Of a stretch of 64,000 bases of DNA, positions 1 to 64,000 are shown piece after piece (the stretch's first letter is position 1; every line of letters begins with the position of its first letter). Under the pieces are notes generated by a model. That model was not told the origin of the DNA, ran no database searches, and saw only the letters and a list, made by a program, of their open reading frames with translations. The position numbers and the translations under genes were made by a program. Source of the DNA: Chryseobacterium daecheongense (lineage in GTDB: Bacteria > Bacteroidota > Bacteroidia > Flavobacteriales > Weeksellaceae); assembly GCA_027920525.1 (NCBI GenBank), contig CP115858.1, forward strand, positions 1,674,001 to 1,738,000, in the 5' to 3' direction.

Positions 1-81
1 AACAAAAAACTGGACAAATCTGAAAATCAGACTGCCTTTACTTTTGATTCTTCAGGGGTAAGCCCTTTTTTCCGTAACTAA
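1..81 (+). CDS. 3' end of an unidentified gene (partial)
   Basis: The first 81 bases read as an open frame ending in TAA at 79-81. They give a 26-residue C-terminal tail that finishes SSGVSPFFRN. A strong hairpin terminator follows 40 bases later on the same strand, which supports this being the true end of a plus-strand gene. The tail is too short to assign to a family. Confidence 0.5.
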   Translation, partial: NKKLDKSENQTAFTFDSSGVSPFFRN

Positions 82-121
82 AGCTTTCGCTTATTCATCT
101 TAAGATAAGCGTATCAATAAT

Positions 122-144
122 AAATCCTCCGAAACGGAGGATTT
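122..144 (+). terminator. Rho-independent terminator
   Basis: A 10-bp perfect stem (AAATCCTCCG / CGGAGGATTT) with an AAA loop is followed by a run of T. It closes the plus-strand gene entering from the left and lies just before the convergent stop codon at 153. Confidence 0.8.
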
Positions 145-152
145 TTTTATGA

Positions 153-605
153 TCAGTTCTTTTCGATGACAAATGCTTTCAATTCTGCCATCTTTCCATC
201 ACGGAATCGCCAAACATCACAATAAGAATAATCAACAGCTCTCCCTTCTTTATTTTTCATGCTTATTGTTCCTATAGCCACCACATAATCATTTTCGGCT
301 ACTAATTTTTCTACTTTAAATTCAGGTGGTTCTGTATAAGCAACTGCCATATATTTTCGCACTTCTTCCTTTCCTTTCAAAACCTGTTCACCTACAAATG
401 TCCACTGTGTATCATCGGTACAGTAGGAAAGAAAACCTTCATAATCTCCTTTAGCGATAGCTAGATTTGCTTTTTCAAGTACTGTTTTATTGTCCATATT
501 CAAATTACTTTTAAAACGATGCTCTGATAAATAATAAGGTGACCGGACAGCAGATAAAAAATCAGTTGATCCCATCATCAATAATGTTATAAATACTATT
601 TTCAT
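153..605 (-). CDS. SnoaL-like / NTF2-fold protein
   Basis: A 150-residue protein of the NTF2-like superfamily (SnoaL type), a cone-shaped alpha+beta fold used as a small-molecule enzyme or binding domain. The family signs are the opening helix (ANLAIAKGDYEGFLSYCTDD), then W-x-F-V-G and the C-terminal CDVWRFRDGKM strand. Two starts are possible. The long form adds 36 residues resembling a signal peptide (MKIVFITLLMMGSTDFLSA). The short form starts at the ATG ending at 497 (MDNKTVLEKAN), the usual start of cytosolic relatives. I cannot decide between them from the sequence. The substrate is unknown and no operon partner is adjacent. Confidence 0.7.
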   Translation of the reverse strand: MKIVFITLLMMGSTDFLSAVRSPYYLSEHRFKSNLNMDNKTVLEKANLAIAKGDYEGFLSYCTDDTQWTFVGEQVLKGKEEVRKYMAVAYTEPPEFKVEKLVAENDYVVAIGTISMKNKEGRAVDYSYCDVWRFRDGKMAELKAFVIEKN

Positions 606-744
606 GCCTATATTGCTTTAGATCAGGATATTCCTGAACTCATCACAGACAAAGGTAAAACAGAGATTCGGGATCATGAATAAGAAAGGCTAAATGTAAG
701 ATACTAACAATAATGTAAGGAACAGACTTATGCTCCCGTAGGTC

Positions 745-3618
745 TCAGTAAATCGTTACAGGTCCTGCCAGCCCCAAAGATTGCAGGGGCTGGTCTTTCT
801 TTTTCTGGTTGGTCCAGTACTGAGCCACTTCATTATCTTTAAGCGTTTTCATATAGTTTACCATAACGGTAATGACCTTAATTTCGATTTCATTTTCACC
901 GATATGGAGCAAGCCATCGAGAGCATACACCCTTCGGCCAAACCATTGTGTTCCGGCTTCTGTTCCATTCACCTTTACTTCACAGATTCCATATACACTT
1001 CCAAGATTCAGGAAATCCTTGGTATCATGATCTCCAAGTTGAAATGTAGTACGGTAAACTACAGTTCCGGCAAAATGACTGTAAGAAGACAGCTCCTTAA
1101 GATCAGTAAGACGATCCAGCTTTTCTTTGTTGACGGTCCCGTCATAATGCCTGAACTCCACATCCCATCCAGTGCTCAGTTCTTTTACTTGAGTTCCTGT
1201 TAACGGATGAGCTTTCCACATGGTTCCTTTTCTATGATGATCAAAAACAATCAGTTTTGAGTCTGCAGGACCTAAATTTATATGAAAAAGCCCCTCTTCT
1301 ACTGCCAGCTTATTTCTCCTGCCTGTTGTCGCATCCCACAACCACGCCTGTTTACGCTTAATGATCTCCTGATCAAATTGAATATCCAGTGAAGCACTAT
1401 GCCTGCTGCTCGAATTGGTCAGTAAGAATAGCTCTGCATCTGTTGCCTGATAACGCACTTGAGTTATAAAGGACTCAGGTTTCCGGATTTTCATATAGGG
1501 CTTTAGGCTGTATTTCTCCTGTACGGTTTTATACCACCCTGAAAAGTCAGCCGTAGGTTTATGCAATACAATGAAACGGTCAGGATAAGCCTCCATCTTT
1601 CTCACCCATTCCTTCACTTCCTGATCTCTTTTTTCATAATTATTCCAACCCGTTGATCTTTCGGGAACCGTTTCAATGCAAAAGACTCTTCCACCCTCCC
1701 TTATAAAATCATACAGTTTGCTTGCTGTGGCTGTATCCACACTACGCACTTCAATTAAAAAAAGAGTATGGTATTTTCTGCTTCCATACGTAAGGAATCC
1801 TTTTTTTACTTCCGAGTCTTGGATCACACGTTCGGAAACATAATCACAAGCGTTACCATTCTGATGAATGGATTCCCAGATCAAAGACTGATATGCCGGC
1901 GATACGATAACCGGAAAAGGTTCCATCTGAGCACCGTATTCCGACCACTGATCAGCAAAGGGAGCTAACAGCCCAATGTCGGCAAACATGCTAGCCTGCT
2001 GCAATACCGCCGATAACCTAGCACGATAATCTGTGTAATGTTTAAAATAAGGCCACATCGTATTCTTTTCATTAAAATATCCACCATAGGTAATCCAACC
2101 CGGAAAAGCTGCTTCCGGCGGAGAATAATTAAATCCATGAAAAACGGGATGTGTAACTCCCGATATCGTACTTTGATCCCCTGCTATTTTGAAAATTTCC
2201 AGAGACTCATTGAACACCATGTCAGTATTGGTAAGCTCTTCGGAACTGATCAGTTTTTTATTCTTCAGATGGGCTGCAGAAGAAACCAACTTATTGATCA
2301 TCGTGTTTCCCCTGCCAAGATGCCAGGGATATTGTGTGAATTTCTCTTCACTGATATCTTCTCCGATACCGTATTTCAGCCAGTTTTCACATTCTGGAAT
2401 ATCAATTTCAAAACTTCCTTCCAATGGAAAATAGCCTCTTCCATAGGCCTGCGCTCTCGATTGTATTTTATTCTCTTTGCACCAGTCTACATAGGGAGTA
2501 ACAAACCTTTCTTCAAAAAGCTCTGCTTTGGTAAGCTCAAAATCATACCGCATACGGTCTGTCATTTTTTTGAACACTTCGCCCGTCTTTACGGGATATT
2601 GGATATTCTGCCCCGTGGTATTTCCCATTGCTCCAATTTTAAATAATACAAAGGGCAAATAAGGATAAATATCATATCCTCTCCTTCTTTTAAACTCTGT
2701 GATCATATCCTCACTCCAGTTGGCCCCCTCTATTTCCAGACTATCCACAAAGAAAGAGCGGACATAGCCTGCAAGAGGTCCTGTTTTTCGCTGAATGCTA
2801 TCACTCATCCTGTTGAGGTATTTTTTCACGGCAGCAGAATTATAATGATTCAGAACGGGTCCCATCCCACCCGGCGCCCCCTGGATCACCCGCATAAAGC
2901 GTTCTATTTTCACCAATCCATAAACCGCATAATTACCTTTGGGTATAGAAACTTTTATCATTCCGCTTTTAATCTGATCCGAAAGATCCATCACTTCGTC
3001 TATCCTATTGAGCGGATCCGGCACAAGTTTTACGTCCAGCATTTCCATCGTCCTTCCGCTGTATGGGCTGGTAATCGCCGGATCGGCTTCTTTATAAAGA
3101 TCAAAAAGAGAAAATTCCGTGGTAAGAGGACCCTTTAATTTTTTTACGGCGATAACCACTATTTGTGAGCATTCTTCTTTTTCTAAAAAATCGCCACCCA
3201 TGGGAAAACCCGTACCCACCAATATATCACAGGTCATCTCCAGAGATTTAGCTTCTTCCAGCGTAAATTTCAATAAGTCTATCCATTCGTCACTTAGCCA
3301 ATCAATACTTTGCTTCCCCATGTCATCCGTACGCGAAGGAAATGATATCGGATTGATCTCAACCCCTCCTATTCCCGCATCCTTTAAAATCCTGAGCTCC
3401 CTGGCAAGTTCTGATCTTTCAATTTTATTGCCATTCCACCACCAACGTACAAATGGACGGTACCGATTTTCCGGATTACTGAAAACTTCAAACAGTGATT
3501 TACCTGACCGTAAATGTTCTTCCCGCAACATGGCACTGGCGTAGGATGGTAGTATATTCGCAAGAACCAAGCCGGATGCAGCAACTGAACACTGTTTCAA
3601 AAATTCTCTTCTTTCCAT
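745..3618 (-). CDS. GH106-like glycoside hydrolase (alpha-L-rhamnosidase type), Tat-exported
   Basis: A 957-residue secreted glycosidase. Residues 1-29 form a signal peptide with an RREFLK twin-arginine motif, so export folded through Tat is likely. Residues 54-63 (RPFVRWWWNG) match the N-terminal signature of the GH106 / alpha-L-rhamnosidase-like superfamily, where a TIM-barrel catalytic domain follows. The last roughly 150 residues look like a galactose-binding-type beta-sandwich (VYRTTFQL, VKVNG, GENEIEIKV). Family length is about 900-1100 residues, so it is full length. No SusC/SusD pair, sulfatase or other carbohydrate gene is adjacent, so it is not in a classic polysaccharide-utilisation locus. 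Rhamnoside specificity is inferred from family only. Confidence 0.75.
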   Translation of the reverse strand: MERREFLKQCSVAASGLVLANILPSYASAMLREEHLRSGKSLFEVFSNPENRYRPFVRWWWNGNKIERSELARELRILKDAGIGGVEINPISFPSRTDDMGKQSIDWLSDEWIDLLKFTLEEAKSLEMTCDILVGTGFPMGGDFLEKEECSQIVVIAVKKLKGPLTTEFSLFDLYKEADPAITSPYSGRTMEMLDVKLVPDPLNRIDEVMDLSDQIKSGMIKVSIPKGNYAVYGLVKIERFMRVIQGAPGGMGPVLNHYNSAAVKKYLNRMSDSIQRKTGPLAGYVRSFFVDSLEIEGANWSEDMITEFKRRRGYDIYPYLPFVLFKIGAMGNTTGQNIQYPVKTGEVFKKMTDRMRYDFELTKAELFEERFVTPYVDWCKENKIQSRAQAYGRGYFPLEGSFEIDIPECENWLKYGIGEDISEEKFTQYPWHLGRGNTMINKLVSSAAHLKNKKLISSEELTNTDMVFNESLEIFKIAGDQSTISGVTHPVFHGFNYSPPEAAFPGWITYGGYFNEKNTMWPYFKHYTDYRARLSAVLQQASMFADIGLLAPFADQWSEYGAQMEPFPVIVSPAYQSLIWESIHQNGNACDYVSERVIQDSEVKKGFLTYGSRKYHTLFLIEVRSVDTATASKLYDFIREGGRVFCIETVPERSTGWNNYEKRDQEVKEWVRKMEAYPDRFIVLHKPTADFSGWYKTVQEKYSLKPYMKIRKPESFITQVRYQATDAELFLLTNSSSRHSASLDIQFDQEIIKRKQAWLWDATTGRRNKLAVEEGLFHINLGPADSKLIVFDHHRKGTMWKAHPLTGTQVKELSTGWDVEFRHYDGTVNKEKLDRLTDLKELSSYSHFAGTVVYRTTFQLGDHDTKDFLNLGSVYGICEVKVNGTEAGTQWFGRRVYALDGLLHIGENEIEIKVITVMVNYMKTLKDNEVAQYWTNQKKKDQPLQSLGLAGPVTIY

Positions 3619-3743
3619 GGATCGTTTTTATATTAAAATTACGCCGGTGTAATGACTACGTAGGCTATGTCCTGTTTATGAGAGAGCAGGATTATCAAAT
3701 TTAAAAGATTTGCCTATAATATAACAGTTTTGTAAAAAATAAT

Positions 3744-3775
3744 AAAAGAGGATATCTCTGGAGATATCCTCTTTT
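3744..3775 (-). terminator. Bidirectional hairpin terminator
   Basis: A 15-bp perfect inverted repeat (AAAAGAGGATATCTC / GAGATATCCTCTTTT) with a 2-nt spacer and A/T runs at both ends. It lies downstream of the minus-strand six-cysteine peptide gene (stop at 3846) and closes that transcript. Confidence 0.8.
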
Positions 3776-3845
3776 ATACTTCACCTTTCCGGTGTAACAT
3801 CCGATAAATACTAATTTTAATCAAGCTGATCTAGATTCTGTTTAA

Positions 3846-4067
3846 TTACCACGGGGCACCATTTCGGGCACATAAAGTAGAGCACTCTTCAAGTCCTCCC
3901 GGATCAGATGGTGAGCTGGGTTGATTTGAGGCCCAAGCTACACAGCAATTAAAACAAACATCATAACTATCATTGGACCAGTCATCACAAATCCCACCAC
4001 CAACGGCTTTTTTTGCGCCTGTTACATTTTTCAATTTAGTTCTACTAAGTAATTTTGCATTTTTCAT
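3846..4067 (-). CDS. Six-cysteine secreted peptide with double-glycine-type leader
   Basis: A 73-residue peptide. I chose the ATG ending at 4067 because MKNAKLLSRTKLKNV opens like Bacteroidota natural-product/bacteriocin leaders (MKN-x-K-L-S-R-x-x-L-K), and the upstream 11 residues do not belong to that pattern. A GGG cleavage-type site lies at residues 23-25. The remaining 48 residues contain six cysteines (27, 38, 41, 42, 62, 66), including a CxxCC cluster, plus Ser/Pro/Asp-rich spacing. Such leaders are normally cut by C39 peptidase-containing ABC exporters. The product may be a disulfide-rich bacteriocin-like or modified peptide. No modifying enzyme or exporter is adjacent, and the gene has its own terminator. 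Function is unknown. Confidence 0.7.
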   Translation of the reverse strand: MKNAKLLSRTKLKNVTGAKKAVGGGICDDWSNDSYDVCFNCCVAWASNQPSSPSDPGGLEECSTLCARNGAPW

Positions 4068-4252
4068 ATTTAAAGATTTAGTGTTATGCCATTCAATCAT
4101 GCAAGAACGGCTTTTGCAATCAGTGATTATATCTATATTTTTTAAATATCATCCTTCTTATTTAGCCCTTTGGTAGGGTTTTAATAACTCTTTCAACGAA
4201 TGTATTTATAAAATACTTCTTAAAATTGTAAAAATGTAACTTACAAATAAAA

Positions 4253-4278
4253 AATCCAGGGAAGTGATTCCCTGGATT
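4253..4278 (-). terminator. Terminator of the phosphatase gene
   Basis: An 11-bp perfect stem (AATCCAGGGAA / TTCCCTGGATT) with a GTGA loop. On the minus strand it is followed by a T run, and it lies about 65 bases past the stop codon at 4344. Confidence 0.75.
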
Positions 4279-4343
4279 AATTTATAGGTTAGGATTACAG
4301 TATAATGAAATACTGACTTTTTATGTTTTAAATCAGAAACGAA

Positions 4344-4961
4344 TCAGTTAAATACCTGTCCTTTGATGTAATCAACATCCACATCCCTGATATAATCGAT
4401 AAGATTGGTGTATTGGGAATGGAAATGATAGCCTCCTTCTGTCATTTCTTCAGTGGCATCCTCTTTACTCCAGTTCTGGAAAATAATACGGTACATCGCC
4501 ATCGTAACACCGGTTCTGTCACTACCATGAGCACAATGCACATCAATAGGTTTCGGGGCGGTTCTTATTATCCGCAAAGCTTTAATGATCTCAACATCTG
4601 ACACGGATGAAGCATTCATGGGAACATTATACAGGTTACCTGTGTAATTAGTTCCTCCCACATGATCTGTATGACCTTCCCTCAGATTAAGGATCGAAGC
4701 AATATGTTTTTGCTCAAGAAAATTAAAGCCCGCATTGTCAGGCTGCTCACTTCTATATACATCATTATTTACTTTATACAGATTATCAAAAGGAGAACCT
4801 GAAACTTTTTGTGCCCAGTTCTGGGGCCTTGAGGTTTTGGATGTGACGGACAAGTCGGAACTTTGGAAAACATTACCCGATTTTACCAGTGCATCATCAG
4901 AATTTTCAGGAGCACAAGCCAGTGTACTTAATGCCAGCAGGATAAAAATTGCTTTTTTCAT
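4344..4961 (-). CDS. Lipoprotein tyrosine / dual-specificity phosphatase
   Basis: A 205-residue cysteine-based phosphatase. Residues 1-16 form a lipoprotein signal ending in a lipobox (LSTLAC), with the lipid-modified Cys at 16, so the enzyme is probably anchored in the envelope. The P-loop HCAHGSDRTG (residues 142-151) holds the CX5R catalytic signature (Cys143, Arg149). LREGHTD upstream resembles the general-acid region of DSP/SIW14-type enzymes. Possible substrates are phosphotyrosine proteins or inositol/other small phosphates; the family includes both. It is monocistronic with its own terminator. A phosphatase exposed outside the cytoplasm is unusual, but recurrent in Bacteroidota. Confidence 0.78.
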   Translation of the reverse strand: MKKAIFILLALSTLACAPENSDDALVKSGNVFQSSDLSVTSKTSRPQNWAQKVSGSPFDNLYKVNNDVYRSEQPDNAGFNFLEQKHIASILNLREGHTDHVGGTNYTGNLYNVPMNASSVSDVEIIKALRIIRTAPKPIDVHCAHGSDRTGVTMAMYRIIFQNWSKEDATEEMTEGGYHFHSQYTNLIDYIRDVDVDYIKGQVFN

Positions 4962-5256
4962 GTTTTATTTTATTATTAAAATGATCTGTTTATTGGCTAC
5001 CATCATGACGTGACCGGAATTCCAATGGTAAAGGAATCTTCAACGATCTGTCATCTATTTTAGAAATAAGTGGGTACAATCGGGATGAAATAATGGAAAC
5101 AAAAGTATAAATAAATCACAATATATCAATACATAGAGAAATATAATACATTAAAATATTATTAAATTTTCTTTGTGTAGGTTAAGATCTCTTCGTTCAA
5201 TTTTGATTTGGCGCCAATTATAATTAGCTTTATATATTAAATATAGAATTATCATT

Positions 5257-5673
5257 ATGAAATATTCAAAAGAATATGTGACTAAAGAAGAGCACATTGA
5301 TGTACAGGGAATTATGGACGGTTTATATTATCCGTTTTATATGGAATATTGCAGACACCAGTATATTGATGAGGTTTTGGGATTTAACCTTGAAAATGAA
5401 GCAAAAAATGGGGTTAATATGGTTTTATCAGGATACACGATCAGTTTTCTCAGGTCTCTGAAAAAAGGAGATACCTTTACGGTAACCTGTGAACTGTTCA
5501 GGGATAAAGGTGATGCTCCTAAGATTCATTTTAAGCAATCCATTATCCTGAATGGTAAGATAACAACAAAAGCAACTTTTACCGGAACTTGCGTGCCTGC
5601 AACCGGTGGCAGGCCTTTTCTTCCTGAATCTTTAAAAGCACTTATTGAAGAGGCACCTGTTTTGGAAGACTAG
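5257..5673 (+). CDS. Hotdog-fold acyl-CoA thioesterase
   Basis: A 138-residue 4HBT-type hotdog thioesterase, hydrolysing acyl-CoA thioesters in the cytoplasm. The pattern D-x-x-G-x-x-Y-x-x-x-Y-x-x-Y near residues 20-32 (IMDGLYYPFYMEYCRHQYID) matches the N-terminal helix and catalytic Asp region of FcbC/YbgC-type enzymes. Length is typical. It stands alone, with a hairpin terminator at 5695-5720 and an AT-rich upstream region of about 290 bases. Specific substrate unknown. Confidence 0.72.
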   Translation: MKYSKEYVTKEEHIDVQGIMDGLYYPFYMEYCRHQYIDEVLGFNLENEAKNGVNMVLSGYTISFLRSLKKGDTFTVTCELFRDKGDAPKIHFKQSIILNGKITTKATFTGTCVPATGGRPFLPESLKALIEEAPVLED

Positions 5674-5694
5674 TGTCTTTTCCATCACATTATA

Positions 5695-5720
5695 AAAAGC
5701 AGGTATAAAAACCTGCTTTT
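5695..5720 (+). terminator. Rho-independent terminator
   Basis: Perfect 10-bp stem AAAAGCAGGT / ACCTGCTTTT with an ATAAAA loop, directly downstream of the thioesterase stop codon at 5673. Confidence 0.8.
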
Positions 5721-5822
5721 CAATTTTCATATCCAGCCCTGTTGAAGACAAATCAATTTAGAGTTATCTCTAATTCCTTACTTTTGTAAAGTATTAAACG
5801 GCTTAACAGTTTATTCCATCAT

Positions 5823-6521
5823 ATGAATCCTATATTTTCCAGCAGCAAACAAATTGAAGTGGTATCTTCCTTTTCAGAACTCATCGATACCGATTTTTAC
5901 GGAACTATGAATGCAATCTGCTGGCACAGGAATTTAACCGGAGACTTTAAAGAAATTGTCTCTAAGCTTCATTTAAAAGATCATATTACGGAAGTTTCCA
6001 CTGACGATCTTTTGGCATTACCACTTTCAGAAAAAGGAATTACTGCGAGGGAAACGATTCTCAATGATTTACGTTTATTGGAAGACTTCGGGGCATTGCC
6101 TTCCCTCAACCTGCTTAAAAATTATGACCGGGACGAGGAGCTGGATTTTATCTCAACCGATGTGTATTCATATCACGTAGACCGTTCCCCTATTGGTACC
6201 GATACTTTTTTGTGTACTTATCACGGTGCTCCCAGTGAAATCATACCCAATGACCAGGTGGAGCAAAAGATTCTGATCCCCGAGATCAGGGAAAAGCTTA
6301 GAAAATTACATAACGGTCCGGAAGCAGAATTTGAAGATTTCCTGAAAGAATACTTCTTCGACCTGCACTATCAGCCAAAGCTTAATGCTGAACCCGTAAG
6401 TCTTGGATCAGGGCATCTTTGGCGACTGGCAGTAGATCATCCGGAACAAAAAGTTCTTCCTTGTGTTCACAGGGCTCCCATTGAAAATGATGGCGAATAC
6501 CGCTTACTTCTTATTTGCTGA
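5823..6521 (+). CDS. Uncharacterised protein, possibly DUF1826-like
   Basis: A 232-residue soluble protein without signal peptide or membrane segment. A central Y-x-Y-H-V-D-R-S motif followed by TFLCTYHGAPSEIIPND resembles the HVD...TY-x-G core of DUF1826 proteins, and the C-terminus (GSGHLWRLAVDHPE, CVHRAPI) supplies further conserved-looking His residues; a metal-binding role is possible but unproven. I assign the family only tentatively. A TACTTTTG box at 5779-5786 is a plausible promoter. The next gene (cupin) follows after 131 bases on the same strand. Confidence 0.5.
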   Translation: MNPIFSSSKQIEVVSSFSELIDTDFYGTMNAICWHRNLTGDFKEIVSKLHLKDHITEVSTDDLLALPLSEKGITARETILNDLRLLEDFGALPSLNLLKNYDRDEELDFISTDVYSYHVDRSPIGTDTFLCTYHGAPSEIIPNDQVEQKILIPEIREKLRKLHNGPEAEFEDFLKEYFFDLHYQPKLNAEPVSLGSGHLWRLAVDHPEQKVLPCVHRAPIENDGEYRLLLIC

Positions 6522-6652
6522 GAACGTTATTGATATTGACGAATCTCTTTTTGTGATCCGGAACATATAATGATACATACTGAATTGCTTGCAATGCTGC
6601 TTAATTTTTGGTACCTTGAAATCCTATTTTATCCATTAATCATGACCTCACA

Positions 6653-7120
6653 ATGGCCGATATCGTAATACTATCTGAAGGAGCAGAATTTGACCACGTT
6701 ATACAAGAAGTTTCAAAGTATATCCACCTGTATGTAATGGCATTCCAAAAAGATGAAAGAACCATTACCCGCGTTGATAAACGTGAAGGTATGTATGGCG
6801 GAAAAGGAACCGTTTATATGTTACAAATGTTCGGCGATAAAGAGCTAGCCAATAATCGCCTGGCTGCTTATATGGTCTTGCTGAACAAAGGAGACGAATC
6901 CGGATATCATAGCCACCATGCAAGAAATGAAGAAGAACTTTATGTCGTTGTTCATGGAACTGGAGAATACCGGGAAAGAACAGGAACTCACGGACCCGAG
7001 CGTAAAAAAACACTTCAGAAAGGTGATATTACAGCCATCAGTTCAATAGGTTATCATTCCATCGAAAACACAGGCGATGAACCTTTGATCATGTTTGTTA
7101 TTACGACTAACAATCCCTAG
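6653..7120 (+). CDS. Cupin-domain protein
   Basis: A 155-residue single-domain cupin. Cupin motif 1 is visible around residues 79-101: G-x5-H-x-H followed by a cluster of Glu and a Gly (His86, His88, Glu93-95). Motif 2 lies around residues 123-140, with His135 as the third histidine (G-D-I-T-A-I-S-S-I-G-Y-H-S-I-E-N). These residues normally bind one divalent metal, so it may be a dioxygenase, isomerase or metal-dependent binding protein. The first 70 residues are not obviously cupin-like. No pathway context is evident from its neighbours. Confidence 0.72.
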   Translation: MADIVILSEGAEFDHVIQEVSKYIHLYVMAFQKDERTITRVDKREGMYGGKGTVYMLQMFGDKELANNRLAAYMVLLNKGDESGYHSHHARNEEELYVVVHGTGEYRERTGTHGPERKKTLQKGDITAISSIGYHSIENTGDEPLIMFVITTNNP

Positions 7121-7667
7121 ATCAATGTGCTAAAGCCGGAAATTCCTCCTATGATCAGTAATAGGAACTATACTCTTTTCTTCTTTACAAATACAAACTC
7201 CAGAAAGCAGAAAAACTTGCCAATATTTTTATAATATCGGACTCAGTATTCCCTTGGCTATATTTAAAATACCATCTATTTCCTTTTGCATAATCATTTT
7301 CTCGAATTATTTTCCAAATGATCTACCATGATTTGGGATCATATTACACCAGCACAACTAATACAGTACAAACGGTTTTGTTCACCAATTTATTTCCTAT
7401 ATTTTTGGTATATGCCTGTCATTATGCTATCAATACCTTATTCTATTTCGTAGAATTACTTACTTACATTACAGATGAAATTGGTAAAAGAAATTACTTC
7501 TGACACAAAATTGGAGATTTATAATACTATTATCAATTGTTTTTATCTCTTTCTCTAAACAAAAGGTTCAGTGATATAATCAATGTAACTGGTATACTTT
7601 ATTATACTGGTAACAAAAGTATATCATTTTTACTATAAATTTGTCTGAGAATTATAAAATATAAACA
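7121..7667 (+). other. 547-bp AT-rich intergenic region
   Basis: I see no convincing gene here. The only open frame (61 codons at 7318-7503) has no recognisable features. A TAAATTTG -7 box at 7636-7643 lies 24 bases before the next gene and is the likely promoter for the SnoaL/epoxide-hydrolase pair. Confidence 0.5.
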
Positions 7668-8144
7668 ATGAATATAACACATTTAGAAAAATTAACAATC
7701 ACAGACGATATAAGAACAGTCATGGCAAAATATGTCCGTCATGCCGACAGCAAAAACTTCACTGAACTTGCAAATTTATTTACGGAGAATGGAATATTTA
7801 CTCCATTAGATGTTAACGGTGAAACACTCGTCCAAATGGCAGGGAGAAGAGAAATAGAAAATAAGATTTCGGAAAGTGTGGGAAATGCGACAGCAATTCA
7901 TCATTTATTTTCTTTTGAAATAGACATCGAATCTAAAGAAATGGTCCATGCAGTATTTTCTATGGAAGATCATCTCATAAGACCGGAAAATGAAGAAAAT
8001 ATATTATTGAAAGACAGCAATGTACCAGTATTTAGAACATTACATGGTTTTGGACATTATCATGGTGATTTTGTTAAAATCAAAGACACATGGTTTATAA
8101 AAAAACTCATACAAACCAGATTAAAATTAGATTTCACATATTAA
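7668..8144 (+). CDS. SnoaL-like domain protein
   Basis: A 158-residue NTF2-fold protein of the SnoaL_4 type. Visible family features are a first helix with a Y-x-x-x-x-D-x-x-x-F-x-x-L-A-x-L-F pattern (YVRHADSKNFTELANLF), then G-x-F-T, and the strand block FRTLHGFGHYHGDFVKIKDTWFIK near the C-terminus. It sits 10 bases upstream of an epoxide hydrolase gene and shares its promoter box at 7636-7643. The two likely act on related small molecules, but the substrate cannot be read from the sequence. Confidence 0.7.
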   Translation: MNITHLEKLTITDDIRTVMAKYVRHADSKNFTELANLFTENGIFTPLDVNGETLVQMAGRREIENKISESVGNATAIHHLFSFEIDIESKEMVHAVFSMEDHLIRPENEENILLKDSNVPVFRTLHGFGHYHGDFVKIKDTWFIKKLIQTRLKLDFTY

Positions 8145-8154
8145 AAAAAGAAAA

Positions 8155-9375
8155 ATGAATACAGACTTAAAACCTTTCGAAATTAATGTATCCGGGGAAA
8201 TCCTTAACGACCTGGAAACCAGATTAAAAACAACACGTTGGTCAGAGGATTTAAATAATGAAGATTCTTATTATGGCATCAGTACGGCATACCTCAAAGA
8301 TATTGTTCATCATTGGATTAATAGTTATGACTGGGAAGCAGCACAAAAGGAACTAAATTCTTTTAACCAGCATAAAATAGAAATTGATGGCCAGGCTATC
8401 CATTTTATTTACGAAAAAGGTAAAGGACCAAATCCTACACCGATTATCCTATCTCATGGCTGGCCTTGGACTTATTGGCATTGGAGTAAAGTCATTCGCC
8501 AGCTTACCGATCCGGCTTCCTACGGTAGAGATCCTGAACAGTCATTTGATGTGATTGTCCCATCGCTTCCTGGGTTTGGTTTTTCTACGCCTGTAAAAGA
8601 TGGAGAAATGAATTTTTCGAAGATGGCAGAACTTTGGCATAAACTGATGACAGAAACTTTGGGTTATAAAAAATATGCTGCTTCAGGAAGTGATTATGGA
8701 ATGCTGGTAACCGCTCAATTGGGACATAAATATGCAGAAGAGCTTATCGGTATCCATTTGGGACAGGAAATGCCATTAACAATTTTCCAAAGCGAAAGAC
8801 CATGGGACTTAACAGAAGGACAGATGATACCTAAGGAAGCCTCTCCCGAGCTACGTGAAGGCATCATCAAGTTCCAGCGTACCTATGCTTCCCATGTTGC
8901 AGTCCATATGCTTGATGCTCAGACCATCACACATGGATTAAATGACTCTCCTGTTGGAATGTTGGCATGGATTCTACAACGTTGGAAAAAATGGAGCGAC
9001 ATCCATGGAAATTTTGAAGATGTTTTTTCGAAAGATGATATCATTACATTTGCCATGATCTACTGGGTAAATCAGGCTATTGGTTCTTCTATACGTGTTT
9101 ATTCGAATGCTAACAGATATCCCTGGAAGCCATCACATAATAGAACTCCAATAGTAGAAGCTCCAGCGGGATTTACTTTCCTTACAGGAGACGCTTACCC
9201 GCCTCTGGGTACTGAGGAAAACCGTGTTGGTATTTTCGAAAACGGTCCTATGGCATCACAATTTAACACAATCTATGCTAAAGCATTTAAAAAGGGTGGA
9301 CACTTTGGTCCATGGGAAAATCCAGAGGCCTTTATTGAAGGTATAACAGATACTTTTAGATTACTTAAAAATTAA
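8155..9375 (+). CDS. Epoxide hydrolase (EHN-domain alpha/beta hydrolase)
   Basis: A 406-residue microsomal-type epoxide hydrolase, adding water to epoxides. Residues 1-110 form the N-terminal EHN lid domain (LETRLKTTRW, tandem Trp, WEAAQKELN). HGWPWTYWHW at 101-110 supplies the oxyanion HGWP motif. The nucleophile elbow SGSDYG (177-182) has Asp180. His383 in KGGHFGPWENPE is the catalytic base, and two Tyr are expected in the lid. Length and order match the bacterial family. It lies in an operon with the preceding SnoaL-like gene (10-bp gap). No signal peptide. Substrate unknown; a role in detoxification is inferred. Confidence 0.85.
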   Translation: MNTDLKPFEINVSGEILNDLETRLKTTRWSEDLNNEDSYYGISTAYLKDIVHHWINSYDWEAAQKELNSFNQHKIEIDGQAIHFIYEKGKGPNPTPIILSHGWPWTYWHWSKVIRQLTDPASYGRDPEQSFDVIVPSLPGFGFSTPVKDGEMNFSKMAELWHKLMTETLGYKKYAASGSDYGMLVTAQLGHKYAEELIGIHLGQEMPLTIFQSERPWDLTEGQMIPKEASPELREGIIKFQRTYASHVAVHMLDAQTITHGLNDSPVGMLAWILQRWKKWSDIHGNFEDVFSKDDIITFAMIYWVNQAIGSSIRVYSNANRYPWKPSHNRTPIVEAPAGFTFLTGDAYPPLGTEENRVGIFENGPMASQFNTIYAKAFKKGGHFGPWENPEAFIEGITDTFRLLKN

Positions 9376-9463
9376 ACGTACACGCAAGGCCTACTTATTC
9401 CAAATCCTTGTAAATACCCAAAATTCTTAACCCCAATATGTGTTGGAATCAATTCATAAGGGG

Positions 9464-10579
9464 TTATTTTTTATTATCATTACTAAACGCCAGGAAAGAT
9501 GCCTGTAATTCTTCTTCTGTTTCAGGTAACTGAACTTTTAACCCCCATTTAATGCGAGACTGAATGCTTTCCGCAAAAGGTTTGAAGGTTTCATTGTATT
9601 TTTTAAAAGCAGTTTTATAATCATCATTTGCAGCAAGCTCCTTTGCTAACAAAGTTGCGCCTTGCAATGCGAGACTTGTACCCATTCCCGTAAAAAAACT
9701 TGGCGCGTGCGCAGCATCACCAACCAGGGCTACACGTCCTTTAATCCAGGTCGGCATATGGATCTGGTTCGCCTCATCAAAATATAAATCGTCGGAATGA
9801 AGCATGGAATCTAAAATTTCAGGAATTTTCCAATTCGTATTGTTCCCAAAATATTCTTTCAGAATTTGTTTTTGTTGTTCTGTATTTCTGTAATTCCAAT
9901 CCAGTTCCGGAGCTCTGAACATCAGTATTGCATTAGCTCCATCTTTGAAATGGTATATTACTGCCTGCTTGCCCAGCTCCCGATATACGATTCCCGTATT
10001 TCCTGACCTGCCTGTTTGTATATGATCTGCTTTGGTAAAAGCAAAGTAAACACCGAAAAACTTTTTGAAATTTTCTTCAGCACCAAATACCAGTTTTCTT
10101 ACTATTGAGTGGGTGCCATCTGCCCCAAATACAAAATCAAAACTTCTGTTATCCCCTTTTTCAAAGGATACCTCAACACGATCTTCATGTTGGACTAATG
10201 TCTTTATGCTGTTTCCGAAAATAAATTCTACCTCATTCTTAGGGATAATATCAAAAATAAGTTCTACCAGGTCACTGCGGTGGATTTCAATATCACCAAG
10301 ATATTCTTCCATTGCATTTATTGAAAAACGACTCAATGTGTCACCTTTAGCATCCACGATTTCATCGGTATGGATAAACTCACGGTCCTTAATTTTTTGT
10401 AATATTCCCATTTCTTGTACCACATCTAGTGCTTTACCCCGGACATCGATGGGTGAACCTCCTTTCCGAAGACCTTTACCTATTTCTACGACAGTTACCT
10501 CATAACCATATTTATTTAACCAATAAGCCAAAGTTAATCCGGCGAAACTTGCACCTGATATCAAAACTTGTTTTTTCAT
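9464..10579 (-). CDS. FAD-dependent monooxygenase (group A, TetX/PHBH-like)
   Basis: A 371-residue flavoprotein hydroxylase. The N-terminal Rossmann fold begins at once (ISGASFAGL, residues 7-15). GADGTHS at 152-158 is the DG motif, and GDAAHAPSFFTGMGTSLALQGA from about residue 287 is the GD motif that binds FAD ribityl/pyrophosphate. The class uses NADPH and O2 to hydroxylate aromatic or polycyclic substrates; tetracycline-inactivating TetX belongs to the same superfamily, but nothing here proves drug activity. It is divergently transcribed from an AraC regulator across a 101-base gap. That gap carries a TAAATTTG box and a perfect 7-2-7 palindrome at the predicted transcription start. Confidence 0.82.
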   Translation of the reverse strand: MKKQVLISGASFAGLTLAYWLNKYGYEVTVVEIGKGLRKGGSPIDVRGKALDVVQEMGILQKIKDREFIHTDEIVDAKGDTLSRFSINAMEEYLGDIEIHRSDLVELIFDIIPKNEVEFIFGNSIKTLVQHEDRVEVSFEKGDNRSFDFVFGADGTHSIVRKLVFGAEENFKKFFGVYFAFTKADHIQTGRSGNTGIVYRELGKQAVIYHFKDGANAILMFRAPELDWNYRNTEQQKQILKEYFGNNTNWKIPEILDSMLHSDDLYFDEANQIHMPTWIKGRVALVGDAAHAPSFFTGMGTSLALQGATLLAKELAANDDYKTAFKKYNETFKPFAESIQSRIKWGLKVQLPETEEELQASFLAFSNDNKK

Positions 10580-10600
10580 AACTTGAGAATTTAATTGTTC

Positions 10601-10625
10601 TATAACATTTGTTATATCAAATTTA
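10601..10625 (-). promoter_or_regulatory. Promoter box and palindromic operator candidate
   Basis: TAAATTTG on the minus strand at 10618-10625 is a -7 box for the monooxygenase gene. Immediately downstream, 10601-10616 reads TATAACA-TT-TGTTATA, a perfect inverted repeat placed where transcription should begin. This is a classic repressor position. AraC proteins usually bind direct repeats, so the binding protein could be a different regulator. Confidence 0.55.
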
Positions 10626-10680
10626 CTAGTAACTTTACGATTAAAATACCTCCATAACTACTAAAAATAGTCGTAAAAAT

Positions 10681-11634
10681 ATGAAAGATGCAGATCATAA
10701 AGATATAGACAGCAGAATTCTTGAGTATGCAAGCAAGGTAGGACTGACGACAAAAGATGAGCTACAGCATTTCGAGGTCAAACTTTTTAAAGCTTTTATT
10801 TTTTTACCCGATATGGCGATGCACTTTGGTTCACTAATCGCTAAAAGGAATTTTACACGACAAACTGCAACATCCGTTATTAAGGACAGTATCGGTTTTT
10901 TATTTTACAACATCTTTGAAGATCATAATCAAAAGACTTCCGGTATAATCAAACCGCCTTCAGATGCCACATTTGTACGTATATTTCCATTTACGATACC
11001 ACAAAAAATTCATTTCACAGAAAATACACAGGCTACCTATGTTTCAATTAGCATCAGTGCCGTGTATTTGAAGAGTTTTTTAAAAGAAGAATCCGAATAT
11101 TTTCATTTTCTTTTCAATAATACCAACAGCTTTCTGATTGAAGAATTGATGACCGATGACATTTTGCGCACCGTAAATGATATTGTAAAAAAAGAAACTC
11201 CGGCCACAATGAGAAGCTATTACTATAAAATCAAGGCTATGGAGTTGCTTTTTTATTTATTTGAGAGTTTACGAAAGCGGGAAAATTCTACCCATCAAAA
11301 ACTAAGTCGGAAGGAAATACAATCTATTTATCACGTACGCGACAAAATTGTTTCCTCATTAAGCCAGCCAACCAGCATTGCAGAACTGACACAAATAGCT
11401 GCAATGAACGAACTTAAGCTCCGCCGGATATTCAAGCAGGTCTTTGGTATGGGAATTTACGATTACTATCAGCACCTACGTATGAAAGAAGCTGCACGGC
11501 TTTTGCGGGATGAAAAACTGTCGGTATCAGAAACAGGCTATCAAATGGGGTTTGAAAACCTAAGTCACTTTTCAAGGGTATTTGAAAAGCTTATGGGTAA
11601 AAAACCGAAAAAATATAGTCATGATATGAAATAG
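10681..11634 (+). CDS. AraC-family transcriptional regulator
   Basis: A 317-residue regulator with a C-terminal double helix-turn-helix (roughly residues 215-315). The first helix pair is SIAELTQIAAMNELKLRRIFKQVFG; the second ends in the hallmark SVSETGYQMGFENLSHFSRVFEK and a KKPKKY tail. The N-terminal 200 residues are an effector-sensing domain I do not recognise. It is divergent from the FAD monooxygenase gene, whose expression it probably controls in response to the substrate. A weak TAACTTTA box precedes it at about 10629. Confidence 0.82.
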   Translation: MKDADHKDIDSRILEYASKVGLTTKDELQHFEVKLFKAFIFLPDMAMHFGSLIAKRNFTRQTATSVIKDSIGFLFYNIFEDHNQKTSGIIKPPSDATFVRIFPFTIPQKIHFTENTQATYVSISISAVYLKSFLKEESEYFHFLFNNTNSFLIEELMTDDILRTVNDIVKKETPATMRSYYYKIKAMELLFYLFESLRKRENSTHQKLSRKEIQSIYHVRDKIVSSLSQPTSIAELTQIAAMNELKLRRIFKQVFGMGIYDYYQHLRMKEAARLLRDEKLSVSETGYQMGFENLSHFSRVFEKLMGKKPKKYSHDMK

Positions 11635-11765
11635 AGGAAGATATTTTATAGTAGTTTGAGATTGTGGCCAATATATATCTGTGTATGATTAAAAAATATT
11701 AATCAAACAAACTATAATCCTATTCTTGAATCCTTTATCAGAGTAATCAAGTGCTCTGCAAACTT

Positions 11766-13151
11766 TTATTTCCCGATACAAAACTTAGAAAAAATATTCC
11801 CCAGCACTTCATCATTCGTCACCTCCCCGGAGATCTCTCCTAAATGTTCCAATGCATTACGAAGTTCATACGCCAATAACTCTGTGGAAATCCGGAAAGT
11901 GATTGCTTCATTTACTTTGTGTACTGCACTTAAAGATTTGTGTAACGATTCGAAGTGACGCTGGTTGGTGATCACCACATTATTTTCGAGGGATTTCAAT
12001 TGTTCAACATAGGATGACAATTCATTTTTCAGGTCCTGGATATTCTGATTCTCTACTGCTGAGATTTTGATAAAATCAAATTCATGATTGATTTCCTTTC
12101 TGAAAACATTTTCCACATTCTCATATTTTGTCGGAATAACCTCATCAATTTTAGTGGCACAAATAATCAGCTTTAGATCTTCTCTTATCAAAGACCGGAT
12201 CATTTCAATATCTTCCGTGAAATCTTCCGTAGCGGCATCTGCCAGATAAACGAGAATATTGGCATTTTCAACTTTCTCTTTGGCTTTTTTAACCCCTATC
12301 GCTTCAATTTCGTCCGCTGTTTCACGCAATCCTGCGGTATCGATCAGACGGAATGCATGTCCTTTAATATGTAAAACCTCCTCGATTGTATCTCTGGTGG
12401 TCCCTGCAATACTGCTGACGATCGCTCTTTCTTCTTTCAGGAGGGCATTCAATAATGTGGATTTACCTGCATTCGGCTTACCAATGATGGCAACAGCAGT
12501 TCCGTTTTTAATTGCATTACCGTATTGAAAGCTTTCAATAAGTGAATTTAATTTTAATTCAATTTTGCTTAAGAGCTGATTGAGGGCTGACCGGTCTGCA
12601 AATTCCACATCTTCTTCTGCGAAATCCAATTCCAGCTCGATCAATGAAACAAAATTCAGCAAATCAGTTCTAAGAATTGATATTTCGTTGGTAATTCCTC
12701 CCTTCAGCTGATTGATGGCCACTTTCCGGGATGCTTCATTCTCAGAAGCGATGACATCTGCAATAGCTTCTGCCTGGGAAAGATCAATTCTTCCGTTGAT
12801 AAAAGCACGAAGTGTAAATTCTCCCGCCTTTGCCATTCTTGCTCCATTTTTGGTAAGGGTTTCAAGAATACGTTTTCCAATATGCGGAGATCCGTGAAAT
12901 GCTATTTCCACAGAGTTTTCAGTTGTAAAACTTTTGGGTGCCAGGAAAATAGATAACATCACCTCATCAATAGCCTCTTCCCCATCCATAAAATACCCGT
13001 AATGAATGGTATGCGATTTTTGCTTCCCAAGATTTTTCCCGGGAAAAGACTTCTGTACCACAGATAAAGCATCGTTACCCGAAACTCTGATAATGCCTAA
13101 AGCTCCTACTCCATTGGCCGTAGCCAACGCACAAATGGTATCGTTATTCAT
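11766..13151 (-). CDS. mnmE: tRNA-modification GTPase MnmE
   Basis: A 461-residue GTPase that, with MnmG, installs the 5-carboxymethylaminomethyl group (and derivatives) on wobble uridine of tRNAs. Order: N-terminal tetrahydrofolate-binding domain (about 1-118), helical domain, then an inserted Ras-like G domain with P-loop GKPNAGKS (224-231), TTRDT (251-255), DTAGLR (271-276) and a TKID specificity motif. The C-terminus ends in the diagnostic CIGK, with the catalytic Cys at 458. Full length. A TAAATTTG box at 13156-13163 ends only 4 nt before the ATG, suggesting a leaderless mRNA. MnmG is not nearby. Confidence 0.97.
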   Translation of the reverse strand: MNNDTICALATANGVGALGIIRVSGNDALSVVQKSFPGKNLGKQKSHTIHYGYFMDGEEAIDEVMLSIFLAPKSFTTENSVEIAFHGSPHIGKRILETLTKNGARMAKAGEFTLRAFINGRIDLSQAEAIADVIASENEASRKVAINQLKGGITNEISILRTDLLNFVSLIELELDFAEEDVEFADRSALNQLLSKIELKLNSLIESFQYGNAIKNGTAVAIIGKPNAGKSTLLNALLKEERAIVSSIAGTTRDTIEEVLHIKGHAFRLIDTAGLRETADEIEAIGVKKAKEKVENANILVYLADAATEDFTEDIEMIRSLIREDLKLIICATKIDEVIPTKYENVENVFRKEINHEFDFIKISAVENQNIQDLKNELSSYVEQLKSLENNVVITNQRHFESLHKSLSAVHKVNEAITFRISTELLAYELRNALEHLGEISGEVTNDEVLGNIFSKFCIGK

Positions 13152-13155
13152 GCTG

Positions 13156-13163
13156 CAAATTTA
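13156..13163 (-). promoter_or_regulatory. -7 promoter box abutting the mnmE start
   Basis: TAAATTTG on the minus strand matches the Bacteroidota consensus TAnnTTTG. It ends 4 nt upstream of the mnmE ATG, so the transcription start should fall at or next to the start codon. No clear TTG -33 element is visible. Confidence 0.6.
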
Positions 13164-13251
13164 CGTTTTTTAATGGAAATCTTAATGCTAAATGCTTATA
13201 CGGAATGTCTATAATAACGATTTGAAACCACGGCCATAAACAGCAAAGATT

Positions 13252-14178
13252 TTATTTGTTTTTGGATTTAAAAATATGATCCAGATGTTTAACATAGGAA
13301 AGCTGCATGGTAATGGCAGTAAGGCTTAGCTCTTCTTTTTTTACGGGATAGACGGTTTTATTGTTAATGAGGATTGCAAAAGAAATACCCCAGTTATTTT
13401 TATGATAATTTCCGGCAATCCGGGCAAATGCAGTAGGATATACTTCAACCCTGCCTTTTTTCAATGATTTCAGAGCATTCCCAAAATTAGCCCCTGCCTG
13501 AATAGTTCCTGTCATCATCCAATGCTCACTCATGACCCAGGAATAAGCATATCCTCCATTAATTCCCAATTGAAAATTTTCTAATCCGTACGTTCCTTCA
13601 GAGCCGCTTCTTTCCATTCCCTTCAACTGATAATAATAACCACCGCCCCCTACCAGCCAGCTTCCGGCAGAATGCCGCTGTATTTCGTCCAGATCAAAAG
13701 CAGCCTTGGATGAGAAGCGTTTCCCATTAAAAAGGTAGGTTGCCTCCATACCGATCTGCTTTACGGACATTTGCTGATAGATATCGGGATTCTCGTCTTT
13801 GTCTTTCTCCACATAAAATCCCCTGTAGTCCTGGAAGAATATATCGAATATCATCTTCCTGCCGTAGTGGTGTATCTGAAAATCACGCGTTTTCGTTTTT
13901 CCGTATTTCTTTTTATCCGTTAAAGGAATAAAACCATATCCCAGCTGAATTCCCACGATCGTATTTTTAATCGCGAATCCAACACCTGTATTCAAAGGGT
14001 AATTGGGAGTATAATGCCTATCCGTATCGTCTACTTCTAAAGAACTGGTAGAAAGATATCCGGATATCCTGTATTTCTGTGGATAGGACTTGATGTACGA
14101 TGAATCGATCTCCTGGGCATGGATATATGAAACGGAAAAAATAGCTGTTAATCCGGTTAAAAACTTCTTAAGACGCAT
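13252..14178 (-). CDS. DUF4421-type outer-membrane-associated protein
   Basis: A 308-residue secreted protein with a cleavable signal peptide (first ~21 residues, ending SYIHAQ). The rest alternates aromatic and glycine residues as in an outer-membrane beta-barrel (GVGFAIKNTIVGIQLGYGFIP, GGGGYYYQL, GINGGYAYSWV). It resembles the DUF4421 family common in Flavobacteriia; function unknown. It ends in a short lysine-rich tail. It is likely monocistronic, facing the same way as mnmE, with a 100-base gap between them. Confidence 0.65.
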   Translation of the reverse strand: MRLKKFLTGLTAIFSVSYIHAQEIDSSYIKSYPQKYRISGYLSTSSLEVDDTDRHYTPNYPLNTGVGFAIKNTIVGIQLGYGFIPLTDKKKYGKTKTRDFQIHHYGRKMIFDIFFQDYRGFYVEKDKDENPDIYQQMSVKQIGMEATYLFNGKRFSSKAAFDLDEIQRHSAGSWLVGGGGYYYQLKGMERSGSEGTYGLENFQLGINGGYAYSWVMSEHWMMTGTIQAGANFGNALKSLKKGRVEVYPTAFARIAGNYHKNNWGISFAILINNKTVYPVKKEELSLTAITMQLSYVKHLDHIFKSKNK

Positions 14179-14311
14179 ACATTAAATGATTCCATTATAT
14201 TCTACTGTTTTTGCTATCATTTTTCTTTAATGGAAGGCAATTTAAGTATAATTTTCAGTTTTTAACCTATCAGAATCATTTAAGCTTTATTATGAATATT
14301 TAATATACATC

Positions 14312-14890
14312 CTACTTTTGCCTTTGTCCTGCCTTTTGTATTTTTTTCAGCCATTGGGCACGCTGCTTTTCATCAGAGGTCTTGATGATTCCGACATAGC
14401 TCACTCTAACCGGTTTTATTCCACAAAACTTCAATGTTGATTTTCTGAGCTGATTCACACTGGGACGACCATACATCAACCGGTAATACCAGCCCGGTTG
14501 ATCTAAAGTGGTAATAATGTGTGCCGTCTTTCCTTTCAAAAGTTGATCCCACCACAGCGAATTTTCTCTGTATTTAAAAGCCATACCCGGAAGAAAAAGC
14601 CGATCAATGAACCCTTTTGTAATAGCTGGCAGACCTCCCCACCAGACGGGATGAATCCAAACCAGATGATCCGCCCATTGTATCGCCTCCCATGCTTTCA
14701 GCAGATCCGGTTCCAGTTCCATTCTTTTCTGATAACCGAATGTAAGATTAGGATTAAACTCCAGATCTGAAATAACAATTTCTTTAATTGCGGCTCCTGA
14801 ATTAACAGCTCCTTTTTTATAGGCACTTGAAAGTGCAAAACAAAATGAACTCTTGTGAGGATGCCCGTTGATAATTACTATTTTTTTCAT
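14312..14890 (-). CDS. NAD(P)H-dependent flavin oxidoreductase (flavodoxin fold)
   Basis: A 192-residue flavodoxin-like NAD(P)H:quinone oxidoreductase of the KefF/YwrO/MdaB type. The N-terminus shows the FMN-binding INGHPHKSSF loop (residues 6-15). WIHPVWWGGLPAITKGFIDRLF around 78-100 carries the family's second flavin loop, and TTLDQPGWYY supplies the substrate-side loop. It reduces quinones or electrophiles with two electrons. Its ATG overlaps the stop of the upstream gene by 4 bases (ATGA), showing translational coupling in a two-gene redox operon. Confidence 0.83.
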   Translation of the reverse strand: MKKIVIINGHPHKSSFCFALSSAYKKGAVNSGAAIKEIVISDLEFNPNLTFGYQKRMELEPDLLKAWEAIQWADHLVWIHPVWWGGLPAITKGFIDRLFLPGMAFKYRENSLWWDQLLKGKTAHIITTLDQPGWYYRLMYGRPSVNQLRKSTLKFCGIKPVRVSYVGIIKTSDEKQRAQWLKKIQKAGQRQK

Positions 14891-15906
14891 CCGATTGTTT
14901 GTATATGGATACTTTCGTAAGCATTTAATGAGTTCATTAAATCATGGGGTTCATGCAGCTGGTGACTAAAGTAAATCCTGTTATCATGTTTTTCACTTCC
15001 AAGCAATTTTTCAGCATGGAGAACAGCAGATAATGCCGTTAATTCTGCCTGGCCGTTTGTACTTTTCAGGCTGATTGTTTTATTACCCGTATGACCTGAG
15101 ATTACGATATCGAAAACAGATTGATCTCCCTTTCCGCTTGATCCAAAGATCATCCTGCGTTCTTTCAACGATAAAATACTGAAGATCCTCATAGATTGAA
15201 AAGCGCCCAGCAGCCAGGTAACAAATTTTGAGTTATAGGTCATTTTAACCGTTACATCCGGTATTTTCTCAATTTTATTTAAAATATATAAATCCGGCAC
15301 GTCAAAATTGTAGGCAGTTCTTTTCCCTATTCCAAAGGAATACTCAAACAATTCGGAGTTTAAGAAATGTTTGACAGAAAAAGGTTGATTATTTTTATAC
15401 ATAAAGAAAGGTTTAGCCACATTTTCAGCCATAAAATGGGCTGAACTCTCTCCGGCAAGATCTTTTATAGAGTAATAAACGAAAAGCTGCACCTTGTTTA
15501 TCTGGCCCGGCAATGTATTGGTTAATCCACTGACTATACCTCCCATCCAGCCTGAACTAAAAACAATCCTGCTGTTGATCTTTTGTTTTTTCGCCAGTTC
15601 ATAGGCATTCATAAGGTCCGGTGTAGGTTTGGTAATATCCAGGTAATCAATTTTATTTTCTATGGCAAACCGGAGAATATAATCCTCCTTGTCATTCACG
15701 GAAAGAATGATCAAATGGATCTGATGATCCAGAATCGTTTGAAAAGTATCGGGTTTGGTAACATCCACCAATAAATCATTTGCGGATTTTCCTGTTCTTC
15801 GGCCTCCTATAAAAACTTGATGGTGAGGATTTCTCGATCTGAAAATACGGGCAATGGTTTTCCCTACTGTTCCATTCCCGCCGATAATTAAAATATTTGA
15901 CTGCAT
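14887..15906 (-). CDS. Saccharopine-dehydrogenase-like NAD(P)-binding protein
   Basis: A 339-residue protein with an N-terminal Rossmann fold (IIGGNGTVGKTIARIF). The distribution of later segments resembles saccharopine dehydrogenase/YegS-like reductases. I chose the ATG ending at 15906. The longer frame starts with a TTG at 15924 lying inside a TAGTTTTG promoter box (15922-15929), so it cannot be translated from that promoter. The product is probably an oxidoreductase of unknown substrate. It is coupled by a 4-base overlap to a flavodoxin-fold reductase gene, and lies downstream of a Crp-type regulator that may control both. Confidence 0.7.
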   Translation of the reverse strand: MQSNILIIGGNGTVGKTIARIFRSRNPHHQVFIGGRRTGKSANDLLVDVTKPDTFQTILDHQIHLIILSVNDKEDYILRFAIENKIDYLDITKPTPDLMNAYELAKKQKINSRIVFSSGWMGGIVSGLTNTLPGQINKVQLFVYYSIKDLAGESSAHFMAENVAKPFFMYKNNQPFSVKHFLNSELFEYSFGIGKRTAYNFDVPDLYILNKIEKIPDVTVKMTYNSKFVTWLLGAFQSMRIFSILSLKERRMIFGSSGKGDQSVFDIVISGHTGNKTISLKSTNGQAELTALSAVLHAEKLLGSEKHDNRIYFSHQLHEPHDLMNSLNAYESIHIQTIG

Positions 15907-15921
15907 CTCTGATTTTTTTGA

Positions 15922-15929
15922 CAAAACTA
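15922..15929 (-). promoter_or_regulatory. -7 promoter box of the two-gene redox operon
   Basis: TAGTTTTG on the minus strand (TAnnTTTG). It lies 15 bases before the ATG at 15906, and overlaps the apparent TTG start of the longer frame. Confidence 0.55.
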
Positions 15930-15962
15930 GAGAGCTGGAGGATCATTTAACAGGACAAATGT

Positions 15963-16529
15963 CTAAAAAGAAATTTCTTTTCGGATACGGCTTAAATGCC
16001 TTTGTGTAATTCCAAGATAAGAAGATAAATATTGAAGAGGAATATCCTGGATATAATTAGGATGGTTCTTCAGCAGAGAAAGATACCTTTGTTTAGCATT
16101 ATCCCTTTGCAGTTCGAAAAAACGTTTTTCCAGCTCCAGGTACTCCTGTTCAGCAATCATTTTTAGGAATAAGACCCATTTCGGATTCCCATTAACTAAT
16201 TTTTCTATCTTCTCTTTTTTCAAAACTAAAAGATGAGCCTCTGAAATAGCCTGCATACTTTCAACACCCGGATTTCCCGAAATAAATGAAGAATAAGAAG
16301 CAATCCACACATTAGGAAACCTGAAGCAGTATGTATTGTCTTTTCCCTCACTTGAAGTATAATAAGACCTGAAAATACCGGATTCTATAAAAGCTATTTC
16401 CTTGCATTGATCTCCCTCATGAACAAAATAATCATTTTTATTGAGCCTTCTCACTTCAAAAAGCTGCAAAATGCCTTCAATTTCAAGCTCGGTAAATAAA
16501 TTAAAGCTTCGAAAATATTCCTGTATCAT
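15963..16529 (-). CDS. Crp/Fnr-family transcriptional regulator
   Basis: A 188-residue regulator. Residues about 20-120 form a cyclic-nucleotide-binding beta-barrel (VHEGDQCKEIAFIESGIFRSYY, a phosphate-binding-cassette-like segment without the canonical cAMP RxS, so the ligand is uncertain). The C-terminus carries a short winged-helix recognition segment (IPLQYLSSYLGITQRHLSRIRKEI) typical of Bacteroidota Crp-like proteins. It lies 56 bases upstream of the two redox genes on the same strand, and may regulate them. Confidence 0.8.
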   Translation of the reverse strand: MIQEYFRSFNLFTELEIEGILQLFEVRRLNKNDYFVHEGDQCKEIAFIESGIFRSYYTSSEGKDNTYCFRFPNVWIASYSSFISGNPGVESMQAISEAHLLVLKKEKIEKLVNGNPKWVLFLKMIAEQEYLELEKRFFELQRDNAKQRYLSLLKNHPNYIQDIPLQYLSSYLGITQRHLSRIRKEISF

Positions 16530-16597
16530 TTTTGATTATCTGGTCATTACAATTACAGCTCAAAGGTAATGAAAACCTGATTATTCCTATACTCAAC

Positions 16598-16690
16598 AAA
16601 AAAAATCATCTCATGACTGAGATGATTTACCGTTTAAATTTATTAAATGTATATATGAAGATATGAAAATGGTGTCTCTTTTTGTTATTT
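16598..16690 (-). ncRNA. Candidate small RNA, copy 1 of a tandem pair
   Basis: On the minus strand a TATCTTTG -7 box (16691-16698) is followed by about 90 bases. They end in a perfect 10-bp hairpin (TGAGATGATT arms, 16604-16627) and an eight-base T run. The transcript contains no ATG-initiated frame before the terminator, so it is likely noncoding. Its 5' part shares AGACACCA with copy 2, and both are preceded by the same upstream element. Boundaries are predicted from box and terminator, not measured. Confidence 0.55.
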
Positions 16691-16758
16691 CAAAGATAGT
16701 TTCCATCATTTCGAAAATCATCAGGGGAATCCCTAGAAATATATCCGTAAAAATACGG
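16691..16758 (-). promoter_or_regulatory. Promoter and conserved upstream palindrome of sRNA copy 1
   Basis: TATCTTTG at 16691-16698 is the -7 box. Beginning 46 bases further upstream is CCGTA-TTTT-TACGG (16745-16758), a perfect inverted repeat followed by TTTCTAGGGATT. The block is repeated almost unchanged before copy 2 at the same spacing, which suggests an activator site. Confidence 0.55.
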
Positions 16759-16897
16759 TGGTGTAATTCAGATATTATTTTATATTTCCGGAAAACCCTT
16801 GAAAAGCAAAATTGATACATGGGAAATATCCGGCCATTGAAGGGTTATTTGGCTACGATTGCTGTTGGCGGAAGGGTTTTTAAATCTCACTGGTCAT

Positions 16898-16982
16898 AAA
16901 AAAATCATCTCAGGAACGAGATGATTCAACTGTTTGTGTTCTGAAAATATATAAAATGAAGTGGTGTCTGTTTTAATTGATA
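16898..16982 (-). ncRNA. Candidate small RNA, copy 2 of a tandem pair
   Basis: It has the same architecture as copy 1, 300 bases away: TATTTTTG box (16983-16990), shared AGACACCA near the 5' end, a 9-bp terminator stem (AATCATCTC / GAGATGATT at 16903-16926) with loop AGGAAC on the plus strand, and a seven-base T run. There is no ATG within the predicted transcript. The stem sequence is conserved with copy 1 while the loop differs, as expected for a maintained terminator. Confidence 0.55.
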
Positions 16983-17050
16983 CAAAAATAGACGGGATGG
17001 CATTTCTAATTTTCAGGGTAATCCCTAGAAATACATCCGTAAAAATACGG
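16983..17050 (-). promoter_or_regulatory. Promoter and conserved upstream palindrome of sRNA copy 2
   Basis: TATTTTTG at 16983-16990 is the -7 box. CCGTA-TTTT-TACGG at 17037-17050, with the adjoining ATCCCTAGAAATA block (plus strand), matches the element of copy 1 over about 32 positions with one difference, and the spacing to the box differs by one base. Confidence 0.55.
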
Positions 17051-17116
17051 AGAAGCTTTTTGAGATTACTGACAGGATTTACAACGGGAGGTAGTAAGAC
17101 CGGGATAAATAATTAT

Positions 17117-17151
17117 AAAAAAGCCCCGTAAATAATATTCACAGGGCTTTT
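17117..17151 (-). terminator. Terminator of the aminopeptidase gene
   Basis: The minus strand reads AAAAGCCCTG, a loop of about 15 bases, then CGGGGCTTTTTT, just after the stop codon at 17170. The A/T runs on both sides could make it bidirectional. Confidence 0.75.
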
Positions 17152-17169
17152 CAGTTGATCTAACAATTT

Positions 17170-18939
17170 TTAAAGCGGGCTTACCAATTGTAAAAACCAC
17201 TCTTTAACGTCACCTTCTAAATAAGGAGACAATTTCTGTTCACATGTGCTGTGATATTGATTAAGCCATTCAATCTCTTTTTCAGAAAGAATTTCTTTTA
17301 CGATCGTATCTTTGAAGAAAGGACAGAATGTAAGGGTTTCAAAATCATAGAAAGTTCCTGATCCCGTCTTTTCAGCTTCTTTTACTGCAATAAGGTTTTC
17401 ATGACGGATTCCGTACTCTCCTTCCAGATAATATCCCGGTTCATTAGAGCAAACCATCCCCGGAAGAAGTTCCTGCGGATTAAGGTCCTTTCTGATATTT
17501 TGCGGTCCTTCGTGTACATTCATAAAACTTCCAACCCCATGTCCGGTTCCATGATTAAAATCTTTTCCCTCCATCCATAGCGGAAGTCTTGCAATGGCAT
17601 CCAGCTGTACGCCTTTAGTTCCCTTTGGAAACTTTACCATGGATAAACGGATCATTCCCTGTAGTACTAAAGTTGAATTTCTCTTAAATTCCTCAGAAAC
17701 ATTTCCTAAGGCAAAAGTTCTTGTAATATCAGTTGTTCCTTCAAGGTACTGACCTCCGGAATCAACCAGGATACTGGCATCATTCGTTACTTCCTTACTT
17801 CCTTCACTTTTTGCAGAATAGTGCATGATCGCTCCATTATTTTTGTACCCGACAATGCTTCCGAAACTTTCTCCGACAAAATTTTCTCCTTCTGCACGGA
17901 ACCCTAGGAGTTTTTCACCGATAGAATATTCTGTCATCGCTTCTTTTCCTGCATTATGAGTAAGCCAGTAAAGGAATTTCACCATTGCGACTCCATCTCT
18001 TACCATCACCTTTCTGAAACCTTCCAGTTCGGTTTCATTTTTCTGAGCCTTCATTAAATTACCAGGAACAGGAGCTTTTACAAACTGATTATCTGCTTTT
18101 AGTGTTTCAAAAATAGACTGGTTGCTGTTTGGAGATACCAGGATTTTTTCGTTCTTAACTGTTGTAAGGTAGTTATAAAACTCTTCATAAGGCATCATTT
18201 TTACGAAAGAATCGTCCAGTTGTTTTCTCGCTTCTACCTCCAATTTTTCAAGATCGGTAAACAGGATCGCATCATTTTTTGTAATGATGATATAGCCTAA
18301 AAATACCGGATTGCTTTGTACATCGCTTCCTCTCAGATTAAGCGTCCATGCTACGTCATCAAGGCTGGAAATAATATGATAGGTAACTTCCTGTTCTTCC
18401 ATTTTCTGACGGATGGCGGAAAGCTTATCAGTCACGGATTTTCCCGATCTTTCTACCGGTTGAGTATAAATCGGATTTTTTGAAGGTGTTCCCCTGTCCT
18501 TCCATACTTCCTTCAGTAAAGGAGCGTCTGCAAGAACGATATTTTTATTTTTTAATTTTTGAGAAAGGAGTTCCCAATTGGCGTTGGATGTGGCTACTGC
18601 ATTAACAGCTACTTTCCCACCAGCAGGAATTTCGGAAATAATCCAGTCGATATAGTTAGGCGTCCCTTCAATTCCATCTTTAAAAAGATCAATCCCCGAG
18701 TCCTGAAGTTCTATTGCAGCTTGGGTAAAATACCGTCCATCCGTCCAAAGTCCGGCTTTGTTTTGGGTAACCACCACAAAACCTGCTGACCCGAGAAATC
18801 CTGAGAGCCATGCTCTCTCCTGCCATTCTTCCGGTAAATATTCACTCATATGCGGATCTGCAGAATATACTATAAATGCATCAACATTATTTTTCTGCAT
18901 TTCTTCACGAAGCGCAGCTACTTTTTCCCTTGAAGTCAT
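17170..18939 (-). CDS. Xaa-Pro aminopeptidase (M24B, aminopeptidase P)
   Basis: A 589-residue cytosolic metallopeptidase that removes an N-terminal residue before proline. Two creatinase-like N-terminal domains (ADPHMSEYLPEEWQERAWLSGFLGSAG, WTDGRYFTQA) precede the pita-bread catalytic domain. The metal ligands are visible in order: two Asp in LVDSGGQYLEGTTDITRTF, His in HGTGHGVGSFMNVHEGP, and two Glu in NEPGYYLEGEYGIRHEN. The extra C-terminal region (about 60 residues after RHENL) is that of the long eukaryote-like aminopeptidase P subgroup. A TAACTTTC box about 20 bases upstream is a weak promoter candidate. The gene is followed by a terminator. Confidence 0.93.
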   Translation of the reverse strand: MTSREKVAALREEMQKNNVDAFIVYSADPHMSEYLPEEWQERAWLSGFLGSAGFVVVTQNKAGLWTDGRYFTQAAIELQDSGIDLFKDGIEGTPNYIDWIISEIPAGGKVAVNAVATSNANWELLSQKLKNKNIVLADAPLLKEVWKDRGTPSKNPIYTQPVERSGKSVTDKLSAIRQKMEEQEVTYHIISSLDDVAWTLNLRGSDVQSNPVFLGYIIITKNDAILFTDLEKLEVEARKQLDDSFVKMMPYEEFYNYLTTVKNEKILVSPNSNQSIFETLKADNQFVKAPVPGNLMKAQKNETELEGFRKVMVRDGVAMVKFLYWLTHNAGKEAMTEYSIGEKLLGFRAEGENFVGESFGSIVGYKNNGAIMHYSAKSEGSKEVTNDASILVDSGGQYLEGTTDITRTFALGNVSEEFKRNSTLVLQGMIRLSMVKFPKGTKGVQLDAIARLPLWMEGKDFNHGTGHGVGSFMNVHEGPQNIRKDLNPQELLPGMVCSNEPGYYLEGEYGIRHENLIAVKEAEKTGSGTFYDFETLTFCPFFKDTIVKEILSEKEIEWLNQYHSTCEQKLSPYLEGDVKEWFLQLVSPL

Positions 18940-19267
18940 TTTTTAATTTTTTAAAACCGAAAGTTACAAAAAATTTGAGCTTCCGGATTCAAATTATTAA
19001 CCGTTTTTTCCCGAATTAAAGGTTATTTTTTATTTTTTCACTGATCATAAAACTGAGAGATTCTCATTCGCTAGACATAAAAATTTCAATGTCCCGTCTA
19101 CATCTGAATGATTCACTGCTAAAAAAATTTATGTAAGAAAAAAAAGAATTTAATGAATACATAAAAAATAAATCATTTAAGCCAAAAACAAATACTTTAA
19201 AGCATGAAAACAACAATTATTATTAAAAATATTCTATTTTGGAAAGATTCTTGCTACATCATATCCT
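18940..19267 (+). other. 328-bp intergenic region
   Basis: This is an AT-rich divergent spacer between the aminopeptidase and the plus-strand operon at 19268. A 27-codon frame starting at 19204 (MKTTIIIKN) overlaps the next gene out of frame. It could be a leader peptide, but nothing supports its translation. No other feature is evident. Confidence 0.4.
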
Positions 19268-19705
19268 ATGGGAAAGCAGAATTATAAAAACCACAGAAAA
19301 TTTTATCCTCCACATCACTTCATTTATCTTCCTCTGCTGTTTATATTGGAATGCGTAGGAATTTATAATATCTGGAATGATGGTGAGAACAAACTTACCT
19401 GGATCCTATTTTCTATAGTCATTTTTCTGATTCTCTATTTAGCCGTTATGCTGCGGCAGCACTATGCACTCGGCAATCAAAACCGTATTGTAAGACTTGA
19501 ATTCAGACAACGGTACTTTGAAATTTTTAATAAAAGATCCGATGAGGCTTATGAAAAATTAAGTTTCGACCAGATCGCCGCTTTGAGGTTCGCTGATGAC
19601 GATGAATTTAAAGAGCTTTTGTATAAGGCTCTGAATGAAAATATTTCCGGAGATCAGATCAAGAAGTCTATCAAAAACTGGAGACCTGATCACCATAGAA
19701 TTTAA
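19268..19705 (+). CDS. Two-helix membrane protein, DUF6526-like
   Basis: A 145-residue small membrane protein. A basic, His-rich N-terminus (KNHRKFYPPHHF) leads into two adjacent transmembrane helices (about residues 18-36 and 44-64), followed by a cytoplasmic C-terminal domain of charged helices (RIVRLEFRQRYFEIFNKRS). This matches the DUF6526 type common in Bacteroidota as far as I can recall; function unknown. It is followed after 22 bases by a small lipoprotein gene and then topoisomerase IB, and the three may be co-transcribed. Confidence 0.65.
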   Translation: MGKQNYKNHRKFYPPHHFIYLPLLFILECVGIYNIWNDGENKLTWILFSIVIFLILYLAVMLRQHYALGNQNRIVRLEFRQRYFEIFNKRSDEAYEKLSFDQIAALRFADDDEFKELLYKALNENISGDQIKKSIKNWRPDHHRI

Positions 19706-19727
19706 ATCAAACACTAAAAAAATCAAT

Positions 19728-19895
19728 ATGAAAAAATTACCCTTATACAGTATTGCAATATTCAGTTTATTGTTACTAACAAGTTGTGAAGCCGTCGAGA
19801 CTATCTTTAAGGCTGGAATGTGGTGGGGAATTTTGCTCGTTGTAGCGGTTGTCGTTATTCTATTATTAATTTTTTCGAAGGGTAAAAACTCTTAA
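19728..19895 (+). CDS. Small lipoprotein / membrane peptide (55 aa)
   Basis: I chose the ATG at 19728, giving 55 residues. The longer frame upstream overlaps the preceding gene and lacks a signal. Residues 1-20 form a lipoprotein signal with an LTSC lipobox (Cys20). After a short CEAVETIFKAGMWWG segment, one hydrophobic helix of about 18 residues ends in a KGKNS tail. Similar small lipoproteins with a GMWWG motif are common in Flavobacteriia. The function is unknown. It sits between a membrane protein and topoisomerase IB with short gaps. Confidence 0.72.
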   Translation: MKKLPLYSIAIFSLLLLTSCEAVETIFKAGMWWGILLVVAVVVILLLIFSKGKNS

Positions 19896-19907
19896 CCATG
19901 CTTTATT

Positions 19908-21011
19908 ATGGATAATGACGACTTTGAATTGATCTCCCACCTTAAACCTTCTAAGATTGTTAAGATCATGAAAGATCCGGTGGCTTCTGCAAAGGCAGTA
20001 AATCTTATTTACACCTCCGATACAGAAACCGCCGGAATTATTCGTAAAAGAAGGGGAAAAAAGTATTCGTACTTTAAAGACGGTGAACGCATTAAAGACA
20101 AAGATGAGATCACCAGGATCAATAAACTTGTAATTCCTCCTGCATGGGAAAATGTTTGGATCTGTGCCCTGGACAATGGACATCTGCAGGCTACAGGATT
20201 TGATATTAAGAAACGAAAACAGTATAAATACCATTCTTTATGGAGTGCCTTAAGGAACCATACCAAATTTTACAGGATGCTTCAGTTTGGATATGCCTTA
20301 CCTGAAATCCGCCTGCATGTGGAAAAAGATCTGGCACTGAGAAATTTTGAAAAAAGAAAAATCCTGGCTCTGATCGTAAGCCTTATGCAACGTACAAATA
20401 TCAGGATTGGTAATAACGCGTATGAGAAACTATATGGCTCATTCGGCTTAACCACCTTAAAAGATAAACACGTAAAGATCAACGGGCAGAAAATGACCTT
20501 TTCTTTCAAAGGAAAAAAAGGGGTGATGCACAATGTCGATCTGAAAAGTAAAAGGCTGGCAAGACTTGTTCAGAAATGTAAAGATATTCCGGGGAAAGAG
20601 CTTTTCCAGTATTATGATGATGAGGGCAACAGACATTCCATTGATTCCGGAATGGTGAATGATTATATTAAGGAGATCAGCGGCGAAGATTTTACGGCTA
20701 AAGACTTCAGAACCTGGTCGGGGACCGTCAGTGCTTTAATCGCATTCAAAGAAATCGGCTATGCGGAAAGCAATACGGAATACAAAAGAAAAGTAAAGGA
20801 GGCATTGGATATTGTAGCTTCACACCTGGGCAACACCAGCACGGTGTGCAGAAAATACTATGTTCATCCACTGGTGATCAACCTTTACGAAAATAATACG
20901 ATTAAAAAATACCTTGACGAGCTGGAAGACATTGAAGTAAATGATGGCAAGGCGGATTTAACACAAGAAGAAAAATTAGTGCTGAAAATTCTTGAGAACG
21001 AAAAAATGTAA
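19908..21011 (+). CDS. DNA topoisomerase IB (eukaryote-like)
   Basis: A 367-residue type IB topoisomerase, relaxing supercoils through a 3'-phosphotyrosyl intermediate. The N-terminal poxvirus/bacterial-type domain (RRGKKYSYFKDG, IPPAWENVWIC) is followed by the catalytic domain with RTNIRIGNNAYEK, LKDKHVKI, KDFRTWSGTV and, at 309-320, NTSTVCRKYYVHP. By alignment with the RKSY-type consensus, Tyr318 is the likely nucleophile (Tyr317 adjacent). Length fits bacterial TopIB. It is 12 bases downstream of the small lipoprotein gene. Confidence 0.9.
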   Translation: MDNDDFELISHLKPSKIVKIMKDPVASAKAVNLIYTSDTETAGIIRKRRGKKYSYFKDGERIKDKDEITRINKLVIPPAWENVWICALDNGHLQATGFDIKKRKQYKYHSLWSALRNHTKFYRMLQFGYALPEIRLHVEKDLALRNFEKRKILALIVSLMQRTNIRIGNNAYEKLYGSFGLTTLKDKHVKINGQKMTFSFKGKKGVMHNVDLKSKRLARLVQKCKDIPGKELFQYYDDEGNRHSIDSGMVNDYIKEISGEDFTAKDFRTWSGTVSALIAFKEIGYAESNTEYKRKVKEALDIVASHLGNTSTVCRKYYVHPLVINLYENNTIKKYLDELEDIEVNDGKADLTQEEKLVLKILENEKM

Positions 21012-21015
21012 TCCG

Positions 21016-21501
21016 CTATTGAGAAAGAGAAGTACTTGGCGGGTAATCATACTCTTTAATTTCAATAACGGACTCTTTTTCATCATATAGAACATCCAGA
21101 TTACTTTCTAAGAAGGTGATCAGGCTTTCCATGCATTTCTGATTTGTTTGGGAATTTACTACAAACGGGCGATGACCAAAGGTGACTGCAATCTCTTCAG
21201 TTTTCCTGAGAATCTGATAAGTCCCTTTTACGATACTTTTACAGTCTTTCTGATTGATATTCATTTGGAAATTCTTAGCATCAACAAAGTATAAAACATC
21301 AGGCTTCATCTTATCTTTATCCAATAGGATGTGAGAATTATCAAGATCCTTTAAATCAAAATTCCATTTTGACTTTTTAAGAACATTATTCAGAAGTTCG
21401 TCTGTTGAAGGTGAAGTGCCAGACTGTTTTACATTTTTCTTGGTATGCTGAGCAAAAACGACCTGGGAAAAGCATAAAACGATAAAGAATATTATTTTCA
21501 T
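21016..21501 (-). CDS. Secreted protein of unknown function
   Basis: A 161-residue protein with a clear signal peptide (first 17 residues, ending VVFA-Q). The mature part contains two cysteines (KDCKSIVKG and QKCMES) that could form one disulfide, and beta-strand-like segments (KGTYQILRKTEEIAVTFG). The pattern loosely resembles lipocalin-like stress proteins, but I cannot assign a family. Its stop lies 4 bases from the convergent stop of topoisomerase IB. Confidence 0.6.
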   Translation of the reverse strand: MKIIFFIVLCFSQVVFAQHTKKNVKQSGTSPSTDELLNNVLKKSKWNFDLKDLDNSHILLDKDKMKPDVLYFVDAKNFQMNINQKDCKSIVKGTYQILRKTEEIAVTFGHRPFVVNSQTNQKCMESLITFLESNLDVLYDEKESVIEIKEYDYPPSTSLSQ

Positions 21502-21844
21502 AAGTTACTGTTTTAAAACACATTAAATATACTTATTCTTTCTAGTATACAGGTTTATCTTTTTGTAAAAACTGAATTCGATCATAGGATTCTGCATTAT
21601 TTCAAACTGGTATAAGCTATGTCCGGGCAATATTAATTAATATTCAAATGAGATACAGATCCTTCACTCATTATAAAATCGAAACAAAAACACCACAAAA
21701 CGATTTATTTTCGCTGGTAAAATACCGCATTTATTATAGAGTATATGAATGTAAAGGATAATTTATAAAAACTATGGTTTATTTTTTCTTTGTCTGAATT
21801 ATCGTAAATTTGTAGTACAGACTTAATTAAAACAATTAAAATAT
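21502..21844 (+). other. 343-bp divergent promoter region
   Basis: No gene is visible. TAAATTTG at 21805-21812 is a -7 box 32 bases before pruA. The rest is AT-rich without clear repeats. Confidence 0.5.
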
Positions 21845-23470
21845 ATGTCAAAAGCAATTTCGCAAGTTCCACTTGCAGTAAATGAGCCTGTAAACTCTTA
21901 TGTACCAGGTTCAGCTGAAGTAAAAAGCCTTATTGCCACATACAAAAAAATGTGGGCTGAAAAGATAGAAATCCCAATGGTCATCAATGGAAAGGAAGTA
22001 AAAACTGACGAGAAGGTTCAGCTTCAGTCTCCACAGGATCATGCTCACGATTTTGGATTTTACTACAAAGGAACAATGCAACATGTGGATGATGCGATCA
22101 ATGCTGCATTAGCTGCAAAAAAAGAATGGAACGAGCTTGGATGGGAGCAGCGTGCTGCAATCTTCTTAAAGGCTGCTGATCTGTTGGCAGGACCATACAG
22201 AGACGTGATCAATGCAGCAACCATGATCGGACAATCTAAAAATGTACACCAGGCTGAAATTGACTCAGCTTGTGAATTCATAGATTTCTTAAGATTCAAT
22301 GTTGAATTTATGACCGAAATGTATTCTGAGCAGCCTATCTCTGACAGTGGGATCTGGAACCGTGTAGAGTACAGACCATTAGAAGGATTCTGCTTTGCAG
22401 TAACTCCGTTCAACTTTACTGCGATCTCAGGAAACCTTCCTACTTGTATGGCTATGCTTGGAAACGTAGTGGTTTGGAAACCTTCAGATAAGCAGGTGTA
22501 TTCTGCAAAAGTAATCATGGATGTATTAACGGAGGCAGGTCTTCCTGCAGGGGTAATCAACATGATCTTTACAGACGGTAAAGAAACTGCTGAGAAAGTA
22601 TTGGCACACCGTGATTTTGCAGGACTTCATTTCACAGGTTCTACAAAAGTTTTCCAGGGAATGTGGAAAATGATCGGAGATAATATCCATAACTACAGAA
22701 CCTATCCAAGAATCGTTGGAGAAACTGGTGGTAAAGACTTTGTTATCGCTCACCCATCTGCAAACGTTGAAGCAGTAGCTACAGCTTTAGTAAGAGGAGC
22801 TTTCGAATACCAGGGACAGAAATGTTCTGCGGCTTCAAGAGCATATATTCCAAAATCTCTTTGGGCAGATGTAAAAAAAGTAATGGAAGCTCAGATGAGC
22901 ACAATTAAGATCGGTTCTCCGGAAGATCCTTCAAACTTTATCAATGCTGTTATCGATAAAAATTCTTTCGAAAAATGTAAAGGATACATCGAGAGAGCTC
23001 AAAACTCTAATGAAGCCAATGTAGTGATCGGAGGAAAATGTGATGATTCAAAAGGATGGTTTGTAAATCCAACCGTTATTGAAACTACAAATCCTCAATA
23101 CGAAAGTATGGTTGAAGAAATCTTTGGCCCTATCTTAAGTATCTATGTTTACGAAGATAAAGACTGGAAAGAAACTTTACAGCTGGTGGATTCTTCATCT
23201 CCATATTCATTAACAGGTTCTGTTTTTGCTCAAGACCGTTATGCGGTAAATGAAGCTTTCAAAGCTTTAGAAAATGCTTCAGGTAACTTCTACATCAATG
23301 ATAAACCAACAGGAGCTGTAGTAGGACAACAGCCTTTCGGAGGAGGTAGAGCTTCAGGAACCAATGATAAAGCAGGTTCTAAAATGAATCTTCTGAGATG
23401 GACTTCCGTGAGAAGTATCAAAGAAACTTTTGTTTCTCCTAAGGATTACAAATATCCATATTTAGGATAA
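21845..23470 (+). CDS. pruA: L-glutamate gamma-semialdehyde dehydrogenase (P5C dehydrogenase)
   Basis: A 541-residue aldehyde dehydrogenase oxidising glutamate-semialdehyde (from pyrroline-5-carboxylate) to glutamate with NAD, the second step of proline breakdown. Markers: TPFNFTAISGNL near residue 185, FTGSTKVFQ, the general-base region VGETGGKDF, and the nucleophile Cys327 in YQGQKCSAASRAYIP. PFGGGRASGTNDKAG near the C-terminus is typical of the monofunctional PruA group. Length fits the family (about 540). The proline dehydrogenase partner is not in the window. It is followed by a terminator. Confidence 0.95.
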   Translation: MSKAISQVPLAVNEPVNSYVPGSAEVKSLIATYKKMWAEKIEIPMVINGKEVKTDEKVQLQSPQDHAHDFGFYYKGTMQHVDDAINAALAAKKEWNELGWEQRAAIFLKAADLLAGPYRDVINAATMIGQSKNVHQAEIDSACEFIDFLRFNVEFMTEMYSEQPISDSGIWNRVEYRPLEGFCFAVTPFNFTAISGNLPTCMAMLGNVVVWKPSDKQVYSAKVIMDVLTEAGLPAGVINMIFTDGKETAEKVLAHRDFAGLHFTGSTKVFQGMWKMIGDNIHNYRTYPRIVGETGGKDFVIAHPSANVEAVATALVRGAFEYQGQKCSAASRAYIPKSLWADVKKVMEAQMSTIKIGSPEDPSNFINAVIDKNSFEKCKGYIERAQNSNEANVVIGGKCDDSKGWFVNPTVIETTNPQYESMVEEIFGPILSIYVYEDKDWKETLQLVDSSSPYSLTGSVFAQDRYAVNEAFKALENASGNFYINDKPTGAVVGQQPFGGGRASGTNDKAGSKMNLLRWTSVRSIKETFVSPKDYKYPYLG

Positions 23471-23497
23471 AAAAATGAGTAATCATTAATACATAAA

Positions 23498-23527
23498 AAT
23501 GCCCGAAAGTTTTACTTCCGGGCATTT
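23498..23527 (+). terminator. Bidirectional terminator between pruA and mvaD
   Basis: AATGCCCGAAAGT and ACTTCCGGGCATT pair with one mismatch around a TTT-type loop, with A/T runs on both sides. The genes on both sides converge on it. Confidence 0.8.
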
Positions 23528-23542
23528 TTTATATGATATATT

Positions 23543-24601
23543 TTAAAACTTCATCACATCTTTTACCACTCCGTTCTTTTGGGTATGTGGCAATAATTCA
23601 GATTCAATAAAGGTCTTGATCTTTTCTTCAGAACCATTATTCGGAAATAACAGATGAACATTTGCTCCCGCGTCCAAAGTAAAAAATAAAGATAACCCCG
23701 TCTCCTTTCTGAAATCCCATATTTTATTGATGACTTCCAGAGTTCCTGTTTTCATCAAGATAAATGCAGGATCGCTCATCATCATCATTGCATGAAGTGT
23801 AAGGGCCTCATGTTCAACCAATGTAATAAACCTTTCCATATCCCCGTTTTTAAGAATCTCTTTCATTGGAATAAAGTTTTCTCTTGCTTCCTGAAATCTT
23901 CTTTCTGCATAAGGATTTGTATTCATCAAACCATGACCTACTGTAGAAGAAACACTTTTCTGTCCTTCATGGATCAGCAGGACCCAGTCATTAAAATCTT
24001 TGAAAATAGCATGAATATCTTCATCCGGGTATCGGACTGCAAACAAATCGGAACTTCCCTCAACCACATCAGAACTTCCCCATACGACCAATCCGTTATA
24101 CAGACTTCTGCATGCACTTCCACTTCCCAGTCTGGCCAGAAATGACGCTTTCCTTAAAGATTCTTCTTCCGGTCCTTTCCCTGAAAAAAGTTCATCGAGC
24201 GCCATAAGACATTTTGCAATGGCTCCAAAACCCGAAGCCGAGCTTGCAATCCCTGAACTGTGCGGAAAAGTATTTTCTGTTTTAATAATATACTTTCCTC
24301 TTAAAATCCAAGGTAAGTACTGTTCTATATTTTTAAAATACTTTTCTATTTTTTCTCCGAATTTTACCTCTTCATTTCCTGACAGAAAAGTTTGAACTGA
24401 AAAGGGCTGATCCGCTAAGAACTCTAATATTGTATTTGTTTTACAATGGTTAAGGGTATAGCTGATACTTGGGTTGGCTGGAATCTGATCTGCATATTTC
24501 CCCCAATATTTAATCAAAGCAATATTTGACGGACAGCTTTCCGAAACCGTTTGTGAAGTAACTGTATAATTTTCTTTTCCTAGAAATTCCTGTGTTGTCA
24601 T
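23543..24601 (-). CDS. mvaD: Diphosphomevalonate decarboxylase
   Basis: A 352-residue GHMP-kinase-fold enzyme making isopentenyl diphosphate from mevalonate diphosphate with ATP. Markers: SNIALIKYWGK (residues 25-35), NPSISYTL, the ATP loop PHSSGIASSASGFGA (113-127), and a later catalytic-type Asp in FTLDAGANVHLLFP. Flavobacteriia use the mevalonate rather than the MEP route, so this agrees with the taxonomic placing. It is slightly shorter at the N-terminus than eukaryotic forms. No other mevalonate gene is adjacent. Confidence 0.92.
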   Translation of the reverse strand: MTTQEFLGKENYTVTSQTVSESCPSNIALIKYWGKYADQIPANPSISYTLNHCKTNTILEFLADQPFSVQTFLSGNEEVKFGEKIEKYFKNIEQYLPWILRGKYIIKTENTFPHSSGIASSASGFGAIAKCLMALDELFSGKGPEEESLRKASFLARLGSGSACRSLYNGLVVWGSSDVVEGSSDLFAVRYPDEDIHAIFKDFNDWVLLIHEGQKSVSSTVGHGLMNTNPYAERRFQEARENFIPMKEILKNGDMERFITLVEHEALTLHAMMMMSDPAFILMKTGTLEVINKIWDFRKETGLSLFFTLDAGANVHLLFPNNGSEEKIKTFIESELLPHTQKNGVVKDVMKF

Positions 24602-24694
24602 AATTTAATTCAAAATGATGAAGCCTAATTTATTCCCTACGAAAAAGTTCTAAGATCAATTTGAGTATTAAAACTTCATAGGATCAAATTTCAT

Positions 24695-26458
24695 CTAGTA
24701 CATTTTTTCAATAATATCTTCGTATTTCTTTAAAACCACATTCCTTTTAATTTTCAATGTCGGAGTAATTTCACCGGTATTGATATCGAATTCAGACGGC
24801 ATTAAAGTAAACTTTTTCACTTTCTCAAAGTCCGCAAGCGGCTCCTGTAATTCTTTAATTTTATCTTTATAGAGACTGATAATTTCTTCTCTTTTTACAA
24901 TGTCCTCCCAACTGGTAAAAGGAATATTGTTTTTCTTGATATAATCTTCCAAAAATTCGAAGTTTGGAACAATCAAAGCGGAGACAAACTGTCTTCCCTC
25001 AGCAATTAATATAATCTGCTGGATATAATTGTTATTGGTCAGAAGATTTTCAATTTGCTGCGGGGCAATATATTTTCCGTTTGAGGTTTTCATCAGATCC
25101 TTGATTCTGTCGGTAATGATCAGATTTCCTTTATCGTCAATCTTTCCGGCATCTCCTGTTTTGAACCATCCATCTGATGTAAATACAGCTCTGGTTTCAT
25201 CCGGTTTATTGTAATACCCTTTCATAATTCCGTTTCCTGTTGCCTGGATCTCATCATTTTCCCCAATACGGATCTGAACACCTGGTAAAGGTCTTCCGCT
25301 TGTTGCGTGCTCAAAATGCGTTAAAGGAAACAGCGTCAGAGTAGCAGTCGTTTCAGTAAGCCCGTAACCAACCGTTACATGAATTCCTACAGACTCAAAA
25401 AAGCGTGTTACTTCCGGAGAAAGCGAGGCTCCTCCACAAGGTAAAAACCATAATCTTCCACCCATCTTCTCTTTGATTTTACTAAAAACAAGCATATTGG
25501 CAATAGATTCTTTTATTTTAAGTCCTAATGGTGCAGGCTGATCATTTCTCCTTAATTCGGCAGTCTGCTTACCGGTTTCCAAAGCCCAGTTAAAGATCTT
25601 TTTCTTTAGTGAAGAGCTTTCTGTCACCATATCATTCACTCCCGCATAGATCTTCTGAAAAAACCTTGGGACCGCACACATCATAGTCGGCTTTACTTCA
25701 ATCAAGGCTTTTGCTATATTTTTCGGATCCTCCAGAAAATATACTCTGGCGCCACCATATAATGAGAGTAAGCTCCAGCTTCTTTCAAAAACATGACTCA
25801 ACGGCAAAAAGGCTAATGACAATTCCTCTTCAAAGTTTTTAAACCTGAAAAACTCAAAATGGGCATCAAAAGCTTTTATAAAATTCCCGTGGGTAAGCAT
25901 AACTCCTTTGGGCGTTCCCGTTGTTCCCGAAGTGTAGATCAGTGTGGCAACATCTTCATATTCTTTTTTACAGAACTCCAGCTTTGCAGCAGCTTTCGCA
26001 ATAAAATCTTCCAGATAAGAGGCATCTTCTTTTTTAATCCACACTGACTTTTTAGAAACCACAATACCCTGAAGGCTACTGCCCTCTTTGTTTAGAAGTT
26101 CAAGACATGCATCATATTGAGCCTGATTCCCTACTAAAACAATTTTAGACTGAGAATCATTGATGATGTATTCTGCCTGCTCAGCATTATTGGTAGAATA
26201 AATAGGAACTGTAACAGCTCCGATCGACAGGGAGGCAAGATCAAAGACCATCCATTCTGCAGAATTATCGGAATAAATAGCGACCCTGTCACCCTCCTGA
26301 ATTCCCACCTCTTTGAGTGCATTTGCTGTTTTAAAGATCATCTCACTGAATTTCTTCCAGCTCAACTCTTTCCAAACCTCTTTCGTTTTAAAACCAATCG
26401 CTGACTTTAACGGGTGTTTTTCTATATTTTTACTGATAATAGCCTCTGCAAGATTCAT
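24695..26458 (-). CDS. Long-chain fatty-acid--CoA ligase
   Basis: A 587-residue AMP-forming acyl-CoA synthetase (FadD15/FAA-like subgroup), activating fatty acids via acyl-adenylate. The P-loop YTSGTTGTPKG lies at 175-185, VGYGLTETTATLT is motif A5, and GWFKTGDAGKIDDKGNLIITDRIKDLMKTSNGKYIAP holds the hinge and A8 region, with a late catalytic Lys expected near the C-terminus. Cytosolic or membrane-associated, no signal. Its ATG directly abuts the stop of the upstream NAD-epimerase gene (0-nt gap), so the two are co-translated. Confidence 0.93.
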   Translation of the reverse strand: MNLAEAIISKNIEKHPLKSAIGFKTKEVWKELSWKKFSEMIFKTANALKEVGIQEGDRVAIYSDNSAEWMVFDLASLSIGAVTVPIYSTNNAEQAEYIINDSQSKIVLVGNQAQYDACLELLNKEGSSLQGIVVSKKSVWIKKEDASYLEDFIAKAAAKLEFCKKEYEDVATLIYTSGTTGTPKGVMLTHGNFIKAFDAHFEFFRFKNFEEELSLAFLPLSHVFERSWSLLSLYGGARVYFLEDPKNIAKALIEVKPTMMCAVPRFFQKIYAGVNDMVTESSSLKKKIFNWALETGKQTAELRRNDQPAPLGLKIKESIANMLVFSKIKEKMGGRLWFLPCGGASLSPEVTRFFESVGIHVTVGYGLTETTATLTLFPLTHFEHATSGRPLPGVQIRIGENDEIQATGNGIMKGYYNKPDETRAVFTSDGWFKTGDAGKIDDKGNLIITDRIKDLMKTSNGKYIAPQQIENLLTNNNYIQQIILIAEGRQFVSALIVPNFEFLEDYIKKNNIPFTSWEDIVKREEIISLYKDKIKELQEPLADFEKVKKFTLMPSEFDINTGEITPTLKIKRNVVLKKYEDIIEKMY

Positions 26459-27475
26459 TTATTTATTCCCCTTTTTGTCGTTAATATAATTATTGAGATG
26501 AAAATCAATACTTTCCTCGATAGGAATGAACTGATAATTCAGCTTTTGCTTAATTTTTTCGTTGGAAATGGTATTAAAGGATGTGATGGATTCAATATTA
26601 GATTTTGTAACCAGCTTTAATTGTGGAATCAGCCACCCCAAAAGGATATTGGCTATTCTTCCGGCATTAAGTTCTGCTTTAGACAATATTCTGGCATTTT
26701 TCAATCCCAGTTTTTTACGAATATAATTCCCTGTTTCGGCATATCGTTTATTCTCCGAGACCAAAATAAAGCGTTCTCCAAAAATATTATTTTCCATCAG
26801 CTCTACAGAAATCCGTGCAACATCCCGGACATCCACATAAGATGATCCCCCGGAAAAGGTAAAATTATTTTTTTCAAATGTCGAAAAAAGTTCACCACTG
26901 CTTTGGTTCCAGTTTCCACTTCCTATGATAATTGCTGGATTGATGATGATGGTTTTCAGGCCCTCGGCTGAAGCTCTCCATACTTCCATTTCAGATAAAT
27001 GTTTTGAAACGGCATAGGCAGGATGGTCAACCTTTGGATTAAAATCAGATTCTTCGTCAAGTTCCCCTTTTTCATTATAACCGTCCAAAACAGCCACAGA
27101 ACTCACATGAAGAAATTTAGTAACAGACGAACCTTCACAAGCAAATAAAAGATTTTCTGTACCCTTGATATTCGTATGGTACATTTCTTTCTCATCTTGT
27201 GGATGAAAGCTTACTTTTGCAGCACAATGATACACTTCTTCTACGCCTTTCAGGGCATCTTCTAAAGAGTTCATGTCATCAAAATCTACATCTACCCATT
27301 CAATTTTATTAAAAAAATCATCAGAGTTTTCTGTATAAAACTGATATGAATGCTTTACTTCGTTTAAATTACTTGTTCTCCTTTTGGCAGCGCGTACTTT
27401 TTTTCCTTTTTTTAAAAGTTCCAAAATAATTACACGACCCAAAATTCCGGTTGCTCCCGTTACAAAAACCATCAA
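26459..27475 (-). CDS. NAD-dependent epimerase/dehydratase (extended SDR)
   Basis: A 338-residue extended short-chain dehydrogenase. The N-terminal nucleotide motif is GATGILGRV (residues 7-15), with a VSSVAVL strand carrying the catalytic Ser region. YAVSK at 154-158 is the YxxxK active site. The family covers sugar epimerases, dihydroflavonol-type reductases and 3beta-HSD-like enzymes; the FHPQDEKEMYHTNIKGTENLL segment is closest to the latter two. It is immediately upstream of the acyl-CoA ligase, which hints at a lipid substrate. That is inference. Confidence 0.85.
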   Translation of the reverse strand: MMVFVTGATGILGRVIILELLKKGKKVRAAKRRTSNLNEVKHSYQFYTENSDDFFNKIEWVDVDFDDMNSLEDALKGVEEVYHCAAKVSFHPQDEKEMYHTNIKGTENLLFACEGSSVTKFLHVSSVAVLDGYNEKGELDEESDFNPKVDHPAYAVSKHLSEMEVWRASAEGLKTIIINPAIIIGSGNWNQSSGELFSTFEKNNFTFSGGSSYVDVRDVARISVELMENNIFGERFILVSENKRYAETGNYIRKKLGLKNARILSKAELNAGRIANILLGWLIPQLKLVTKSNIESITSFNTISNEKIKQKLNYQFIPIEESIDFHLNNYINDKKGNK

Positions 27476-27665
27476 TTATATTCCTACTTGGTTGTTGACT
27501 AAATTATAATAATATTTTTGATTCAGCAATTCTTCAATGTATTGAAAAATCATGTAAAATCCTATAATGCAAATTTGCGATTTTTAAAGGACAATTTTAC
27601 TTTAGTTTGTTATTTAATTACACTCAAACATTATAAGGTTATTGAAAAATACTCTTTTTCAGGTT

Positions 27666-27722
27666 TTGGCTTAAGCCAATTGTTTGATTAAAATGATAAA
27701 AACGGGCTAAAGCCCGTTTTTA
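27666..27722 (-). terminator. Terminator plus small palindrome downstream of the graspetide operon
   Basis: AAAACGGGCT-AA-AGCCCGTTTT (27699-27720) followed by T on either strand is a strong bidirectional terminator about 65 bases beyond the last ATP-grasp stop codon. A second element, TTGGCTTAAGCCAA at 27666-27679, is a perfect 14-bp palindrome. The rest of 27476-27784 is AT-rich with nothing else evident. Confidence 0.8.
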
Positions 27723-27784
27723 TATATTGAATTAACATGTGATGACAAATTGATAAATAGTGATTACATTAGTAATCACATATT

Positions 27785-28792
27785 CTAAGCTAAGACCATA
27801 TTATTTCTTCGTGGTGCTTTATCACATAAAAGATCAGCAATGCTCTTCGAAATAAGATTTTCTTCCGTAAGATTATCCAGCCAGAAAAATTCTCCGGCAC
27901 CATTAATTTCAATAAAATAATATTCATCTTCAGGAGAAACAATGATATCCATTGCTCCATAATCAACATTATATACATCCAGAAGCTCTAAAACTTTAGC
28001 TTCAATATCTTTGGGAAGATCTGTTCTTACCCATTTATCGATTAGGTTTACCCCATCCTTTCTCCAGTCTACTTTTGCATCTTCAAACTGTTGTGAATCA
28101 ATTTCGAACGCATATACATCCTGCCCTACTGCGGTTACTCTTAGCTCTCTTTTCTTTTCAATTTTCTTTTGGAATTGCATAGGGCAATACAACAGCGAAT
28201 CCAGATCATCCAGCTTGTCCTCTTTAATCACGTTGGTAAATACAACACTTTCCACCCCATCTTCATAAATAGCAAAACCCGATTGCATCTTTCCGATAAC
28301 ATTCTGATGTTTCAGGATAAAATTTCTGGCTTCTTCAGGATTATTGGTAATACAGGTTTCCGGAATTTTAAATCCTATCTTATCCGCAATTTTTAACTGC
28401 TCCTCTTTACTGTCTAATCTTCTGTAAACACTTGGCTTACCCAGAGCATATACATCTATGGATTCTAAAAATCCAAAAAGAGTTGTTCTTATTTCACCCA
28501 TCGCAGCACCATAGAATTTGGCATCTAACTCTTCCTTTAGCCCATCTCCCATATTGTAAGCTCTTCTGTACCACACCGCAGCAATATCATCTAAACGATG
28601 TTTAGCATCCGGAGTTTCGAGAATACTGATCCATTTTCCATCTTGGAAAGTAGTCGACAGTTTATTTTGTAAAGGATATAAATCGACATCAAAGCGGATG
28701 ACCTCAAAGTTATTTTTAATAATATACTCCGTTACTTTTTGTATTGAAAAATTGTCCCCGGTATGGGTGATGATTAAAATTTTGTTATTCAT
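27785..28792 (-). CDS. MdnC/MvdD-like ATP-grasp ligase (ester-forming graspetide maturase)
   Basis: A 335-residue ATP-grasp enzyme expected to form side-chain ester (lactone) bonds in a microviridin-type precursor. It begins ILIITHTGDNFSIQKV, then shows the family-typical FDVDLYP, AVWYRRAYN, YCPMQFQKKIEKKRELRVTAVG, VDWRKDGVN and VDYGAMDIIVSPEDEYYFIEINGAGEFFWLDNL blocks. These match cyanobacterial MdnC/MvdD better than MdnB. EINGAGEFFW at 295-304 is the metal/ATP-binding end of the fold; the usual EINP has Gly in place of Pro. It ends in an extra roughly 12-residue basic tail. It is last in the operon, and its start overlaps the upstream ligase gene by 8 bases. Confidence 0.88.
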   Translation of the reverse strand: MNNKILIITHTGDNFSIQKVTEYIIKNNFEVIRFDVDLYPLQNKLSTTFQDGKWISILETPDAKHRLDDIAAVWYRRAYNMGDGLKEELDAKFYGAAMGEIRTTLFGFLESIDVYALGKPSVYRRLDSKEEQLKIADKIGFKIPETCITNNPEEARNFILKHQNVIGKMQSGFAIYEDGVESVVFTNVIKEDKLDDLDSLLYCPMQFQKKIEKKRELRVTAVGQDVYAFEIDSQQFEDAKVDWRKDGVNLIDKWVRTDLPKDIEAKVLELLDVYNVDYGAMDIIVSPEDEYYFIEINGAGEFFWLDNLTEENLISKSIADLLCDKAPRRNNMVLA

Positions 28793-29741
28793 TGGTTTTC
28801 ATTCTTTTGATAAGGTTATCGGCAATTCTTTCCGCAATGGGAAAGTTAAGTTCTTTTTGTAACATTCCCCACTCTCCTTGTGGATTAACTTCAAGAAAAT
28901 AGTAATTTTCATCTCTTCCTTTGATCATATCGATCGCTCCCATGTAGAGCCCCATTTCTTTCATCATTAAGGTAAGAGAAGACTTAATGTCTTCCGGCAA
29001 TTCGTAAGCTGACCATGTATAATTTCCCTGATTAACACGCCAATCGGCATGTTCACTATTATTAATTTTACCCGTAAAAAACTCACCATCAACGTACATG
29101 ATCCTTAGTTCATATTCTTTTTCTATATACGGCTGAAAAATCATAGGACAATACGCAATATCTGCCAGTGATTCTAAATTATCTTCTCTTATAATCGTTG
29201 TGGAGAGCATATTTTCACCTCCCATAGATTTGGCAATAACTCCATGCAGCTTTGCCACAGCTTTTCCATTACAATATGTATGAAAGAAGGCTGTAATCTC
29301 TTCTTCATCGTTTGAGAAAAGTGTTTTCGGTATCGTTAATTTATTTTTTTTAGCAATTTTCAGTTGATATAATTTGTTTCCATCCGCTTTCTTTTCAGCT
29401 TCAAAAGGATTGATCCAGGGAACATCTTCAAGAGCCGTGTAGAGATTATAACGAAGATTTCCATATTCATTGATGAAAATTTTCACATAGTCATCATCAA
29501 GCTCTTCAGGAATACTGATACGCCATCCTTTTCTATGCCACACTGCCTTGATATCGCTGGAACGGAACGTATTTCCAAACTCGTCAGTCAATTCAAACGA
29601 ATGGTCAGTAATACTAATTTTCTGAAGGTAATTCAGGTGGTCTGAATTTAACCTGAAGTAGGGAATATTTTTAGAAGTAAGATATTCAAAGAAAATATCT
29701 ATAGTATAAAAGTCATTGGAGTGCGTGATACAAAGAATCAT
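28785..29741 (-). CDS. MdnB/MvdC-like ATP-grasp ligase (amide-forming graspetide maturase)
   Basis: A 318-residue ATP-grasp enzyme. The N-terminal ILCITHSNDFYTIDIFFEYL and FRLNSDHLNYL, the AVWHRKGWR segment, CPMIFQPYIEKEYELRIMYV and particularly EVNPQGEWGMLQKEL-x-FPIAERIAD (from residue 284) match the MdnB/MvdC branch. In microviridin synthesis that branch closes the lactam between the core Lys and an acidic residue after the esters are made. It is the first ligase gene after the precursors, preceded by a terminator-like hairpin (29760-29788). The next ligase overlaps it by 8 bases. Role assigned by homology; order of reactions inferred. Confidence 0.87.
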   Translation of the reverse strand: MILCITHSNDFYTIDIFFEYLTSKNIPYFRLNSDHLNYLQKISITDHSFELTDEFGNTFRSSDIKAVWHRKGWRISIPEELDDDYVKIFINEYGNLRYNLYTALEDVPWINPFEAEKKADGNKLYQLKIAKKNKLTIPKTLFSNDEEEITAFFHTYCNGKAVAKLHGVIAKSMGGENMLSTTIIREDNLESLADIAYCPMIFQPYIEKEYELRIMYVDGEFFTGKINNSEHADWRVNQGNYTWSAYELPEDIKSSLTLMMKEMGLYMGAIDMIKGRDENYYFLEVNPQGEWGMLQKELNFPIAERIADNLIKRMKTNE

Positions 29742-29759
29742 TTTTTGCTTTTTATTAAA

Positions 29760-29788
29760 AAAGGAAACTTAGAGTGTAAGTTTCCTTT
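29760..29788 (-). terminator. Attenuator-type hairpin between precursor and ligase genes
   Basis: A perfect 12-bp stem AAAGGAAACTTA / TAAGTTTCCTTT with a 5-base loop is followed on the minus strand by a T run. It lies between the second precursor's stop (29831) and the MdnB-like start (29741). With no new promoter obvious, it probably ends most transcripts after the precursors and lets a fraction continue into the ligases, giving excess substrate peptide. Confidence 0.7.
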
Positions 29789-29830
29789 CTTATGATTTTA
29801 GTATGTTTTATTTTTCTTTAAAACAATTCA

Positions 29831-30034
29831 CTATAATGGCACTGTTGGTGAATCATCATCTCCATCTGATGGATATTTCAATGTATGAGCCATATCCAAA
29901 GTTGGCTTAGTAACAACATCTCTTTCAGGAATTGTGATATCTGGTCCACCTCCTGTTACAGATTGAGGATCTTTCAGTTGTTTTTCAAGGAATGCTGCGA
30001 AAAATGGTTTTTTCTTTGAACTCTTGTTTTTCAT
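29831..30034 (-). CDS. Microviridin-type graspetide precursor 2
   Basis: A 67-residue precursor. A basic N-terminus leads into PFFAAFLEKQ (residues 10-19), the leader helix recognised by microviridin ATP-grasp ligases. A GGG (28-30) may be an export/protease cleavage site. The core near the C-terminus is TLKYPSD-G-D-D-D (51-61), which has the expected donors and acceptors: Thr51 to Asp57 and Ser56 to Asp59 esters, and Lys53 to Asp60 amide. The tail continues SPTVPL. Between GGG and core, residues 32-50 look like a degenerate form of the 8-residue repeat seen in precursor 1. The gene is 75 bases downstream of precursor 1. Confidence 0.9.
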   Translation of the reverse strand: MKNKSSKKKPFFAAFLEKQLKDPQSVTGGGPDITIPERDVVTKPTLDMAHTLKYPSDGDDDSPTVPL

Positions 30035-30109
30035 AATGTTTTAATTTGGTTTAACTTAGTATTTTGTTGAAATTATTAAAAATGATCGATTGATACAAAT
30101 GGATCTGAT

Positions 30110-30361
30110 CTATAATTCTATATGATCTAAAGGTCCACCTTCATCACTATCAGAAGGATATTTCAAGGTTACATTATCATTTCTTACCGTAGTAACATTG
30201 TCAACCAAAACGGAAGTGATATTATCCTTGGAAGGAATCGTAATATTGTCTGAATTAGGTGAAGTAATAATTTCCCCACCTCCGGTTACTTTCTCAGGCT
30301 CTTGAATTTGCTTCTCCAAAAAAGAAGCAAAGAATGGTTTTTTTAGTTTTTTTGGTTTCAT
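30110..30361 (-). CDS. Microviridin-type graspetide precursor 1 with DN[I/V]T repeats
   Basis: An 83-residue precursor. Leader motif PFFASFLEKQ at 9-18 and GGG at 27-29. The C-terminal core TLKYPSD-S-D-E at 65-74 has every canonical residue: Thr65 to Asp71 and Ser70 to Asp73 esters, and Lys67 to Glu74 amide. Between leader and core, Asp-Asn-Ile/Val-Thr recurs exactly every eight residues, at 38-41, 46-49, 54-57 and 62-65, the last running into the core threonine. The repeats carry further Thr/Ser and Asp side chains that could be substrates, or may be a spacer. It is the first gene of the operon, with a promoter candidate at 30392-30418. Confidence 0.9.
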   Translation of the reverse strand: MKPKKLKKPFFASFLEKQIQEPEKVTGGGEIITSPNSDNITIPSKDNITSVLVDNVTTVRNDNVTLKYPSDSDEGGPLDHIEL

Positions 30362-30391
30362 AAGTAAATATTTTTAACTTTTTTGATAAAT

Positions 30392-30418
30392 CTAAAGTAC
30401 AAAATTTCCCTTATGCAA
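30392..30418 (-). promoter_or_regulatory. Promoter candidate of the graspetide operon
   Basis: On the minus strand TTG (30416-30418) is followed after 16 bases by TACTTTAG (30392-30399). This fits the flavobacterial TTG-N17-23-TAnnTTTG pattern with one base mismatch and spacing one short. It lies 31 bases before the ATG of precursor 1. Confidence 0.5.
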
Positions 30419-30474
30419 AAAAATATATCACTCTTTTAAGAAAATTTTAACAATACAACAAACAGAGAATCAAA

Positions 30475-31254
30475 TCAATCCAAACCCAAAAAATTCTTTA
30501 CTACATGACTAAACTCTGTAGGGTTGTCAGCCTGTACCCAATGAGCTGCATTTTTAACAACGACAATTTTAGCCTTAGGAAACTGTTGTTTAATGGCAAA
30601 TTCATCCTGTGGGAGAATATAATTGGATTTTTCCCCGGAAATAAATAAAGTTTCACCCTCAAACACTCCAAATTTTATTGCATTGGATACAAACTCATTA
30701 TACTTTTCGGATAAGGTCTTAAGGTTAAACCTCCAATTTAGTTTTTTGTTATCATCCCAATATAAGTTCTTTGTTAAAAACTGAATGGTAGATTTCTCAG
30801 GAATATACTGACTAAGAACTGCTTCCACCTCATTTCTTGAACCTACATTATTGAAATCCACCGTTTCCAATGCTTTAATAATTCCCTGATGGTGTGGAGG
30901 ATATGCTTTTGGAGAAATGTCAACCACAATAAGTTTTTCTACCTTTTCCGGATACCTTATCGCAAATTGCATTACTGCTTTTCCACCTAAAGAATGTCCC
31001 AGAACATGAGCTTTCTCTATTCCGTAATGATCCATATAATGCGCAATATCATCAGCCAGATCATCATGTGACATACTCTCCGAATGAAAACTTCTTCCAT
31101 GATTTCTGAGGTCCAGTAAATAAACAGGAAGATACTCCCCTAAATCTTTTCCAAAGCTTCCCCAGTTGTCAAGCATTCCGAACAATCCGTGAAAGACCAA
31201 TAAAGGAGTAGACGATTTATCCTCGCCAAATATTTTTGAATGTAAAATTTCCAT
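30475..31254 (-). CDS. Alpha/beta hydrolase (YbfF-like esterase)
   Basis: A 259-residue alpha/beta hydrolase. I chose the ATG ending at 31254 (MEILHSKIFGED). The longer frame adds 22 residues with no family match. HGLFGMLDNW gives the oxyanion loop, GHSLGGKAVMQ the nucleophile elbow with catalytic Ser, and the last His lies in KNAAHWVQADNP. Closest in style to the YbfF esterase group acting on short acyl or malonyl/palmitoyl-CoA-like esters. It follows pdxJ by 79 bases on the same strand. A role in graspetide synthesis is not indicated. Confidence 0.82.
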   Translation of the reverse strand: MEILHSKIFGEDKSSTPLLVFHGLFGMLDNWGSFGKDLGEYLPVYLLDLRNHGRSFHSESMSHDDLADDIAHYMDHYGIEKAHVLGHSLGGKAVMQFAIRYPEKVEKLIVVDISPKAYPPHHQGIIKALETVDFNNVGSRNEVEAVLSQYIPEKSTIQFLTKNLYWDDNKKLNWRFNLKTLSEKYNEFVSNAIKFGVFEGETLFISGEKSNYILPQDEFAIKQQFPKAKIVVVKNAAHWVQADNPTEFSHVVKNFLGLD

Positions 31255-31333
31255 AATTTTTATATTAGATATTAGGTGGTAATTGCAATGTGAAATGATG
31301 AATATTCTATTAATTCCCAAAACACAGGAAATC

Positions 31334-32053
31334 TTACCACTTAGCCAATCTCTTCAAATAAGCCTGAATCGTATTTTCCATACCCATATACAAAGCTTCC
31401 GAAACTAATGCATGTCCTATGGAAACTTCCAGCAAATTTGGTATCGTATCCGCAAAGTATTTTAAATTATCAAGACTAAGATCATGCCCCGCGTTAACTC
31501 CCAGGCCGAATTCGCCGGCAGCTAAAGCCGTTTCAAGATATGGCTTTATTGCCTGTTCTTTATTCGCAACATAATCCTTTGCATAAGCTTCTGTATACAA
31601 TTCTATCCTGTCAGTTCCGGTTTTTGCAGCGTATTCTACTAATCCAGGATTAGGATCAAGAAAGATTGAAGTACGGATTCCTGCATTTTTAAATTCGGCA
31701 ATAACATCAGTAAGAAAATCTAAGTGTTTTTTTGTATCCCAGCCGGCATTAGAAGTAATGGCATCATCTGCGTCAGGAACCAATGTTACCTGCTCGGGTT
31801 TCACTTCAAGGACCATATCGATGAAAGCACGGTGTGGATTCCCTTCAATATTGAACTCCGTAGTTACCAAAGGTTTCAGATCATAAACATCTTTTCTGGT
31901 AATGTGTCTTTCATCAGGTCGAGGATGGATGGTAATTCCCTGTCCTCCGAATTCCTGAATTTTAATTGCAGCTTCTGTTACACTTGGCAATTCGCCTCCT
32001 CTTGCATTTCTTAAAGTTGCAATTTTATTAATGTTTACACTTAGTTTTGTCAT
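31334..32053 (-). CDS. pdxJ: Pyridoxine 5'-phosphate synthase
   Basis: A 239-residue TIM-barrel enzyme condensing 3-amino-2-oxopropyl phosphate with 1-deoxy-xylulose 5-phosphate to form pyridoxine 5'-phosphate. Diagnostic motifs: LSVNINKIATLRNARGG at the N-terminus (typical VNIDHVATLR block), ITIHPRPDERHI, TEFNIEGNP, and GVNAGHDLSLDNL near the C-terminus. Cytosolic. It is preceded on the same strand by an MscS-type channel (87 bases) and followed by an alpha/beta hydrolase. Confidence 0.95.
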   Translation of the reverse strand: MTKLSVNINKIATLRNARGGELPSVTEAAIKIQEFGGQGITIHPRPDERHITRKDVYDLKPLVTTEFNIEGNPHRAFIDMVLEVKPEQVTLVPDADDAITSNAGWDTKKHLDFLTDVIAEFKNAGIRTSIFLDPNPGLVEYAAKTGTDRIELYTEAYAKDYVANKEQAIKPYLETALAAGEFGLGVNAGHDLSLDNLKYFADTIPNLLEVSIGHALVSEALYMGMENTIQAYLKRLAKW

Positions 32054-32140
32054 TTTTATAAGTAGATATTAGAGCTTAGATCCTATATATCAGATAAAAT
32101 CCATTGAATATCCAACATGTAAGGTCTAATCTCTTATTTA

Positions 32141-33403
32141 TTAAACTTTCACTGCAACCTGCATTACCTGCAGGTCAAATTCTTTTGAAGCAACCAACAG
32201 ATGGTCAAAAATATCTGCCTGGATTTGCTCAAAACGCTCCCATTTGGAGTCGTTGGCAAAGCAGTATATTTCCAAAGGCAGCCCATGCGGAGTAATATCC
32301 AGCTGACGAACCATCACCACTCCTTTTTGATCAATATCCGGGTCATTTTCTATATATTTTTGGGCGTAATACCTGAAGACTCCGATATTGGTCAATTGTC
32401 GTCCGTTCACAATTTTATCATTATGAGCCAATGATTCTTTTTCCTTTCTGATTTCTATACTTTTTCCTTCCAGGTATTCTGAGATGAGATTGATATCCTT
32501 TAGACGATTGATTTCTTCATCATTTAAAAACTTAAAAGAATTGATATTAAAATAAATTGATTTTTTTATCCTTCGGGTATTCGATTCGGACATGATCTGA
32601 AGATTTTTGATCTCGGTAGTCAGCAGATCGTAAGTAGGAATCGTAGAAACCGTTTTATCAAAATTGGTGATTTTGGTCGTTAGAAGACTGATATCTGCTA
32701 TATTACCTTCGATATTGTATTTGGGAATACCAATCCAGTCTCCAACTTTCATGTTTTTAGAAGTGGCAACATGAAGCCCTGTTACAAATCCTAAAATAGT
32801 ATCTCTGAAAACAAGTACAAGTACAGCAGTGATAGCCCCCAAACTTCCCAGAATTGTTCCTCCTTTGATTCCGAAAATCACACAAATACCAACTACAGTA
32901 AGAATAAAAATTCCAAATATCTTGACCGATTCTGAAATAGCATTTAAAGCCATTATCTTATAAAAATCCTGTTTGATAACAAAATAATTCCTCAATGCTG
33001 TTAATGCCCTGAATAACATCCCGGCAATAACAAAAATGATCGCTACACTAACAATTAACCCCAATAATTCAAAACTTTTCGGATGTCTCCAAAAGACTGA
33101 TTTAAGAGCATATTCAGCAAAATTCAATGCACCTAGATGAACTATTGAGTTTGTAATTCTTGACTGATAGATTGATTTTAGAACAGGATATTTTTCTTTA
33201 TCAAAAAAGAATTTGAATATCGTATTGACAAGAATTTTAAAAATAAAATCTATTACATAGACAAATCCTGCCAAAAATAAAAATTTAAGGATAATCTGAC
33301 AGGTAAGTACCAAGTCATTGGGCACATTAGCGCTTACAAAATAATGGATCTGATCACTTATATCCTGTAAAAAGTCTTTGGTGTCTTGTAACTCGTCTTT
33401 CAT
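32141..33403 (-). CDS. MscS-family mechanosensitive ion channel
   Basis: A 420-residue membrane protein. I start at the ATG ending at 33403 (MKDELQDTKD), because a TAAATTTG promoter box lies at 33409-33416, inside the longer frame. The N-terminus has several transmembrane helices (about residues 25-180). Then follows the pore-type segment GGTILGSLGAITAVLVLVFRDTILGFVTGLHV, and a beta-rich MscS domain with VGDWIGIPKYNIEGNIADISLLTTKITNFD. The extended N-terminus makes it a larger, MscM/YbdG-like member. It relieves osmotic pressure at the inner membrane. Leaderless translation is possible. Confidence 0.88.
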   Translation of the reverse strand: MKDELQDTKDFLQDISDQIHYFVSANVPNDLVLTCQIILKFLFLAGFVYVIDFIFKILVNTIFKFFFDKEKYPVLKSIYQSRITNSIVHLGALNFAEYALKSVFWRHPKSFELLGLIVSVAIIFVIAGMLFRALTALRNYFVIKQDFYKIMALNAISESVKIFGIFILTVVGICVIFGIKGGTILGSLGAITAVLVLVFRDTILGFVTGLHVATSKNMKVGDWIGIPKYNIEGNIADISLLTTKITNFDKTVSTIPTYDLLTTEIKNLQIMSESNTRRIKKSIYFNINSFKFLNDEEINRLKDINLISEYLEGKSIEIRKEKESLAHNDKIVNGRQLTNIGVFRYYAQKYIENDPDIDQKGVVMVRQLDITPHGLPLEIYCFANDSKWERFEQIQADIFDHLLVASKEFDLQVMQVAVKV

Positions 33404-33408
33404 TATCG

Positions 33409-33416
33409 CAAATTTA
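33409..33416 (-). promoter_or_regulatory. -7 promoter box abutting the mscS start
   Basis: TAAATTTG on the minus strand, ending 5 nt before the ATG at 33403. It supports the shorter start and a transcription start at or beside the ATG. Confidence 0.6.
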
Positions 33417-33677
33417 TGAAATTTAAGGATCATTTTAATTAAAACCTATCCATCAATTTTTATCCCAAAATGGATTTTATTTTCATTTTTAATAAAATTT
33501 TAAAATCATTATTTTAAAAAATTATTAATTTACTTAAAACATCAACAAATAGGTAAAAAATTAATTAAAAAACATTATTTAAAATAAACAATACTCAAAA
33601 TTTATCATATTATATTATTTTATATTTAATTATTTATTAAATTTGGTTCAAACTAACCCCATAAAAATCAATCAGAT

Positions 33678-34865
33678 ATGAGAAAAAACTACTTATTTAT
33701 TTTATTGTGTGTATTCACACTGTTTATCAACTGCTCCGGAGGAGATGATTCTGCAACACCTTCCGAAAACGTTGGACCACCTGCTATAAAGACAGGAAAA
33801 CTTATCGGTAAAGTGATGTCACAAAATGGCACTAAGCCTATTGGAGGTGCTTCAGTTTTTACATTTGACGATCAGTATAAAATTTATTATACCACTTCAG
33901 ATGCCAACGGTAACTTTACATTGGATGCTCCGGCTGGAAATCGGACTATCCATATTCAGACGGGTAATGGTAGTAATTTCCGTACGGAAATTTCCGCAAC
34001 TGTAAAAGATCATGAAACCTTAAATCTCGATGTCAGCCAAACCAAGCTCAATCAGGTTGCAAAAATAGCTTATGTAAAGGGAGCGTATGATAAAATTGAG
34101 GATATCATTCAGACTTTAGGCTATAATGCCACCGAAATTACTAATGCCGATCTTGCCAACTTAACTGCTATTGCACAATATGACATTATATTTCTCAACT
34201 GTGGTTCAAGAAATAATTACTCTTCAAATCCTGGACTCTATACTGTAATTGATGCTAATCTAGCCATTTTTGTTGCTAATGGCGGGAGTATCTATGCTTC
34301 GGATTGGGATGTTTCCTATCTGGTAGGCGGAACAAGCAATACGAGTAACTGTTCAATGACCGGAGGGTTTGTTCCTGATACCAAGTTATGTTCTAAAAAC
34401 ATCGGAAGCACAGGTACCCTGGATGCTACGGTAAACAATGCCGGACTTACAACGGCTTTAGGATTTAATACACTTAACATCAACTATGATTTAGGGGCAT
34501 GGCAAAAAATAATTAATTACGACCCGGCTTATTGGGAAGTGTTGGTTAAAGAAACCTCATCAAATGATGCCCTGATGATCAGAACCAATCATTTCTCCGC
34601 AACAGGTATTCCTACCACTCCAATAGGAAACGCTCCCAATTCAACATTTGTAACGGTTTGTATTACTTTACCAGGCAACATTCAGATCAGTATTTCAGTT
34701 CCTCAGGTACTGGTTCCTTATTTGGTAGCGTTAGGGGCCACAGTGGGGCCTTGCTCGGGATCTTCAACCAGCGGGTATATTTATTATACCACTTTCCATA
34801 ATCATGCTTCAGGAAACATCGGCAACGCAGGTGTGATTCTGCAATATGTAATCTTAAACTTATAG
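33678..34865 (+). CDS. Lipoprotein with carboxypeptidase-regulatory-like domain
   Basis: A 395-residue surface or periplasmic lipoprotein. The signal ends at a lipobox-like region LFINC (Cys20). Residues 35-110 form a CarboxypepD_reg-type beta-sandwich (LIGKVMSQNGTKPIGGASVFTF, FTLDAPAGNRTIHIQTGNG). The rest has a flavodoxin/GATase-like block (KIAYVKGAYDKIEDIIQTLGY, YDIIFLNCGSRNNY, IFVANGGSIYASDWD), like proteins that sense or scaffold, and a Cys-containing C-terminus. No enzyme activity can be claimed. A terminator follows; it is a single-gene unit. Confidence 0.68.
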   Translation: MRKNYLFILLCVFTLFINCSGGDDSATPSENVGPPAIKTGKLIGKVMSQNGTKPIGGASVFTFDDQYKIYYTTSDANGNFTLDAPAGNRTIHIQTGNGSNFRTEISATVKDHETLNLDVSQTKLNQVAKIAYVKGAYDKIEDIIQTLGYNATEITNADLANLTAIAQYDIIFLNCGSRNNYSSNPGLYTVIDANLAIFVANGGSIYASDWDVSYLVGGTSNTSNCSMTGGFVPDTKLCSKNIGSTGTLDATVNNAGLTTALGFNTLNINYDLGAWQKIINYDPAYWEVLVKETSSNDALMIRTNHFSATGIPTTPIGNAPNSTFVTVCITLPGNIQISISVPQVLVPYLVALGATVGPCSGSSTSGYIYYTTFHNHASGNIGNAGVILQYVILNL

Positions 34866-34886
34866 AAAATTCTCAACTTATATGAA

Positions 34887-34915
34887 AAGGTGGCTTTTTT
34901 AAGGCCACTTTTTTT
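34887..34915 (+). terminator. Rho-independent terminator
   Basis: AAGGTGGC and GGCCACTT arms with a T-rich loop, then a T run, 21 bases after the stop at 34865. Confidence 0.75.
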
Positions 34916-34938
34916 ATATTGCATTATATTTTTAAAGA

Positions 34939-35430
34939 ATGGATACTACATTAATTAATATTCTTTGTCTTATTTTACTTGTCCTGGGCATACTGGGCAC
35001 CTTTCTCCCGGTGCTGCCTGGACTGTTACTCAGCCTTTGCGGATTGTTGATTTACAAATTCGGTACAGATGCGGATCTCCCGATGTTGTATATCTGGGTT
35101 TTCGGGATTCTTACCGCAGCTTCTGCTGTTCTAAATTATGTGATCCCGGCCAGAACCAACAAAAAATATGGCGGCACAAAATGGGGAAGCATCGGTTCAG
35201 TAGTCGGAACTATTGCAGGTATGTTTATTCCCATCCCTTTAGGATTTCTGATCGGTATGTTTGCAGGAGTATTTATTGGAGAACTTCTTCACGACAGTAA
35301 GGACATGGATAAGGCCCTGAAATCCACAAAAGGAGCCTTTATCGGATTCATATACGGTACGGGATTCAGTTTTGTGGTAGGTGTGGCAATGTTTTTGGTA
35401 GTAATATTGAATATGCTTGATTATATTTAA
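34939..35430 (+). CDS. DUF456 family membrane protein
   Basis: A 163-residue protein with four or five hydrophobic helices and glycine-rich turns (LGTFLPVLPGLLLSLCGLLIY, GSVVGTIAGMFIPIPLGFLIGMFAGVFIGEL). These are typical of DUF456 proteins, inner-membrane proteins of unknown function. It is followed after 12 bases by a lipoprotein gene, likely co-transcribed. Confidence 0.8.
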   Translation: MDTTLINILCLILLVLGILGTFLPVLPGLLLSLCGLLIYKFGTDADLPMLYIWVFGILTAASAVLNYVIPARTNKKYGGTKWGSIGSVVGTIAGMFIPIPLGFLIGMFAGVFIGELLHDSKDMDKALKSTKGAFIGFIYGTGFSFVVGVAMFLVVILNMLDYI

Positions 35431-35442
35431 AAAAGAAATACC

Positions 35443-35928
35443 ATGATATACAAAACCATTGTACTCAGTTTAGGAATGCTTGTGCTTACCAATTGTAATG
35501 CACAAAAGGGGTCTAAGCCATCCGCAGCAACCAACACAAAAGAAAAAACGATGAATAAGGAAGGAGACATTATTTACTTCAATGAGGGAGAAAACAGATT
35601 CCTCAAAGAATACCAGATGAATGTTACTTTTACCAATATTTCCGAAGACAGCCGTTGTCCGGAAGGCGTTAATTGCATTTGGGCAGGTGTCGCGGTGGCC
35701 AATGTACTGGTTATGGGGACTACAACGAGACCTGTAACGTTAACATTAGCCACAATGGATAATCCGGGAAGAAACTATGTACAATCTGCAGAATTTAATG
35801 GATATACCATCTCATTAAAAGATGTTACCCCCTATCCGACTGCACAAGAAGGAACAAAAGGACTTCCGGGAAAATACAAAATTGGAATTACCATCAAAAA
35901 AACAGGCGAAAAAACTACCACGAAATAG
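35443..35928 (+). CDS. Lipoprotein of unknown function
   Basis: A 161-residue lipoprotein (lipobox LTNC, Cys18). The mature part contains a Cys pair in DSRCPEGVNCIWAG, a motif seen in small Bacteroidota envelope proteins, followed by beta-strands. Function is unknown. Its 3' end overlaps the convergent ung gene by 14 bases. Confidence 0.65.
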   Translation: MIYKTIVLSLGMLVLTNCNAQKGSKPSAATNTKEKTMNKEGDIIYFNEGENRFLKEYQMNVTFTNISEDSRCPEGVNCIWAGVAVANVLVMGTTTRPVTLTLATMDNPGRNYVQSAEFNGYTISLKDVTPYPTAQEGTKGLPGKYKIGITIKKTGEKTTTK

Positions 35929-36556
35929 GTTTCTTCCCTTTTGAGATAAGATATTCATTAATTTTTGAGAAAGGCTTGCTTCCAAAAAACCCCCTGTATA
36001 CGGAAAAAGGTGAAGGATGTGCCGATTTCAAAATAAAGTGCTTGGCCGGATCAATAAGTTCGGCTTTTTTTTGTGCAAAAGCTCCCCAAAGCACAAAGAC
36101 TACATTTTCTTTTTTATCTGAAATCTCCTTAATGATAAAGTCTGTAAATTTTTCCCATCCCAAATCTTTATGGGAATTGGGAGAATGAGCACGTACTGTT
36201 AATGTTGCATTTAGCAACAGTACTCCCTGTTTTCCCCAATCATCAAGCTCTTTAGAAGTCCTTACTACTCCAAGGTCATCTTTCAATTCAATAAAAATGT
36301 TCTTTAGAGAAGGTGGAGCCGCCACCTGCTCTGAAACAGAAAAGCACAATCCGTTAGCCTGGTAATCATTATGATAAGGGTCCTGGCCAATAATCACTAC
36401 TTCAATATCATCAAAAGGTGTAATTTCCAGTGCCCTGAAAATTTGATTTTTCGGGGGAAATACTTTGGTGGTTGCGTATTCTTGTTTTACCTTCTCCCAA
36501 AGGTTTTTAAAATATTCGGTACTTTTTATAGGTGCTAAAACTTCTGTCCAGGTCAT
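35915..36556 (-). CDS. ung: Uracil-DNA glycosylase
   Basis: A 213-residue family-1 UDG removing uracil from DNA. Catalytic water-activating loop GQDPYH at 57-62 (Asp59), uracil-binding LLLNATLTVR, and the Leu-loop SAHPSPFSVYRGFFGSKPFS near the C-terminus all match. Length and order are standard. Convergent 14-base overlap with the upstream lipoprotein gene. Confidence 0.96.
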   Translation of the reverse strand: MTWTEVLAPIKSTEYFKNLWEKVKQEYATTKVFPPKNQIFRALEITPFDDIEVVIIGQDPYHNDYQANGLCFSVSEQVAAPPSLKNIFIELKDDLGVVRTSKELDDWGKQGVLLLNATLTVRAHSPNSHKDLGWEKFTDFIIKEISDKKENVVFVLWGAFAQKKAELIDPAKHFILKSAHPSPFSVYRGFFGSKPFSKINEYLISKGKKPISW

Positions 36557-36634
36557 TGTTTCAATTCAATAATTTGAAAATGGGTTAATTTATTGATTAG
36601 ATGCCTATTGGCTAATTACTCCGCTACAGGTCAA

Positions 36635-37138
36635 TTATTTCTTTAAGCTAAAAATAATTCCCTCAGGAAAGTCTTCATCTTTTTTATCCTGTTCTAAAAC
36701 AAAATTATATTTTAAAAGCAAGGTTTTTGAACTATTATTATCTTGATGGGTAGTAGCTATAATCTCCTGCAAATTTAATTCATTAAAACCAAAATGTAAA
36801 ACAGCATCCAATGCTTCAGACATAATTCCCTGTCTGTGGTAGTCCGGCAAGAGCTCATAGCCTACTTCTGCTATCTTTCTGTCTTCAGAAAAATTCCACA
36901 AACATATCGTTCCGATAAGGTTGGGTTGATCTTTATATGAAATACCCAGATATACAGTTTCGTTATTTTGGGTATTTCTTTTTATCGTTAAAATAAAATC
37001 CAGTGCATCATAATTCGTTTTTGGTGAATTACGCAAGATGTATCTGTTGATTTCTTCATTGCTACGGATCCTAAGAATGTCTTCAACATCGGTTTCTTCA
37101 ATATTTCTTAAAATCAAACGATTGGTTTCTATTCTCAT
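36635..37138 (-). CDS. GNAT acetyltransferase (RimJ/RimL-like)
   Basis: A 167-residue GNAT. MRIETNRLILRNIEETDVEDILRIRSNEEINRY is the RimJ-type opening, and EVGYELLPDYHRQGIMSEALDAVLHFGF holds the acetyl-CoA loop (R/Q-x-x-G-x-x motif as RQGIMSEA). The substrate could be a ribosomal-protein N-terminus or a small amine. A TACATTTG box ends 4 nt before the ATG, so it may be leaderless. Confidence 0.83.
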   Translation of the reverse strand: MRIETNRLILRNIEETDVEDILRIRSNEEINRYILRNSPKTNYDALDFILTIKRNTQNNETVYLGISYKDQPNLIGTICLWNFSEDRKIAEVGYELLPDYHRQGIMSEALDAVLHFGFNELNLQEIIATTHQDNNSSKTLLLKYNFVLEQDKKDEDFPEGIIFSLKK

Positions 37139-37142
37139 ATTT

Positions 37143-37150
37143 CAAATGTA
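37143..37150 (-). promoter_or_regulatory. -7 promoter box abutting the GNAT start
   Basis: TACATTTG on the minus strand ends 4 nt before the start codon at 37138. Confidence 0.5.
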
Positions 37151-37243
37151 CTAAAACATTCATTTAAAAAAGATCATGACCATAAAATTTTCAAAATATC
37201 TCATTTTCAAATTATCATCTTCATCAAATTCACAATTTCTCAC

Positions 37244-37251
37244 TAAATTTG
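37244..37251 (+). promoter_or_regulatory. -7 promoter box abutting the mutS2 GTG start
   Basis: TAAATTTG ends 4 nt before the GTG at 37256. Confidence 0.6.
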
Positions 37252-37255
37252 CATT

Positions 37256-39403
37256 GTGTATATAAATAAAGAAGATTTAGACGAATTAGAATTTCCGCAA
37301 TTGCTCGCGGAAATTTCTCCTTTTGCGTATTCTCCGAAAACGAGAGAAAAAATTCTTCAACTTCGTCCTATGGAAATCGACGAAGCAGAGCTTTCTTTGA
37401 AAAAAACTTCGGAATATCTTTCAAGTTTTGAAAGTTCAAATGCTATCCCATTCGATGAATATGAAGATATTGAAGCGGAACTGAAATTAATGCTGATTGA
37501 GAACTATCGACTGGAAAACAGCGCATTCATCAAGATAAAAACACTCACGGAACAAATCGGAAAGCTACAAAAGTTCTTTCCCACCATGCCGGATACTTTT
37601 CCCAATCTTCTGGAAAATGTTTCAGTTCTTGAATTTAAAAAAGAGATCATTGATAAGGTTGATAAAGTCTTCAACCGTTTTGGAGAGGTAAAAAGCGAAG
37701 CTTCACCCGTTCTAAAAATATTACGGACAGAGATTCAGCATGCCAAAAAAGCAATTCAGGAAAATTTCAACCGTGCCTTGTTCAATTATGGGCAAAGTGA
37801 TTTTCTGGATGACATCCGTGAGAGTATTATAGAGGACCAAAGAGTTTTAGCAGTAAAATCTGCGTATAAAAAAAGGGTTTCCGGAAGAGTCTTGGGACTT
37901 TCAAAAACAGGATCCATTACCTATATACAGCCGGACAGCGTAGTCAGCCACTATTTTAAATTGAAGGAAGCTGAAGAGGAGGAAAAGAAAGAAATTGATA
38001 AGATCCTGAGGAAACTTACAGCTGAATTAGCCGAATTTCAACCTCAGCTCTGGAGGTATCAAAAATACATTTTTGATCTTGATTTAACGAGGGCAAAAGC
38101 CAAATTTGCAGAATTAATCCATGGAGTACTGCCTAAAATCAACCGCCATAAAACCCTGAGATTAAGAGAAGCTTTTCATCCATTGTTATGGCTAAGGAAT
38201 AAAGCAGAGAACAAAACGATCCACCCACAAACATTGAGTCTGACGGAACATAACAGGATCATCTGTATCTCCGGTCCCAATGCAGGGGGAAAATCAATAA
38301 CCTTAAAAACGGTAGGATTACTACAGCTGATGATCCAAAGTGGAATCCTTGTTCCCACTCACCCGAAATCCGAAATGTTTTTCTTTGACAAAATCATGAC
38401 GGATATTGGAGACAATCAGTCTATAGAAAACCATCTTTCGACATATTCTTCGAGATTAAAGAAAATGTCCGGAATCATCAGGGAATCAGACGCCAATACG
38501 CTCCTGTTAATTGATGAGTTTGGAACAGGTTCCGATCCGGAACTGGGAGGTGCCCTGGCAGAAAGTTTCCTTGAATTTTTCTACGACAAGAAAAGTTTCG
38601 CGATTATCACCACACACTATACCAATATCAAACTGGTGATAGAACAACTTCCTAATGCTGAAAATGCGGCGATGTTATTCAATGAAGAAACTCTGGAACC
38701 GATGTACAAGCTGGAAGTAGGCCAGGCAGGAAGTTCCTTTACTTTTGAAGTTGCCGAAAAGAATAAAATTCCGAGATTCATTATCCATTCTGCAAAGAAA
38801 AAGGTAGAACACGATATTGTAAACCTTGATAAAACCATTGTTAAGCTACAGCAGGAAAAATTTGAAGTTGAAAAGCTTAAAACAGATCTGGCTGAAAGAA
38901 AGGAATCGGTAGAAGATAAACGGGATAACCTTCAAAAGCTGAATGAACAACTTCAGCAAAAATTATTCAATTTTCAAAAGCTGTATGAAGAAGAACATCG
39001 GAAGCTTCAGTTCGGGAACAAAATCGAATCTTTTATCGAAAGCTACGTTAAGGGAAAATCCAGGAAGGATGTGGTAAAAGATTTCGTGAAGATTTTAGAA
39101 CAGGAAAAATTCAGAAAAATAGGTGCTGATAAAGATGAAACCAAACGTCTTCAGATTGTAAAAAGAAAGATCACCCAGCAGCTGAAAAAAGAAGAGGTTA
39201 TTGAAAAAATCGCAGAAACCAACGAAAAAATAGAAGAAAAACGCAAAACCGATCGTGAGATCTGGATGAAAGTGGGACAACGGGTGCGTATTACAGGAAG
39301 TACCAGTGTCGGCACGATTGAAAAAATTTCAAGAAATAAAGTGATTGTCAATTATGGAACCTTTAAAACGACCATTGATGCTGATGAGCTTGAAAGAATT
39401 TAA
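37256..39403 (+). CDS. MutS2-type ATPase lacking an Smr domain
   Basis: A 715-residue MutS-family protein starting with GTG (MYINKEDLDELEFPQLLAEI). Core helices and clamp are followed by the ABC-type ATPase: Walker A GPNAGGKS at 340-347, LLLIDEFGTGSDPELGGALAES (Walker B and signature region), and THYTNIK. A long charged coiled coil (about 515-640) leads to a KOW/SH3-like C-terminal domain (QRVRITGSTSVGTIEKISRNKVIVNY). Canonical MutS2 (about 780 residues) ends in an Smr nuclease domain, which is absent here. MutS2 acts on recombination intermediates and, in Bacillus, in rescue of collided ribosomes. The Smr-free form may be ribosome- or DNA-binding only. Confidence 0.88.
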   Translation: MYINKEDLDELEFPQLLAEISPFAYSPKTREKILQLRPMEIDEAELSLKKTSEYLSSFESSNAIPFDEYEDIEAELKLMLIENYRLENSAFIKIKTLTEQIGKLQKFFPTMPDTFPNLLENVSVLEFKKEIIDKVDKVFNRFGEVKSEASPVLKILRTEIQHAKKAIQENFNRALFNYGQSDFLDDIRESIIEDQRVLAVKSAYKKRVSGRVLGLSKTGSITYIQPDSVVSHYFKLKEAEEEEKKEIDKILRKLTAELAEFQPQLWRYQKYIFDLDLTRAKAKFAELIHGVLPKINRHKTLRLREAFHPLLWLRNKAENKTIHPQTLSLTEHNRIICISGPNAGGKSITLKTVGLLQLMIQSGILVPTHPKSEMFFFDKIMTDIGDNQSIENHLSTYSSRLKKMSGIIRESDANTLLLIDEFGTGSDPELGGALAESFLEFFYDKKSFAIITTHYTNIKLVIEQLPNAENAAMLFNEETLEPMYKLEVGQAGSSFTFEVAEKNKIPRFIIHSAKKKVEHDIVNLDKTIVKLQQEKFEVEKLKTDLAERKESVEDKRDNLQKLNEQLQQKLFNFQKLYEEEHRKLQFGNKIESFIESYVKGKSRKDVVKDFVKILEQEKFRKIGADKDETKRLQIVKRKITQQLKKEEVIEKIAETNEKIEEKRKTDREIWMKVGQRVRITGSTSVGTIEKISRNKVIVNYGTFKTTIDADELERI

Positions 39404-39423
39404 AAATTAATTTAATAATAAAG

Positions 39424-39446
39424 GAGAGTGCTTTTAGCACTCTCTT
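39424..39446 (+). terminator. Terminator of mutS2
   Basis: Stem GAGAGTGC / GCACTCTC with loop TTTTA, followed by T-rich sequence that includes two copies of TTATTCTTTACTC. Confidence 0.7.
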
Positions 39447-39614
39447 ATTCTTTACTCTTTATTCTTTACTCTTCCTTCTTCCCAAAAAATTTCGCCTTAC
39501 CAAATTTCTATCCCCCTCTAACCTAACAGAATAAATTTCTTTTGTAAAAACTTCCTTTAGCAAATAAAGAAGATTTAGGAAGCTATAATTATGTTCCGAA
39601 ATGCTTTTAATTTA

Positions 39615-39622
39615 TATATTTG
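39615..39622 (+). promoter_or_regulatory. -7 promoter box
   Basis: TATATTTG (TAnnTTTG), 18 bases upstream of the ATG at 39641. It covers the first codon of the longer apparent frame and so decides the start. Confidence 0.6.
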
Positions 39623-39640
39623 AAGTATCAAAAATTTTTC

Positions 39641-40441
39641 ATGATGATTTCCGTAAACAAAGCATTCTATTTATCTGCCTTCAGTTTATTTTCATTAGCC
39701 TTCCTAAAAGGGCAGCAAAAAATTCCTTTTGGAGTTGTAAAAGCAGAAGAAGGCTATGCCAATGTACGGGTGGCAAAGGATAATTACAGAAAAATTGTAG
39801 ACAAAATCAGAATGCGTAAAGGGGATGTTTTTCTTTATGTAAAACCGGCTCCCGGAGAAACAGAATGGCTATGGATCAAATATCCCGATAAGCAGGATAC
39901 TGAAAAGCCTTTTGTGAGATATGAAAATCTTGATAAGGAAGGTATGGTGAATAAAGACCGTGTAGCCTTTATTGATCAGTTGCCTCAATATACACCTTCC
40001 AAATCCAAAAACGGAAGATCACTCATTTTCACAGATAATAATAACCCCAAAATACCTACCGCTCAAAGGAGTAAAGTAATCATCGATATTTATCCTTCTA
40101 ATGCCAGCTACCGTAAACAGGAAAAAGATACGGATGGAACGATATTAACCATTGATAAAGTTAAACCCTGGGGAATAAGCAAAGAACTTCCGGAAGGGAT
40201 GACCGAAATCAAATCGATCCGGGTACAGCAGGTGGGGCGTGGCTCTGTCTTTGTGAGAGAAGCCATCAAAAATATGTTCCAGCCTACTATGGATTTCAAT
40301 AACATCAGTGTAGCTGCTATTGATAATGATAATATTTTCCTTTATATGGTGAACGGATCGGGTGAAAACAGGTATACCACACTCTGGACAATCAGACAGG
40401 GCCGGGTGGCTCATCAGATTATTTTTAAAAATCCGGAATAA
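39641..40441 (+). CDS. Secreted protein of unknown function
   Basis: A 266-residue protein. I start at the ATG at 39641 (MMISVNKAFYL), because the longer frame opens with a TTG inside the promoter box at 39615-39622. The signal peptide runs to about residue 26 (LAFLKGQQ). The mature protein has no membrane segment; it is rich in charged beta-type segments (AEEGYANVRVAK, VFLYVKPAPGETEWLWIKYPD). I do not recognise a family. It precedes the cobalamin riboswitch unit but ends before that promoter. Confidence 0.65.
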   Translation: MMISVNKAFYLSAFSLFSLAFLKGQQKIPFGVVKAEEGYANVRVAKDNYRKIVDKIRMRKGDVFLYVKPAPGETEWLWIKYPDKQDTEKPFVRYENLDKEGMVNKDRVAFIDQLPQYTPSKSKNGRSLIFTDNNNPKIPTAQRSKVIIDIYPSNASYRKQEKDTDGTILTIDKVKPWGISKELPEGMTEIKSIRVQQVGRGSVFVREAIKNMFQPTMDFNNISVAAIDNDNIFLYMVNGSGENRYTTLWTIRQGRVAHQIIFKNPE

Positions 40442-40467
40442 TTCACCTTACTTCTCTGTATTATCCT

Positions 40468-40475
40468 TATTTTTG
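40468..40475 (+). promoter_or_regulatory. Promoter of the riboswitch-thioesterase unit
   Basis: TATTTTTG (TAnnTTTG) lies about 30 bases upstream of the riboswitch, showing that this leader has its own transcription start rather than being a leftover. Confidence 0.55.
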
Positions 40476-40504
40476 CACCTGAAAAAGTCTTACCACTTAT
40501 TCAT

Positions 40505-40660
40505 CACAGGAATGGGTTCTGCCTAACGCAGATTAAAAGGGAATCGTGTGAAAATCACGAGCTGTCGCGCAACTGTAAGTAACAAAAGTCTTTATGTAGG
40601 ATCCACCGTGCCATGCATGGGAAGGGATTAAAGATGTTACAAGTCAGGAGACCTGCCTTT
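40505..40660 (+). promoter_or_regulatory. Cobalamin (B12) riboswitch
   Basis: An AdoCbl/cobalamin riboswitch aptamer. The ordered conserved blocks are: GGGAATCGTGTGAAAATCACGAGCTG core, CGCGCAACTGTAA, a CCACCGTG-type block, GGGAAGGG, and the B12 box AAGTCAGGAGACCTGCC at about 40640-40656. No obvious T-run terminator follows before the start codon at 40788, so control may be translational or through a less obvious structure. The only downstream gene within reach is a YciA-like acyl-CoA thioesterase. Confidence 0.9.
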
Positions 40661-40787
40661 TCTTTGAACAAGAAACTTTCGCGGCCTGAAGTTTATTGAT
40701 CTGATGGATGTTTTCAGGAATATACTAATTCCTTGATTATTCTGTTTATTTCAATAATTTCATCCCGCTTTAATTTAATAATGAAAT

Positions 40788-41171
40788 ATGACTACAGAAG
40801 AAAGAATTCAAGCATCTGAAACCAGAATCTTTAAAGCGGTTTTCCCCAACACAACCAATCATTACGATACCCTTTTTGGTGGTACAGCGATGCAATTGAT
40901 GGATGAAGTGGCATTTATTACCGCTACCCGCTTTGCAAGAAAACGAGTGGTAACTGTAAGCAGCGACAAAATTGATTTTAAAAAGCCTATTCCTGCAGGA
41001 ACTATTGTAGAATTGATAGGAACAGTTTCCCATGTCGGGACTACCAGTATGAAGGTAAACGTAGAAATTTATACAGAACAGATGTATTCGTATGAAAGAG
41101 AAAGAGCTATTGTAGGAGATTTCACTTTCGTAGCTATAGACGAATTTAAAAAGCCTGTACAGATACTATAA
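40788..41171 (+). CDS. YciA-like acyl-CoA thioesterase
   Basis: A 127-residue hotdog enzyme hydrolysing acyl-CoA to free acid and CoA in the cytoplasm. HYDTLFGGTAMQLMDEVAFITATRFARKRVVTV carries the family helix and catalytic Asp, and SSDKIDFKKPIPAGTIVEL is the second motif. It is the sole gene after a cobalamin riboswitch (127 bases) and has a terminator at 41178. If the riboswitch controls it, the enzyme is made when B12 is low. One idea is that it releases CoA trapped in propionyl- or methylmalonyl-CoA, but this is inference. Confidence 0.88.
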   Translation: MTTEERIQASETRIFKAVFPNTTNHYDTLFGGTAMQLMDEVAFITATRFARKRVVTVSSDKIDFKKPIPAGTIVELIGTVSHVGTTSMKVNVEIYTEQMYSYERERAIVGDFTFVAIDEFKKPVQIL

Positions 41172-41177
41172 TCAGAA

Positions 41178-41206
41178 AAAAACGCAAGCCTTCGGCTTGC
41201 GTTTTT
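41178..41206 (+). terminator. Bidirectional terminator
   Basis: A 13-bp perfect stem AAAAACGCAAGCC / GGCTTGCGTTTTT with loop TTC, between the thioesterase stop and the convergent HD-domain gene stop. Confidence 0.85.
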
Positions 41207-41208
41207 AT

Positions 41209-41799
41209 TTATCTTAAAACTTTTTCTGTTTCTAAACTTTTACTAAGTAAAAACTGGAATGCTTCTCCCATTTCATCAGAAGCCCGGCTGATGGCATTTT
41301 CCAGCATATTCCTGATCTGGCTTTCTGTTACCTTAGCTTCTGTCCAGCTTTTTCCTGAAGTATGCGAATTCAGAATAAACGGCATGATCCTGTCTATTGC
41401 ACAGGCAAAAATAGCATCAGGGGTTTGCTCTTCTTCAAATTCCAACCACAAATTAAAGAATTCCGAACGCAATGGTTCATCCAGAATCCCGAAAATTTTC
41501 TGGGCAGACAATTTTTCTCTTTCAAATTTGCCCACCATGGCTTTTTCGTCAAATAAAAATGTATCTCCAGCTTCAATTTCTACCAGATCGTGGATAGAAA
41601 GCATCCGTATCACCCTTAACAGATCGATATCAGCCCTGTTTTTAGCATAGGGGAAAAGTACCTGTGCTAAAATAATGATCTGCCATGAGTGTTCAGCAGT
41701 ATTTTCTCTTCTTGAATCATCCGCATTATAATTCCTTCTCTGTACATTTTTTAATGCATCTACAGCAAGGATAAAATCAATTTCCTTTTGTATTTTCAT
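41209..41799 (-). CDS. HD-domain hydrolase (YfbR/HDDC2-like 5'-nucleotidase)
   Basis: A 196-residue metal-dependent phosphohydrolase. HSWQ (His37) and HD (His70-Asp71) in the context SIHDLVEIEAGDTFLFD match the YfbR/HDDC2 group of deoxynucleoside-5'-monophosphate phosphatases; a later Asp (CAIDRIMPF) completes the HD set. Monocistronic or paired with the gene upstream at 41805 (5-base gap). Confidence 0.85.
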   Translation of the reverse strand: MKIQKEIDFILAVDALKNVQRRNYNADDSRRENTAEHSWQIIILAQVLFPYAKNRADIDLLRVIRMLSIHDLVEIEAGDTFLFDEKAMVGKFEREKLSAQKIFGILDEPLRSEFFNLWLEFEEEQTPDAIFACAIDRIMPFILNSHTSGKSWTEAKVTESQIRNMLENAISRASDEMGEAFQFLLSKSLETEKVLR

Positions 41800-41804
41800 G
41801 TTTC

Positions 41805-42491
41805 CTATTCTTTATAATATTCTTTGATTGGATATCTCTTTGTTTTTATGATCCATTTATTTTTAATCTTTTCGCGTCGGGTTACTTTTACAGATTCACC
41901 ATTCATGGCATCTTCCTCCAGTTCAAAGATCTTATCAAGCCCTTTTCCGGGCAGCACCCTGTATTCTGTGGTTAAATGCCAGCAACAACCGGATTTAGAA
42001 AAAGTTATGAGTCTTTTCCTTTTTGGATCTGTCTGAAACATTCCCAGATTTTCGCGGGCAAGATCAGTTAATTCCTCACTGATCACGAATTGCTTTCTTG
42101 TCGTATTATAGACATATACATCATAGGAAGGACCACCATAGCTGCTTTCATTACCATTTCGGATAGCAATATCTTCAAAACCGTCAAAGTTAAAATCTTT
42201 AAATATCAGCGGGCTCTGTTCATCATAAAGCTGAATAACATTAACACTAGGTTGTTGATCCTTACCAAGGTAAAAATAAAGATCATCAGAAGTGAACTCC
42301 TGTAAAGTCCGCGAGGTCCTTTTATCTTTCAGTATAATTGTACCATTTCCACTACATTTATCAGCATCACAATCCTGAACAGTGATCTCCGCATTATACA
42401 ATAAGGATCCATCTTTAATTTCAAAATGCTGCTGACCGGAGCAAAAAGATCCTAAAACAATAAAGATGATCAAGATTACAGAACTATTCAA
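41805..42491 (-). CDS. Secreted protein of unknown function (XAC2610-like)
   Basis: A 228-residue exported protein with a signal peptide ending near SGQQ. The frame opens with TTG at the reported end. Upstream in-frame codons run K-K-L-I without an ATG before a TGA, so the start codon is genuinely unusual, or a nearby indel has occurred. The body has FKDFNFDGFEDIAIRNG, an FG-GAP/VCBS-like calcium-loop repeat, and two Cys pairs (CDADKCSG and GCCWHL). Similar proteins are common as XAC2610-like in many bacteria; function unknown. Confidence 0.62.
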   Translation of the reverse strand: MNSSVILIIFIVLGSFCSGQQHFEIKDGSLLYNAEITVQDCDADKCSGNGTIILKDKRTSRTLQEFTSDDLYFYLGKDQQPSVNVIQLYDEQSPLIFKDFNFDGFEDIAIRNGNESSYGGPSYDVYVYNTTRKQFVISEELTDLARENLGMFQTDPKRKRLITFSKSGCCWHLTTEYRVLPGKGLDKIFELEEDAMNGESVKVTRREKIKNKWIIKTKRYPIKEYYKE

Positions 42492-42680
42492 AATTAACTT
42501 TTTTGCTCAGTATACAGATGACTGAAAATTTCCATAACAAAAATAAGAATAGCGTTAAGAATGACCATCATTTATCTTCTATTTTAATTGATTTTGATTT
42601 TCTTAAAAAAATAGATAAAATTTATTTAATTGAAAATCAGCTAATTAAATAAAAATAAATAAAAATTTCACTACTTTGTA

Positions 42681-42712
42681 TTGCATAATACCATTTTAAT
42701 TACATATCTTTG
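42681..42712 (+). promoter_or_regulatory. Promoter of the PadR-PspC operon
   Basis: TTG at 42681-42683 and TATCTTTG at 42705-42712 are separated by 21 bases, a full flavobacterial promoter. A GGTTC...GAACC inverted repeat follows in the 5' leader at about 42731-42750. Confidence 0.65.
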
Positions 42713-42785
42713 TAATGTAAAATAAGAATAGGTTCAACTAGCTAGGAACCGGATTCTAAATATAACTAATTAAAACCTTATTAAG

Positions 42786-43115
42786 ATGAATACTGAAAAT
42801 ACCAAAGCGCAAATGCGAAAAGGGATTCTGGAATTCTGTATTTTAAGTCTTATCAATCATCGTGAAATGTATGTTTCCGACCTTATAGATGAACTAAAAA
42901 AAGGAAAACTGGATGTAGTAGAAGGCACACTCTACCCTCTTTTAACAAGATTAAAAAATGGTGAGTTTCTCTCTTACAGATGGGAAGAATCAACAGGAGG
43001 TCCACCGAGAAAATACTACCAGATTACAGAAAAAGGAAAGTTGTTTTTAGGTGAACTTCTCAATACCTGGAACGAATTAACAGATTCAGTAAACCAAATC
43101 ACTCAAAAAAATTAA
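42786..43115 (+). CDS. PadR-family transcriptional regulator
   Basis: A 109-residue winged-helix repressor. The characteristic KGILEFCILSLINHREMYVSDLIDELKKGKLDVVEGTLYPLLTRLKNGEFLSYRWEESTGGPPRKYYQIT matches PadR subfamily 1. It probably controls itself and the following gene, with the leader inverted repeat as one operator candidate. The next gene starts 11 bases downstream. Confidence 0.92.
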   Translation: MNTENTKAQMRKGILEFCILSLINHREMYVSDLIDELKKGKLDVVEGTLYPLLTRLKNGEFLSYRWEESTGGPPRKYYQITEKGKLFLGELLNTWNELTDSVNQITQKN

Positions 43116-43126
43116 AAAACAAAGCT

Positions 43127-44842
43127 ATGAACAAGACACTCTCAATAGGACTCGCAGGTTTTTCTTTTACAATAGAGGAACACGCATACATAAAGCTAAG
43201 CGATTACCTTAATGCCCTAAGAAGCTCTCTGGATGCTTCAGAAGCAGATGAGGTAATGCATGACATAGAAATAAGAATGGTTGAAATCTTCAGAGATTCA
43301 TTAGGAAAAAGAGAAGTTATCAACGATACTGATGTAGAAGGAGTAATTGCACAAATCGGAACACCGGAAAAAATCGAAGAACAGGAAGAAGCATATTATT
43401 CAGAGAAAAACTCTAAAAGAACAAGCCACTCAGGCGCTGAATATTCAGACAAAAGACAATTATTCCGTGATCCTGAAAGACAAAAGATCGCCGGTGTGTG
43501 TGCAGGTCTGGCCCATTATGTAGGAATGGATATTACTGCCATGAGAGCAATCTGGCTTGGAGTATTTATCCTGGGAATATTTACAGCTGCTATATCCTCT
43601 TCACTTATTGCATTACTTTATATTATTCTGTGGATCGTACTTCCCAAAGCAGAAACTGCTGCAGATTTTTTGAAAATGAAGGGAAAGCCTATGAACTTCG
43701 ACAATCTTAAAAATGAATCGAATAAGCTGGTACAATTTGCCAACGAATCTACTCAGAGAGTCGGAGAAATATACATCGAAAACAAACCTTACATTAATAA
43801 TGCAGGAAGCGGGATATGGAACGTAGTGAGATATGTTCTCGGAGGAATCTTCGCACTGATCTCTTTTTCTTGTCTGATCGGAGTATTTGTAGTCTTCGGA
43901 TTTATGGGAACTAATGATTTCCCTCCTATTAACGAAATGAATTTCTATTTCGACAATGACGGAATGAAGTATACCATTATGGCCATGATCATTTTAGGAA
44001 GTTTAATTCCTGCCCTGTTATTTGCCTTATTAAGTATCAAATTAATTTCGCCTAAAACAAAATTAAGAAATACGGGTTGGGTTTTGGGAGCATTATTCCT
44101 TGGATTGATCGCATTATCTACTTATTTCGGAGTGAGCATGGCAAGAAAAGACATGTTTCTAAAAGGCCACAAAGAAGACACAGAAGAGGTATCTATCAAT
44201 ACGACATCAGACAGTGTTTATGTAGATCTTAAGCAAATTGTTATTCCACAAAACTTCCTTGGATATGACGATGACCTTTACTCAGATAAAGTAAACGTTT
44301 TCAAAAAGAACTGGATCCATGTTGACGTAACAAGAAAAGCCGATATAAAAACCCCTTACTTAATCATTAAAAAAGAAGCAAGAGGATATAATATCCCGTT
44401 AAACGTAAGTGTTCCTGTAGAAGTTGTAAACAACAAGGTGATACTCCCTAATTATATCAAATATCCATATGAACATCGTTTCAGAGATTACAGTATAGAA
44501 TATGAGCTTGTAGTTCCACAGAATGTAGTGGTACTTCCAATCAAAAAAGACGGAATTAATTTCGACGGGGACCTGAACGGTGACGGAATAGATGACGATG
44601 ATGAAAATTCTGATGATGATCAGGCAAATATCAGAATCGAGAAAAATAAGATCTCCGTTAATGGTTCTACTATAGAGTACAACTCCAATGATAAGGATAG
44701 CATCATTATCAACGGAAAAAAAGTTCCAAACTCTAAAGCAGAAAAGATAATGGATTCCGTAAAGTCTGACATCAAGAAAAAAGGTAAAGTAGACATCCAG
44801 ATCAAGGATGGAAAAGACGAAATTTCCATAAAAACCAAATAA
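43127..44842 (+). CDS. PspC-domain membrane protein with acidic Ca-binding-like segment
   Basis: A 571-residue envelope protein. Residues 1-95 form a DUF1700-like helical domain (SDYLNALRSSLDASEADEVMHDIEIRMVEIF). A PspC domain follows (about 105-170: FRDPERQKIAGVCAGLAHYVGMD and a hydrophobic pair), then three more membrane helices to about residue 345. The rest is exported. Around residues 478-498 it has DLNGDGIDDDDENSDDD, a D-x-N-G-D-G calcium-binding-loop type sequence. Partner of a PadR repressor in a stress-response operon widely found in Bacteroidota. Confidence 0.85.
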   Translation: MNKTLSIGLAGFSFTIEEHAYIKLSDYLNALRSSLDASEADEVMHDIEIRMVEIFRDSLGKREVINDTDVEGVIAQIGTPEKIEEQEEAYYSEKNSKRTSHSGAEYSDKRQLFRDPERQKIAGVCAGLAHYVGMDITAMRAIWLGVFILGIFTAAISSSLIALLYIILWIVLPKAETAADFLKMKGKPMNFDNLKNESNKLVQFANESTQRVGEIYIENKPYINNAGSGIWNVVRYVLGGIFALISFSCLIGVFVVFGFMGTNDFPPINEMNFYFDNDGMKYTIMAMIILGSLIPALLFALLSIKLISPKTKLRNTGWVLGALFLGLIALSTYFGVSMARKDMFLKGHKEDTEEVSINTTSDSVYVDLKQIVIPQNFLGYDDDLYSDKVNVFKKNWIHVDVTRKADIKTPYLIIKKEARGYNIPLNVSVPVEVVNNKVILPNYIKYPYEHRFRDYSIEYELVVPQNVVVLPIKKDGINFDGDLNGDGIDDDDENSDDDQANIRIEKNKISVNGSTIEYNSNDKDSIIINGKKVPNSKAEKIMDSVKSDIKKKGKVDIQIKDGKDEISIKTK

Positions 44843-45016
44843 TAAACTGCAGAGAGTGGCAGAAGGTGTGAATGGAAGACAACAGTTTGAAATTCACACT
44901 CTTCTTCTCTCAAAAGTGACAAAAAATATTATTTATTAGTTCTTTATGTTAAAAAATTGTCATACCTTCGTATAGTTATTTAATTCATAACCAAATCAAT
45001 TAAAAAAACCTCAACC

Positions 45017-45079
45017 ATGGTACAAGTAGCATTAGAAATTATAATGAAAATCGTAGATTTAATCAGCGGTTTATTTTAA
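45017..45079 (+). CDS. Twenty-residue amphipathic peptide
   Basis: ATG at 45017 encodes 20 residues ending DLISGLF before TAA. The polar residues Gln3, Glu7, Lys11, Asp14 and Ser17 fall on one helical face at 100 degrees per residue, and all others are hydrophobic, giving a nearly ideal amphipathic helix. A separate hairpin terminator follows at 45107-45134, and the upstream sequence has a TACCTTCG box (one mismatch to TAnnTTTG) about 45 bases before the ATG. This makes it a stand-alone transcription unit. It resembles phenol-soluble-modulin or type-I-toxin peptides in kind only; no homologue is recognised. Confidence 0.5.
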   Translation: MVQVALEIIMKIVDLISGLF

Positions 45080-45106
45080 GAGCGATAATATTTCAATATA
45101 TTTGTA

Positions 45107-45134
45107 AAGTATAACCTTTTGGTTATACTTTTTC
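45107..45134 (+). terminator. Rho-independent terminator of the small peptide unit
   Basis: AAGTATAACC-TTTT-GGTTATACTT stem followed by T run, 28 bases past the stop codon. The downstream acyltransferase starts 18 bases later, so some read-through may serve it. Confidence 0.8.
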
Positions 45135-45152
45135 TGTTTTAATACGAAATCT

Positions 45153-45749
45153 ATGAAAAAACTAATCGGCAAAATAATGTTGAAACTGATGGGTTGGAAA
45201 GTCGTGCTTCAGGGCGACGTTGACAGCCTTAACAGGTGTATTCTTGTAGTAGCACCTCATACCCATAACATGGAATACATTTTAGGGAATTTTGCTTATT
45301 GGTCTTTGGAAAAGCCATTGAAGATAATCATTAAAGATGCTCATACCAAAGGATGGTATGGCGGAATCGTGAAAGGTCTGGGAGGAATTGGTATCGACAG
45401 AAGTCAGAAAAATGATCTTGTTAATTTTGTTGCCAAGCAATTTGCAAAGGAAGATTTCAGTTTGGTTATTACTCCCGAGGGAACCAGAAGTTGGGTTCCG
45501 AAATGGAGAAAAGGTTTTTACCATATGGCTTTAGCTGCAAAAGTTCCTATTGTTCTGGCTGCCGGGGATTTTAAAAGGAAGATTATTTATCTCGGATATA
45601 CGATCCCTTATGAAAGAATTGCTTCGGCTCCTTTTTCAGAAATTATGGATGAGATCCAGAATTATTATATAAAAAATGATATTGTCCCGAAAGTTCCTGC
45701 CAACTGGAATCCCAATATCATGGGAACAGAAAATGGAGCACAATCATAA
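45153..45749 (+). CDS. PlsC-like 1-acylglycerol-3-phosphate acyltransferase
   Basis: A 198-residue membrane-associated acyltransferase. The HX4D motif is present as His36-THNM-Glu41 (PHTHNMEY), with Glu in the usual Asp position. TPEGTRSW (about 108-115) is the glycerol-phosphate binding motif, and GGIGIDRS precedes it. It is probably lysophospholipid or lysophosphatidate acylation. It is 15 bases upstream of a MenI-like thioesterase gene. Confidence 0.8.
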   Translation: MKKLIGKIMLKLMGWKVVLQGDVDSLNRCILVVAPHTHNMEYILGNFAYWSLEKPLKIIIKDAHTKGWYGGIVKGLGGIGIDRSQKNDLVNFVAKQFAKEDFSLVITPEGTRSWVPKWRKGFYHMALAAKVPIVLAAGDFKRKIIYLGYTIPYERIASAPFSEIMDEIQNYYIKNDIVPKVPANWNPNIMGTENGAQS

Positions 45750-45764
45750 AATAATTACCGCTAT

Positions 45765-46193
45765 ATGAAAGATATGACCAAAGAGGAGTTATTGAACTTT
45801 CTTAACAACTGGGGTGAAGAAACCTTAGCAAAAGCACTTGAAATAAAATTTATCGATATTGATCAGGAAAACGAAGTCCTTACGGCAACAATGCCGGTTT
45901 TACCCAGAGTACATCAGCCATTTGGAATTCTCCACGGAGGAGCAAGTTGTGTATTAGCGGAAACGTTGGGTTCAAGCCTGTCCAATATTTTTATCGACGG
46001 TGAGAAATACTATGGTGTCGGTACCAACATCAACTCCAACCACTTAAGAAGCAAAAAAGATGGAATTATTACCGGTACGGCACGTTTCATAAGAAAAGGA
46101 AAAACAATGCATGTTTCTGAAATTGAGATCCGTGACGAAAAAGGACAACTGATCAACCACACCACAATGACCAATAACATCATCAACCGGTAA
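45765..46193 (+). CDS. DHNA-CoA thioesterase (MenI/YdiI-like hotdog)
   Basis: A 142-residue hotdog enzyme. HGGASCVLAETLGS at 57-70 (Glu66 as the catalytic acid, as in YdiI) and GTNINSNHLRSKKDGIITGTARF match the YdiI/MenI group that hydrolyses 1,4-dihydroxy-2-naphthoyl-CoA in menaquinone synthesis. The next gene is an isochorismate synthase, the entry step of the same pathway, which supports the role. Ends in a terminator hairpin. Confidence 0.85.
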   Translation: MKDMTKEELLNFLNNWGEETLAKALEIKFIDIDQENEVLTATMPVLPRVHQPFGILHGGASCVLAETLGSSLSNIFIDGEKYYGVGTNINSNHLRSKKDGIITGTARFIRKGKTMHVSEIEIRDEKGQLINHTTMTNNIINR

Positions 46194-46214
46194 TTTCATT
46201 ACTAATAAAAATAC

Positions 46215-46244
46215 AAAGGCTCAAGTATATTTGAGTCTTTTTTA
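46215..46244 (+). terminator. Terminator of the MenI-like gene
   Basis: AAAGGCTCAA / TTGAGTCTTT with loop GTATAT (one G-U pair) followed by T run. Confidence 0.7.
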
Positions 46245-46284
46245 TGATATAGTGCAAGAATTTCAAAAAACAATCCAATTGATT

Positions 46285-46314
46285 TTGACGTTTCTAAGAC
46301 TAACAATACCTTTG
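46285..46314 (+). promoter_or_regulatory. Promoter of isochorismate synthase
   Basis: TTG at 46285-46287 and TACCTTTG at 46307-46314 with 19-base spacing match the TTG-N17-23-TAnnTTTG consensus. So the synthase is transcribed separately from the thioesterase gene upstream. Confidence 0.7.
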
Positions 46315-46378
46315 CATAACGGAAAAGCAGCTTAGCATTTTTATTTTTTCTAGGCATTTTTCTAAAAGCAGCAGAATC

Positions 46379-47353
46379 ATGATTTACTTCAAATTTCCTT
46401 TTAACGAAAAGCTATATACCACCAATAAAGAATCTTTAAAGAATTCAGTAACCGTTTATCCATTTCATAACTCAGGCCATCTCCGTTTCAAAGGTGATAT
46501 CATCGAAGTCAAAGCAGAAGATTTTCATAATCGTACAATCACAGAATTTTCTTTACCCAGCGATCCCGATGGTTATACCGGCGAAACTAAAGATGAGTAT
46601 CTGGATAAGCTGGGCAAAGTCATTAAAGTAATCAGAGAAAACAATCTGCCAAAACTTGTTCTTTCGAGAAGAAAAATTATTAAAAACTTTTCTGAAATCA
46701 ATGTAAAGGAAAGTTTTAAAAATCTATGCAATGCTTATCCCAATGCTTTCAGATATGTTTTTGTGAATGGAGAGAATTCCTGGATGGGAGCTTTTTCAGA
46801 GGTATTAGGAAAGTTTGATAAAGTTACCCATACTTTTGAAACCATGAGCCTGGCAGGCACACTACCCGTATCTGAAACCTGGTCCGAAAAAGAAATTGAG
46901 GAACAAAAACCGGTTTCAAACTATATTCAGGATATTTTTGAGAAGTATGCCATATTGGGTCATATAGAAAGATCTGCAACATATGATCATATTTCAGGAA
47001 ATATTAAACATCTCAGAACGGATTTTAAAGCAAAGATCAAACCTGAAGATGTAGACCATATCATTAAAGAGCTACATCCTACTCCTGCCGTTTGTGGAAT
47101 CCCTAAAGACTTCTGCAGGGATAAGATCGAAGAATATGAAAAATTCCCCCGTGAATTTTATGCCGGGTATATCAAAATCGAGACTGAAGAAACCATACAG
47201 TATTTTGTGAATTTAAGATGTGCAAAACTTTATAGTAACTCAGTGCATTTATTTGTAGGGGGTGGAATTACGGCACAAAGCAATCCTGAAAAAGAATGGC
47301 AGGAAACAGAACTAAAATCTGAAGCTGTTTTAAAAAATCTGATGATTTCTTAA
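46379..47353 (+). CDS. menF: Isochorismate synthase (chorismate-binding family)
   Basis: A 324-residue chorismate-binding enzyme converting chorismate to isochorismate, the first committed step of menaquinone synthesis. Family blocks include PKLVLSRRKII, FETMSLAGTLPVSETWSEKEIEEQKPVSNYI, ELHPTPAVCGIPKDFC and REFYAGYIKIET with NLRCAKLY. It lacks the N-terminal roughly 80 residues of enterobacterial MenF, which is usual in Flavobacteriia. MenI-like thioesterase lies upstream; MenD is not in the window. Confidence 0.85.
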   Translation: MIYFKFPFNEKLYTTNKESLKNSVTVYPFHNSGHLRFKGDIIEVKAEDFHNRTITEFSLPSDPDGYTGETKDEYLDKLGKVIKVIRENNLPKLVLSRRKIIKNFSEINVKESFKNLCNAYPNAFRYVFVNGENSWMGAFSEVLGKFDKVTHTFETMSLAGTLPVSETWSEKEIEEQKPVSNYIQDIFEKYAILGHIERSATYDHISGNIKHLRTDFKAKIKPEDVDHIIKELHPTPAVCGIPKDFCRDKIEEYEKFPREFYAGYIKIETEETIQYFVNLRCAKLYSNSVHLFVGGGITAQSNPEKEWQETELKSEAVLKNLMIS

Positions 47354-47948
47354 ATCCGAACCTTCACACAAATAAGAATATGGCGCTCTTTGTTGTTGCT
47401 TATAACAGGAATAACAGTTCGTATAAAACCAAGACGAAAGCCACCCTATCCTGAAGGCTACAACCAGATACTTTTCTTTAGGACTTCCCCATAAATCCTC
47501 TGTTGATCAAGGGTTAAAAACGAATACATTAAGTAATCGCTTACTAAGAGATCAAAAGTTTTTGAAAATTAAATAAATTATTATGTAATTGCTAGGTTAA
47601 ATTAAAAACTAATATTCAATTATATGATTTATTGAAAATTTTCCTAATAAAACATCTATAAACAACAATATAAACAGTTGATAATCAATAAATAAAATAC
47701 GATTCATTTATTTTTTTGTAATTTTGCACAAAACAAATGAATGAAAAAGTCTATCTATTATCATAGGAGGAAGATCCCTGATGCTCTTATTTCATTAATA
47801 TCCTTCCTCACTTTCGCAAATTTTACTAAAATTCAAAAAATGTAGTTCACAAACTATATCCATAACTGATTGAACTAACATATGTACTTAAGATAAGGCT
47901 TTGCTATTATCCTGAGATCTGATGTGACTAATAAAACAAAAAAACAAA
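47354..47948 (+). other. 595-bp region with one possible 34-codon frame
   Basis: Mostly AT-rich. A 34-codon frame at 47741-47845 (MKKSIYYHRRKIPDALI, then a hydrophobic stretch) follows a TAATTTTG box at 47719-47726, so a short transcript is likely. I cannot show that it is translated. Nothing else was recognised. Confidence 0.35.
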
Positions 47949-48083
47949 ATGATGTTAAAAAGAAGTAATAAAATTACAAAAGCTATTGTATTTCTAATGA
48001 TCGTATTATTAGCTGGTTATGCAATACAGTATTCACCTTTAATTTTAAAGCCCATATTTACTTTAGTAAATCAGGAAAAATAG
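47949..48083 (+). CDS. 44-residue single-helix membrane peptide
   Basis: ATG at 47949 (a second ATG follows directly) encodes 44 residues: a basic start (MLKRSNKITK), one hydrophobic helix of about 18 residues (AIVFLMIVLLAGYAIQY), and a short polar tail. It is followed by a bidirectional terminator hairpin at 48119-48148. It resembles many unannotated small membrane proteins; no function can be given. Confidence 0.5.
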   Translation: MMLKRSNKITKAIVFLMIVLLAGYAIQYSPLILKPIFTLVNQEK

Positions 48084-48118
48084 GCTTCAGCAGAATCGAT
48101 AAAATATAGGAAATAAAA

Positions 48119-48148
48119 AACCACTTTCGAATTTTATTGAAAGTGGTT
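48119..48148. terminator. Bidirectional terminator
   Basis: AACCACTTTC / GAAAGTGGTT stem with a 10-base loop and A/T runs on both sides, between the small membrane gene (plus) and 48169 (minus). Confidence 0.8.
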
Positions 48149-48168
48149 TTTATATTATTTAAAAAAGA

Positions 48169-48363
48169 TTATTTCTTTACTCCTATCTTACTCCAGGTAT
48201 TCAATACGAAAAGTAAAATGAGTCCGATCACCGCGGAAGCAATTGAAAAAACAAACTTCAGGTTATCTTCAGATAAAACTTCTGACTGCCAGTCCAACGC
48301 GTAAAGATTAATTGCGATGAAAACGATAAATAGTATTAAAAATACTTTATAAAACTTCTGCAT
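48169..48363 (-). CDS. Small two-helix membrane protein
   Basis: A 64-residue protein with two hydrophobic segments (FYKVFLILFIVFIAINLYAL; FSIASAVIGLILLFVL) around an acidic loop. It lies 5 bases downstream of the MarC-family gene on the same strand, so it is co-transcribed and possibly a partner. No family recognised. Confidence 0.65.
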   Translation of the reverse strand: MQKFYKVFLILFIVFIAINLYALDWQSEVLSEDNLKFVFSIASAVIGLILLFVLNTWSKIGVKK

Positions 48364-48368
48364 AATTC

Positions 48369-48971
48369 TTAAAAATTAAAATAGTTTTGCACCAATTGGG
48401 CAAAGTTAGCGGTAAATAATTTAATTGAAATAGCTAAAAGGATAATACCGAAAACTTTCTGTAGAACAGCTAATGTAGCTTCTCCCATTTTCTTCTCCAG
48501 CCACTTAGCTGATTTCAGCACCAAATATACGAAAATTGTATTGAGAATTATTCCACAGATAATATTAATATCATGAAATTCAGCTCTCAAGGATAAAGTC
48601 GTCGTTAATGTTCCTGCTCCTGCAACAAGAGGAAAAGCGATAGGAACAATAGATGCTGACTTGGCCTCCGTTGTTTTATTGATTTCAATTCCCAGAATCA
48701 TTTCTATAGCAATAATGAAAATGACAAATGCCCCGGCAATGGCAAAGGAGTTAACATCCACTCCAATGAATTTGAGGATTTTATTTCCTACAAATAAAAA
48801 AACCATCATGATAATCCCTGCTGTAATTGATGCCCTTCCCGCTTCAATCTGTCCGAATTTCTGTTGAAGACTTACAACAATAGGAACCGACCCGATAATA
48901 TCAATAACAGCAAAAAGAACCATAAAACAGGTTAGAACTTCTTTCAAAGAAAACTGATCAAAAATTTCCAT
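48369..48971 (-). CDS. MarC-family integral membrane protein
   Basis: A 200-residue, roughly six-helix inner-membrane protein. DIIGSVPIVVSLQQKFGQIE in the first loop and GIEINKTTEAKSASIVPIAFPLVAGAGTLTTTLSL in the centre are MarC/UPF0056 signatures. Its transported substrate, if any, is unknown, and the name does not imply resistance. A TATTTTTG box at 48993-49000 (minus) lies 21 bases upstream. The adjacent 64-residue membrane protein gene shares the transcript. Confidence 0.88.
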   Translation of the reverse strand: MEIFDQFSLKEVLTCFMVLFAVIDIIGSVPIVVSLQQKFGQIEAGRASITAGIIMMVFLFVGNKILKFIGVDVNSFAIAGAFVIFIIAIEMILGIEINKTTEAKSASIVPIAFPLVAGAGTLTTTLSLRAEFHDINIICGIILNTIFVYLVLKSAKWLEKKMGEATLAVLQKVFGIILLAISIKLFTANFAQLVQNYFNF

Positions 48972-49014
48972 CTTTCGTATTTAATAATTTCGCAAAAATA
49001 TGAAAAATAAATAA

Positions 49015-50754
49015 CTATTTGCTAATCTTTGAATACAAATTAACAATAGCGATCAACAGCTCATCCATTCCTTCTGATGATTTCACAGGAGAGAACTTTT
49101 CTATCTGGATCTTTTGTGATAAAGTTCTGTATTCTTCAGCAACAGCCACCCCTTTATAGCTTTCAAGGAAACTCACAAAATCTTTTGAAGAGCCCTGGAA
49201 ATACTCTTTCCTTACTTCTGCATCCAGTTCATCAACCGTCTGAAAGAATTTCTGGTAGTCTTCACTGTCTTTAAGATTTTCCAGATAACTGAAATAATCA
49301 TTAACATCAGTTTTAAGCCTTTGTCGTATCTCCTTTTCTGTTTCCGCTACAGATCCCAGAGGTTTTACAGCTACAGTTTCTTTAATCAATTTACGCTTTT
49401 TTTGCCAAGTCTTGAATAACAGATATAGAACAAACAAAGTAAGAAGAATAGCAATGTTAGTTAAAAGAATGTTCCAGTGAAACTTATTCTTTTCTTTAAC
49501 TTTAAACGTTGTCGTCTTAAGAACTGGTGTATTTACCGTTTCTAAAAGACTGTTTGTGTACTCATTTACTCTTTCAACCGTAGATCGGGCTTCCATGATC
49601 TGGTCATGGGAGAAAGCGTTTACCGATAATGTTTCCTGTCCCAGGTCTACATATTCTTTACTTGTCGGATTAAAGAATGCAAACTGTTCCGTTTTAATTG
49701 AAATGGGTCCTGCTTTCTTAGGAATAACAACATAATTTGCCAGAATTTCACCTTTAATCCCTGCTAATCCGGGAACTACCTTAGTTGTAATCTTAGGCTT
49801 AAAAACTTCATAGTCCGGAGATTCTGCAATCGTAGGTAAACTCATATCCGTTAAATTCCCTTCTCCTGAAACCTTTATGATCACATTCAACGGTTTTTTA
49901 ACTTCAACTTTTTCTTTAGTTGCATTAAAAACACTCACGTTAAAGTTTCCTACTGCATTTTTAAAGCATTCCGGTGAGCCTTCAGGTAATCTTTTTACAT
50001 TAAGTTTTACTTTATTGGAAAGTATTTTATTTTTACTGGCATAGCTGCTTAATGAGGCTGAAACAGAAGGAACTTCCACATATCCTGCTTCATTAGGGAA
50101 TATCATAAACATGGCTAAAACCTGTGAAGCCATATTTCCATAGTCAGAAGGATCAATTTCAGATCTGTTGAAATTAATTGCGTGAACATTGATGTTTCCC
50201 TGGTTGGGAAGACGAATATTTTTTACCCTTCTGAAATTATCAATATTTCTGGAATAAACCTTTAATACAGCAATGGTAGGCTGATCCTGATATACTTCCC
50301 TGTCTTCAATTTCCATATTAAGATATACGTCATTTGAAGCGCTGGCTACGGACTTTTTCTCAACATCCCTTACAAAAATATCGAACGGTTCGGTTTTATA
50401 GATTTTATTGTTGATGGTAACCAGTACGGAACCGATTTTTACTTTCCCTTTTTGTTTAGGCTCCAAAGCTACCCGGGTCACGTATTGTGTAATAACCGTA
50501 TTGGTTTCGGGATCCATATAGCCACTGCTAACAGATCCGCTCCCAACCATATTGAATTTGGATAAGTCGGGTAAACGCAGTGGAGTCTGCTGGTTATATT
50601 CACTCCCGTTCAGTTCAAGAACGATGGTGAGATTTACAATATCCTTGCTGCTATAATCCGTTTTATCAGGAGTTACGGAAATATTAACCTGTCCGTAAGA
50701 AATTACGGAAGTCAATAGAAGTATTATGTAAATCAGTTTATGTTGCATCACCAA
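49015..50754 (-). CDS. batD: BatD-like aerotolerance protein
   Basis: A 579-residue envelope protein. Signal peptide (MQHKLIYIILLLTSVISYG, one or three residues after the annotated start), then repeated Ig-like beta modules (VNISVTPDKTDYSSKDIVNLTI, PLNVIIKVSGEGNLTDMSLPT), one membrane helix near residues 425-447, and a cytoplasmic helical tail of about 130 residues. This is the BatD/oxygen tolerance family. Its start overlaps the stop of BatC, showing translational coupling. It ends the operon. Confidence 0.85.
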   Translation of the reverse strand: MVMQHKLIYIILLLTSVISYGQVNISVTPDKTDYSSKDIVNLTIVLELNGSEYNQQTPLRLPDLSKFNMVGSGSVSSGYMDPETNTVITQYVTRVALEPKQKGKVKIGSVLVTINNKIYKTEPFDIFVRDVEKKSVASASNDVYLNMEIEDREVYQDQPTIAVLKVYSRNIDNFRRVKNIRLPNQGNINVHAINFNRSEIDPSDYGNMASQVLAMFMIFPNEAGYVEVPSVSASLSSYASKNKILSNKVKLNVKRLPEGSPECFKNAVGNFNVSVFNATKEKVEVKKPLNVIIKVSGEGNLTDMSLPTIAESPDYEVFKPKITTKVVPGLAGIKGEILANYVVIPKKAGPISIKTEQFAFFNPTSKEYVDLGQETLSVNAFSHDQIMEARSTVERVNEYTNSLLETVNTPVLKTTTFKVKEKNKFHWNILLTNIAILLTLFVLYLLFKTWQKKRKLIKETVAVKPLGSVAETEKEIRQRLKTDVNDYFSYLENLKDSEDYQKFFQTVDELDAEVRKEYFQGSSKDFVSFLESYKGVAVAEEYRTLSQKIQIEKFSPVKSSEGMDELLIAIVNLYSKISK

Positions 50755-51503
50755 TCTTTCTCGTTGCTTTCGGGCATCGAATAAGAATCTTTATTTAAAA
50801 TTCTTCTGGCGGTTTCTTTTTCTTTTTCGCTTACTTTATTTAATATTGCGTTTTCAAGATTTTTGGGCATTTTGCCTTCATTATTCTTCTTCTGGTCAGG
50901 GTTATTTCCCTGTTGGCTTTCTCCCTGATTTTGCTGGCCTTTACCTTGGTCTTGCTTTTGATCTTTTGGATTACCTTTCTGATCATCATTTTGTTGTTGG
51001 TCTTTGCCGCCACCGCCTTTTCCAGATTTATTCTGTTGATTCTTCTTTTCCTGGCTTTCTTTTTCCTTCAACTTCGCAATTTCATAATTTTTTCGAGTAG
51101 CTTCGTTATAGGGGTCCTGTTTTAAGGATTGCTTATACAATTCTGCTGCCTTATCCGGCTGGTTTGTCTGCATATAAGTGTTCCCTAAATTATAAAGAGC
51201 CGCTGCTTTATCCGGCAAGGTTTGAGAGAGCTTTTGTGCTTTTTCAAATTCAACCCTTGCCTCTTCATATTTTTTACTTTTATACAACGCATTGCCTAAA
51301 TTATAATGGGCCGTAAAATCTTTATCATTGGATTTTATAGCCTCCATGTATTTAGAAGATGCTCCATCATAATTTTTACCGTTGAATTTCTGATTGCCCT
51401 CATACACCAATGTTCTGTAATTTTCCTGAGCAAACAGGGAATTTGATGTGAGAAAAGCAATTATAAACGATAAAAAAATGATTTTAGTATTCATCATATG
51501 CAA
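50748..51503 (-). CDS. batC: BatC-like TPR protein with low-complexity tail
   Basis: A 251-residue exported protein with a signal sequence and three or four TPRs (YEGNQKFNGKNYDGASSKYMEAI, AHYNLGNALYKSKKYEEARVEFEKA, ALYNLGNTYMQTNQPDKAAELYKQSL). A Gln/Lys/Asn/Gly-rich stretch (about 150-205) follows, then a conserved C-terminal helix (LENAILNKVSEKEKETARRILNK). It is between BatB and BatD, as in other Bacteroidota. A scaffold role is inferred. Confidence 0.87.
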   Translation of the reverse strand: MHMMNTKIIFLSFIIAFLTSNSLFAQENYRTLVYEGNQKFNGKNYDGASSKYMEAIKSNDKDFTAHYNLGNALYKSKKYEEARVEFEKAQKLSQTLPDKAAALYNLGNTYMQTNQPDKAAELYKQSLKQDPYNEATRKNYEIAKLKEKESQEKKNQQNKSGKGGGGKDQQQNDDQKGNPKDQKQDQGKGQQNQGESQQGNNPDQKKNNEGKMPKNLENAILNKVSEKEKETARRILNKDSYSMPESNEKDW

Positions 51504-51593
51504 AATTATTCCTTTATATGTTAATAAACAGGCTTTTATTTGTTAAAATTCGGTTAAAGTATCTTTTAAAAATACTGGAAAAAATGGAGAAAA

Positions 51594-52601
51594 TTAAACA
51601 TTAAAATCTCTCTTTGGATTAAAAATGTAAATTAAGAAAAAAAACAATATAGATATCCCTAAAAAGTACTGATAGTAGTGATTGGCGTTTTGCGATTTCA
51701 CAAGGGTTTCTGATGATGACATTTTTTTATTCAGCGCATCAATAATCCTGTCCGGAGCTTCATTAACGTTATTTCCGTCAATATATGATCCACCGGTAGA
51801 TTCAGCCATTTTTTTCAAAGCGCCGGTCTGTCTTTTTGAAATAACAGTTTCTCCGGTCCTGTCGGATTTATATCCCATCAATTGTCCGAAAACATATTCC
51901 GGAACAGGAGCTCCTTCGTCGGATCCGATCCCCACGGATGTTACCATAATCCCTTCCTTATTGGCAAGCTTTATCGCAGCGTTATCATTTCCTTCGTTGT
52001 CTTCCCCGTCACTTAGTAAAACAATCTTACGGGCTCCCTTACTTACATTTTTAAACTTATTCACGGCTGCCTGCATGGCTTTCAGGAAATCCGTTCCCTG
52101 GATTTGCATAGAACTCGTTTCAATAGCGTTAATATAGGTTTCAGCAGAAGTATAATCTGTGGTCAGAGGCATAATGGAAGTAGCTTCGCCTGCAAAAATT
52201 ACAATCCCCACTTTATCGCTTCTCATTTTTTGCATGGTATTGATCATGAGGTTTTTTGCTTCAGTCAAGCGGTTAGGATTAATGTCTTCCGCATTCATCG
52301 AATTGGAAACATCCAAAACAAAAATGACATTATTCAATTTCTGATTGGTCTTGATTTCCTCAGAACCATTTAATAAATCGATGATCGCAAAGATTAAAAA
52401 TAATGTTCCTAATAGGTACAGCGTCGGGAAAATCTTTGTAAAGCCTGATTTTTTTTCGAAAAGCTCCTCATGAAACTTATTGTCTGCAAAGATGATTTTC
52501 CTTTTATTCTTCCATTTAAGATAGCGAACCAATAAAAATCCGAGCAGCGGCAAAAGCAACAGCAACAACAAAAACCAATAATTTCCTAAATACCAATCCA
52601 T
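51594..52601 (-). CDS. batB: BatB-like VWA-domain membrane protein
   Basis: A 335-residue protein with two N-terminal membrane helices (residues 6-24, 57-75), a von Willebrand factor A domain with an intact MIDAS DVSNS (97-101) and a second Asp in LLSDGEDNEGN, and a C-terminal helix. The Met start overlaps the BatA stop by one base. It binds metal and probably a partner protein in the periplasm/envelope. Confidence 0.92.
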   Translation of the reverse strand: MDWYLGNYWFLLLLLLLPLLGFLLVRYLKWKNKRKIIFADNKFHEELFEKKSGFTKIFPTLYLLGTLFLIFAIIDLLNGSEEIKTNQKLNNVIFVLDVSNSMNAEDINPNRLTEAKNLMINTMQKMRSDKVGIVIFAGEATSIMPLTTDYTSAETYINAIETSSMQIQGTDFLKAMQAAVNKFKNVSKGARKIVLLSDGEDNEGNDNAAIKLANKEGIMVTSVGIGSDEGAPVPEYVFGQLMGYKSDRTGETVISKRQTGALKKMAESTGGSYIDGNNVNEAPDRIIDALNKKMSSSETLVKSQNANHYYQYFLGISILFFFLIYIFNPKRDFNV

Positions 52602-53593
52602 CAGCTCAAAAATTTATAAAACACCCATCTTAACAATGCATCCATAACAAGCATTCCCAAAGCGATCCAAAGAAATATTTTAAAATACTCCTGGTAATTA
52701 TACAGTTTGGAAACCTTTACATCAGATTTTTCCAATTGGTTGATTTCATCATATACTTCTTCAAGACTGCTGTTTGATGTAGCCCTGAAATATTTTCCTC
52801 CCGTAGTCTGAGCAATTTCCCTTAAAACAGGTTCATCTATCTTCACCTCAGTTTCGGTAAATACAAGATCTCCGAAAATATCGGTTTGAGTAGGCATCAG
52901 TGCATATCCATTCGTTCCAATTCCTATACAATAGACCTTAATGTTATTATTCTTAGCCAGTTCGGCACCAACTTGTGTAGGCATAGCATTTTCGATCGTA
53001 TTCACACCATCTGTCATAAGAATAATAATCTTACTCTTTGCCTTACTGTTTTTTAAGTGATTCACCGCTACGGAAAGCCCTTCACCGATAGCAGTTCCGG
53101 GTTGAAGCTCCAATGGATTGAGATTTTTCAATTCATCAATGACCACCTGATGATCAGAAGTTACAGGAACTTTAGTAAATGCCTCTCCCGAATAGGTAAC
53201 CAGCCCTAATCTGTCATTAGGTCTTTTTTCAACAAATTTTACAGCAATATCTTTCAGTGCCGTTAGACGATCGGGAGTCAAATCTTTAGCAAGCATACTT
53301 AAAGACACATCTACGGACATCATAATATCAATTCCCTTTGTATCATCTCTATCCTGTGAAATCGTAAAGGTCCTTGGCCTTGCCATCGCAATAATAAGTG
53401 CCGAAAGTATGATATATTTTGAAATCTTAAGTAAAAAAAGCACAGCAAGAATACCACCGCTGTTATCCATATTTTTTACAGTAGGTACTTTTATACCTTT
53501 TTTCTTCTGTTTGCTCACATCCCTGAATAAAAGGGGAATAAACAACAGAAAAAGCAGCAAAAACCACGGACTATAAAACTCGAAATTAAACAT
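52601..53593 (-). CDS. batA: BatA-like VWA-domain membrane protein
   Basis: A 330-residue paralogue of BatB: N-terminal helices, VWA domain with MIDAS DVSLS at 95-99 and LMTDGVNTIENAMP, and a C-terminal membrane anchor (about 307-325). It overlaps the upstream gene by 8 bases. In Bacteroides, Bat proteins were linked to aerotolerance; their biochemical role remains unsettled. Confidence 0.92.
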   Translation of the reverse strand: MFNFEFYSPWFLLLFLLFIPLLFRDVSKQKKKGIKVPTVKNMDNSGGILAVLFLLKISKYIILSALIIAMARPRTFTISQDRDDTKGIDIMMSVDVSLSMLAKDLTPDRLTALKDIAVKFVEKRPNDRLGLVTYSGEAFTKVPVTSDHQVVIDELKNLNPLELQPGTAIGEGLSVAVNHLKNSKAKSKIIILMTDGVNTIENAMPTQVGAELAKNNNIKVYCIGIGTNGYALMPTQTDIFGDLVFTETEVKIDEPVLREIAQTTGGKYFRATSNSSLEEVYDEINQLEKSDVKVSKLYNYQEYFKIFLWIALGMLVMDALLRWVFYKFLS

Positions 53594-54488
53594 CCTTTCT
53601 TAAGTTTTCAAATTCAAGATCTTTGGAAGATCTTTTTACAAATTCTCTGATATCTGCAAGATCCCTTTCCATGGTCTTCTGATCGGGGAATGTTTTAGCA
53701 AATTTCACCAGATCTCCTCTGAAAAATACCTCTTCCACTATCTTTTCATTTTCCAGAGATATGGTATTATTCTGTTTCATAAGATTCACCAGATCATCCG
53801 TAAGTAATACATCAGCTGGTAAATGATATTGTTTGGTAATAAACTTCCTGGAAATATCAATAAGTTCTACATAAAAAGAACGGTAATTGCCTTCTTCGAT
53901 ATATTTTTTCTTTTTAAGTGAATCCAGCTCTTTCAACGTTTGGTTTGTTGCTACAACCGGCTCACTTTTTGACTTCCTGCCCCATTTAAGGTACATAATA
54001 ATCGCAATAATCAATGCAATTAATGCCAAAGCAGCCAGTATATACCATTTATAGAGCTCCCAGTAATCCCTGGTTTCCAGTTTTACTTCCTTATTCTTCA
54101 TGATATCATTAATCTGATCTCCTTTTTGAGCCGTATTAATAACATCTATTTCATAGGGAATCGTCTTTAGGATTTTATCTCCCACTTTAAATTCCAATAC
54201 CGGAATAGTAAATTTTCCCTCTTCAAAAACCGCAAATTCTATCTTTCTTTCATAAGTATTTGCATTCGTTCCGATGCTGTCCTTCACCTCTTCAAAATGA
54301 AATGGCAGGAGCTCATTTTTAGGAGCTGCACCTACCGGCTGATTATTGAGATTATCAATTTTGATTACAAAGTGATTAACCTCTCCCAAAGCCAGTGTCT
54401 GTTTTTCAAGGTGCGAAGAAAGTATCTGTGAAAAAGCATTAACACAGATGAGAGAACATAATATAAAAAGTATTTTTTTCAATTTCAA
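53586..54488 (-). CDS. Bat-operon membrane protein (BatD-N/DUF4381-like)
   Basis: A 300-residue protein: signal peptide, a beta-rich extracytoplasmic part (ILSSHLEKQTLALGEVNHFVIKIDN), one membrane helix near 148-167 (WYILAALALIALIIAIIMYL), and a cytoplasmic helical domain. This is the protein usually encoded between DUF58 and BatA in Bacteroidota. It overlaps batA by 8 bases. Confidence 0.75.
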   Translation of the reverse strand: MKLKKILFILCSLICVNAFSQILSSHLEKQTLALGEVNHFVIKIDNLNNQPVGAAPKNELLPFHFEEVKDSIGTNANTYERKIEFAVFEEGKFTIPVLEFKVGDKILKTIPYEIDVINTAQKGDQINDIMKNKEVKLETRDYWELYKWYILAALALIALIIAIIMYLKWGRKSKSEPVVATNQTLKELDSLKKKKYIEEGNYRSFYVELIDISRKFITKQYHLPADVLLTDDLVNLMKQNNTISLENEKIVEEVFFRGDLVKFAKTFPDQKTMERDLADIREFVKRSSKDLEFENLRKDV

Positions 54489-54520
54489 TTCAATTTTGGC
54501 TGTAAGCCCCTTTAATTCAA

Positions 54521-55384
54521 TTATTTCTTCTGAAAATAATTATACAATAGTTTTGAATAATCCTCCCCTGCAGCTACATTCATAAAACTGGCAGAACTAT
54601 TGGCAAAATCCTCTTCTATGGCCCTTACTTTCTGTTTCTGGGCTTCAGCAAAAGTATATCTCCATCTTGCATTTGAAGTATTGGCCCAAACCTGCTTCCC
54701 TGTTTCAGAATCATAAAATAATGCATAGCCTACATCCGGAATCTCGTTATCTTTTTCATCATAAATCCTCATTCCTAACAACTGGTGTTTTTTAGAGGTC
54801 ACCCTAAGCATTTTAGAATCATAAGCATCTTCAAAATCAGAAAAAAGAAACACTAACGATTTCCTCTTGAAAATGCCCATCATATATTCCAGAGCTTTAT
54901 CTATTTTCGAAACTGCAGGAACATAATCTGCGGTTAAAATATTACTGATAATAGAAAGGATATGCTTTCTTCCTTTTTGCGGCGGAATGACTTTATATAC
55001 TTTATCAGCAAACAGGATCAGGCCTACTTTATCATTATTTCCAGCCGCTGAGAAACCCAGACTGGCAGCGATTTCCGCCACATATTCTCTCTTTAACTGG
55101 GTTTTTGTCCCATAATCCATGGAAGCTGAAATATCGACCAAAATCATCATAGTAAGTTCACGCTCCTCTTCCATCACTTTTACAAAAGGCTCACGGAAAC
55201 GGGCTGTTTTATTCCAGTCAATTCTTCTGATCTCATCTCCAAACTGATAAGGCCGGACTTCCGAAAAGGTCATCCCCTGCCCTTTAAAAGCACTGTGATA
55301 TTGTCCCATCAAAGTAGCCTCCGTCTTCTTTCGGGTACGGATCTCTATTTGTTTTACTTTTTTTACAATATCTTTTATCTGCAT
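54521..55384 (-). CDS. DUF58-domain protein (VWA-like)
   Basis: A 287-residue soluble protein with no signal. The conserved GDEIRRIDWNKTARFREPFVK block (49-69) is the DUF58 signature, followed by VDISASMDYG with a MIDAS DISAS at 84-88 and FLFSDFEDA. It functions with the MoxR ATPase, probably as a chaperone or metal-insertion adaptor. It lies between the GNAT gene and the Bat genes. Confidence 0.9.
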   Translation of the reverse strand: MQIKDIVKKVKQIEIRTRKKTEATLMGQYHSAFKGQGMTFSEVRPYQFGDEIRRIDWNKTARFREPFVKVMEEERELTMMILVDISASMDYGTKTQLKREYVAEIAASLGFSAAGNNDKVGLILFADKVYKVIPPQKGRKHILSIISNILTADYVPAVSKIDKALEYMMGIFKRKSLVFLFSDFEDAYDSKMLRVTSKKHQLLGMRIYDEKDNEIPDVGYALFYDSETGKQVWANTSNARWRYTFAEAQKQKVRAIEEDFANSSASFMNVAAGEDYSKLLYNYFQKK

Positions 55385-55441
55385 ACAATACTAGAAAATT
55401 TAACGTTCAAGGCCTGGAAGAAAATATAAAATTTTCAGCAT

Positions 55442-55933
55442 TTAATTTTCAACTTCCTGTTGCTTATTCCAGCTTCCGTCTTTGAAATCAATTGAGACAT
55501 TCAGCCACTCATTATCAAATTTAGGATGGTATTTTTTATAGAAATTAATGGCAGGCTCATTCCAATACAATACCTGAAACATCATTCCACTGTAATTATT
55601 GGATTTTCCAAATTCCACGGTTGCATCAAATAATTTTTTACCGATCTGTTTACCTCTCATCCTTTCTGTAACCACAAGATCTTCCAGATACAACCTTCTT
55701 CCCTTCCATGTTGAATATCTGTTATAGTATAAGGATATTCCGACAATTTCAGCATTTACCTCTGCTACAAAAGCTCCCCAAACAGGTGCATCTCCAAATC
55801 CGGCATCAATAAATTCTTCCAGAGTTACCGTAACTTCATGCAAAGCCTTTTCATATTCGGCAAGTTCCCTGATCAGCTCCAACATAGGAACACAATCTTC
55901 AAGGACAGCTTTTCTGATCACAACATCATTCAT
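55442..55933 (-). CDS. GNAT acetyltransferase inserted in the Bat operon
   Basis: A 163-residue GNAT similar to spermidine/diamine-type acetyltransferases (SSAT group). VIRKAVLEDCVPMLELIRELAEYEKALHEV opens the fold, and LVVTERMRGKQIGKKLFDATVEFGK has the acetyl-CoA binding loop (R-x-x-G-K/Q-x-x-G-K). It lies 5 bases after moxR and 57 bases before the DUF58 gene, so it is part of the transcript although it is not a usual Bat component. Confidence 0.85.
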   Translation of the reverse strand: MNDVVIRKAVLEDCVPMLELIRELAEYEKALHEVTVTLEEFIDAGFGDAPVWGAFVAEVNAEIVGISLYYNRYSTWKGRRLYLEDLVVTERMRGKQIGKKLFDATVEFGKSNNYSGMMFQVLYWNEPAINFYKKYHPKFDNEWLNVSIDFKDGSWNKQQEVEN

Positions 55934-55938
55934 AAATA

Positions 55939-56943
55939 TTAAGGTGCCTGGATTTTTGCTAAAATCCTGTTAACAATTTCTTCCGATGATATCTCTTCTG
56001 CTTCTGCTTCGAATGTTAAACCAATTCTATGTCTTAAAACATCTTTGGCCAATTCTTTTACATCTTCAGGAATCACAAAAGCCCTTCCTTTCAGAAAAGC
56101 ATATGCTCTGGAAGCAATTGCTAAGTTAATGGAAGCCCTTGGAGAGGCTCCGAAGCTAATATAGTTTTTAAGATCCGCAAGACCGTAATTTTCAGGATAA
56201 CGGGTGGCAAAAACCATATCAAGAATATATTTTTCGATTTTTTCATCCAGATAAATCTGGTTGATCAGTTCTTTAGCATCTACGATATCCTGCAGTGAAA
56301 TGACAGGCTGAACAGATGGTTGGTGAGAGGTGGAAACCATTCTCATCACTTTTCTTTCATCTTCAAATTCAGGATAATCAATTTTACATTTCAGCATAAA
56401 ACGGTCGCTCTGCGCTTCAGGTAATAAATAAGTTCCCTCCTGGTCAATAGGATTCTGGGTAGCCAATACCAAAAACGGCTTCGGAAGCTTCATCGTTTCA
56501 TCTCCTATCGTCACCTGTTTCTCCTGCATTACCTCCAAAAGAGCAGACTGCACCTTGGCCGGAGCTCGGTTGATCTCATCCGCAAGCACAAAGTTGGCGA
56601 ATACCGGTCCTTTTTTTATAGAAAAGTCATTGTCTTTGATATTAAAAATCATGGTTCCTACCACATCCGCCGGAAGCAGATCCGGAGTAAACTGAATCCT
56701 TGAAAAATCACCATGAACGGCATCAGCCAAAGTTTTTATCGCTAAAGTTTTAGCCAATCCAGGAACACCTTCCAACAAGACATGCCCATTCCCTAAAAGA
56801 CCCACTAAAAGCCGGTCTATCATATATCCCTGTCCAATAATAACTTTATTGATTTCCTGTCTCAGAAGCGTAAACAAATAATTCTTTTCCTTTACTTTCT
56901 CCGTGAGCTGGCGAATATCTTCTGCCTGGTATGTATCTGACAT
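55939..56943 (-). CDS. MoxR-family AAA+ ATPase
   Basis: A 334-residue AAA+ ATPase. Walker A GVPGLAKT at 59-66, Walker B in FVLADEINRAPAKVQSALLEVMQE, sensor 1 (LATQNPIDQEGTYLLPEAQSDRFMLK), and sensor 2 with conserved ASPRASI. It starts the Bat operon and probably drives assembly or activation of the VWA proteins downstream. Confidence 0.96.
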   Translation of the reverse strand: MSDTYQAEDIRQLTEKVKEKNYLFTLLRQEINKVIIGQGYMIDRLLVGLLGNGHVLLEGVPGLAKTLAIKTLADAVHGDFSRIQFTPDLLPADVVGTMIFNIKDNDFSIKKGPVFANFVLADEINRAPAKVQSALLEVMQEKQVTIGDETMKLPKPFLVLATQNPIDQEGTYLLPEAQSDRFMLKCKIDYPEFEDERKVMRMVSTSHQPSVQPVISLQDIVDAKELINQIYLDEKIEKYILDMVFATRYPENYGLADLKNYISFGASPRASINLAIASRAYAFLKGRAFVIPEDVKELAKDVLRHRIGLTFEAEAEEISSEEIVNRILAKIQAP

Positions 56944-57349
56944 AGCTTAATTTAAAATAGTTGGTAAATTTCTAATAAATACTTGCATTAATCAACATAA
57001 TGAATGCCATTTTTGAGTTAAAGTTTGTTAAATATTTTCGGGATTTAATGAAATATCTAGAAAATCTATCTTCGGGTTAATTTTTAAATCAATTAACAAA
57101 ACCAAATTTACTCCTATTGTCACATTCATATAAATACAAACCTACCGCTCCAAAGCATCAGAATATATTATCTTTATTACAAATCCAGATAAAATTATAG
57201 ATTGGAAAAAATTTATGACAATGTATTAATGATCATATTAATAAAAAGGTTGCTTGTCTGAATTTAACAACTTTTATCTTAATCCTCCGACCAAAAAATT
57301 GTCATTTCCAGTTTATTAAACTATTTTTGGAGATTAAAATTTTTGTAAA
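56944..57349 (+). other. 406-bp divergent promoter region
   Basis: No gene visible. It drives moxR/Bat to the left and dinB-trmH to the right. The right side has a full promoter at 57299-57329; the left-facing promoter is not clear, with TATTTTAA the nearest candidate. Confidence 0.45.
57299..57329 (+). promoter_or_regulatory. Promoter of the dinB-trmH operon
   Basis: TTG at 57299-57301 and TATTTTTG at 57322-57329 are separated by 20 bases, matching the flavobacterial consensus. It lies 20 bases before the ATG. Confidence 0.7.
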
Positions 57350-57820
57350 ATGAATTATCATTTTCAGGCTCACAGACAGGTAAGGAGAAACCTTTTGGAT
57401 ATACTGCAAAACACCTCTCATGAAGATCTTTTGCTGATTCCGGACGGTTTCAACAATAATATGTATTGGAATATTGCACATACCGTTGCTACCCAGCAGC
57501 TTTTGCATTATTATCTGAGTGGCAACCCTTTCAGGATTGATAAATACTGGATTGAAACATATAAAAAAGGAACGCTGCCCAACCTGAACGTTCAAAAGTC
57601 GGAAGTTGAAGATTTAGAGTTTCTATTAACTGAAACTTCAAAGATTTTAATGAAGGATTATGACAGTGATTTCTTTTCAGATTATACACCTTATACCACA
57701 AGTTTTGGAATGGATCTGAAGAGCATTCAGGATGCAATTATTTTTAATAATATGCATGAAAGCCTGCATTATGGTTACCTTTTGGCACAAAAAAGAGCAA
57801 TTTTAGGAGAAAAATATTAA
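57350..57820 (+). CDS. DinB-family protein
   Basis: A 156-residue four-helix-bundle protein of the DinB/YfiT metal-binding fold. NMYWNIAHTVATQQLLHYYLSG (one His) and DAIIFNNMHESLHYGYLLAQKRAI (two His) supply the three His that usually hold a divalent metal. It may be a thiol-dependent transferase; substrate unknown. It is followed by a TrmH-type methyltransferase gene with a 1-base gap. Confidence 0.83.
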   Translation: MNYHFQAHRQVRRNLLDILQNTSHEDLLLIPDGFNNNMYWNIAHTVATQQLLHYYLSGNPFRIDKYWIETYKKGTLPNLNVQKSEVEDLEFLLTETSKILMKDYDSDFFSDYTPYTTSFGMDLKSIQDAIIFNNMHESLHYGYLLAQKRAILGEKY

Positions 57821-57821
57821 A

Positions 57822-58580
57822 ATGACAGATAAGAAAGACGATTTTATTTTCGGACTGCGTCCGGTAATTGAAGCTATTGAAGCGGGAAAAACTATTGACA
57901 AAATCTTTTTGCAGAATGCATTGCAAGGTCCTATTTATGCTGAACTGAAAACAATTTTAGCTCAAAATAAAATACGTCCCAATTACGTTCCGATTGAAAA
58001 GCTTAACCGCTTTACAAGAAAAAACCACCAGGGTGTTGTCGCTTTTATTTCAGATGTTCCGTTCCATAAAGTAGAAGACATAGTACCCCAATTATTTGAA
58101 GAGGGAAAAACTCCTTTTCTATTAATCCTGGATCGATTAACTGATGTAAGAAATTTTGGTGCTATATGCAGAACAGCAGAATGCGTAGGAATTGACGCTG
58201 TGATCATTCCGGAAAAAGGTGCATCCCCTATTAATTCTGATGCCATTAAAACTTCAGCAGGTGCTATTTATAATGTGAAGATTTGTAAAGAGGCCAATCT
58301 TGCTCATACTGTAGACTTTCTTCAGCAAAGCGGAATTGCTGTATATTCAGCAACAGAAAAGGCACAAAAGCTTATCTATGATGTAAGCTTTACAGAGCCT
58401 TGTGCTATTGTAATGGGTAACGAGGAAACTGGAATTTCCAAGGAAGTTTTACACCATTCCGATGAAAAAATAAAATTACCTATCGAAGGAAAAACCCAAT
58501 CTTTAAATGTTTCTGTTGCCTGTGGTGCGATTTTATATGAAGCGGTAAGACAGAAAATGGCTGTCTCTCCAAATCTTTAA
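57822..58580 (+). CDS. 23S rRNA (guanosine-2'-O)-methyltransferase RlmB/TrmH family
   Basis: A 252-residue SPOUT methyltransferase. N-terminal substrate-binding domain (FIFGLRPVIEAIEAGKTIDKIFLQ) and the knotted catalytic domain: LDRLTDVRNFGAICRTAECVGI (motif 1), VMGNEETGISKEVL (motif 2), LPIEGKTQSLNVSVACGAILYE (motif 3). The order fits RlmB (Gm2251). Symbol rlmB is likely but trmH-family paralogues exist. Confidence 0.93.
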   Translation: MTDKKDDFIFGLRPVIEAIEAGKTIDKIFLQNALQGPIYAELKTILAQNKIRPNYVPIEKLNRFTRKNHQGVVAFISDVPFHKVEDIVPQLFEEGKTPFLLILDRLTDVRNFGAICRTAECVGIDAVIIPEKGASPINSDAIKTSAGAIYNVKICKEANLAHTVDFLQQSGIAVYSATEKAQKLIYDVSFTEPCAIVMGNEETGISKEVLHHSDEKIKLPIEGKTQSLNVSVACGAILYEAVRQKMAVSPNL

Positions 58581-58583
58581 TCC

Positions 58584-58800
58584 ATGAAAACAATTCCGGA
58601 AACAGCGTACAGATACTCTAATGCGAGGGAAACAATTTGTCGGCAATATTCCTGAAAAGATTTACCGTAAAAACTATGAAAATCTTTTTTCAGAATATAT
58701 TACCGGTCCGTTAAATATAAAGCAAATGATAGTTGGCACGAACTCTGCTGACTTATTAACCGGCTATAACGAAAAATGGATGATAATATCTATACCATGA
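58584..58800 (+). pseudogene. Serine-hydrolase (class C beta-lactamase-like) remnant
   Basis: Two short frames overlap out of phase. The first (58584-58655) reads AYRYSNAR, which is the YSN active-site tyrosine motif of the penicillin-binding/class C beta-lactamase-like family. The second (58621-58800) reads NIPEKIYRKNYENLFSEYIT, then GPLNIKQMIVGTNSADLLTGYNEKW. These are successive parts of the same family after a frame change, and no complete gene surrounds them. This looks like a decayed, internally deleted copy; nothing suggests it is made. Confidence 0.6.
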
Positions 58801-58864
58801 GTAACTGTAAGGATATTGCAGACAAAATAAATAAAAACAGTAGTAAAAAATTAAAATAAATTAA

Positions 58865-59911
58865 ATGAAAAACATAGCAGCAATAGCGCTAATATCCATA
58901 GCATTGGTTTCGTGTAAAAAGGAAACAACAAAAATTACAAAAGTAGATCCCAAAACAGGAAAGACCGTTACAGTGGAAGTTCCGGCTGATTCACTTGCAA
59001 AAGTTGCAGAAAATGCTGCAATTAAAGATTCTGCAGGAATTTATACCCAGACTTTTAAACTTGAAAAAGGAAAAACCTATCCTTTAACAACATATCAGAG
59101 GGATGTAAAAACAATGACAGATCCTCAGGGGAAAACATTGAACGGAACAAGTGAATCCACAGATGAGATGAGTTTTACTGTAAATGACGTTAAAAACAAT
59201 ATTTACGACATTACACTTAATCTTATTTCCAAAAGAAATTCTCAGACTGCAGAAGGAAAAACTATTGTAGTAGATACTAAACAGCCTATTCCTAAAGAAG
59301 ATGACCTTAAAATGATCTGGAACATCAACAGGGCATTGACAAGCAATAAACTGAACATGAAAATGGATACAAAAGGAAATGTAATTTCGATTACCGGTTT
59401 TGAACCAGTTTATACAAAAGTTTCCAATGCAGTAGGTACTATCGTAAAGGATGCCAATCAGAAAGCTAGTGTTGTAGCAAGTCTGAAGGAAAGTTTTAAC
59501 GAAAAAGTATTGAAAGACCAGTTCAGCAAAAACCTTACAATTATACCTAAAAAGGGTGTTAAAATAGGTGAAAAATGGACCAATACTGAAAATGCTGATC
59601 CTAACGGTAAGATTAAAGTGACTTCAAATTATGTATTAAAAAGTGTTGGAAATGGGGTTGCTGAGATTGGCGTAACAGGTGGAATTCCTAAAAAGACCGA
59701 TAAACAGGCCCAGGGAGCAATGACTCACAGCATCAGCAGTGAGCTGGTACAGAACGGTACTATAAAGTTTGATGAAAATACAGGATGGATCAACAACCAG
59801 AATATTACAGTAAAAACAACGCAGATAGAAACCATTTCGGATGGAAAACAATCTCAATCCATGAAAAGCGTTTCCAATTCTTCTGTAATGGTAAATCCAT
59901 CTGCTAAATAA
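58865..59911 (+). CDS. DUF6263-like lipoprotein
   Basis: A 348-residue lipoprotein (signal ending in ALVSC, lipid Cys17). The mature part is beta-rich, with TFKLEKGKTYPLTTYQRDVKTM, DEMSFTVNDVKNNIYDITL and GEKWTN. This matches the DUF6263 family of Flavobacteriia as far as I can tell. Function unknown. It is followed by a small membrane protein gene (24 bases) and the YfhO gene, probably one operon. Confidence 0.68.
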   Translation: MKNIAAIALISIALVSCKKETTKITKVDPKTGKTVTVEVPADSLAKVAENAAIKDSAGIYTQTFKLEKGKTYPLTTYQRDVKTMTDPQGKTLNGTSESTDEMSFTVNDVKNNIYDITLNLISKRNSQTAEGKTIVVDTKQPIPKEDDLKMIWNINRALTSNKLNMKMDTKGNVISITGFEPVYTKVSNAVGTIVKDANQKASVVASLKESFNEKVLKDQFSKNLTIIPKKGVKIGEKWTNTENADPNGKIKVTSNYVLKSVGNGVAEIGVTGGIPKKTDKQAQGAMTHSISSELVQNGTIKFDENTGWINNQNITVKTTQIETISDGKQSQSMKSVSNSSVMVNPSAK

Positions 59912-59935
59912 TTGAGGCTTATAAAATAAAAAAAT

Positions 59936-60157
59936 ATGAAGTGGATTCTTGAGCTAGTACTTACAGCTATTATTCTTTTCTTTGTCTGGAATATCCTTAG
60001 AAGGCTTTTTTTTAAGACTTTTTACAGTTACCGTTTCAACAATAACAATAATAAACAGCAGCAGGATATACAAAACTCAAAAAAGAATGCAAAGATCAAT
60101 TGGGACGCAGAAACTGTGGACTACGAGGAAGTAAAAGAAACGAAGGATAAAAGGTAA
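59936..60157 (+). CDS. Small membrane protein, DUF4834-like
   Basis: A 73-residue protein: one N-terminal hydrophobic helix (WILELVLTAIILFFVWNIL), then a basic region (RRLFFKTFYSYRF), an Asn/Gln-rich linker, and an acidic tail with INWDAETVDYEEVKE, which is the hallmark ending of DUF4834-type proteins. Function unknown. Gap of 32 bases to YfhO gene. Confidence 0.75.
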   Translation: MKWILELVLTAIILFFVWNILRRLFFKTFYSYRFNNNNNKQQQDIQNSKKNAKINWDAETVDYEEVKETKDKR

Positions 60158-60189
60158 AAATTCCAAGAAAATAAAAGATAATAACCAGC

Positions 60190-62733
60190 ATGGCGAAAAA
60201 TAAAAACTTAATTTATATTGCAATTTCATTAGTTGTATTTATAGTTTTAGCATTTTTATATTCCACTCCTGTTTTTACGGGAAAGCAACTTTTCCAGCAT
60301 GACATTGTTCAGTACCGGGGAGGAGCAAAAGAACTTCTTGATTACAGAGCTAATAATGATAAAGAAACTTACTGGAGTGATTCCATGTTTGGGGGAATGC
60401 CTACCTACCAGATGGGTAGCCAGTTTAAGGGGGATATCATAAAAAAAATAGACAGTAATCTGAATTTTCTGCCAAGACCTGTTAACTATCTTTTTTTACT
60501 TTTTGCAGGATTTTTCCTTTTGGGAATGGTGGTGGTGAGAAACTGGAAGTACGCTCTGCTGGGGGCTACTTTTTTTGGTCTCTCAACTTATTTTTATATT
60601 ATCATTGCAGCAGGACATAATGGTAAAGTAAATACGATTGAGTATTTTGCGCCTCTTTTAGCAGGTATATTACTGGTGTACATCAGAAAAAAGTATATTA
60701 CCGGATTTATCGTAACCACCCTGTTTATGGGACTTCAGATTGCTGCCAACCATCCACAGATGACCTACTATCTGTTCCTTGCATTAGGATTCCTCTTTAT
60801 ATCTGAATTGGTACGGGTTATCAAAAAGAAAACCCCGATGAAGCACTTTATTGTTTCTTCGGCTATTATAGCAGTATCATGTATCATCGGTGTGGGAATG
60901 AATTCGCAAAGGATCATGGCCAATTCCGAGTATATTAAAGAAACTGTACGCGGTAAACAAATCTTAAATACAGAAAATCATACTGCCGGAAAATCCGGAA
61001 TGGATAAAGAGAGTATGCTAATGTGGAGCTACGGAAGACTGGAAACACTGAACCTTTTTATTCCAAGATTAATGGGTGGTGGAAGCCAGGAACCTGAAGC
61101 TAAAGAGATAATGAACCACATTCAGGAGATGATTCAGGAAAATGTTTCCTCTCAGGCAGAAATGGACAGAATTTCCAAAGGATTTGCAAGTGTTACGTAC
61201 TGGGGTGACCAACCCGGAACTTCGGGACCTGCCTATCAGGGAGCTATTGTTTGTTTTTTAGCTATTTTAGGATTCTTTTTTGCCGGAAAAAAATACCGCT
61301 ACTGGATTTTAGGGGCTTCTATACTGACTATTCTGCTGGCATGGGGAAGCAACTTTATGCCATTGTCGGACTTCTTTATAGACTACGTTCCGTTTTACAA
61401 TAAATTCAGAGCACCATCTTCCATTCTTGTTATTGTTGAGCTCTTATTCCCGTTAATTGCAATTATTGGTTTGTATAAATTCTTTACAGACGAAAAATTG
61501 ACAGAAGAATATAAAAAGAAAATTCTTTTTTATGTGAGTGGCGGGACATTAGGTTTGCTATTAATTCTTTTAATTTTTGGAAAGAGCATTCTTGGCTTTG
61601 CTACGGACAATGAAAAATTGTATTTCCCTCCTTTTCTATTAGACTATCTGGTAGATGAAAGATTCAAATTATTTAAAGTTGATGCTTTAAAAGCATTTAT
61701 CTATGTAGCAATAGCTGCTGTGGCTTTATTCCTCACGATGAAGAAAAAGCTAAATCAGAATATCGCATTGGTCATTATAGGTGTTGTAAGCTTATTTGAC
61801 CTATGGACTGTAAACAAACGCTATCTGAATGACGACAATTATGTAGATAAAGTATTTGCAGAAAATCCTTTTCAGACGGAAAGCTCGGATCTTCTTGCTG
61901 AAAAAGTACAGGCAAATCCAAATCTTGGTTCTATTCTGGCCAATGTGAATGTCAACAAAACATTGGAAACCATTGCTGAAAAAGACAAAACACACTACAG
62001 GATTTTCAATAACATTCTTGGAACTTTCAGTGAAACGAATACTTCTTATTTCAAATCTTCAATTGGTGGTTATCATGCGGTAAAACTAAGAAGATATGAT
62101 GATGTGATCAATGAATATTTCCAGATTATGGATTCTGTAAAAGTTCCTAATATGCTCAACCTTTTAAATGCAAAATACTGGGTTGTAGGGGGACCGGAAA
62201 AACCTCAGGTCATTCCTAATACAAAAGCTAATGGAAATGCATGGTTCGTATCAGAAGTTAAAGTGGCCAATACCCCGAACGAAGAACTAAAGCTGATCGG
62301 AGAGGTTGACACCAAAAAAATTGCAATTGTAGGAAAAGAAGATGGTAAACCTTTTTTAGAAAGAGATAAATTTATCCTACCCGATTCTACAGCATTTATT
62401 AATCTAACCAAATATCAGCCTAACGAATTAGAGTTTAAATCTAAATCTAAAACACCACAATTGGCGGTATTCTCAGAAATTTACTATCCTCACGGATGGA
62501 AAATGTTTATCGACGAAAAAGAAGTCCCTTATATCAAGGCAGATTATCTTCTTCGTGCGGTTCAGGTTCCTGCAGGGGAACATCATATCAGAATGGTCTT
62601 TGAACCTGAAGTGATCGAAAAAGGAAAATGGATTTCTTTATTTTGCTTCGGATTATTTATCGCATTAAGTGCCTTTGGGATTTTCTGGATGAATAAAAAG
62701 AAGAAGGAAGCCTTAACCGAGGAAAAAGTTTAA
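60190..62733 (+). CDS. YfhO-family membrane protein
   Basis: An 847-residue polytopic protein with about twelve N-terminal helices and a C-terminal extracytoplasmic domain. Markers: FQHDIVQYRGGAKELLDYRANNDKETYWSDSMFGGMPTYQMGSQF after the first helix, NKFRAPSSILVIVELLFPL in the centre, and a C-terminal Ig-like region (LAVFSEIYYPHGWKMFIDEKEVPYIKADYLLRAVQVPAGEHHIRMVFEP) ending in a membrane anchor. YfhO in Bacillus is linked to glycosylating lipoteichoic acid; in Bacteroidota it is likely a GT-C type glycosyltransferase at the inner membrane. Next gene is a soluble glycosyltransferase, which supports envelope-glycan work. Confidence 0.9.
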   Translation: MAKNKNLIYIAISLVVFIVLAFLYSTPVFTGKQLFQHDIVQYRGGAKELLDYRANNDKETYWSDSMFGGMPTYQMGSQFKGDIIKKIDSNLNFLPRPVNYLFLLFAGFFLLGMVVVRNWKYALLGATFFGLSTYFYIIIAAGHNGKVNTIEYFAPLLAGILLVYIRKKYITGFIVTTLFMGLQIAANHPQMTYYLFLALGFLFISELVRVIKKKTPMKHFIVSSAIIAVSCIIGVGMNSQRIMANSEYIKETVRGKQILNTENHTAGKSGMDKESMLMWSYGRLETLNLFIPRLMGGGSQEPEAKEIMNHIQEMIQENVSSQAEMDRISKGFASVTYWGDQPGTSGPAYQGAIVCFLAILGFFFAGKKYRYWILGASILTILLAWGSNFMPLSDFFIDYVPFYNKFRAPSSILVIVELLFPLIAIIGLYKFFTDEKLTEEYKKKILFYVSGGTLGLLLILLIFGKSILGFATDNEKLYFPPFLLDYLVDERFKLFKVDALKAFIYVAIAAVALFLTMKKKLNQNIALVIIGVVSLFDLWTVNKRYLNDDNYVDKVFAENPFQTESSDLLAEKVQANPNLGSILANVNVNKTLETIAEKDKTHYRIFNNILGTFSETNTSYFKSSIGGYHAVKLRRYDDVINEYFQIMDSVKVPNMLNLLNAKYWVVGGPEKPQVIPNTKANGNAWFVSEVKVANTPNEELKLIGEVDTKKIAIVGKEDGKPFLERDKFILPDSTAFINLTKYQPNELEFKSKSKTPQLAVFSEIYYPHGWKMFIDEKEVPYIKADYLLRAVQVPAGEHHIRMVFEPEVIEKGKWISLFCFGLFIALSAFGIFWMNKKKKEALTEEKV

Positions 62734-62746
62734 ATTATTTTTATAC

Positions 62747-62791
62747 CCGGTCATCTTAATTGCTGGTTAAAAAACATATTAAGATGACCGG
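62747..62791 (+). repeat. 14-bp inverted repeat between YfhO and the glycosyltransferase
   Basis: CCGGTCATCTTAAT and ATTAAGATGACCGG are perfect complements separated by 17 bases, 27 bases before the ATG at 62818. No T run follows, so it is not an ordinary terminator. It may fold in the leader of the downstream gene. Confidence 0.55.
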
Positions 62792-62817
62792 CATTGATCT
62801 CTGCAATATTTCCATCC

Positions 62818-64000
62818 ATGGAAGAGAAGAAAATCCTTATTATTACTTATTACTGGCCTCCCGCAGGAGGTCCTGGTGTTCAGAGGTGGTTGAAGTTCGC
62901 AAAATATTTACCTGATTTTGGGTGGAAACCTATTATTTACACTCCGGAAAATCCGAGTTACCCTTTATTGGATGAAAGCTTGCTGAAAGAAGTTCCAAGA
63001 GACCTGAAAATTGTAAAAACAACAATCTGGGAACCTTACCAGCTTGCTGAAAAACTAAATAAAAGTAATAAGAAGTTTAAGGCCGGCCAATTTGATGTAG
63101 GCAAGAACCAAAGCTGGAAATCTAAGCTTTCCATTTGGGTAAGGGGAAACTTTTTCATTCCTGATGCAAGAGTTTTTTGGGTAAAACCATCGGTTAAATT
63201 CCTGGAACATTATATAAAAGAAAACAAAATTGATTTCATTGTAACTTCAGGTCCTCCCCATTCTTTACATCTTATAGGCTTACAACTTAAAAAGAAGTTT
63301 TCCACACTAAAATGGATTGCAGATTTCAGGGATCCATGGACAGAAATCTCCTATTATAAGCATCTAAAACTTACCAAAAGATCTGATCAGAAACACAGAA
63401 AACTGGAAAGTGAAGTTTTCAGAAATGCAGACATTACTCTTGCAACCAGTTATACAGATGCTGAAAATTTCCGAAAAAAGGGTGCTAATGCAGTTTGCAT
63501 TACAAATGGATTCGATGAAAGTGATGCTGTATCTGTTGAACAAAATCTCGAAATTCCACAATCACAGAATACTAAGACCGAGGATAATCAAACACATTTC
63601 ACCTTGAGCTACATTGGTGTTCTGGAACAGCTTCGTAACCCTGAAAATTTATGGACGGTCCTGGATCATCTTATAGAAACAGATTCATCATTTGCCCAAC
63701 ATTTTATATTAAAATTCGCAGGAAGAATCGATGACAGGATTCTTGAAACCTTAAACAATTCCAGTTTAAAAAAACACATTCATGATTTGGGATACCTTTC
63801 TCATGAAAAAGCCATTGAAGAAATGAAATCTTCAGACATGCTTTTAATCACGAATTTTCCTAACGAATCTTCTAAAGGAATTATTCCCGGAAAAATATTT
63901 GAATACCTGGCTACCGGCAAACAGATCATTTCGTTTGGTCCTGCCGATGCTGATGTATCAAAAATATTGGATGATACAAATGCAGGAAAGCACTTCAGTT
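62818..64000 (+). CDS. Glycosyltransferase, GT4-like (partial, runs off window)
   Basis: Open from the ATG at 62818 to the window end (394 codons, no stop). The N-terminus ILIITYYWPPAGGPGVQRWLKF is the first Rossmann motif of family-4 type glycosyltransferases. IVTSGPPHSLHLIGLQL and WIADFRDPWTEISYY follow; the C-terminal half has LSYIGVLEQLRNPE and IPGKIFEYLATGKQIISFGP, the nucleotide-sugar binding EX7E-like region. It transfers a sugar to an envelope or capsule glycan; the donor is unknown. It follows YfhO on the same strand after an inverted repeat. Confidence 0.85.
   Translation, partial: MEEKKILIITYYWPPAGGPGVQRWLKFAKYLPDFGWKPIIYTPENPSYPLLDESLLKEVPRDLKIVKTTIWEPYQLAEKLNKSNKKFKAGQFDVGKNQSWKSKLSIWVRGNFFIPDARVFWVKPSVKFLEHYIKENKIDFIVTSGPPHSLHLIGLQLKKKFSTLKWIADFRDPWTEISYYKHLKLTKRSDQKHRKLESEVFRNADITLATSYTDAENFRKKGANAVCITNGFDESDAVSVEQNLEIPQSQNTKTEDNQTHFTLSYIGVLEQLRNPENLWTVLDHLIETDSSFAQHFILKFAGRIDDRILETLNNSSLKKHIHDLGYLSHEKAIEEMKSSDMLLITNFPNESSKGIIPGKIFEYLATGKQIISFGPADADVSKILDDTNAGKHFS

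Follow-up and report, generated by a model that had tools for sequence, protein, structure and literature searches.

The question raised by this locus is which kind of peptide is encoded by a four-gene operon of Chryseobacterium daecheongense, and whether any part of it is new. The DNA analyzed, referred to below as the window, is a stretch of 64,000 nucleotides (CP115858.1, 1,674,001-1,738,000), and all coordinates are positions within it (Table 1). The first-pass annotation had described a microviridin-type graspetide operon in a flavobacterium. Its coordinates and reading frames for the four genes were correct and the graspetide class stands, of the chryseoviridin kind, while the number of rings it assigned was probably too small. 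Our analysis revealed a typical chryseoviridin gene cluster, the class and genomic place of which have already been published. Taken as a whole, a chryseoviridin-type multi-ring graspetide biosynthetic operon, working through the steps proposed below, is the best explanation of the locus and in our view a highly probable one.

Transcription proceeds on the minus strand from precursor A1 to precursor A2, ligase B (cdnB) and finally ligase C (cdnC), with an overlap of 8 bases between the two ligase genes (28785-28792), as had been annotated. No exporter, protease, acetyltransferase or transporter gene was found between the two flanking genes.

Table 1. Features of the chryseoviridin locus, numbered along the 64,000-nucleotide window.
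Feature	Position	Strand	Remarks
Precursor A1, 83 aa	30110..30361	-	PFFASFLEKQ leader, GGG motif, four T-x4-D modules, core TLKYPSDSDE; NF033738 68.8 bits
Precursor A2, 67 aa	29831..30034	-	PFFAAFLEKQ leader, GGG motif, two T-x4-D modules, core TLKYPSDGDDD; NF033738 65.9 bits
Terminator-like hairpin with T-run in the A2/cdnB gap (AAAGGAAACTTA-loop-TAAGTTTCCTTT)	29760..29788	-	
CdnB-like ATP-grasp ligase (MdnB/MvdC type), 318 aa, presumed lactam former	28785..29741	-	7m4s, 5ig8 matches
CdnC-like ATP-grasp ligase (MdnC/MvdD type), 335 aa, presumed ester former	27785..28792	-	7mgv, 5ig9 matches
Terminator-like hairpin 3' of cdnC	27696..27723	-	12 pairs, T tail
Alpha/beta hydrolase, upstream flank	30475..31320	-	matched in 148/148 sampled genus genomes, with or without the cluster
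NAD-dependent epimerase/dehydratase, downstream flank	26459..27475	-	matched in 147/148 sampled genus genomes

Precursors, ligases and predicted products

Searched against the microviridin families, both precursors scored well above the NCBIfam cut-off of 26 bits for microvirid_RiPP (NF033738) and also passed that of Pfam Inhibitor_I10; in a genome-wide search with the microvirid_RiPP model they were the sole matches. The annotated PFFAxFLEKQ leader and TLKYPSD core were seen in both. The leader is of the PFFAxFL type of the microviridin/chryseoviridin group of graspetides, and the core follows TxKxPSDxD[DE], with none of the Thr, Lys, Ser or acidic residues missing (TLKYPSDSDE and TLKYPSDGDD), TLKYPSD being continued by SDEGG in A1 and by GDDDS in A2.

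The two ligases form the expected pair of MvdC/MdnB and MvdD/MdnC types, which confirms the earlier assignment as MdnB-like and MdnC-like. Ligase B had its best family match to MvdC (TIGR04185, 411.7 bits) and ligase C to MvdD (TIGR04184, 468.6 bits), both slightly below the equivalog cut-offs of 425 and 475, respectively. Among solved structures, the nearest match of ligase B is AMdnB (7m4s, E=9e-61; also 5ig8, E=3e-51) and that of ligase C is CdnC (7mgv, E=5e-187; also 5ig9, E=3e-66). Judged by sequence, ligase C is an ortholog of the crystallised CdnC of the chryseoviridin pathway, and it is 81% identical to CdnC of C. gregarium DSM 19109. Enzymes of the CdnC/MdnC type form esters from Thr or Ser to Asp or Glu, while those of the CdnB/MdnB type form a Lys lactam.

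Chryseoviridins, described in 2021, reportedly consist of successive rings of five or six residues, the last of which are followed by a microviridin-like core. The same build is found here by sequence pattern, since between GG and the core A1 carries four modules (TSPNSD, TIPSKD, TSVLVD and TTVRND) and A2 two (TIPERD and TKPTLD). Relatives were compared through a set of named loci, the best 80 of 94 confirmed, of which 79 are titled Chryseobacterium and one is a Weeksellaceae MAG; these 80 hold 187 precursors, and the only one of them in which no precursor was found, L094, lies at a contig end. When the two precursors of the window are added to those from the best 80 of 94 loci (189 in all), the module length is six residues in 621 of 625 cases and five in the other four, in a search whose pattern admitted just these two lengths. 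The last module of A1 is separated from the core Thr by two residues instead of three, as in 61 of the 189 precursors (best 80 of 94 loci).

The modules could alternatively be a T/D-rich linker ahead of a TLKYPSDxD core that alone is cyclised into three rings, making this a plain microviridin operon, and the leader and core do satisfy the microviridin family models by themselves. The two modules of A2 are weak as evidence if taken alone, because they were equalled in 508 of 20,000 residue shuffles and are thus not rare by chance, whereas the four of A1 were reached in just 11 of 20,000. Furthermore, every one of the 187 precursors from the best 80 of 94 loci has at least two and at most four modules, and the uniformity of module length, within what the pattern allowed, also speaks against a linker. 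T-x4-D-type modules are said to be esterified by CdnC in the chryseoviridin work, and an ortholog of that enzyme is present here. We consider a plain microviridin operon very unlikely. The multi-ring reading also agrees with the published consensus TxxxxDxxxTxKxPSDxD[DE], to which one to three further linkages are added (PMC8939145), and with PMC12291112, in which chryseoviridin is named as one of the graspetides built of repeating macrocyclic units. The extra linkages of the variable part are termed 'lactam' and later 'lactone bond' in PMC8939145; we take the T-D modules to be esters.

By analogy with the family, the precursors A1 and A2 would be made in excess. CdnC would bind the PFFAxFLEKQ leader and form side-chain esters, one per T-x4-D module and two in the core (T-D and S-D of TLKYPSDxD), and CdnB would close the core lactam from Lys to Asp or Glu. 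The A1 product would then comprise four simple rings and the microviridin cage, and the A2 product two rings and the cage. If the modules add to the core rings, about seven water losses are predicted for A1 (4+2+1) and about five for A2 (2+2+1), so that the tricyclic peptides with three water losses of the first-pass annotation appear to be an undercount. Products of microviridin and chryseoviridin ligases inhibit serine proteases, and the product here is probably a serine protease inhibitor as well. All characterised graspetides are protease inhibitors according to PMC8939145, which also gives the graspetide-cleaving enzyme as unknown. The leader may be cut after GG, perhaps via an unlinked C39-type exporter. 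The source genome has three C39 peptidase regions, all outside the window, and a C39 exporter within the cluster was rejected on that ground.

Occurrence, flanks and inheritance in Chryseobacterium

A cdnC match (E<=1e-80) was found in 120 of 148 sampled Chryseobacterium genomes, among them the source genome and a second one from its species. At the family level, CdnB was matched (E<=1e-70) in 46 of 197 sampled genomes, all within one of 33 genera, Chryseobacterium. As for the precursors, 20 of the 187 from the best 80 of 94 loci have two modules, 89 have three and 78 have four, and the 4+2 order of the window recurs in six of these 80 loci. Their core endings are most often GDDD (74 of 187), followed by GDED (25) and SDEG (17).

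These counts bear on novelty. The first-pass annotation had rightly granted that the class was known from Chryseobacterium, but had supposed that the repeat layout and the GDDD and SDEG endings might be new. Neither supposition holds, as both are the norm in the genus, and new core chemistry in the endings was rejected, these being the commonest and third commonest among the 187 precursors (best 80 of 94 loci). The published survey (PMC8939145) covers 47 species related to C. gregarium, describes duplication and loss of chryseoviridin segments, and already uses the hydrolase and epimerase flanks for Chryseobacterium loci. Class, position and layout are therefore all not new, being in that survey and common in the loci of relatives. 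With this cluster, a family already published and spread through the genus gains one further pair of sequences. The commonness of its endings and layout guards against calling them new.

The alpha/beta hydrolase and epimerase genes that mark chryseoviridin loci also frame the operon in the window. For the best 80 of 94 loci, a hydrolase gene was located upstream of the cluster in 79 and an epimerase gene downstream of it in 73, with both present in 72; of the other eight, three are cut (L085, L088 and L094) and five have no epimerase within the fetched flank (L089, L095, L098, L111 and L115). In 26 of the 28 sampled genomes that lack cdnC (20 listed and eight taken by elimination, with flank positions compared manually), the two flanking genes are adjacent, 123 to 585 bp apart; in the remaining two, the flanks are on different contigs (G021) or the epimerase was not found (G124). 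The leader motif, the core motif and the hairpin pattern described below were absent from all 26 of these gaps, and the cluster is thus mostly either cleanly present or cleanly absent at one place. The epimerase is kilobases further away in some genomes with cdnC, for example G141.

A recent plasmid origin was rejected, because a megablast of the operon against 72,556 plasmid records gave no match, both flanks are shared by 72 of the 80 loci (best 80 of 94) and CdnB is confined to the genus. As a counterpoint, the record of the C. panacisoli locus (L084) is labelled a plasmid; it is a 2.3 Mb scaffold with the same two flanks. An alpha/beta hydrolase is listed as a possible modifying enzyme in PMC8939145. 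The flanking hydrolase of the window was considered for this role and set aside: it looks like a mere neighbour, since it is matched in all 148 genomes, even in the 28 that lack cdnC. The hydrolase of the survey may belong to another family.

The patchy distribution, with cdnC (E<=1e-80) missing from 28 of 148 genomes, would also suit a decaying and functionless remnant. However, all four frames are open, and by Nei-Gojobori estimates A1, A2, B and C are under purifying selection in comparison with the C. paridis locus (L038) and L039: dN/dS is about 0.09 for A1, about 0.04-0.05 for A2 and for B, and about 0.03 for C, with dS of B and C above 1 and hence near saturation. The low values against L039 (about 0.09 for A1, 0.04 for A2, 0.05 for B and 0.03 for C) also indicate that the genes are not chance frames. 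In the comparison with the near-identical locus of the same species (L037), all change in A1 is nonsynonymous (dN 0.005, dS 0), in numbers too small to use. We regard a remnant as extremely unlikely.

A conserved hairpin between peptide and enzyme genes

The only fresh detail of the locus is a highly conserved hairpin that separates the precursor genes from the ligase genes, and for which we found no earlier description in the literature searched. The A2-cdnB gap folds at -20.2 kcal/mol, against -2.9 for the A1-A2 gap. The best hairpin at the equivalent gap was below -9 kcal/mol in all 78 loci scored (L047 and L094 of the best 80 of 94 being unscored), and all 79 precursor-bearing loci among the best 80 of 94, L047 included, have a hairpin of the sequence pattern no more than 400 bases past their last precursor. 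The same pattern occurs in none of the 108 gaps separating precursors in these 80 loci (best 80 of 94). The start of cdnB is located about 20 nt downstream of the hairpin.

Pairing was examined in 79 stems (78 loci from the best 80 of 94, plus the window) representing 60 distinct sequences, so that the counts refer to sequences and not to independent events. Two pairs that the pattern leaves free are standard in every stem, namely pair 9 (A-T in 51, G-C in 25, G-T in three) and pair 10 (A-T in 55, G-T in 21, G-C in three), and pairing then fades outward, pairs 11-14 being standard in 69, 34, 30 and 47 of 79. In 77 of 79 stems, the 8 bases that follow the arm include at least five T. Identity between 77 loci is about 99% in the inner stem, compared with about 41% in the preceding 30 bases and about 58% in the 20 bases after the T-run (ungapped); the invariance of the stem is partly built into the search pattern, yet every precursor-bearing locus among the best 80 of 94 passed.

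The pattern with 2-6 loop bases occupies a single place in the source genome. With 3-9 free bases it was found in 109 of 120 genomes with cdnC and in two of 28 without (tallied manually), as presence anywhere in the genome, three genomes having two places. The two genomes without cdnC are G021 and G124, both fragmented assemblies. Eleven genomes with cdnC were missed by the pattern, and some of the named loci carry one-base variants.

A stable stem followed by a U-run, the form of an intrinsic terminator, is found after A2, and we read this hairpin as a putative leaky terminator that may hold precursor mRNA above enzyme mRNA. It would probably stop most transcripts, leaving little enzyme mRNA per precursor mRNA. 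Three features run counter to this reading: the T-run of the window pairs into the stem, the inner stem is conserved beyond the need of a plain terminator, and the outer pairs 12-14 are often non-standard. In addition, a consensus terminator scan called the hairpin on the plus strand alone, not on the minus strand. An Rfam search of positions 27000-31000 (E<=1) gave six matches, every one under its gathering score. As regards the literature, neither 'terminator' nor 'attenuat' occurs in the main text of PMC8939145, and among the papers listed for graspetide, microviridin and RiPP operons we found no described terminator of this kind.

The hairpin may instead be the site of a specific regulator (an RNA-binding protein, or a protein acting on a DNA palindrome) or may control cdnB translation. 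The contrast between the near-invariant inner stem and its flanks points in this direction, as does the single place of the exact pattern in the source genome, although part of the invariance stems from the pattern itself, which no precursor-bearing locus failed. The frequent T-runs and the paired changes in the outer stem fit a terminator-form RNA hairpin, and a global operator is disfavoured because the pattern occupies one place per genome. We consider such a regulatory site unlikely, if still worth keeping in view. A further proposal, to which we assign a rather low probability, joins termination with regulation: a genus-wide chryseoviridin RNA element (GGAAACTTA-loop-TAAGTTTCC followed by a T-run) might act as a regulated attenuator setting the precursor:enzyme ratio, with its near-invariant stem read by a dedicated factor. 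Read as a leaky terminator, the hairpin would explain in a simple way why four genes with no regulator gene among them might yield much substrate and little enzyme.

Comparison with known systems

The ligases resemble the peptide maturases of grasp-with-SPASM systems (TIGR04192/TIGR04193), two loci of which occur elsewhere in the source genome, in being ATP-grasp enzymes. Those systems, however, are paired with a SPASM protein and their precursors are unrelated. The likeness to cyanobacterial microviridin (MdnA/B/C) is closer and comprises the PFFA leader motif, the TxKYPSD core and the paired ATP-grasp ligases. The microviridin core ends in WEE, whereas the precursors of the window have the acidic endings GDDD and SDEG and extra modules, and no acetyltransferase or transporter lies between the flanks.

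The chryseoviridin cluster of C. gregarium DSM 19109 (L110) consists of four precursors, cdnB and cdnC, the structure of its CdnC being 7MGV. It shares with the window the leader, the T-x4-D modules with a microviridin-like core, the order of CdnB then CdnC and a hairpin ahead of cdnB. The window has two precursors instead of four and its module sequences differ, but the build is that of the four C. gregarium precursors, which end in GDED, SDED, SDEG and GDDD. Finally, C. paridis YIM B02567 (L038) has the same two-precursor 4+2 layout, with identities across the aligned part of 96% for A2 and 90% for A1; the relatives of A1 and A2 are entered in the database as 'microviridin/marinostatin family tricyclic proteinase inhibitor'. 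The differences lie in some residues and in a longer C-terminal tail on A1.

Hairpin preceding cdnB

A hairpin with a T-run lies between the last precursor gene and the ATP-grasp ligase gene cdnB (see table), and the same element was found 3' of the last precursor in all 79 precursor-containing loci among the 80 fetched, the best of 94 confirmed loci. Within the genus sample, the hairpin pattern was almost confined to genomes carrying cdnC, the second ligase gene.

Features located in the window and elsewhere in the same genome (G000)
Feature	Location	Strand	Remarks
Hairpin with T-run	29760-29788 of window	minus	between last precursor and cdnB
L146, grasp-with-SPASM peptide system	G000:C1:4427500-4432500		TIGR04192, TIGR04193 matches
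L147, second grasp-with-SPASM system	G000:C1:4446000-4451500		TIGR04192, TIGR04193 matches

Cluster site in relatives

The hydrolase and epimerase matches are spaced by 123-585 bp in 26 of the 28 sampled genomes lacking cdnC (L120-L145), and no remains of the chryseoviridin cluster were found in those 26 gaps. In the relative G038, the cdnC match (G038:C1:1041974-1042792) spans only residues 62-334 and contains one in-frame TGA; either this copy was disrupted recently or the sequence is misassembled at this point. The C. panacisoli cluster (L084), flanked by the usual hydrolase and epimerase, resides on a 2.3 Mb scaffold labeled as a plasmid in its record.

Grasp-with-SPASM systems in the same genome

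In L146, the ATP-grasp (TIGR04192) and SPASM (TIGR04193) proteins scored 341 and 390 bits, respectively, and a short TIGR04139-like peptide scored slightly below that model's cut-off. Judged by eye from its sequence, a downstream ORF resembles a serine recombinase. Less than 20 kb away lies L147, whose upstream peptide (74 aa, containing GG) matched no NCBIfam model at E<=0.001; the TIGR04192 and TIGR04193 matches of L147 scored 283 and 327 bits.
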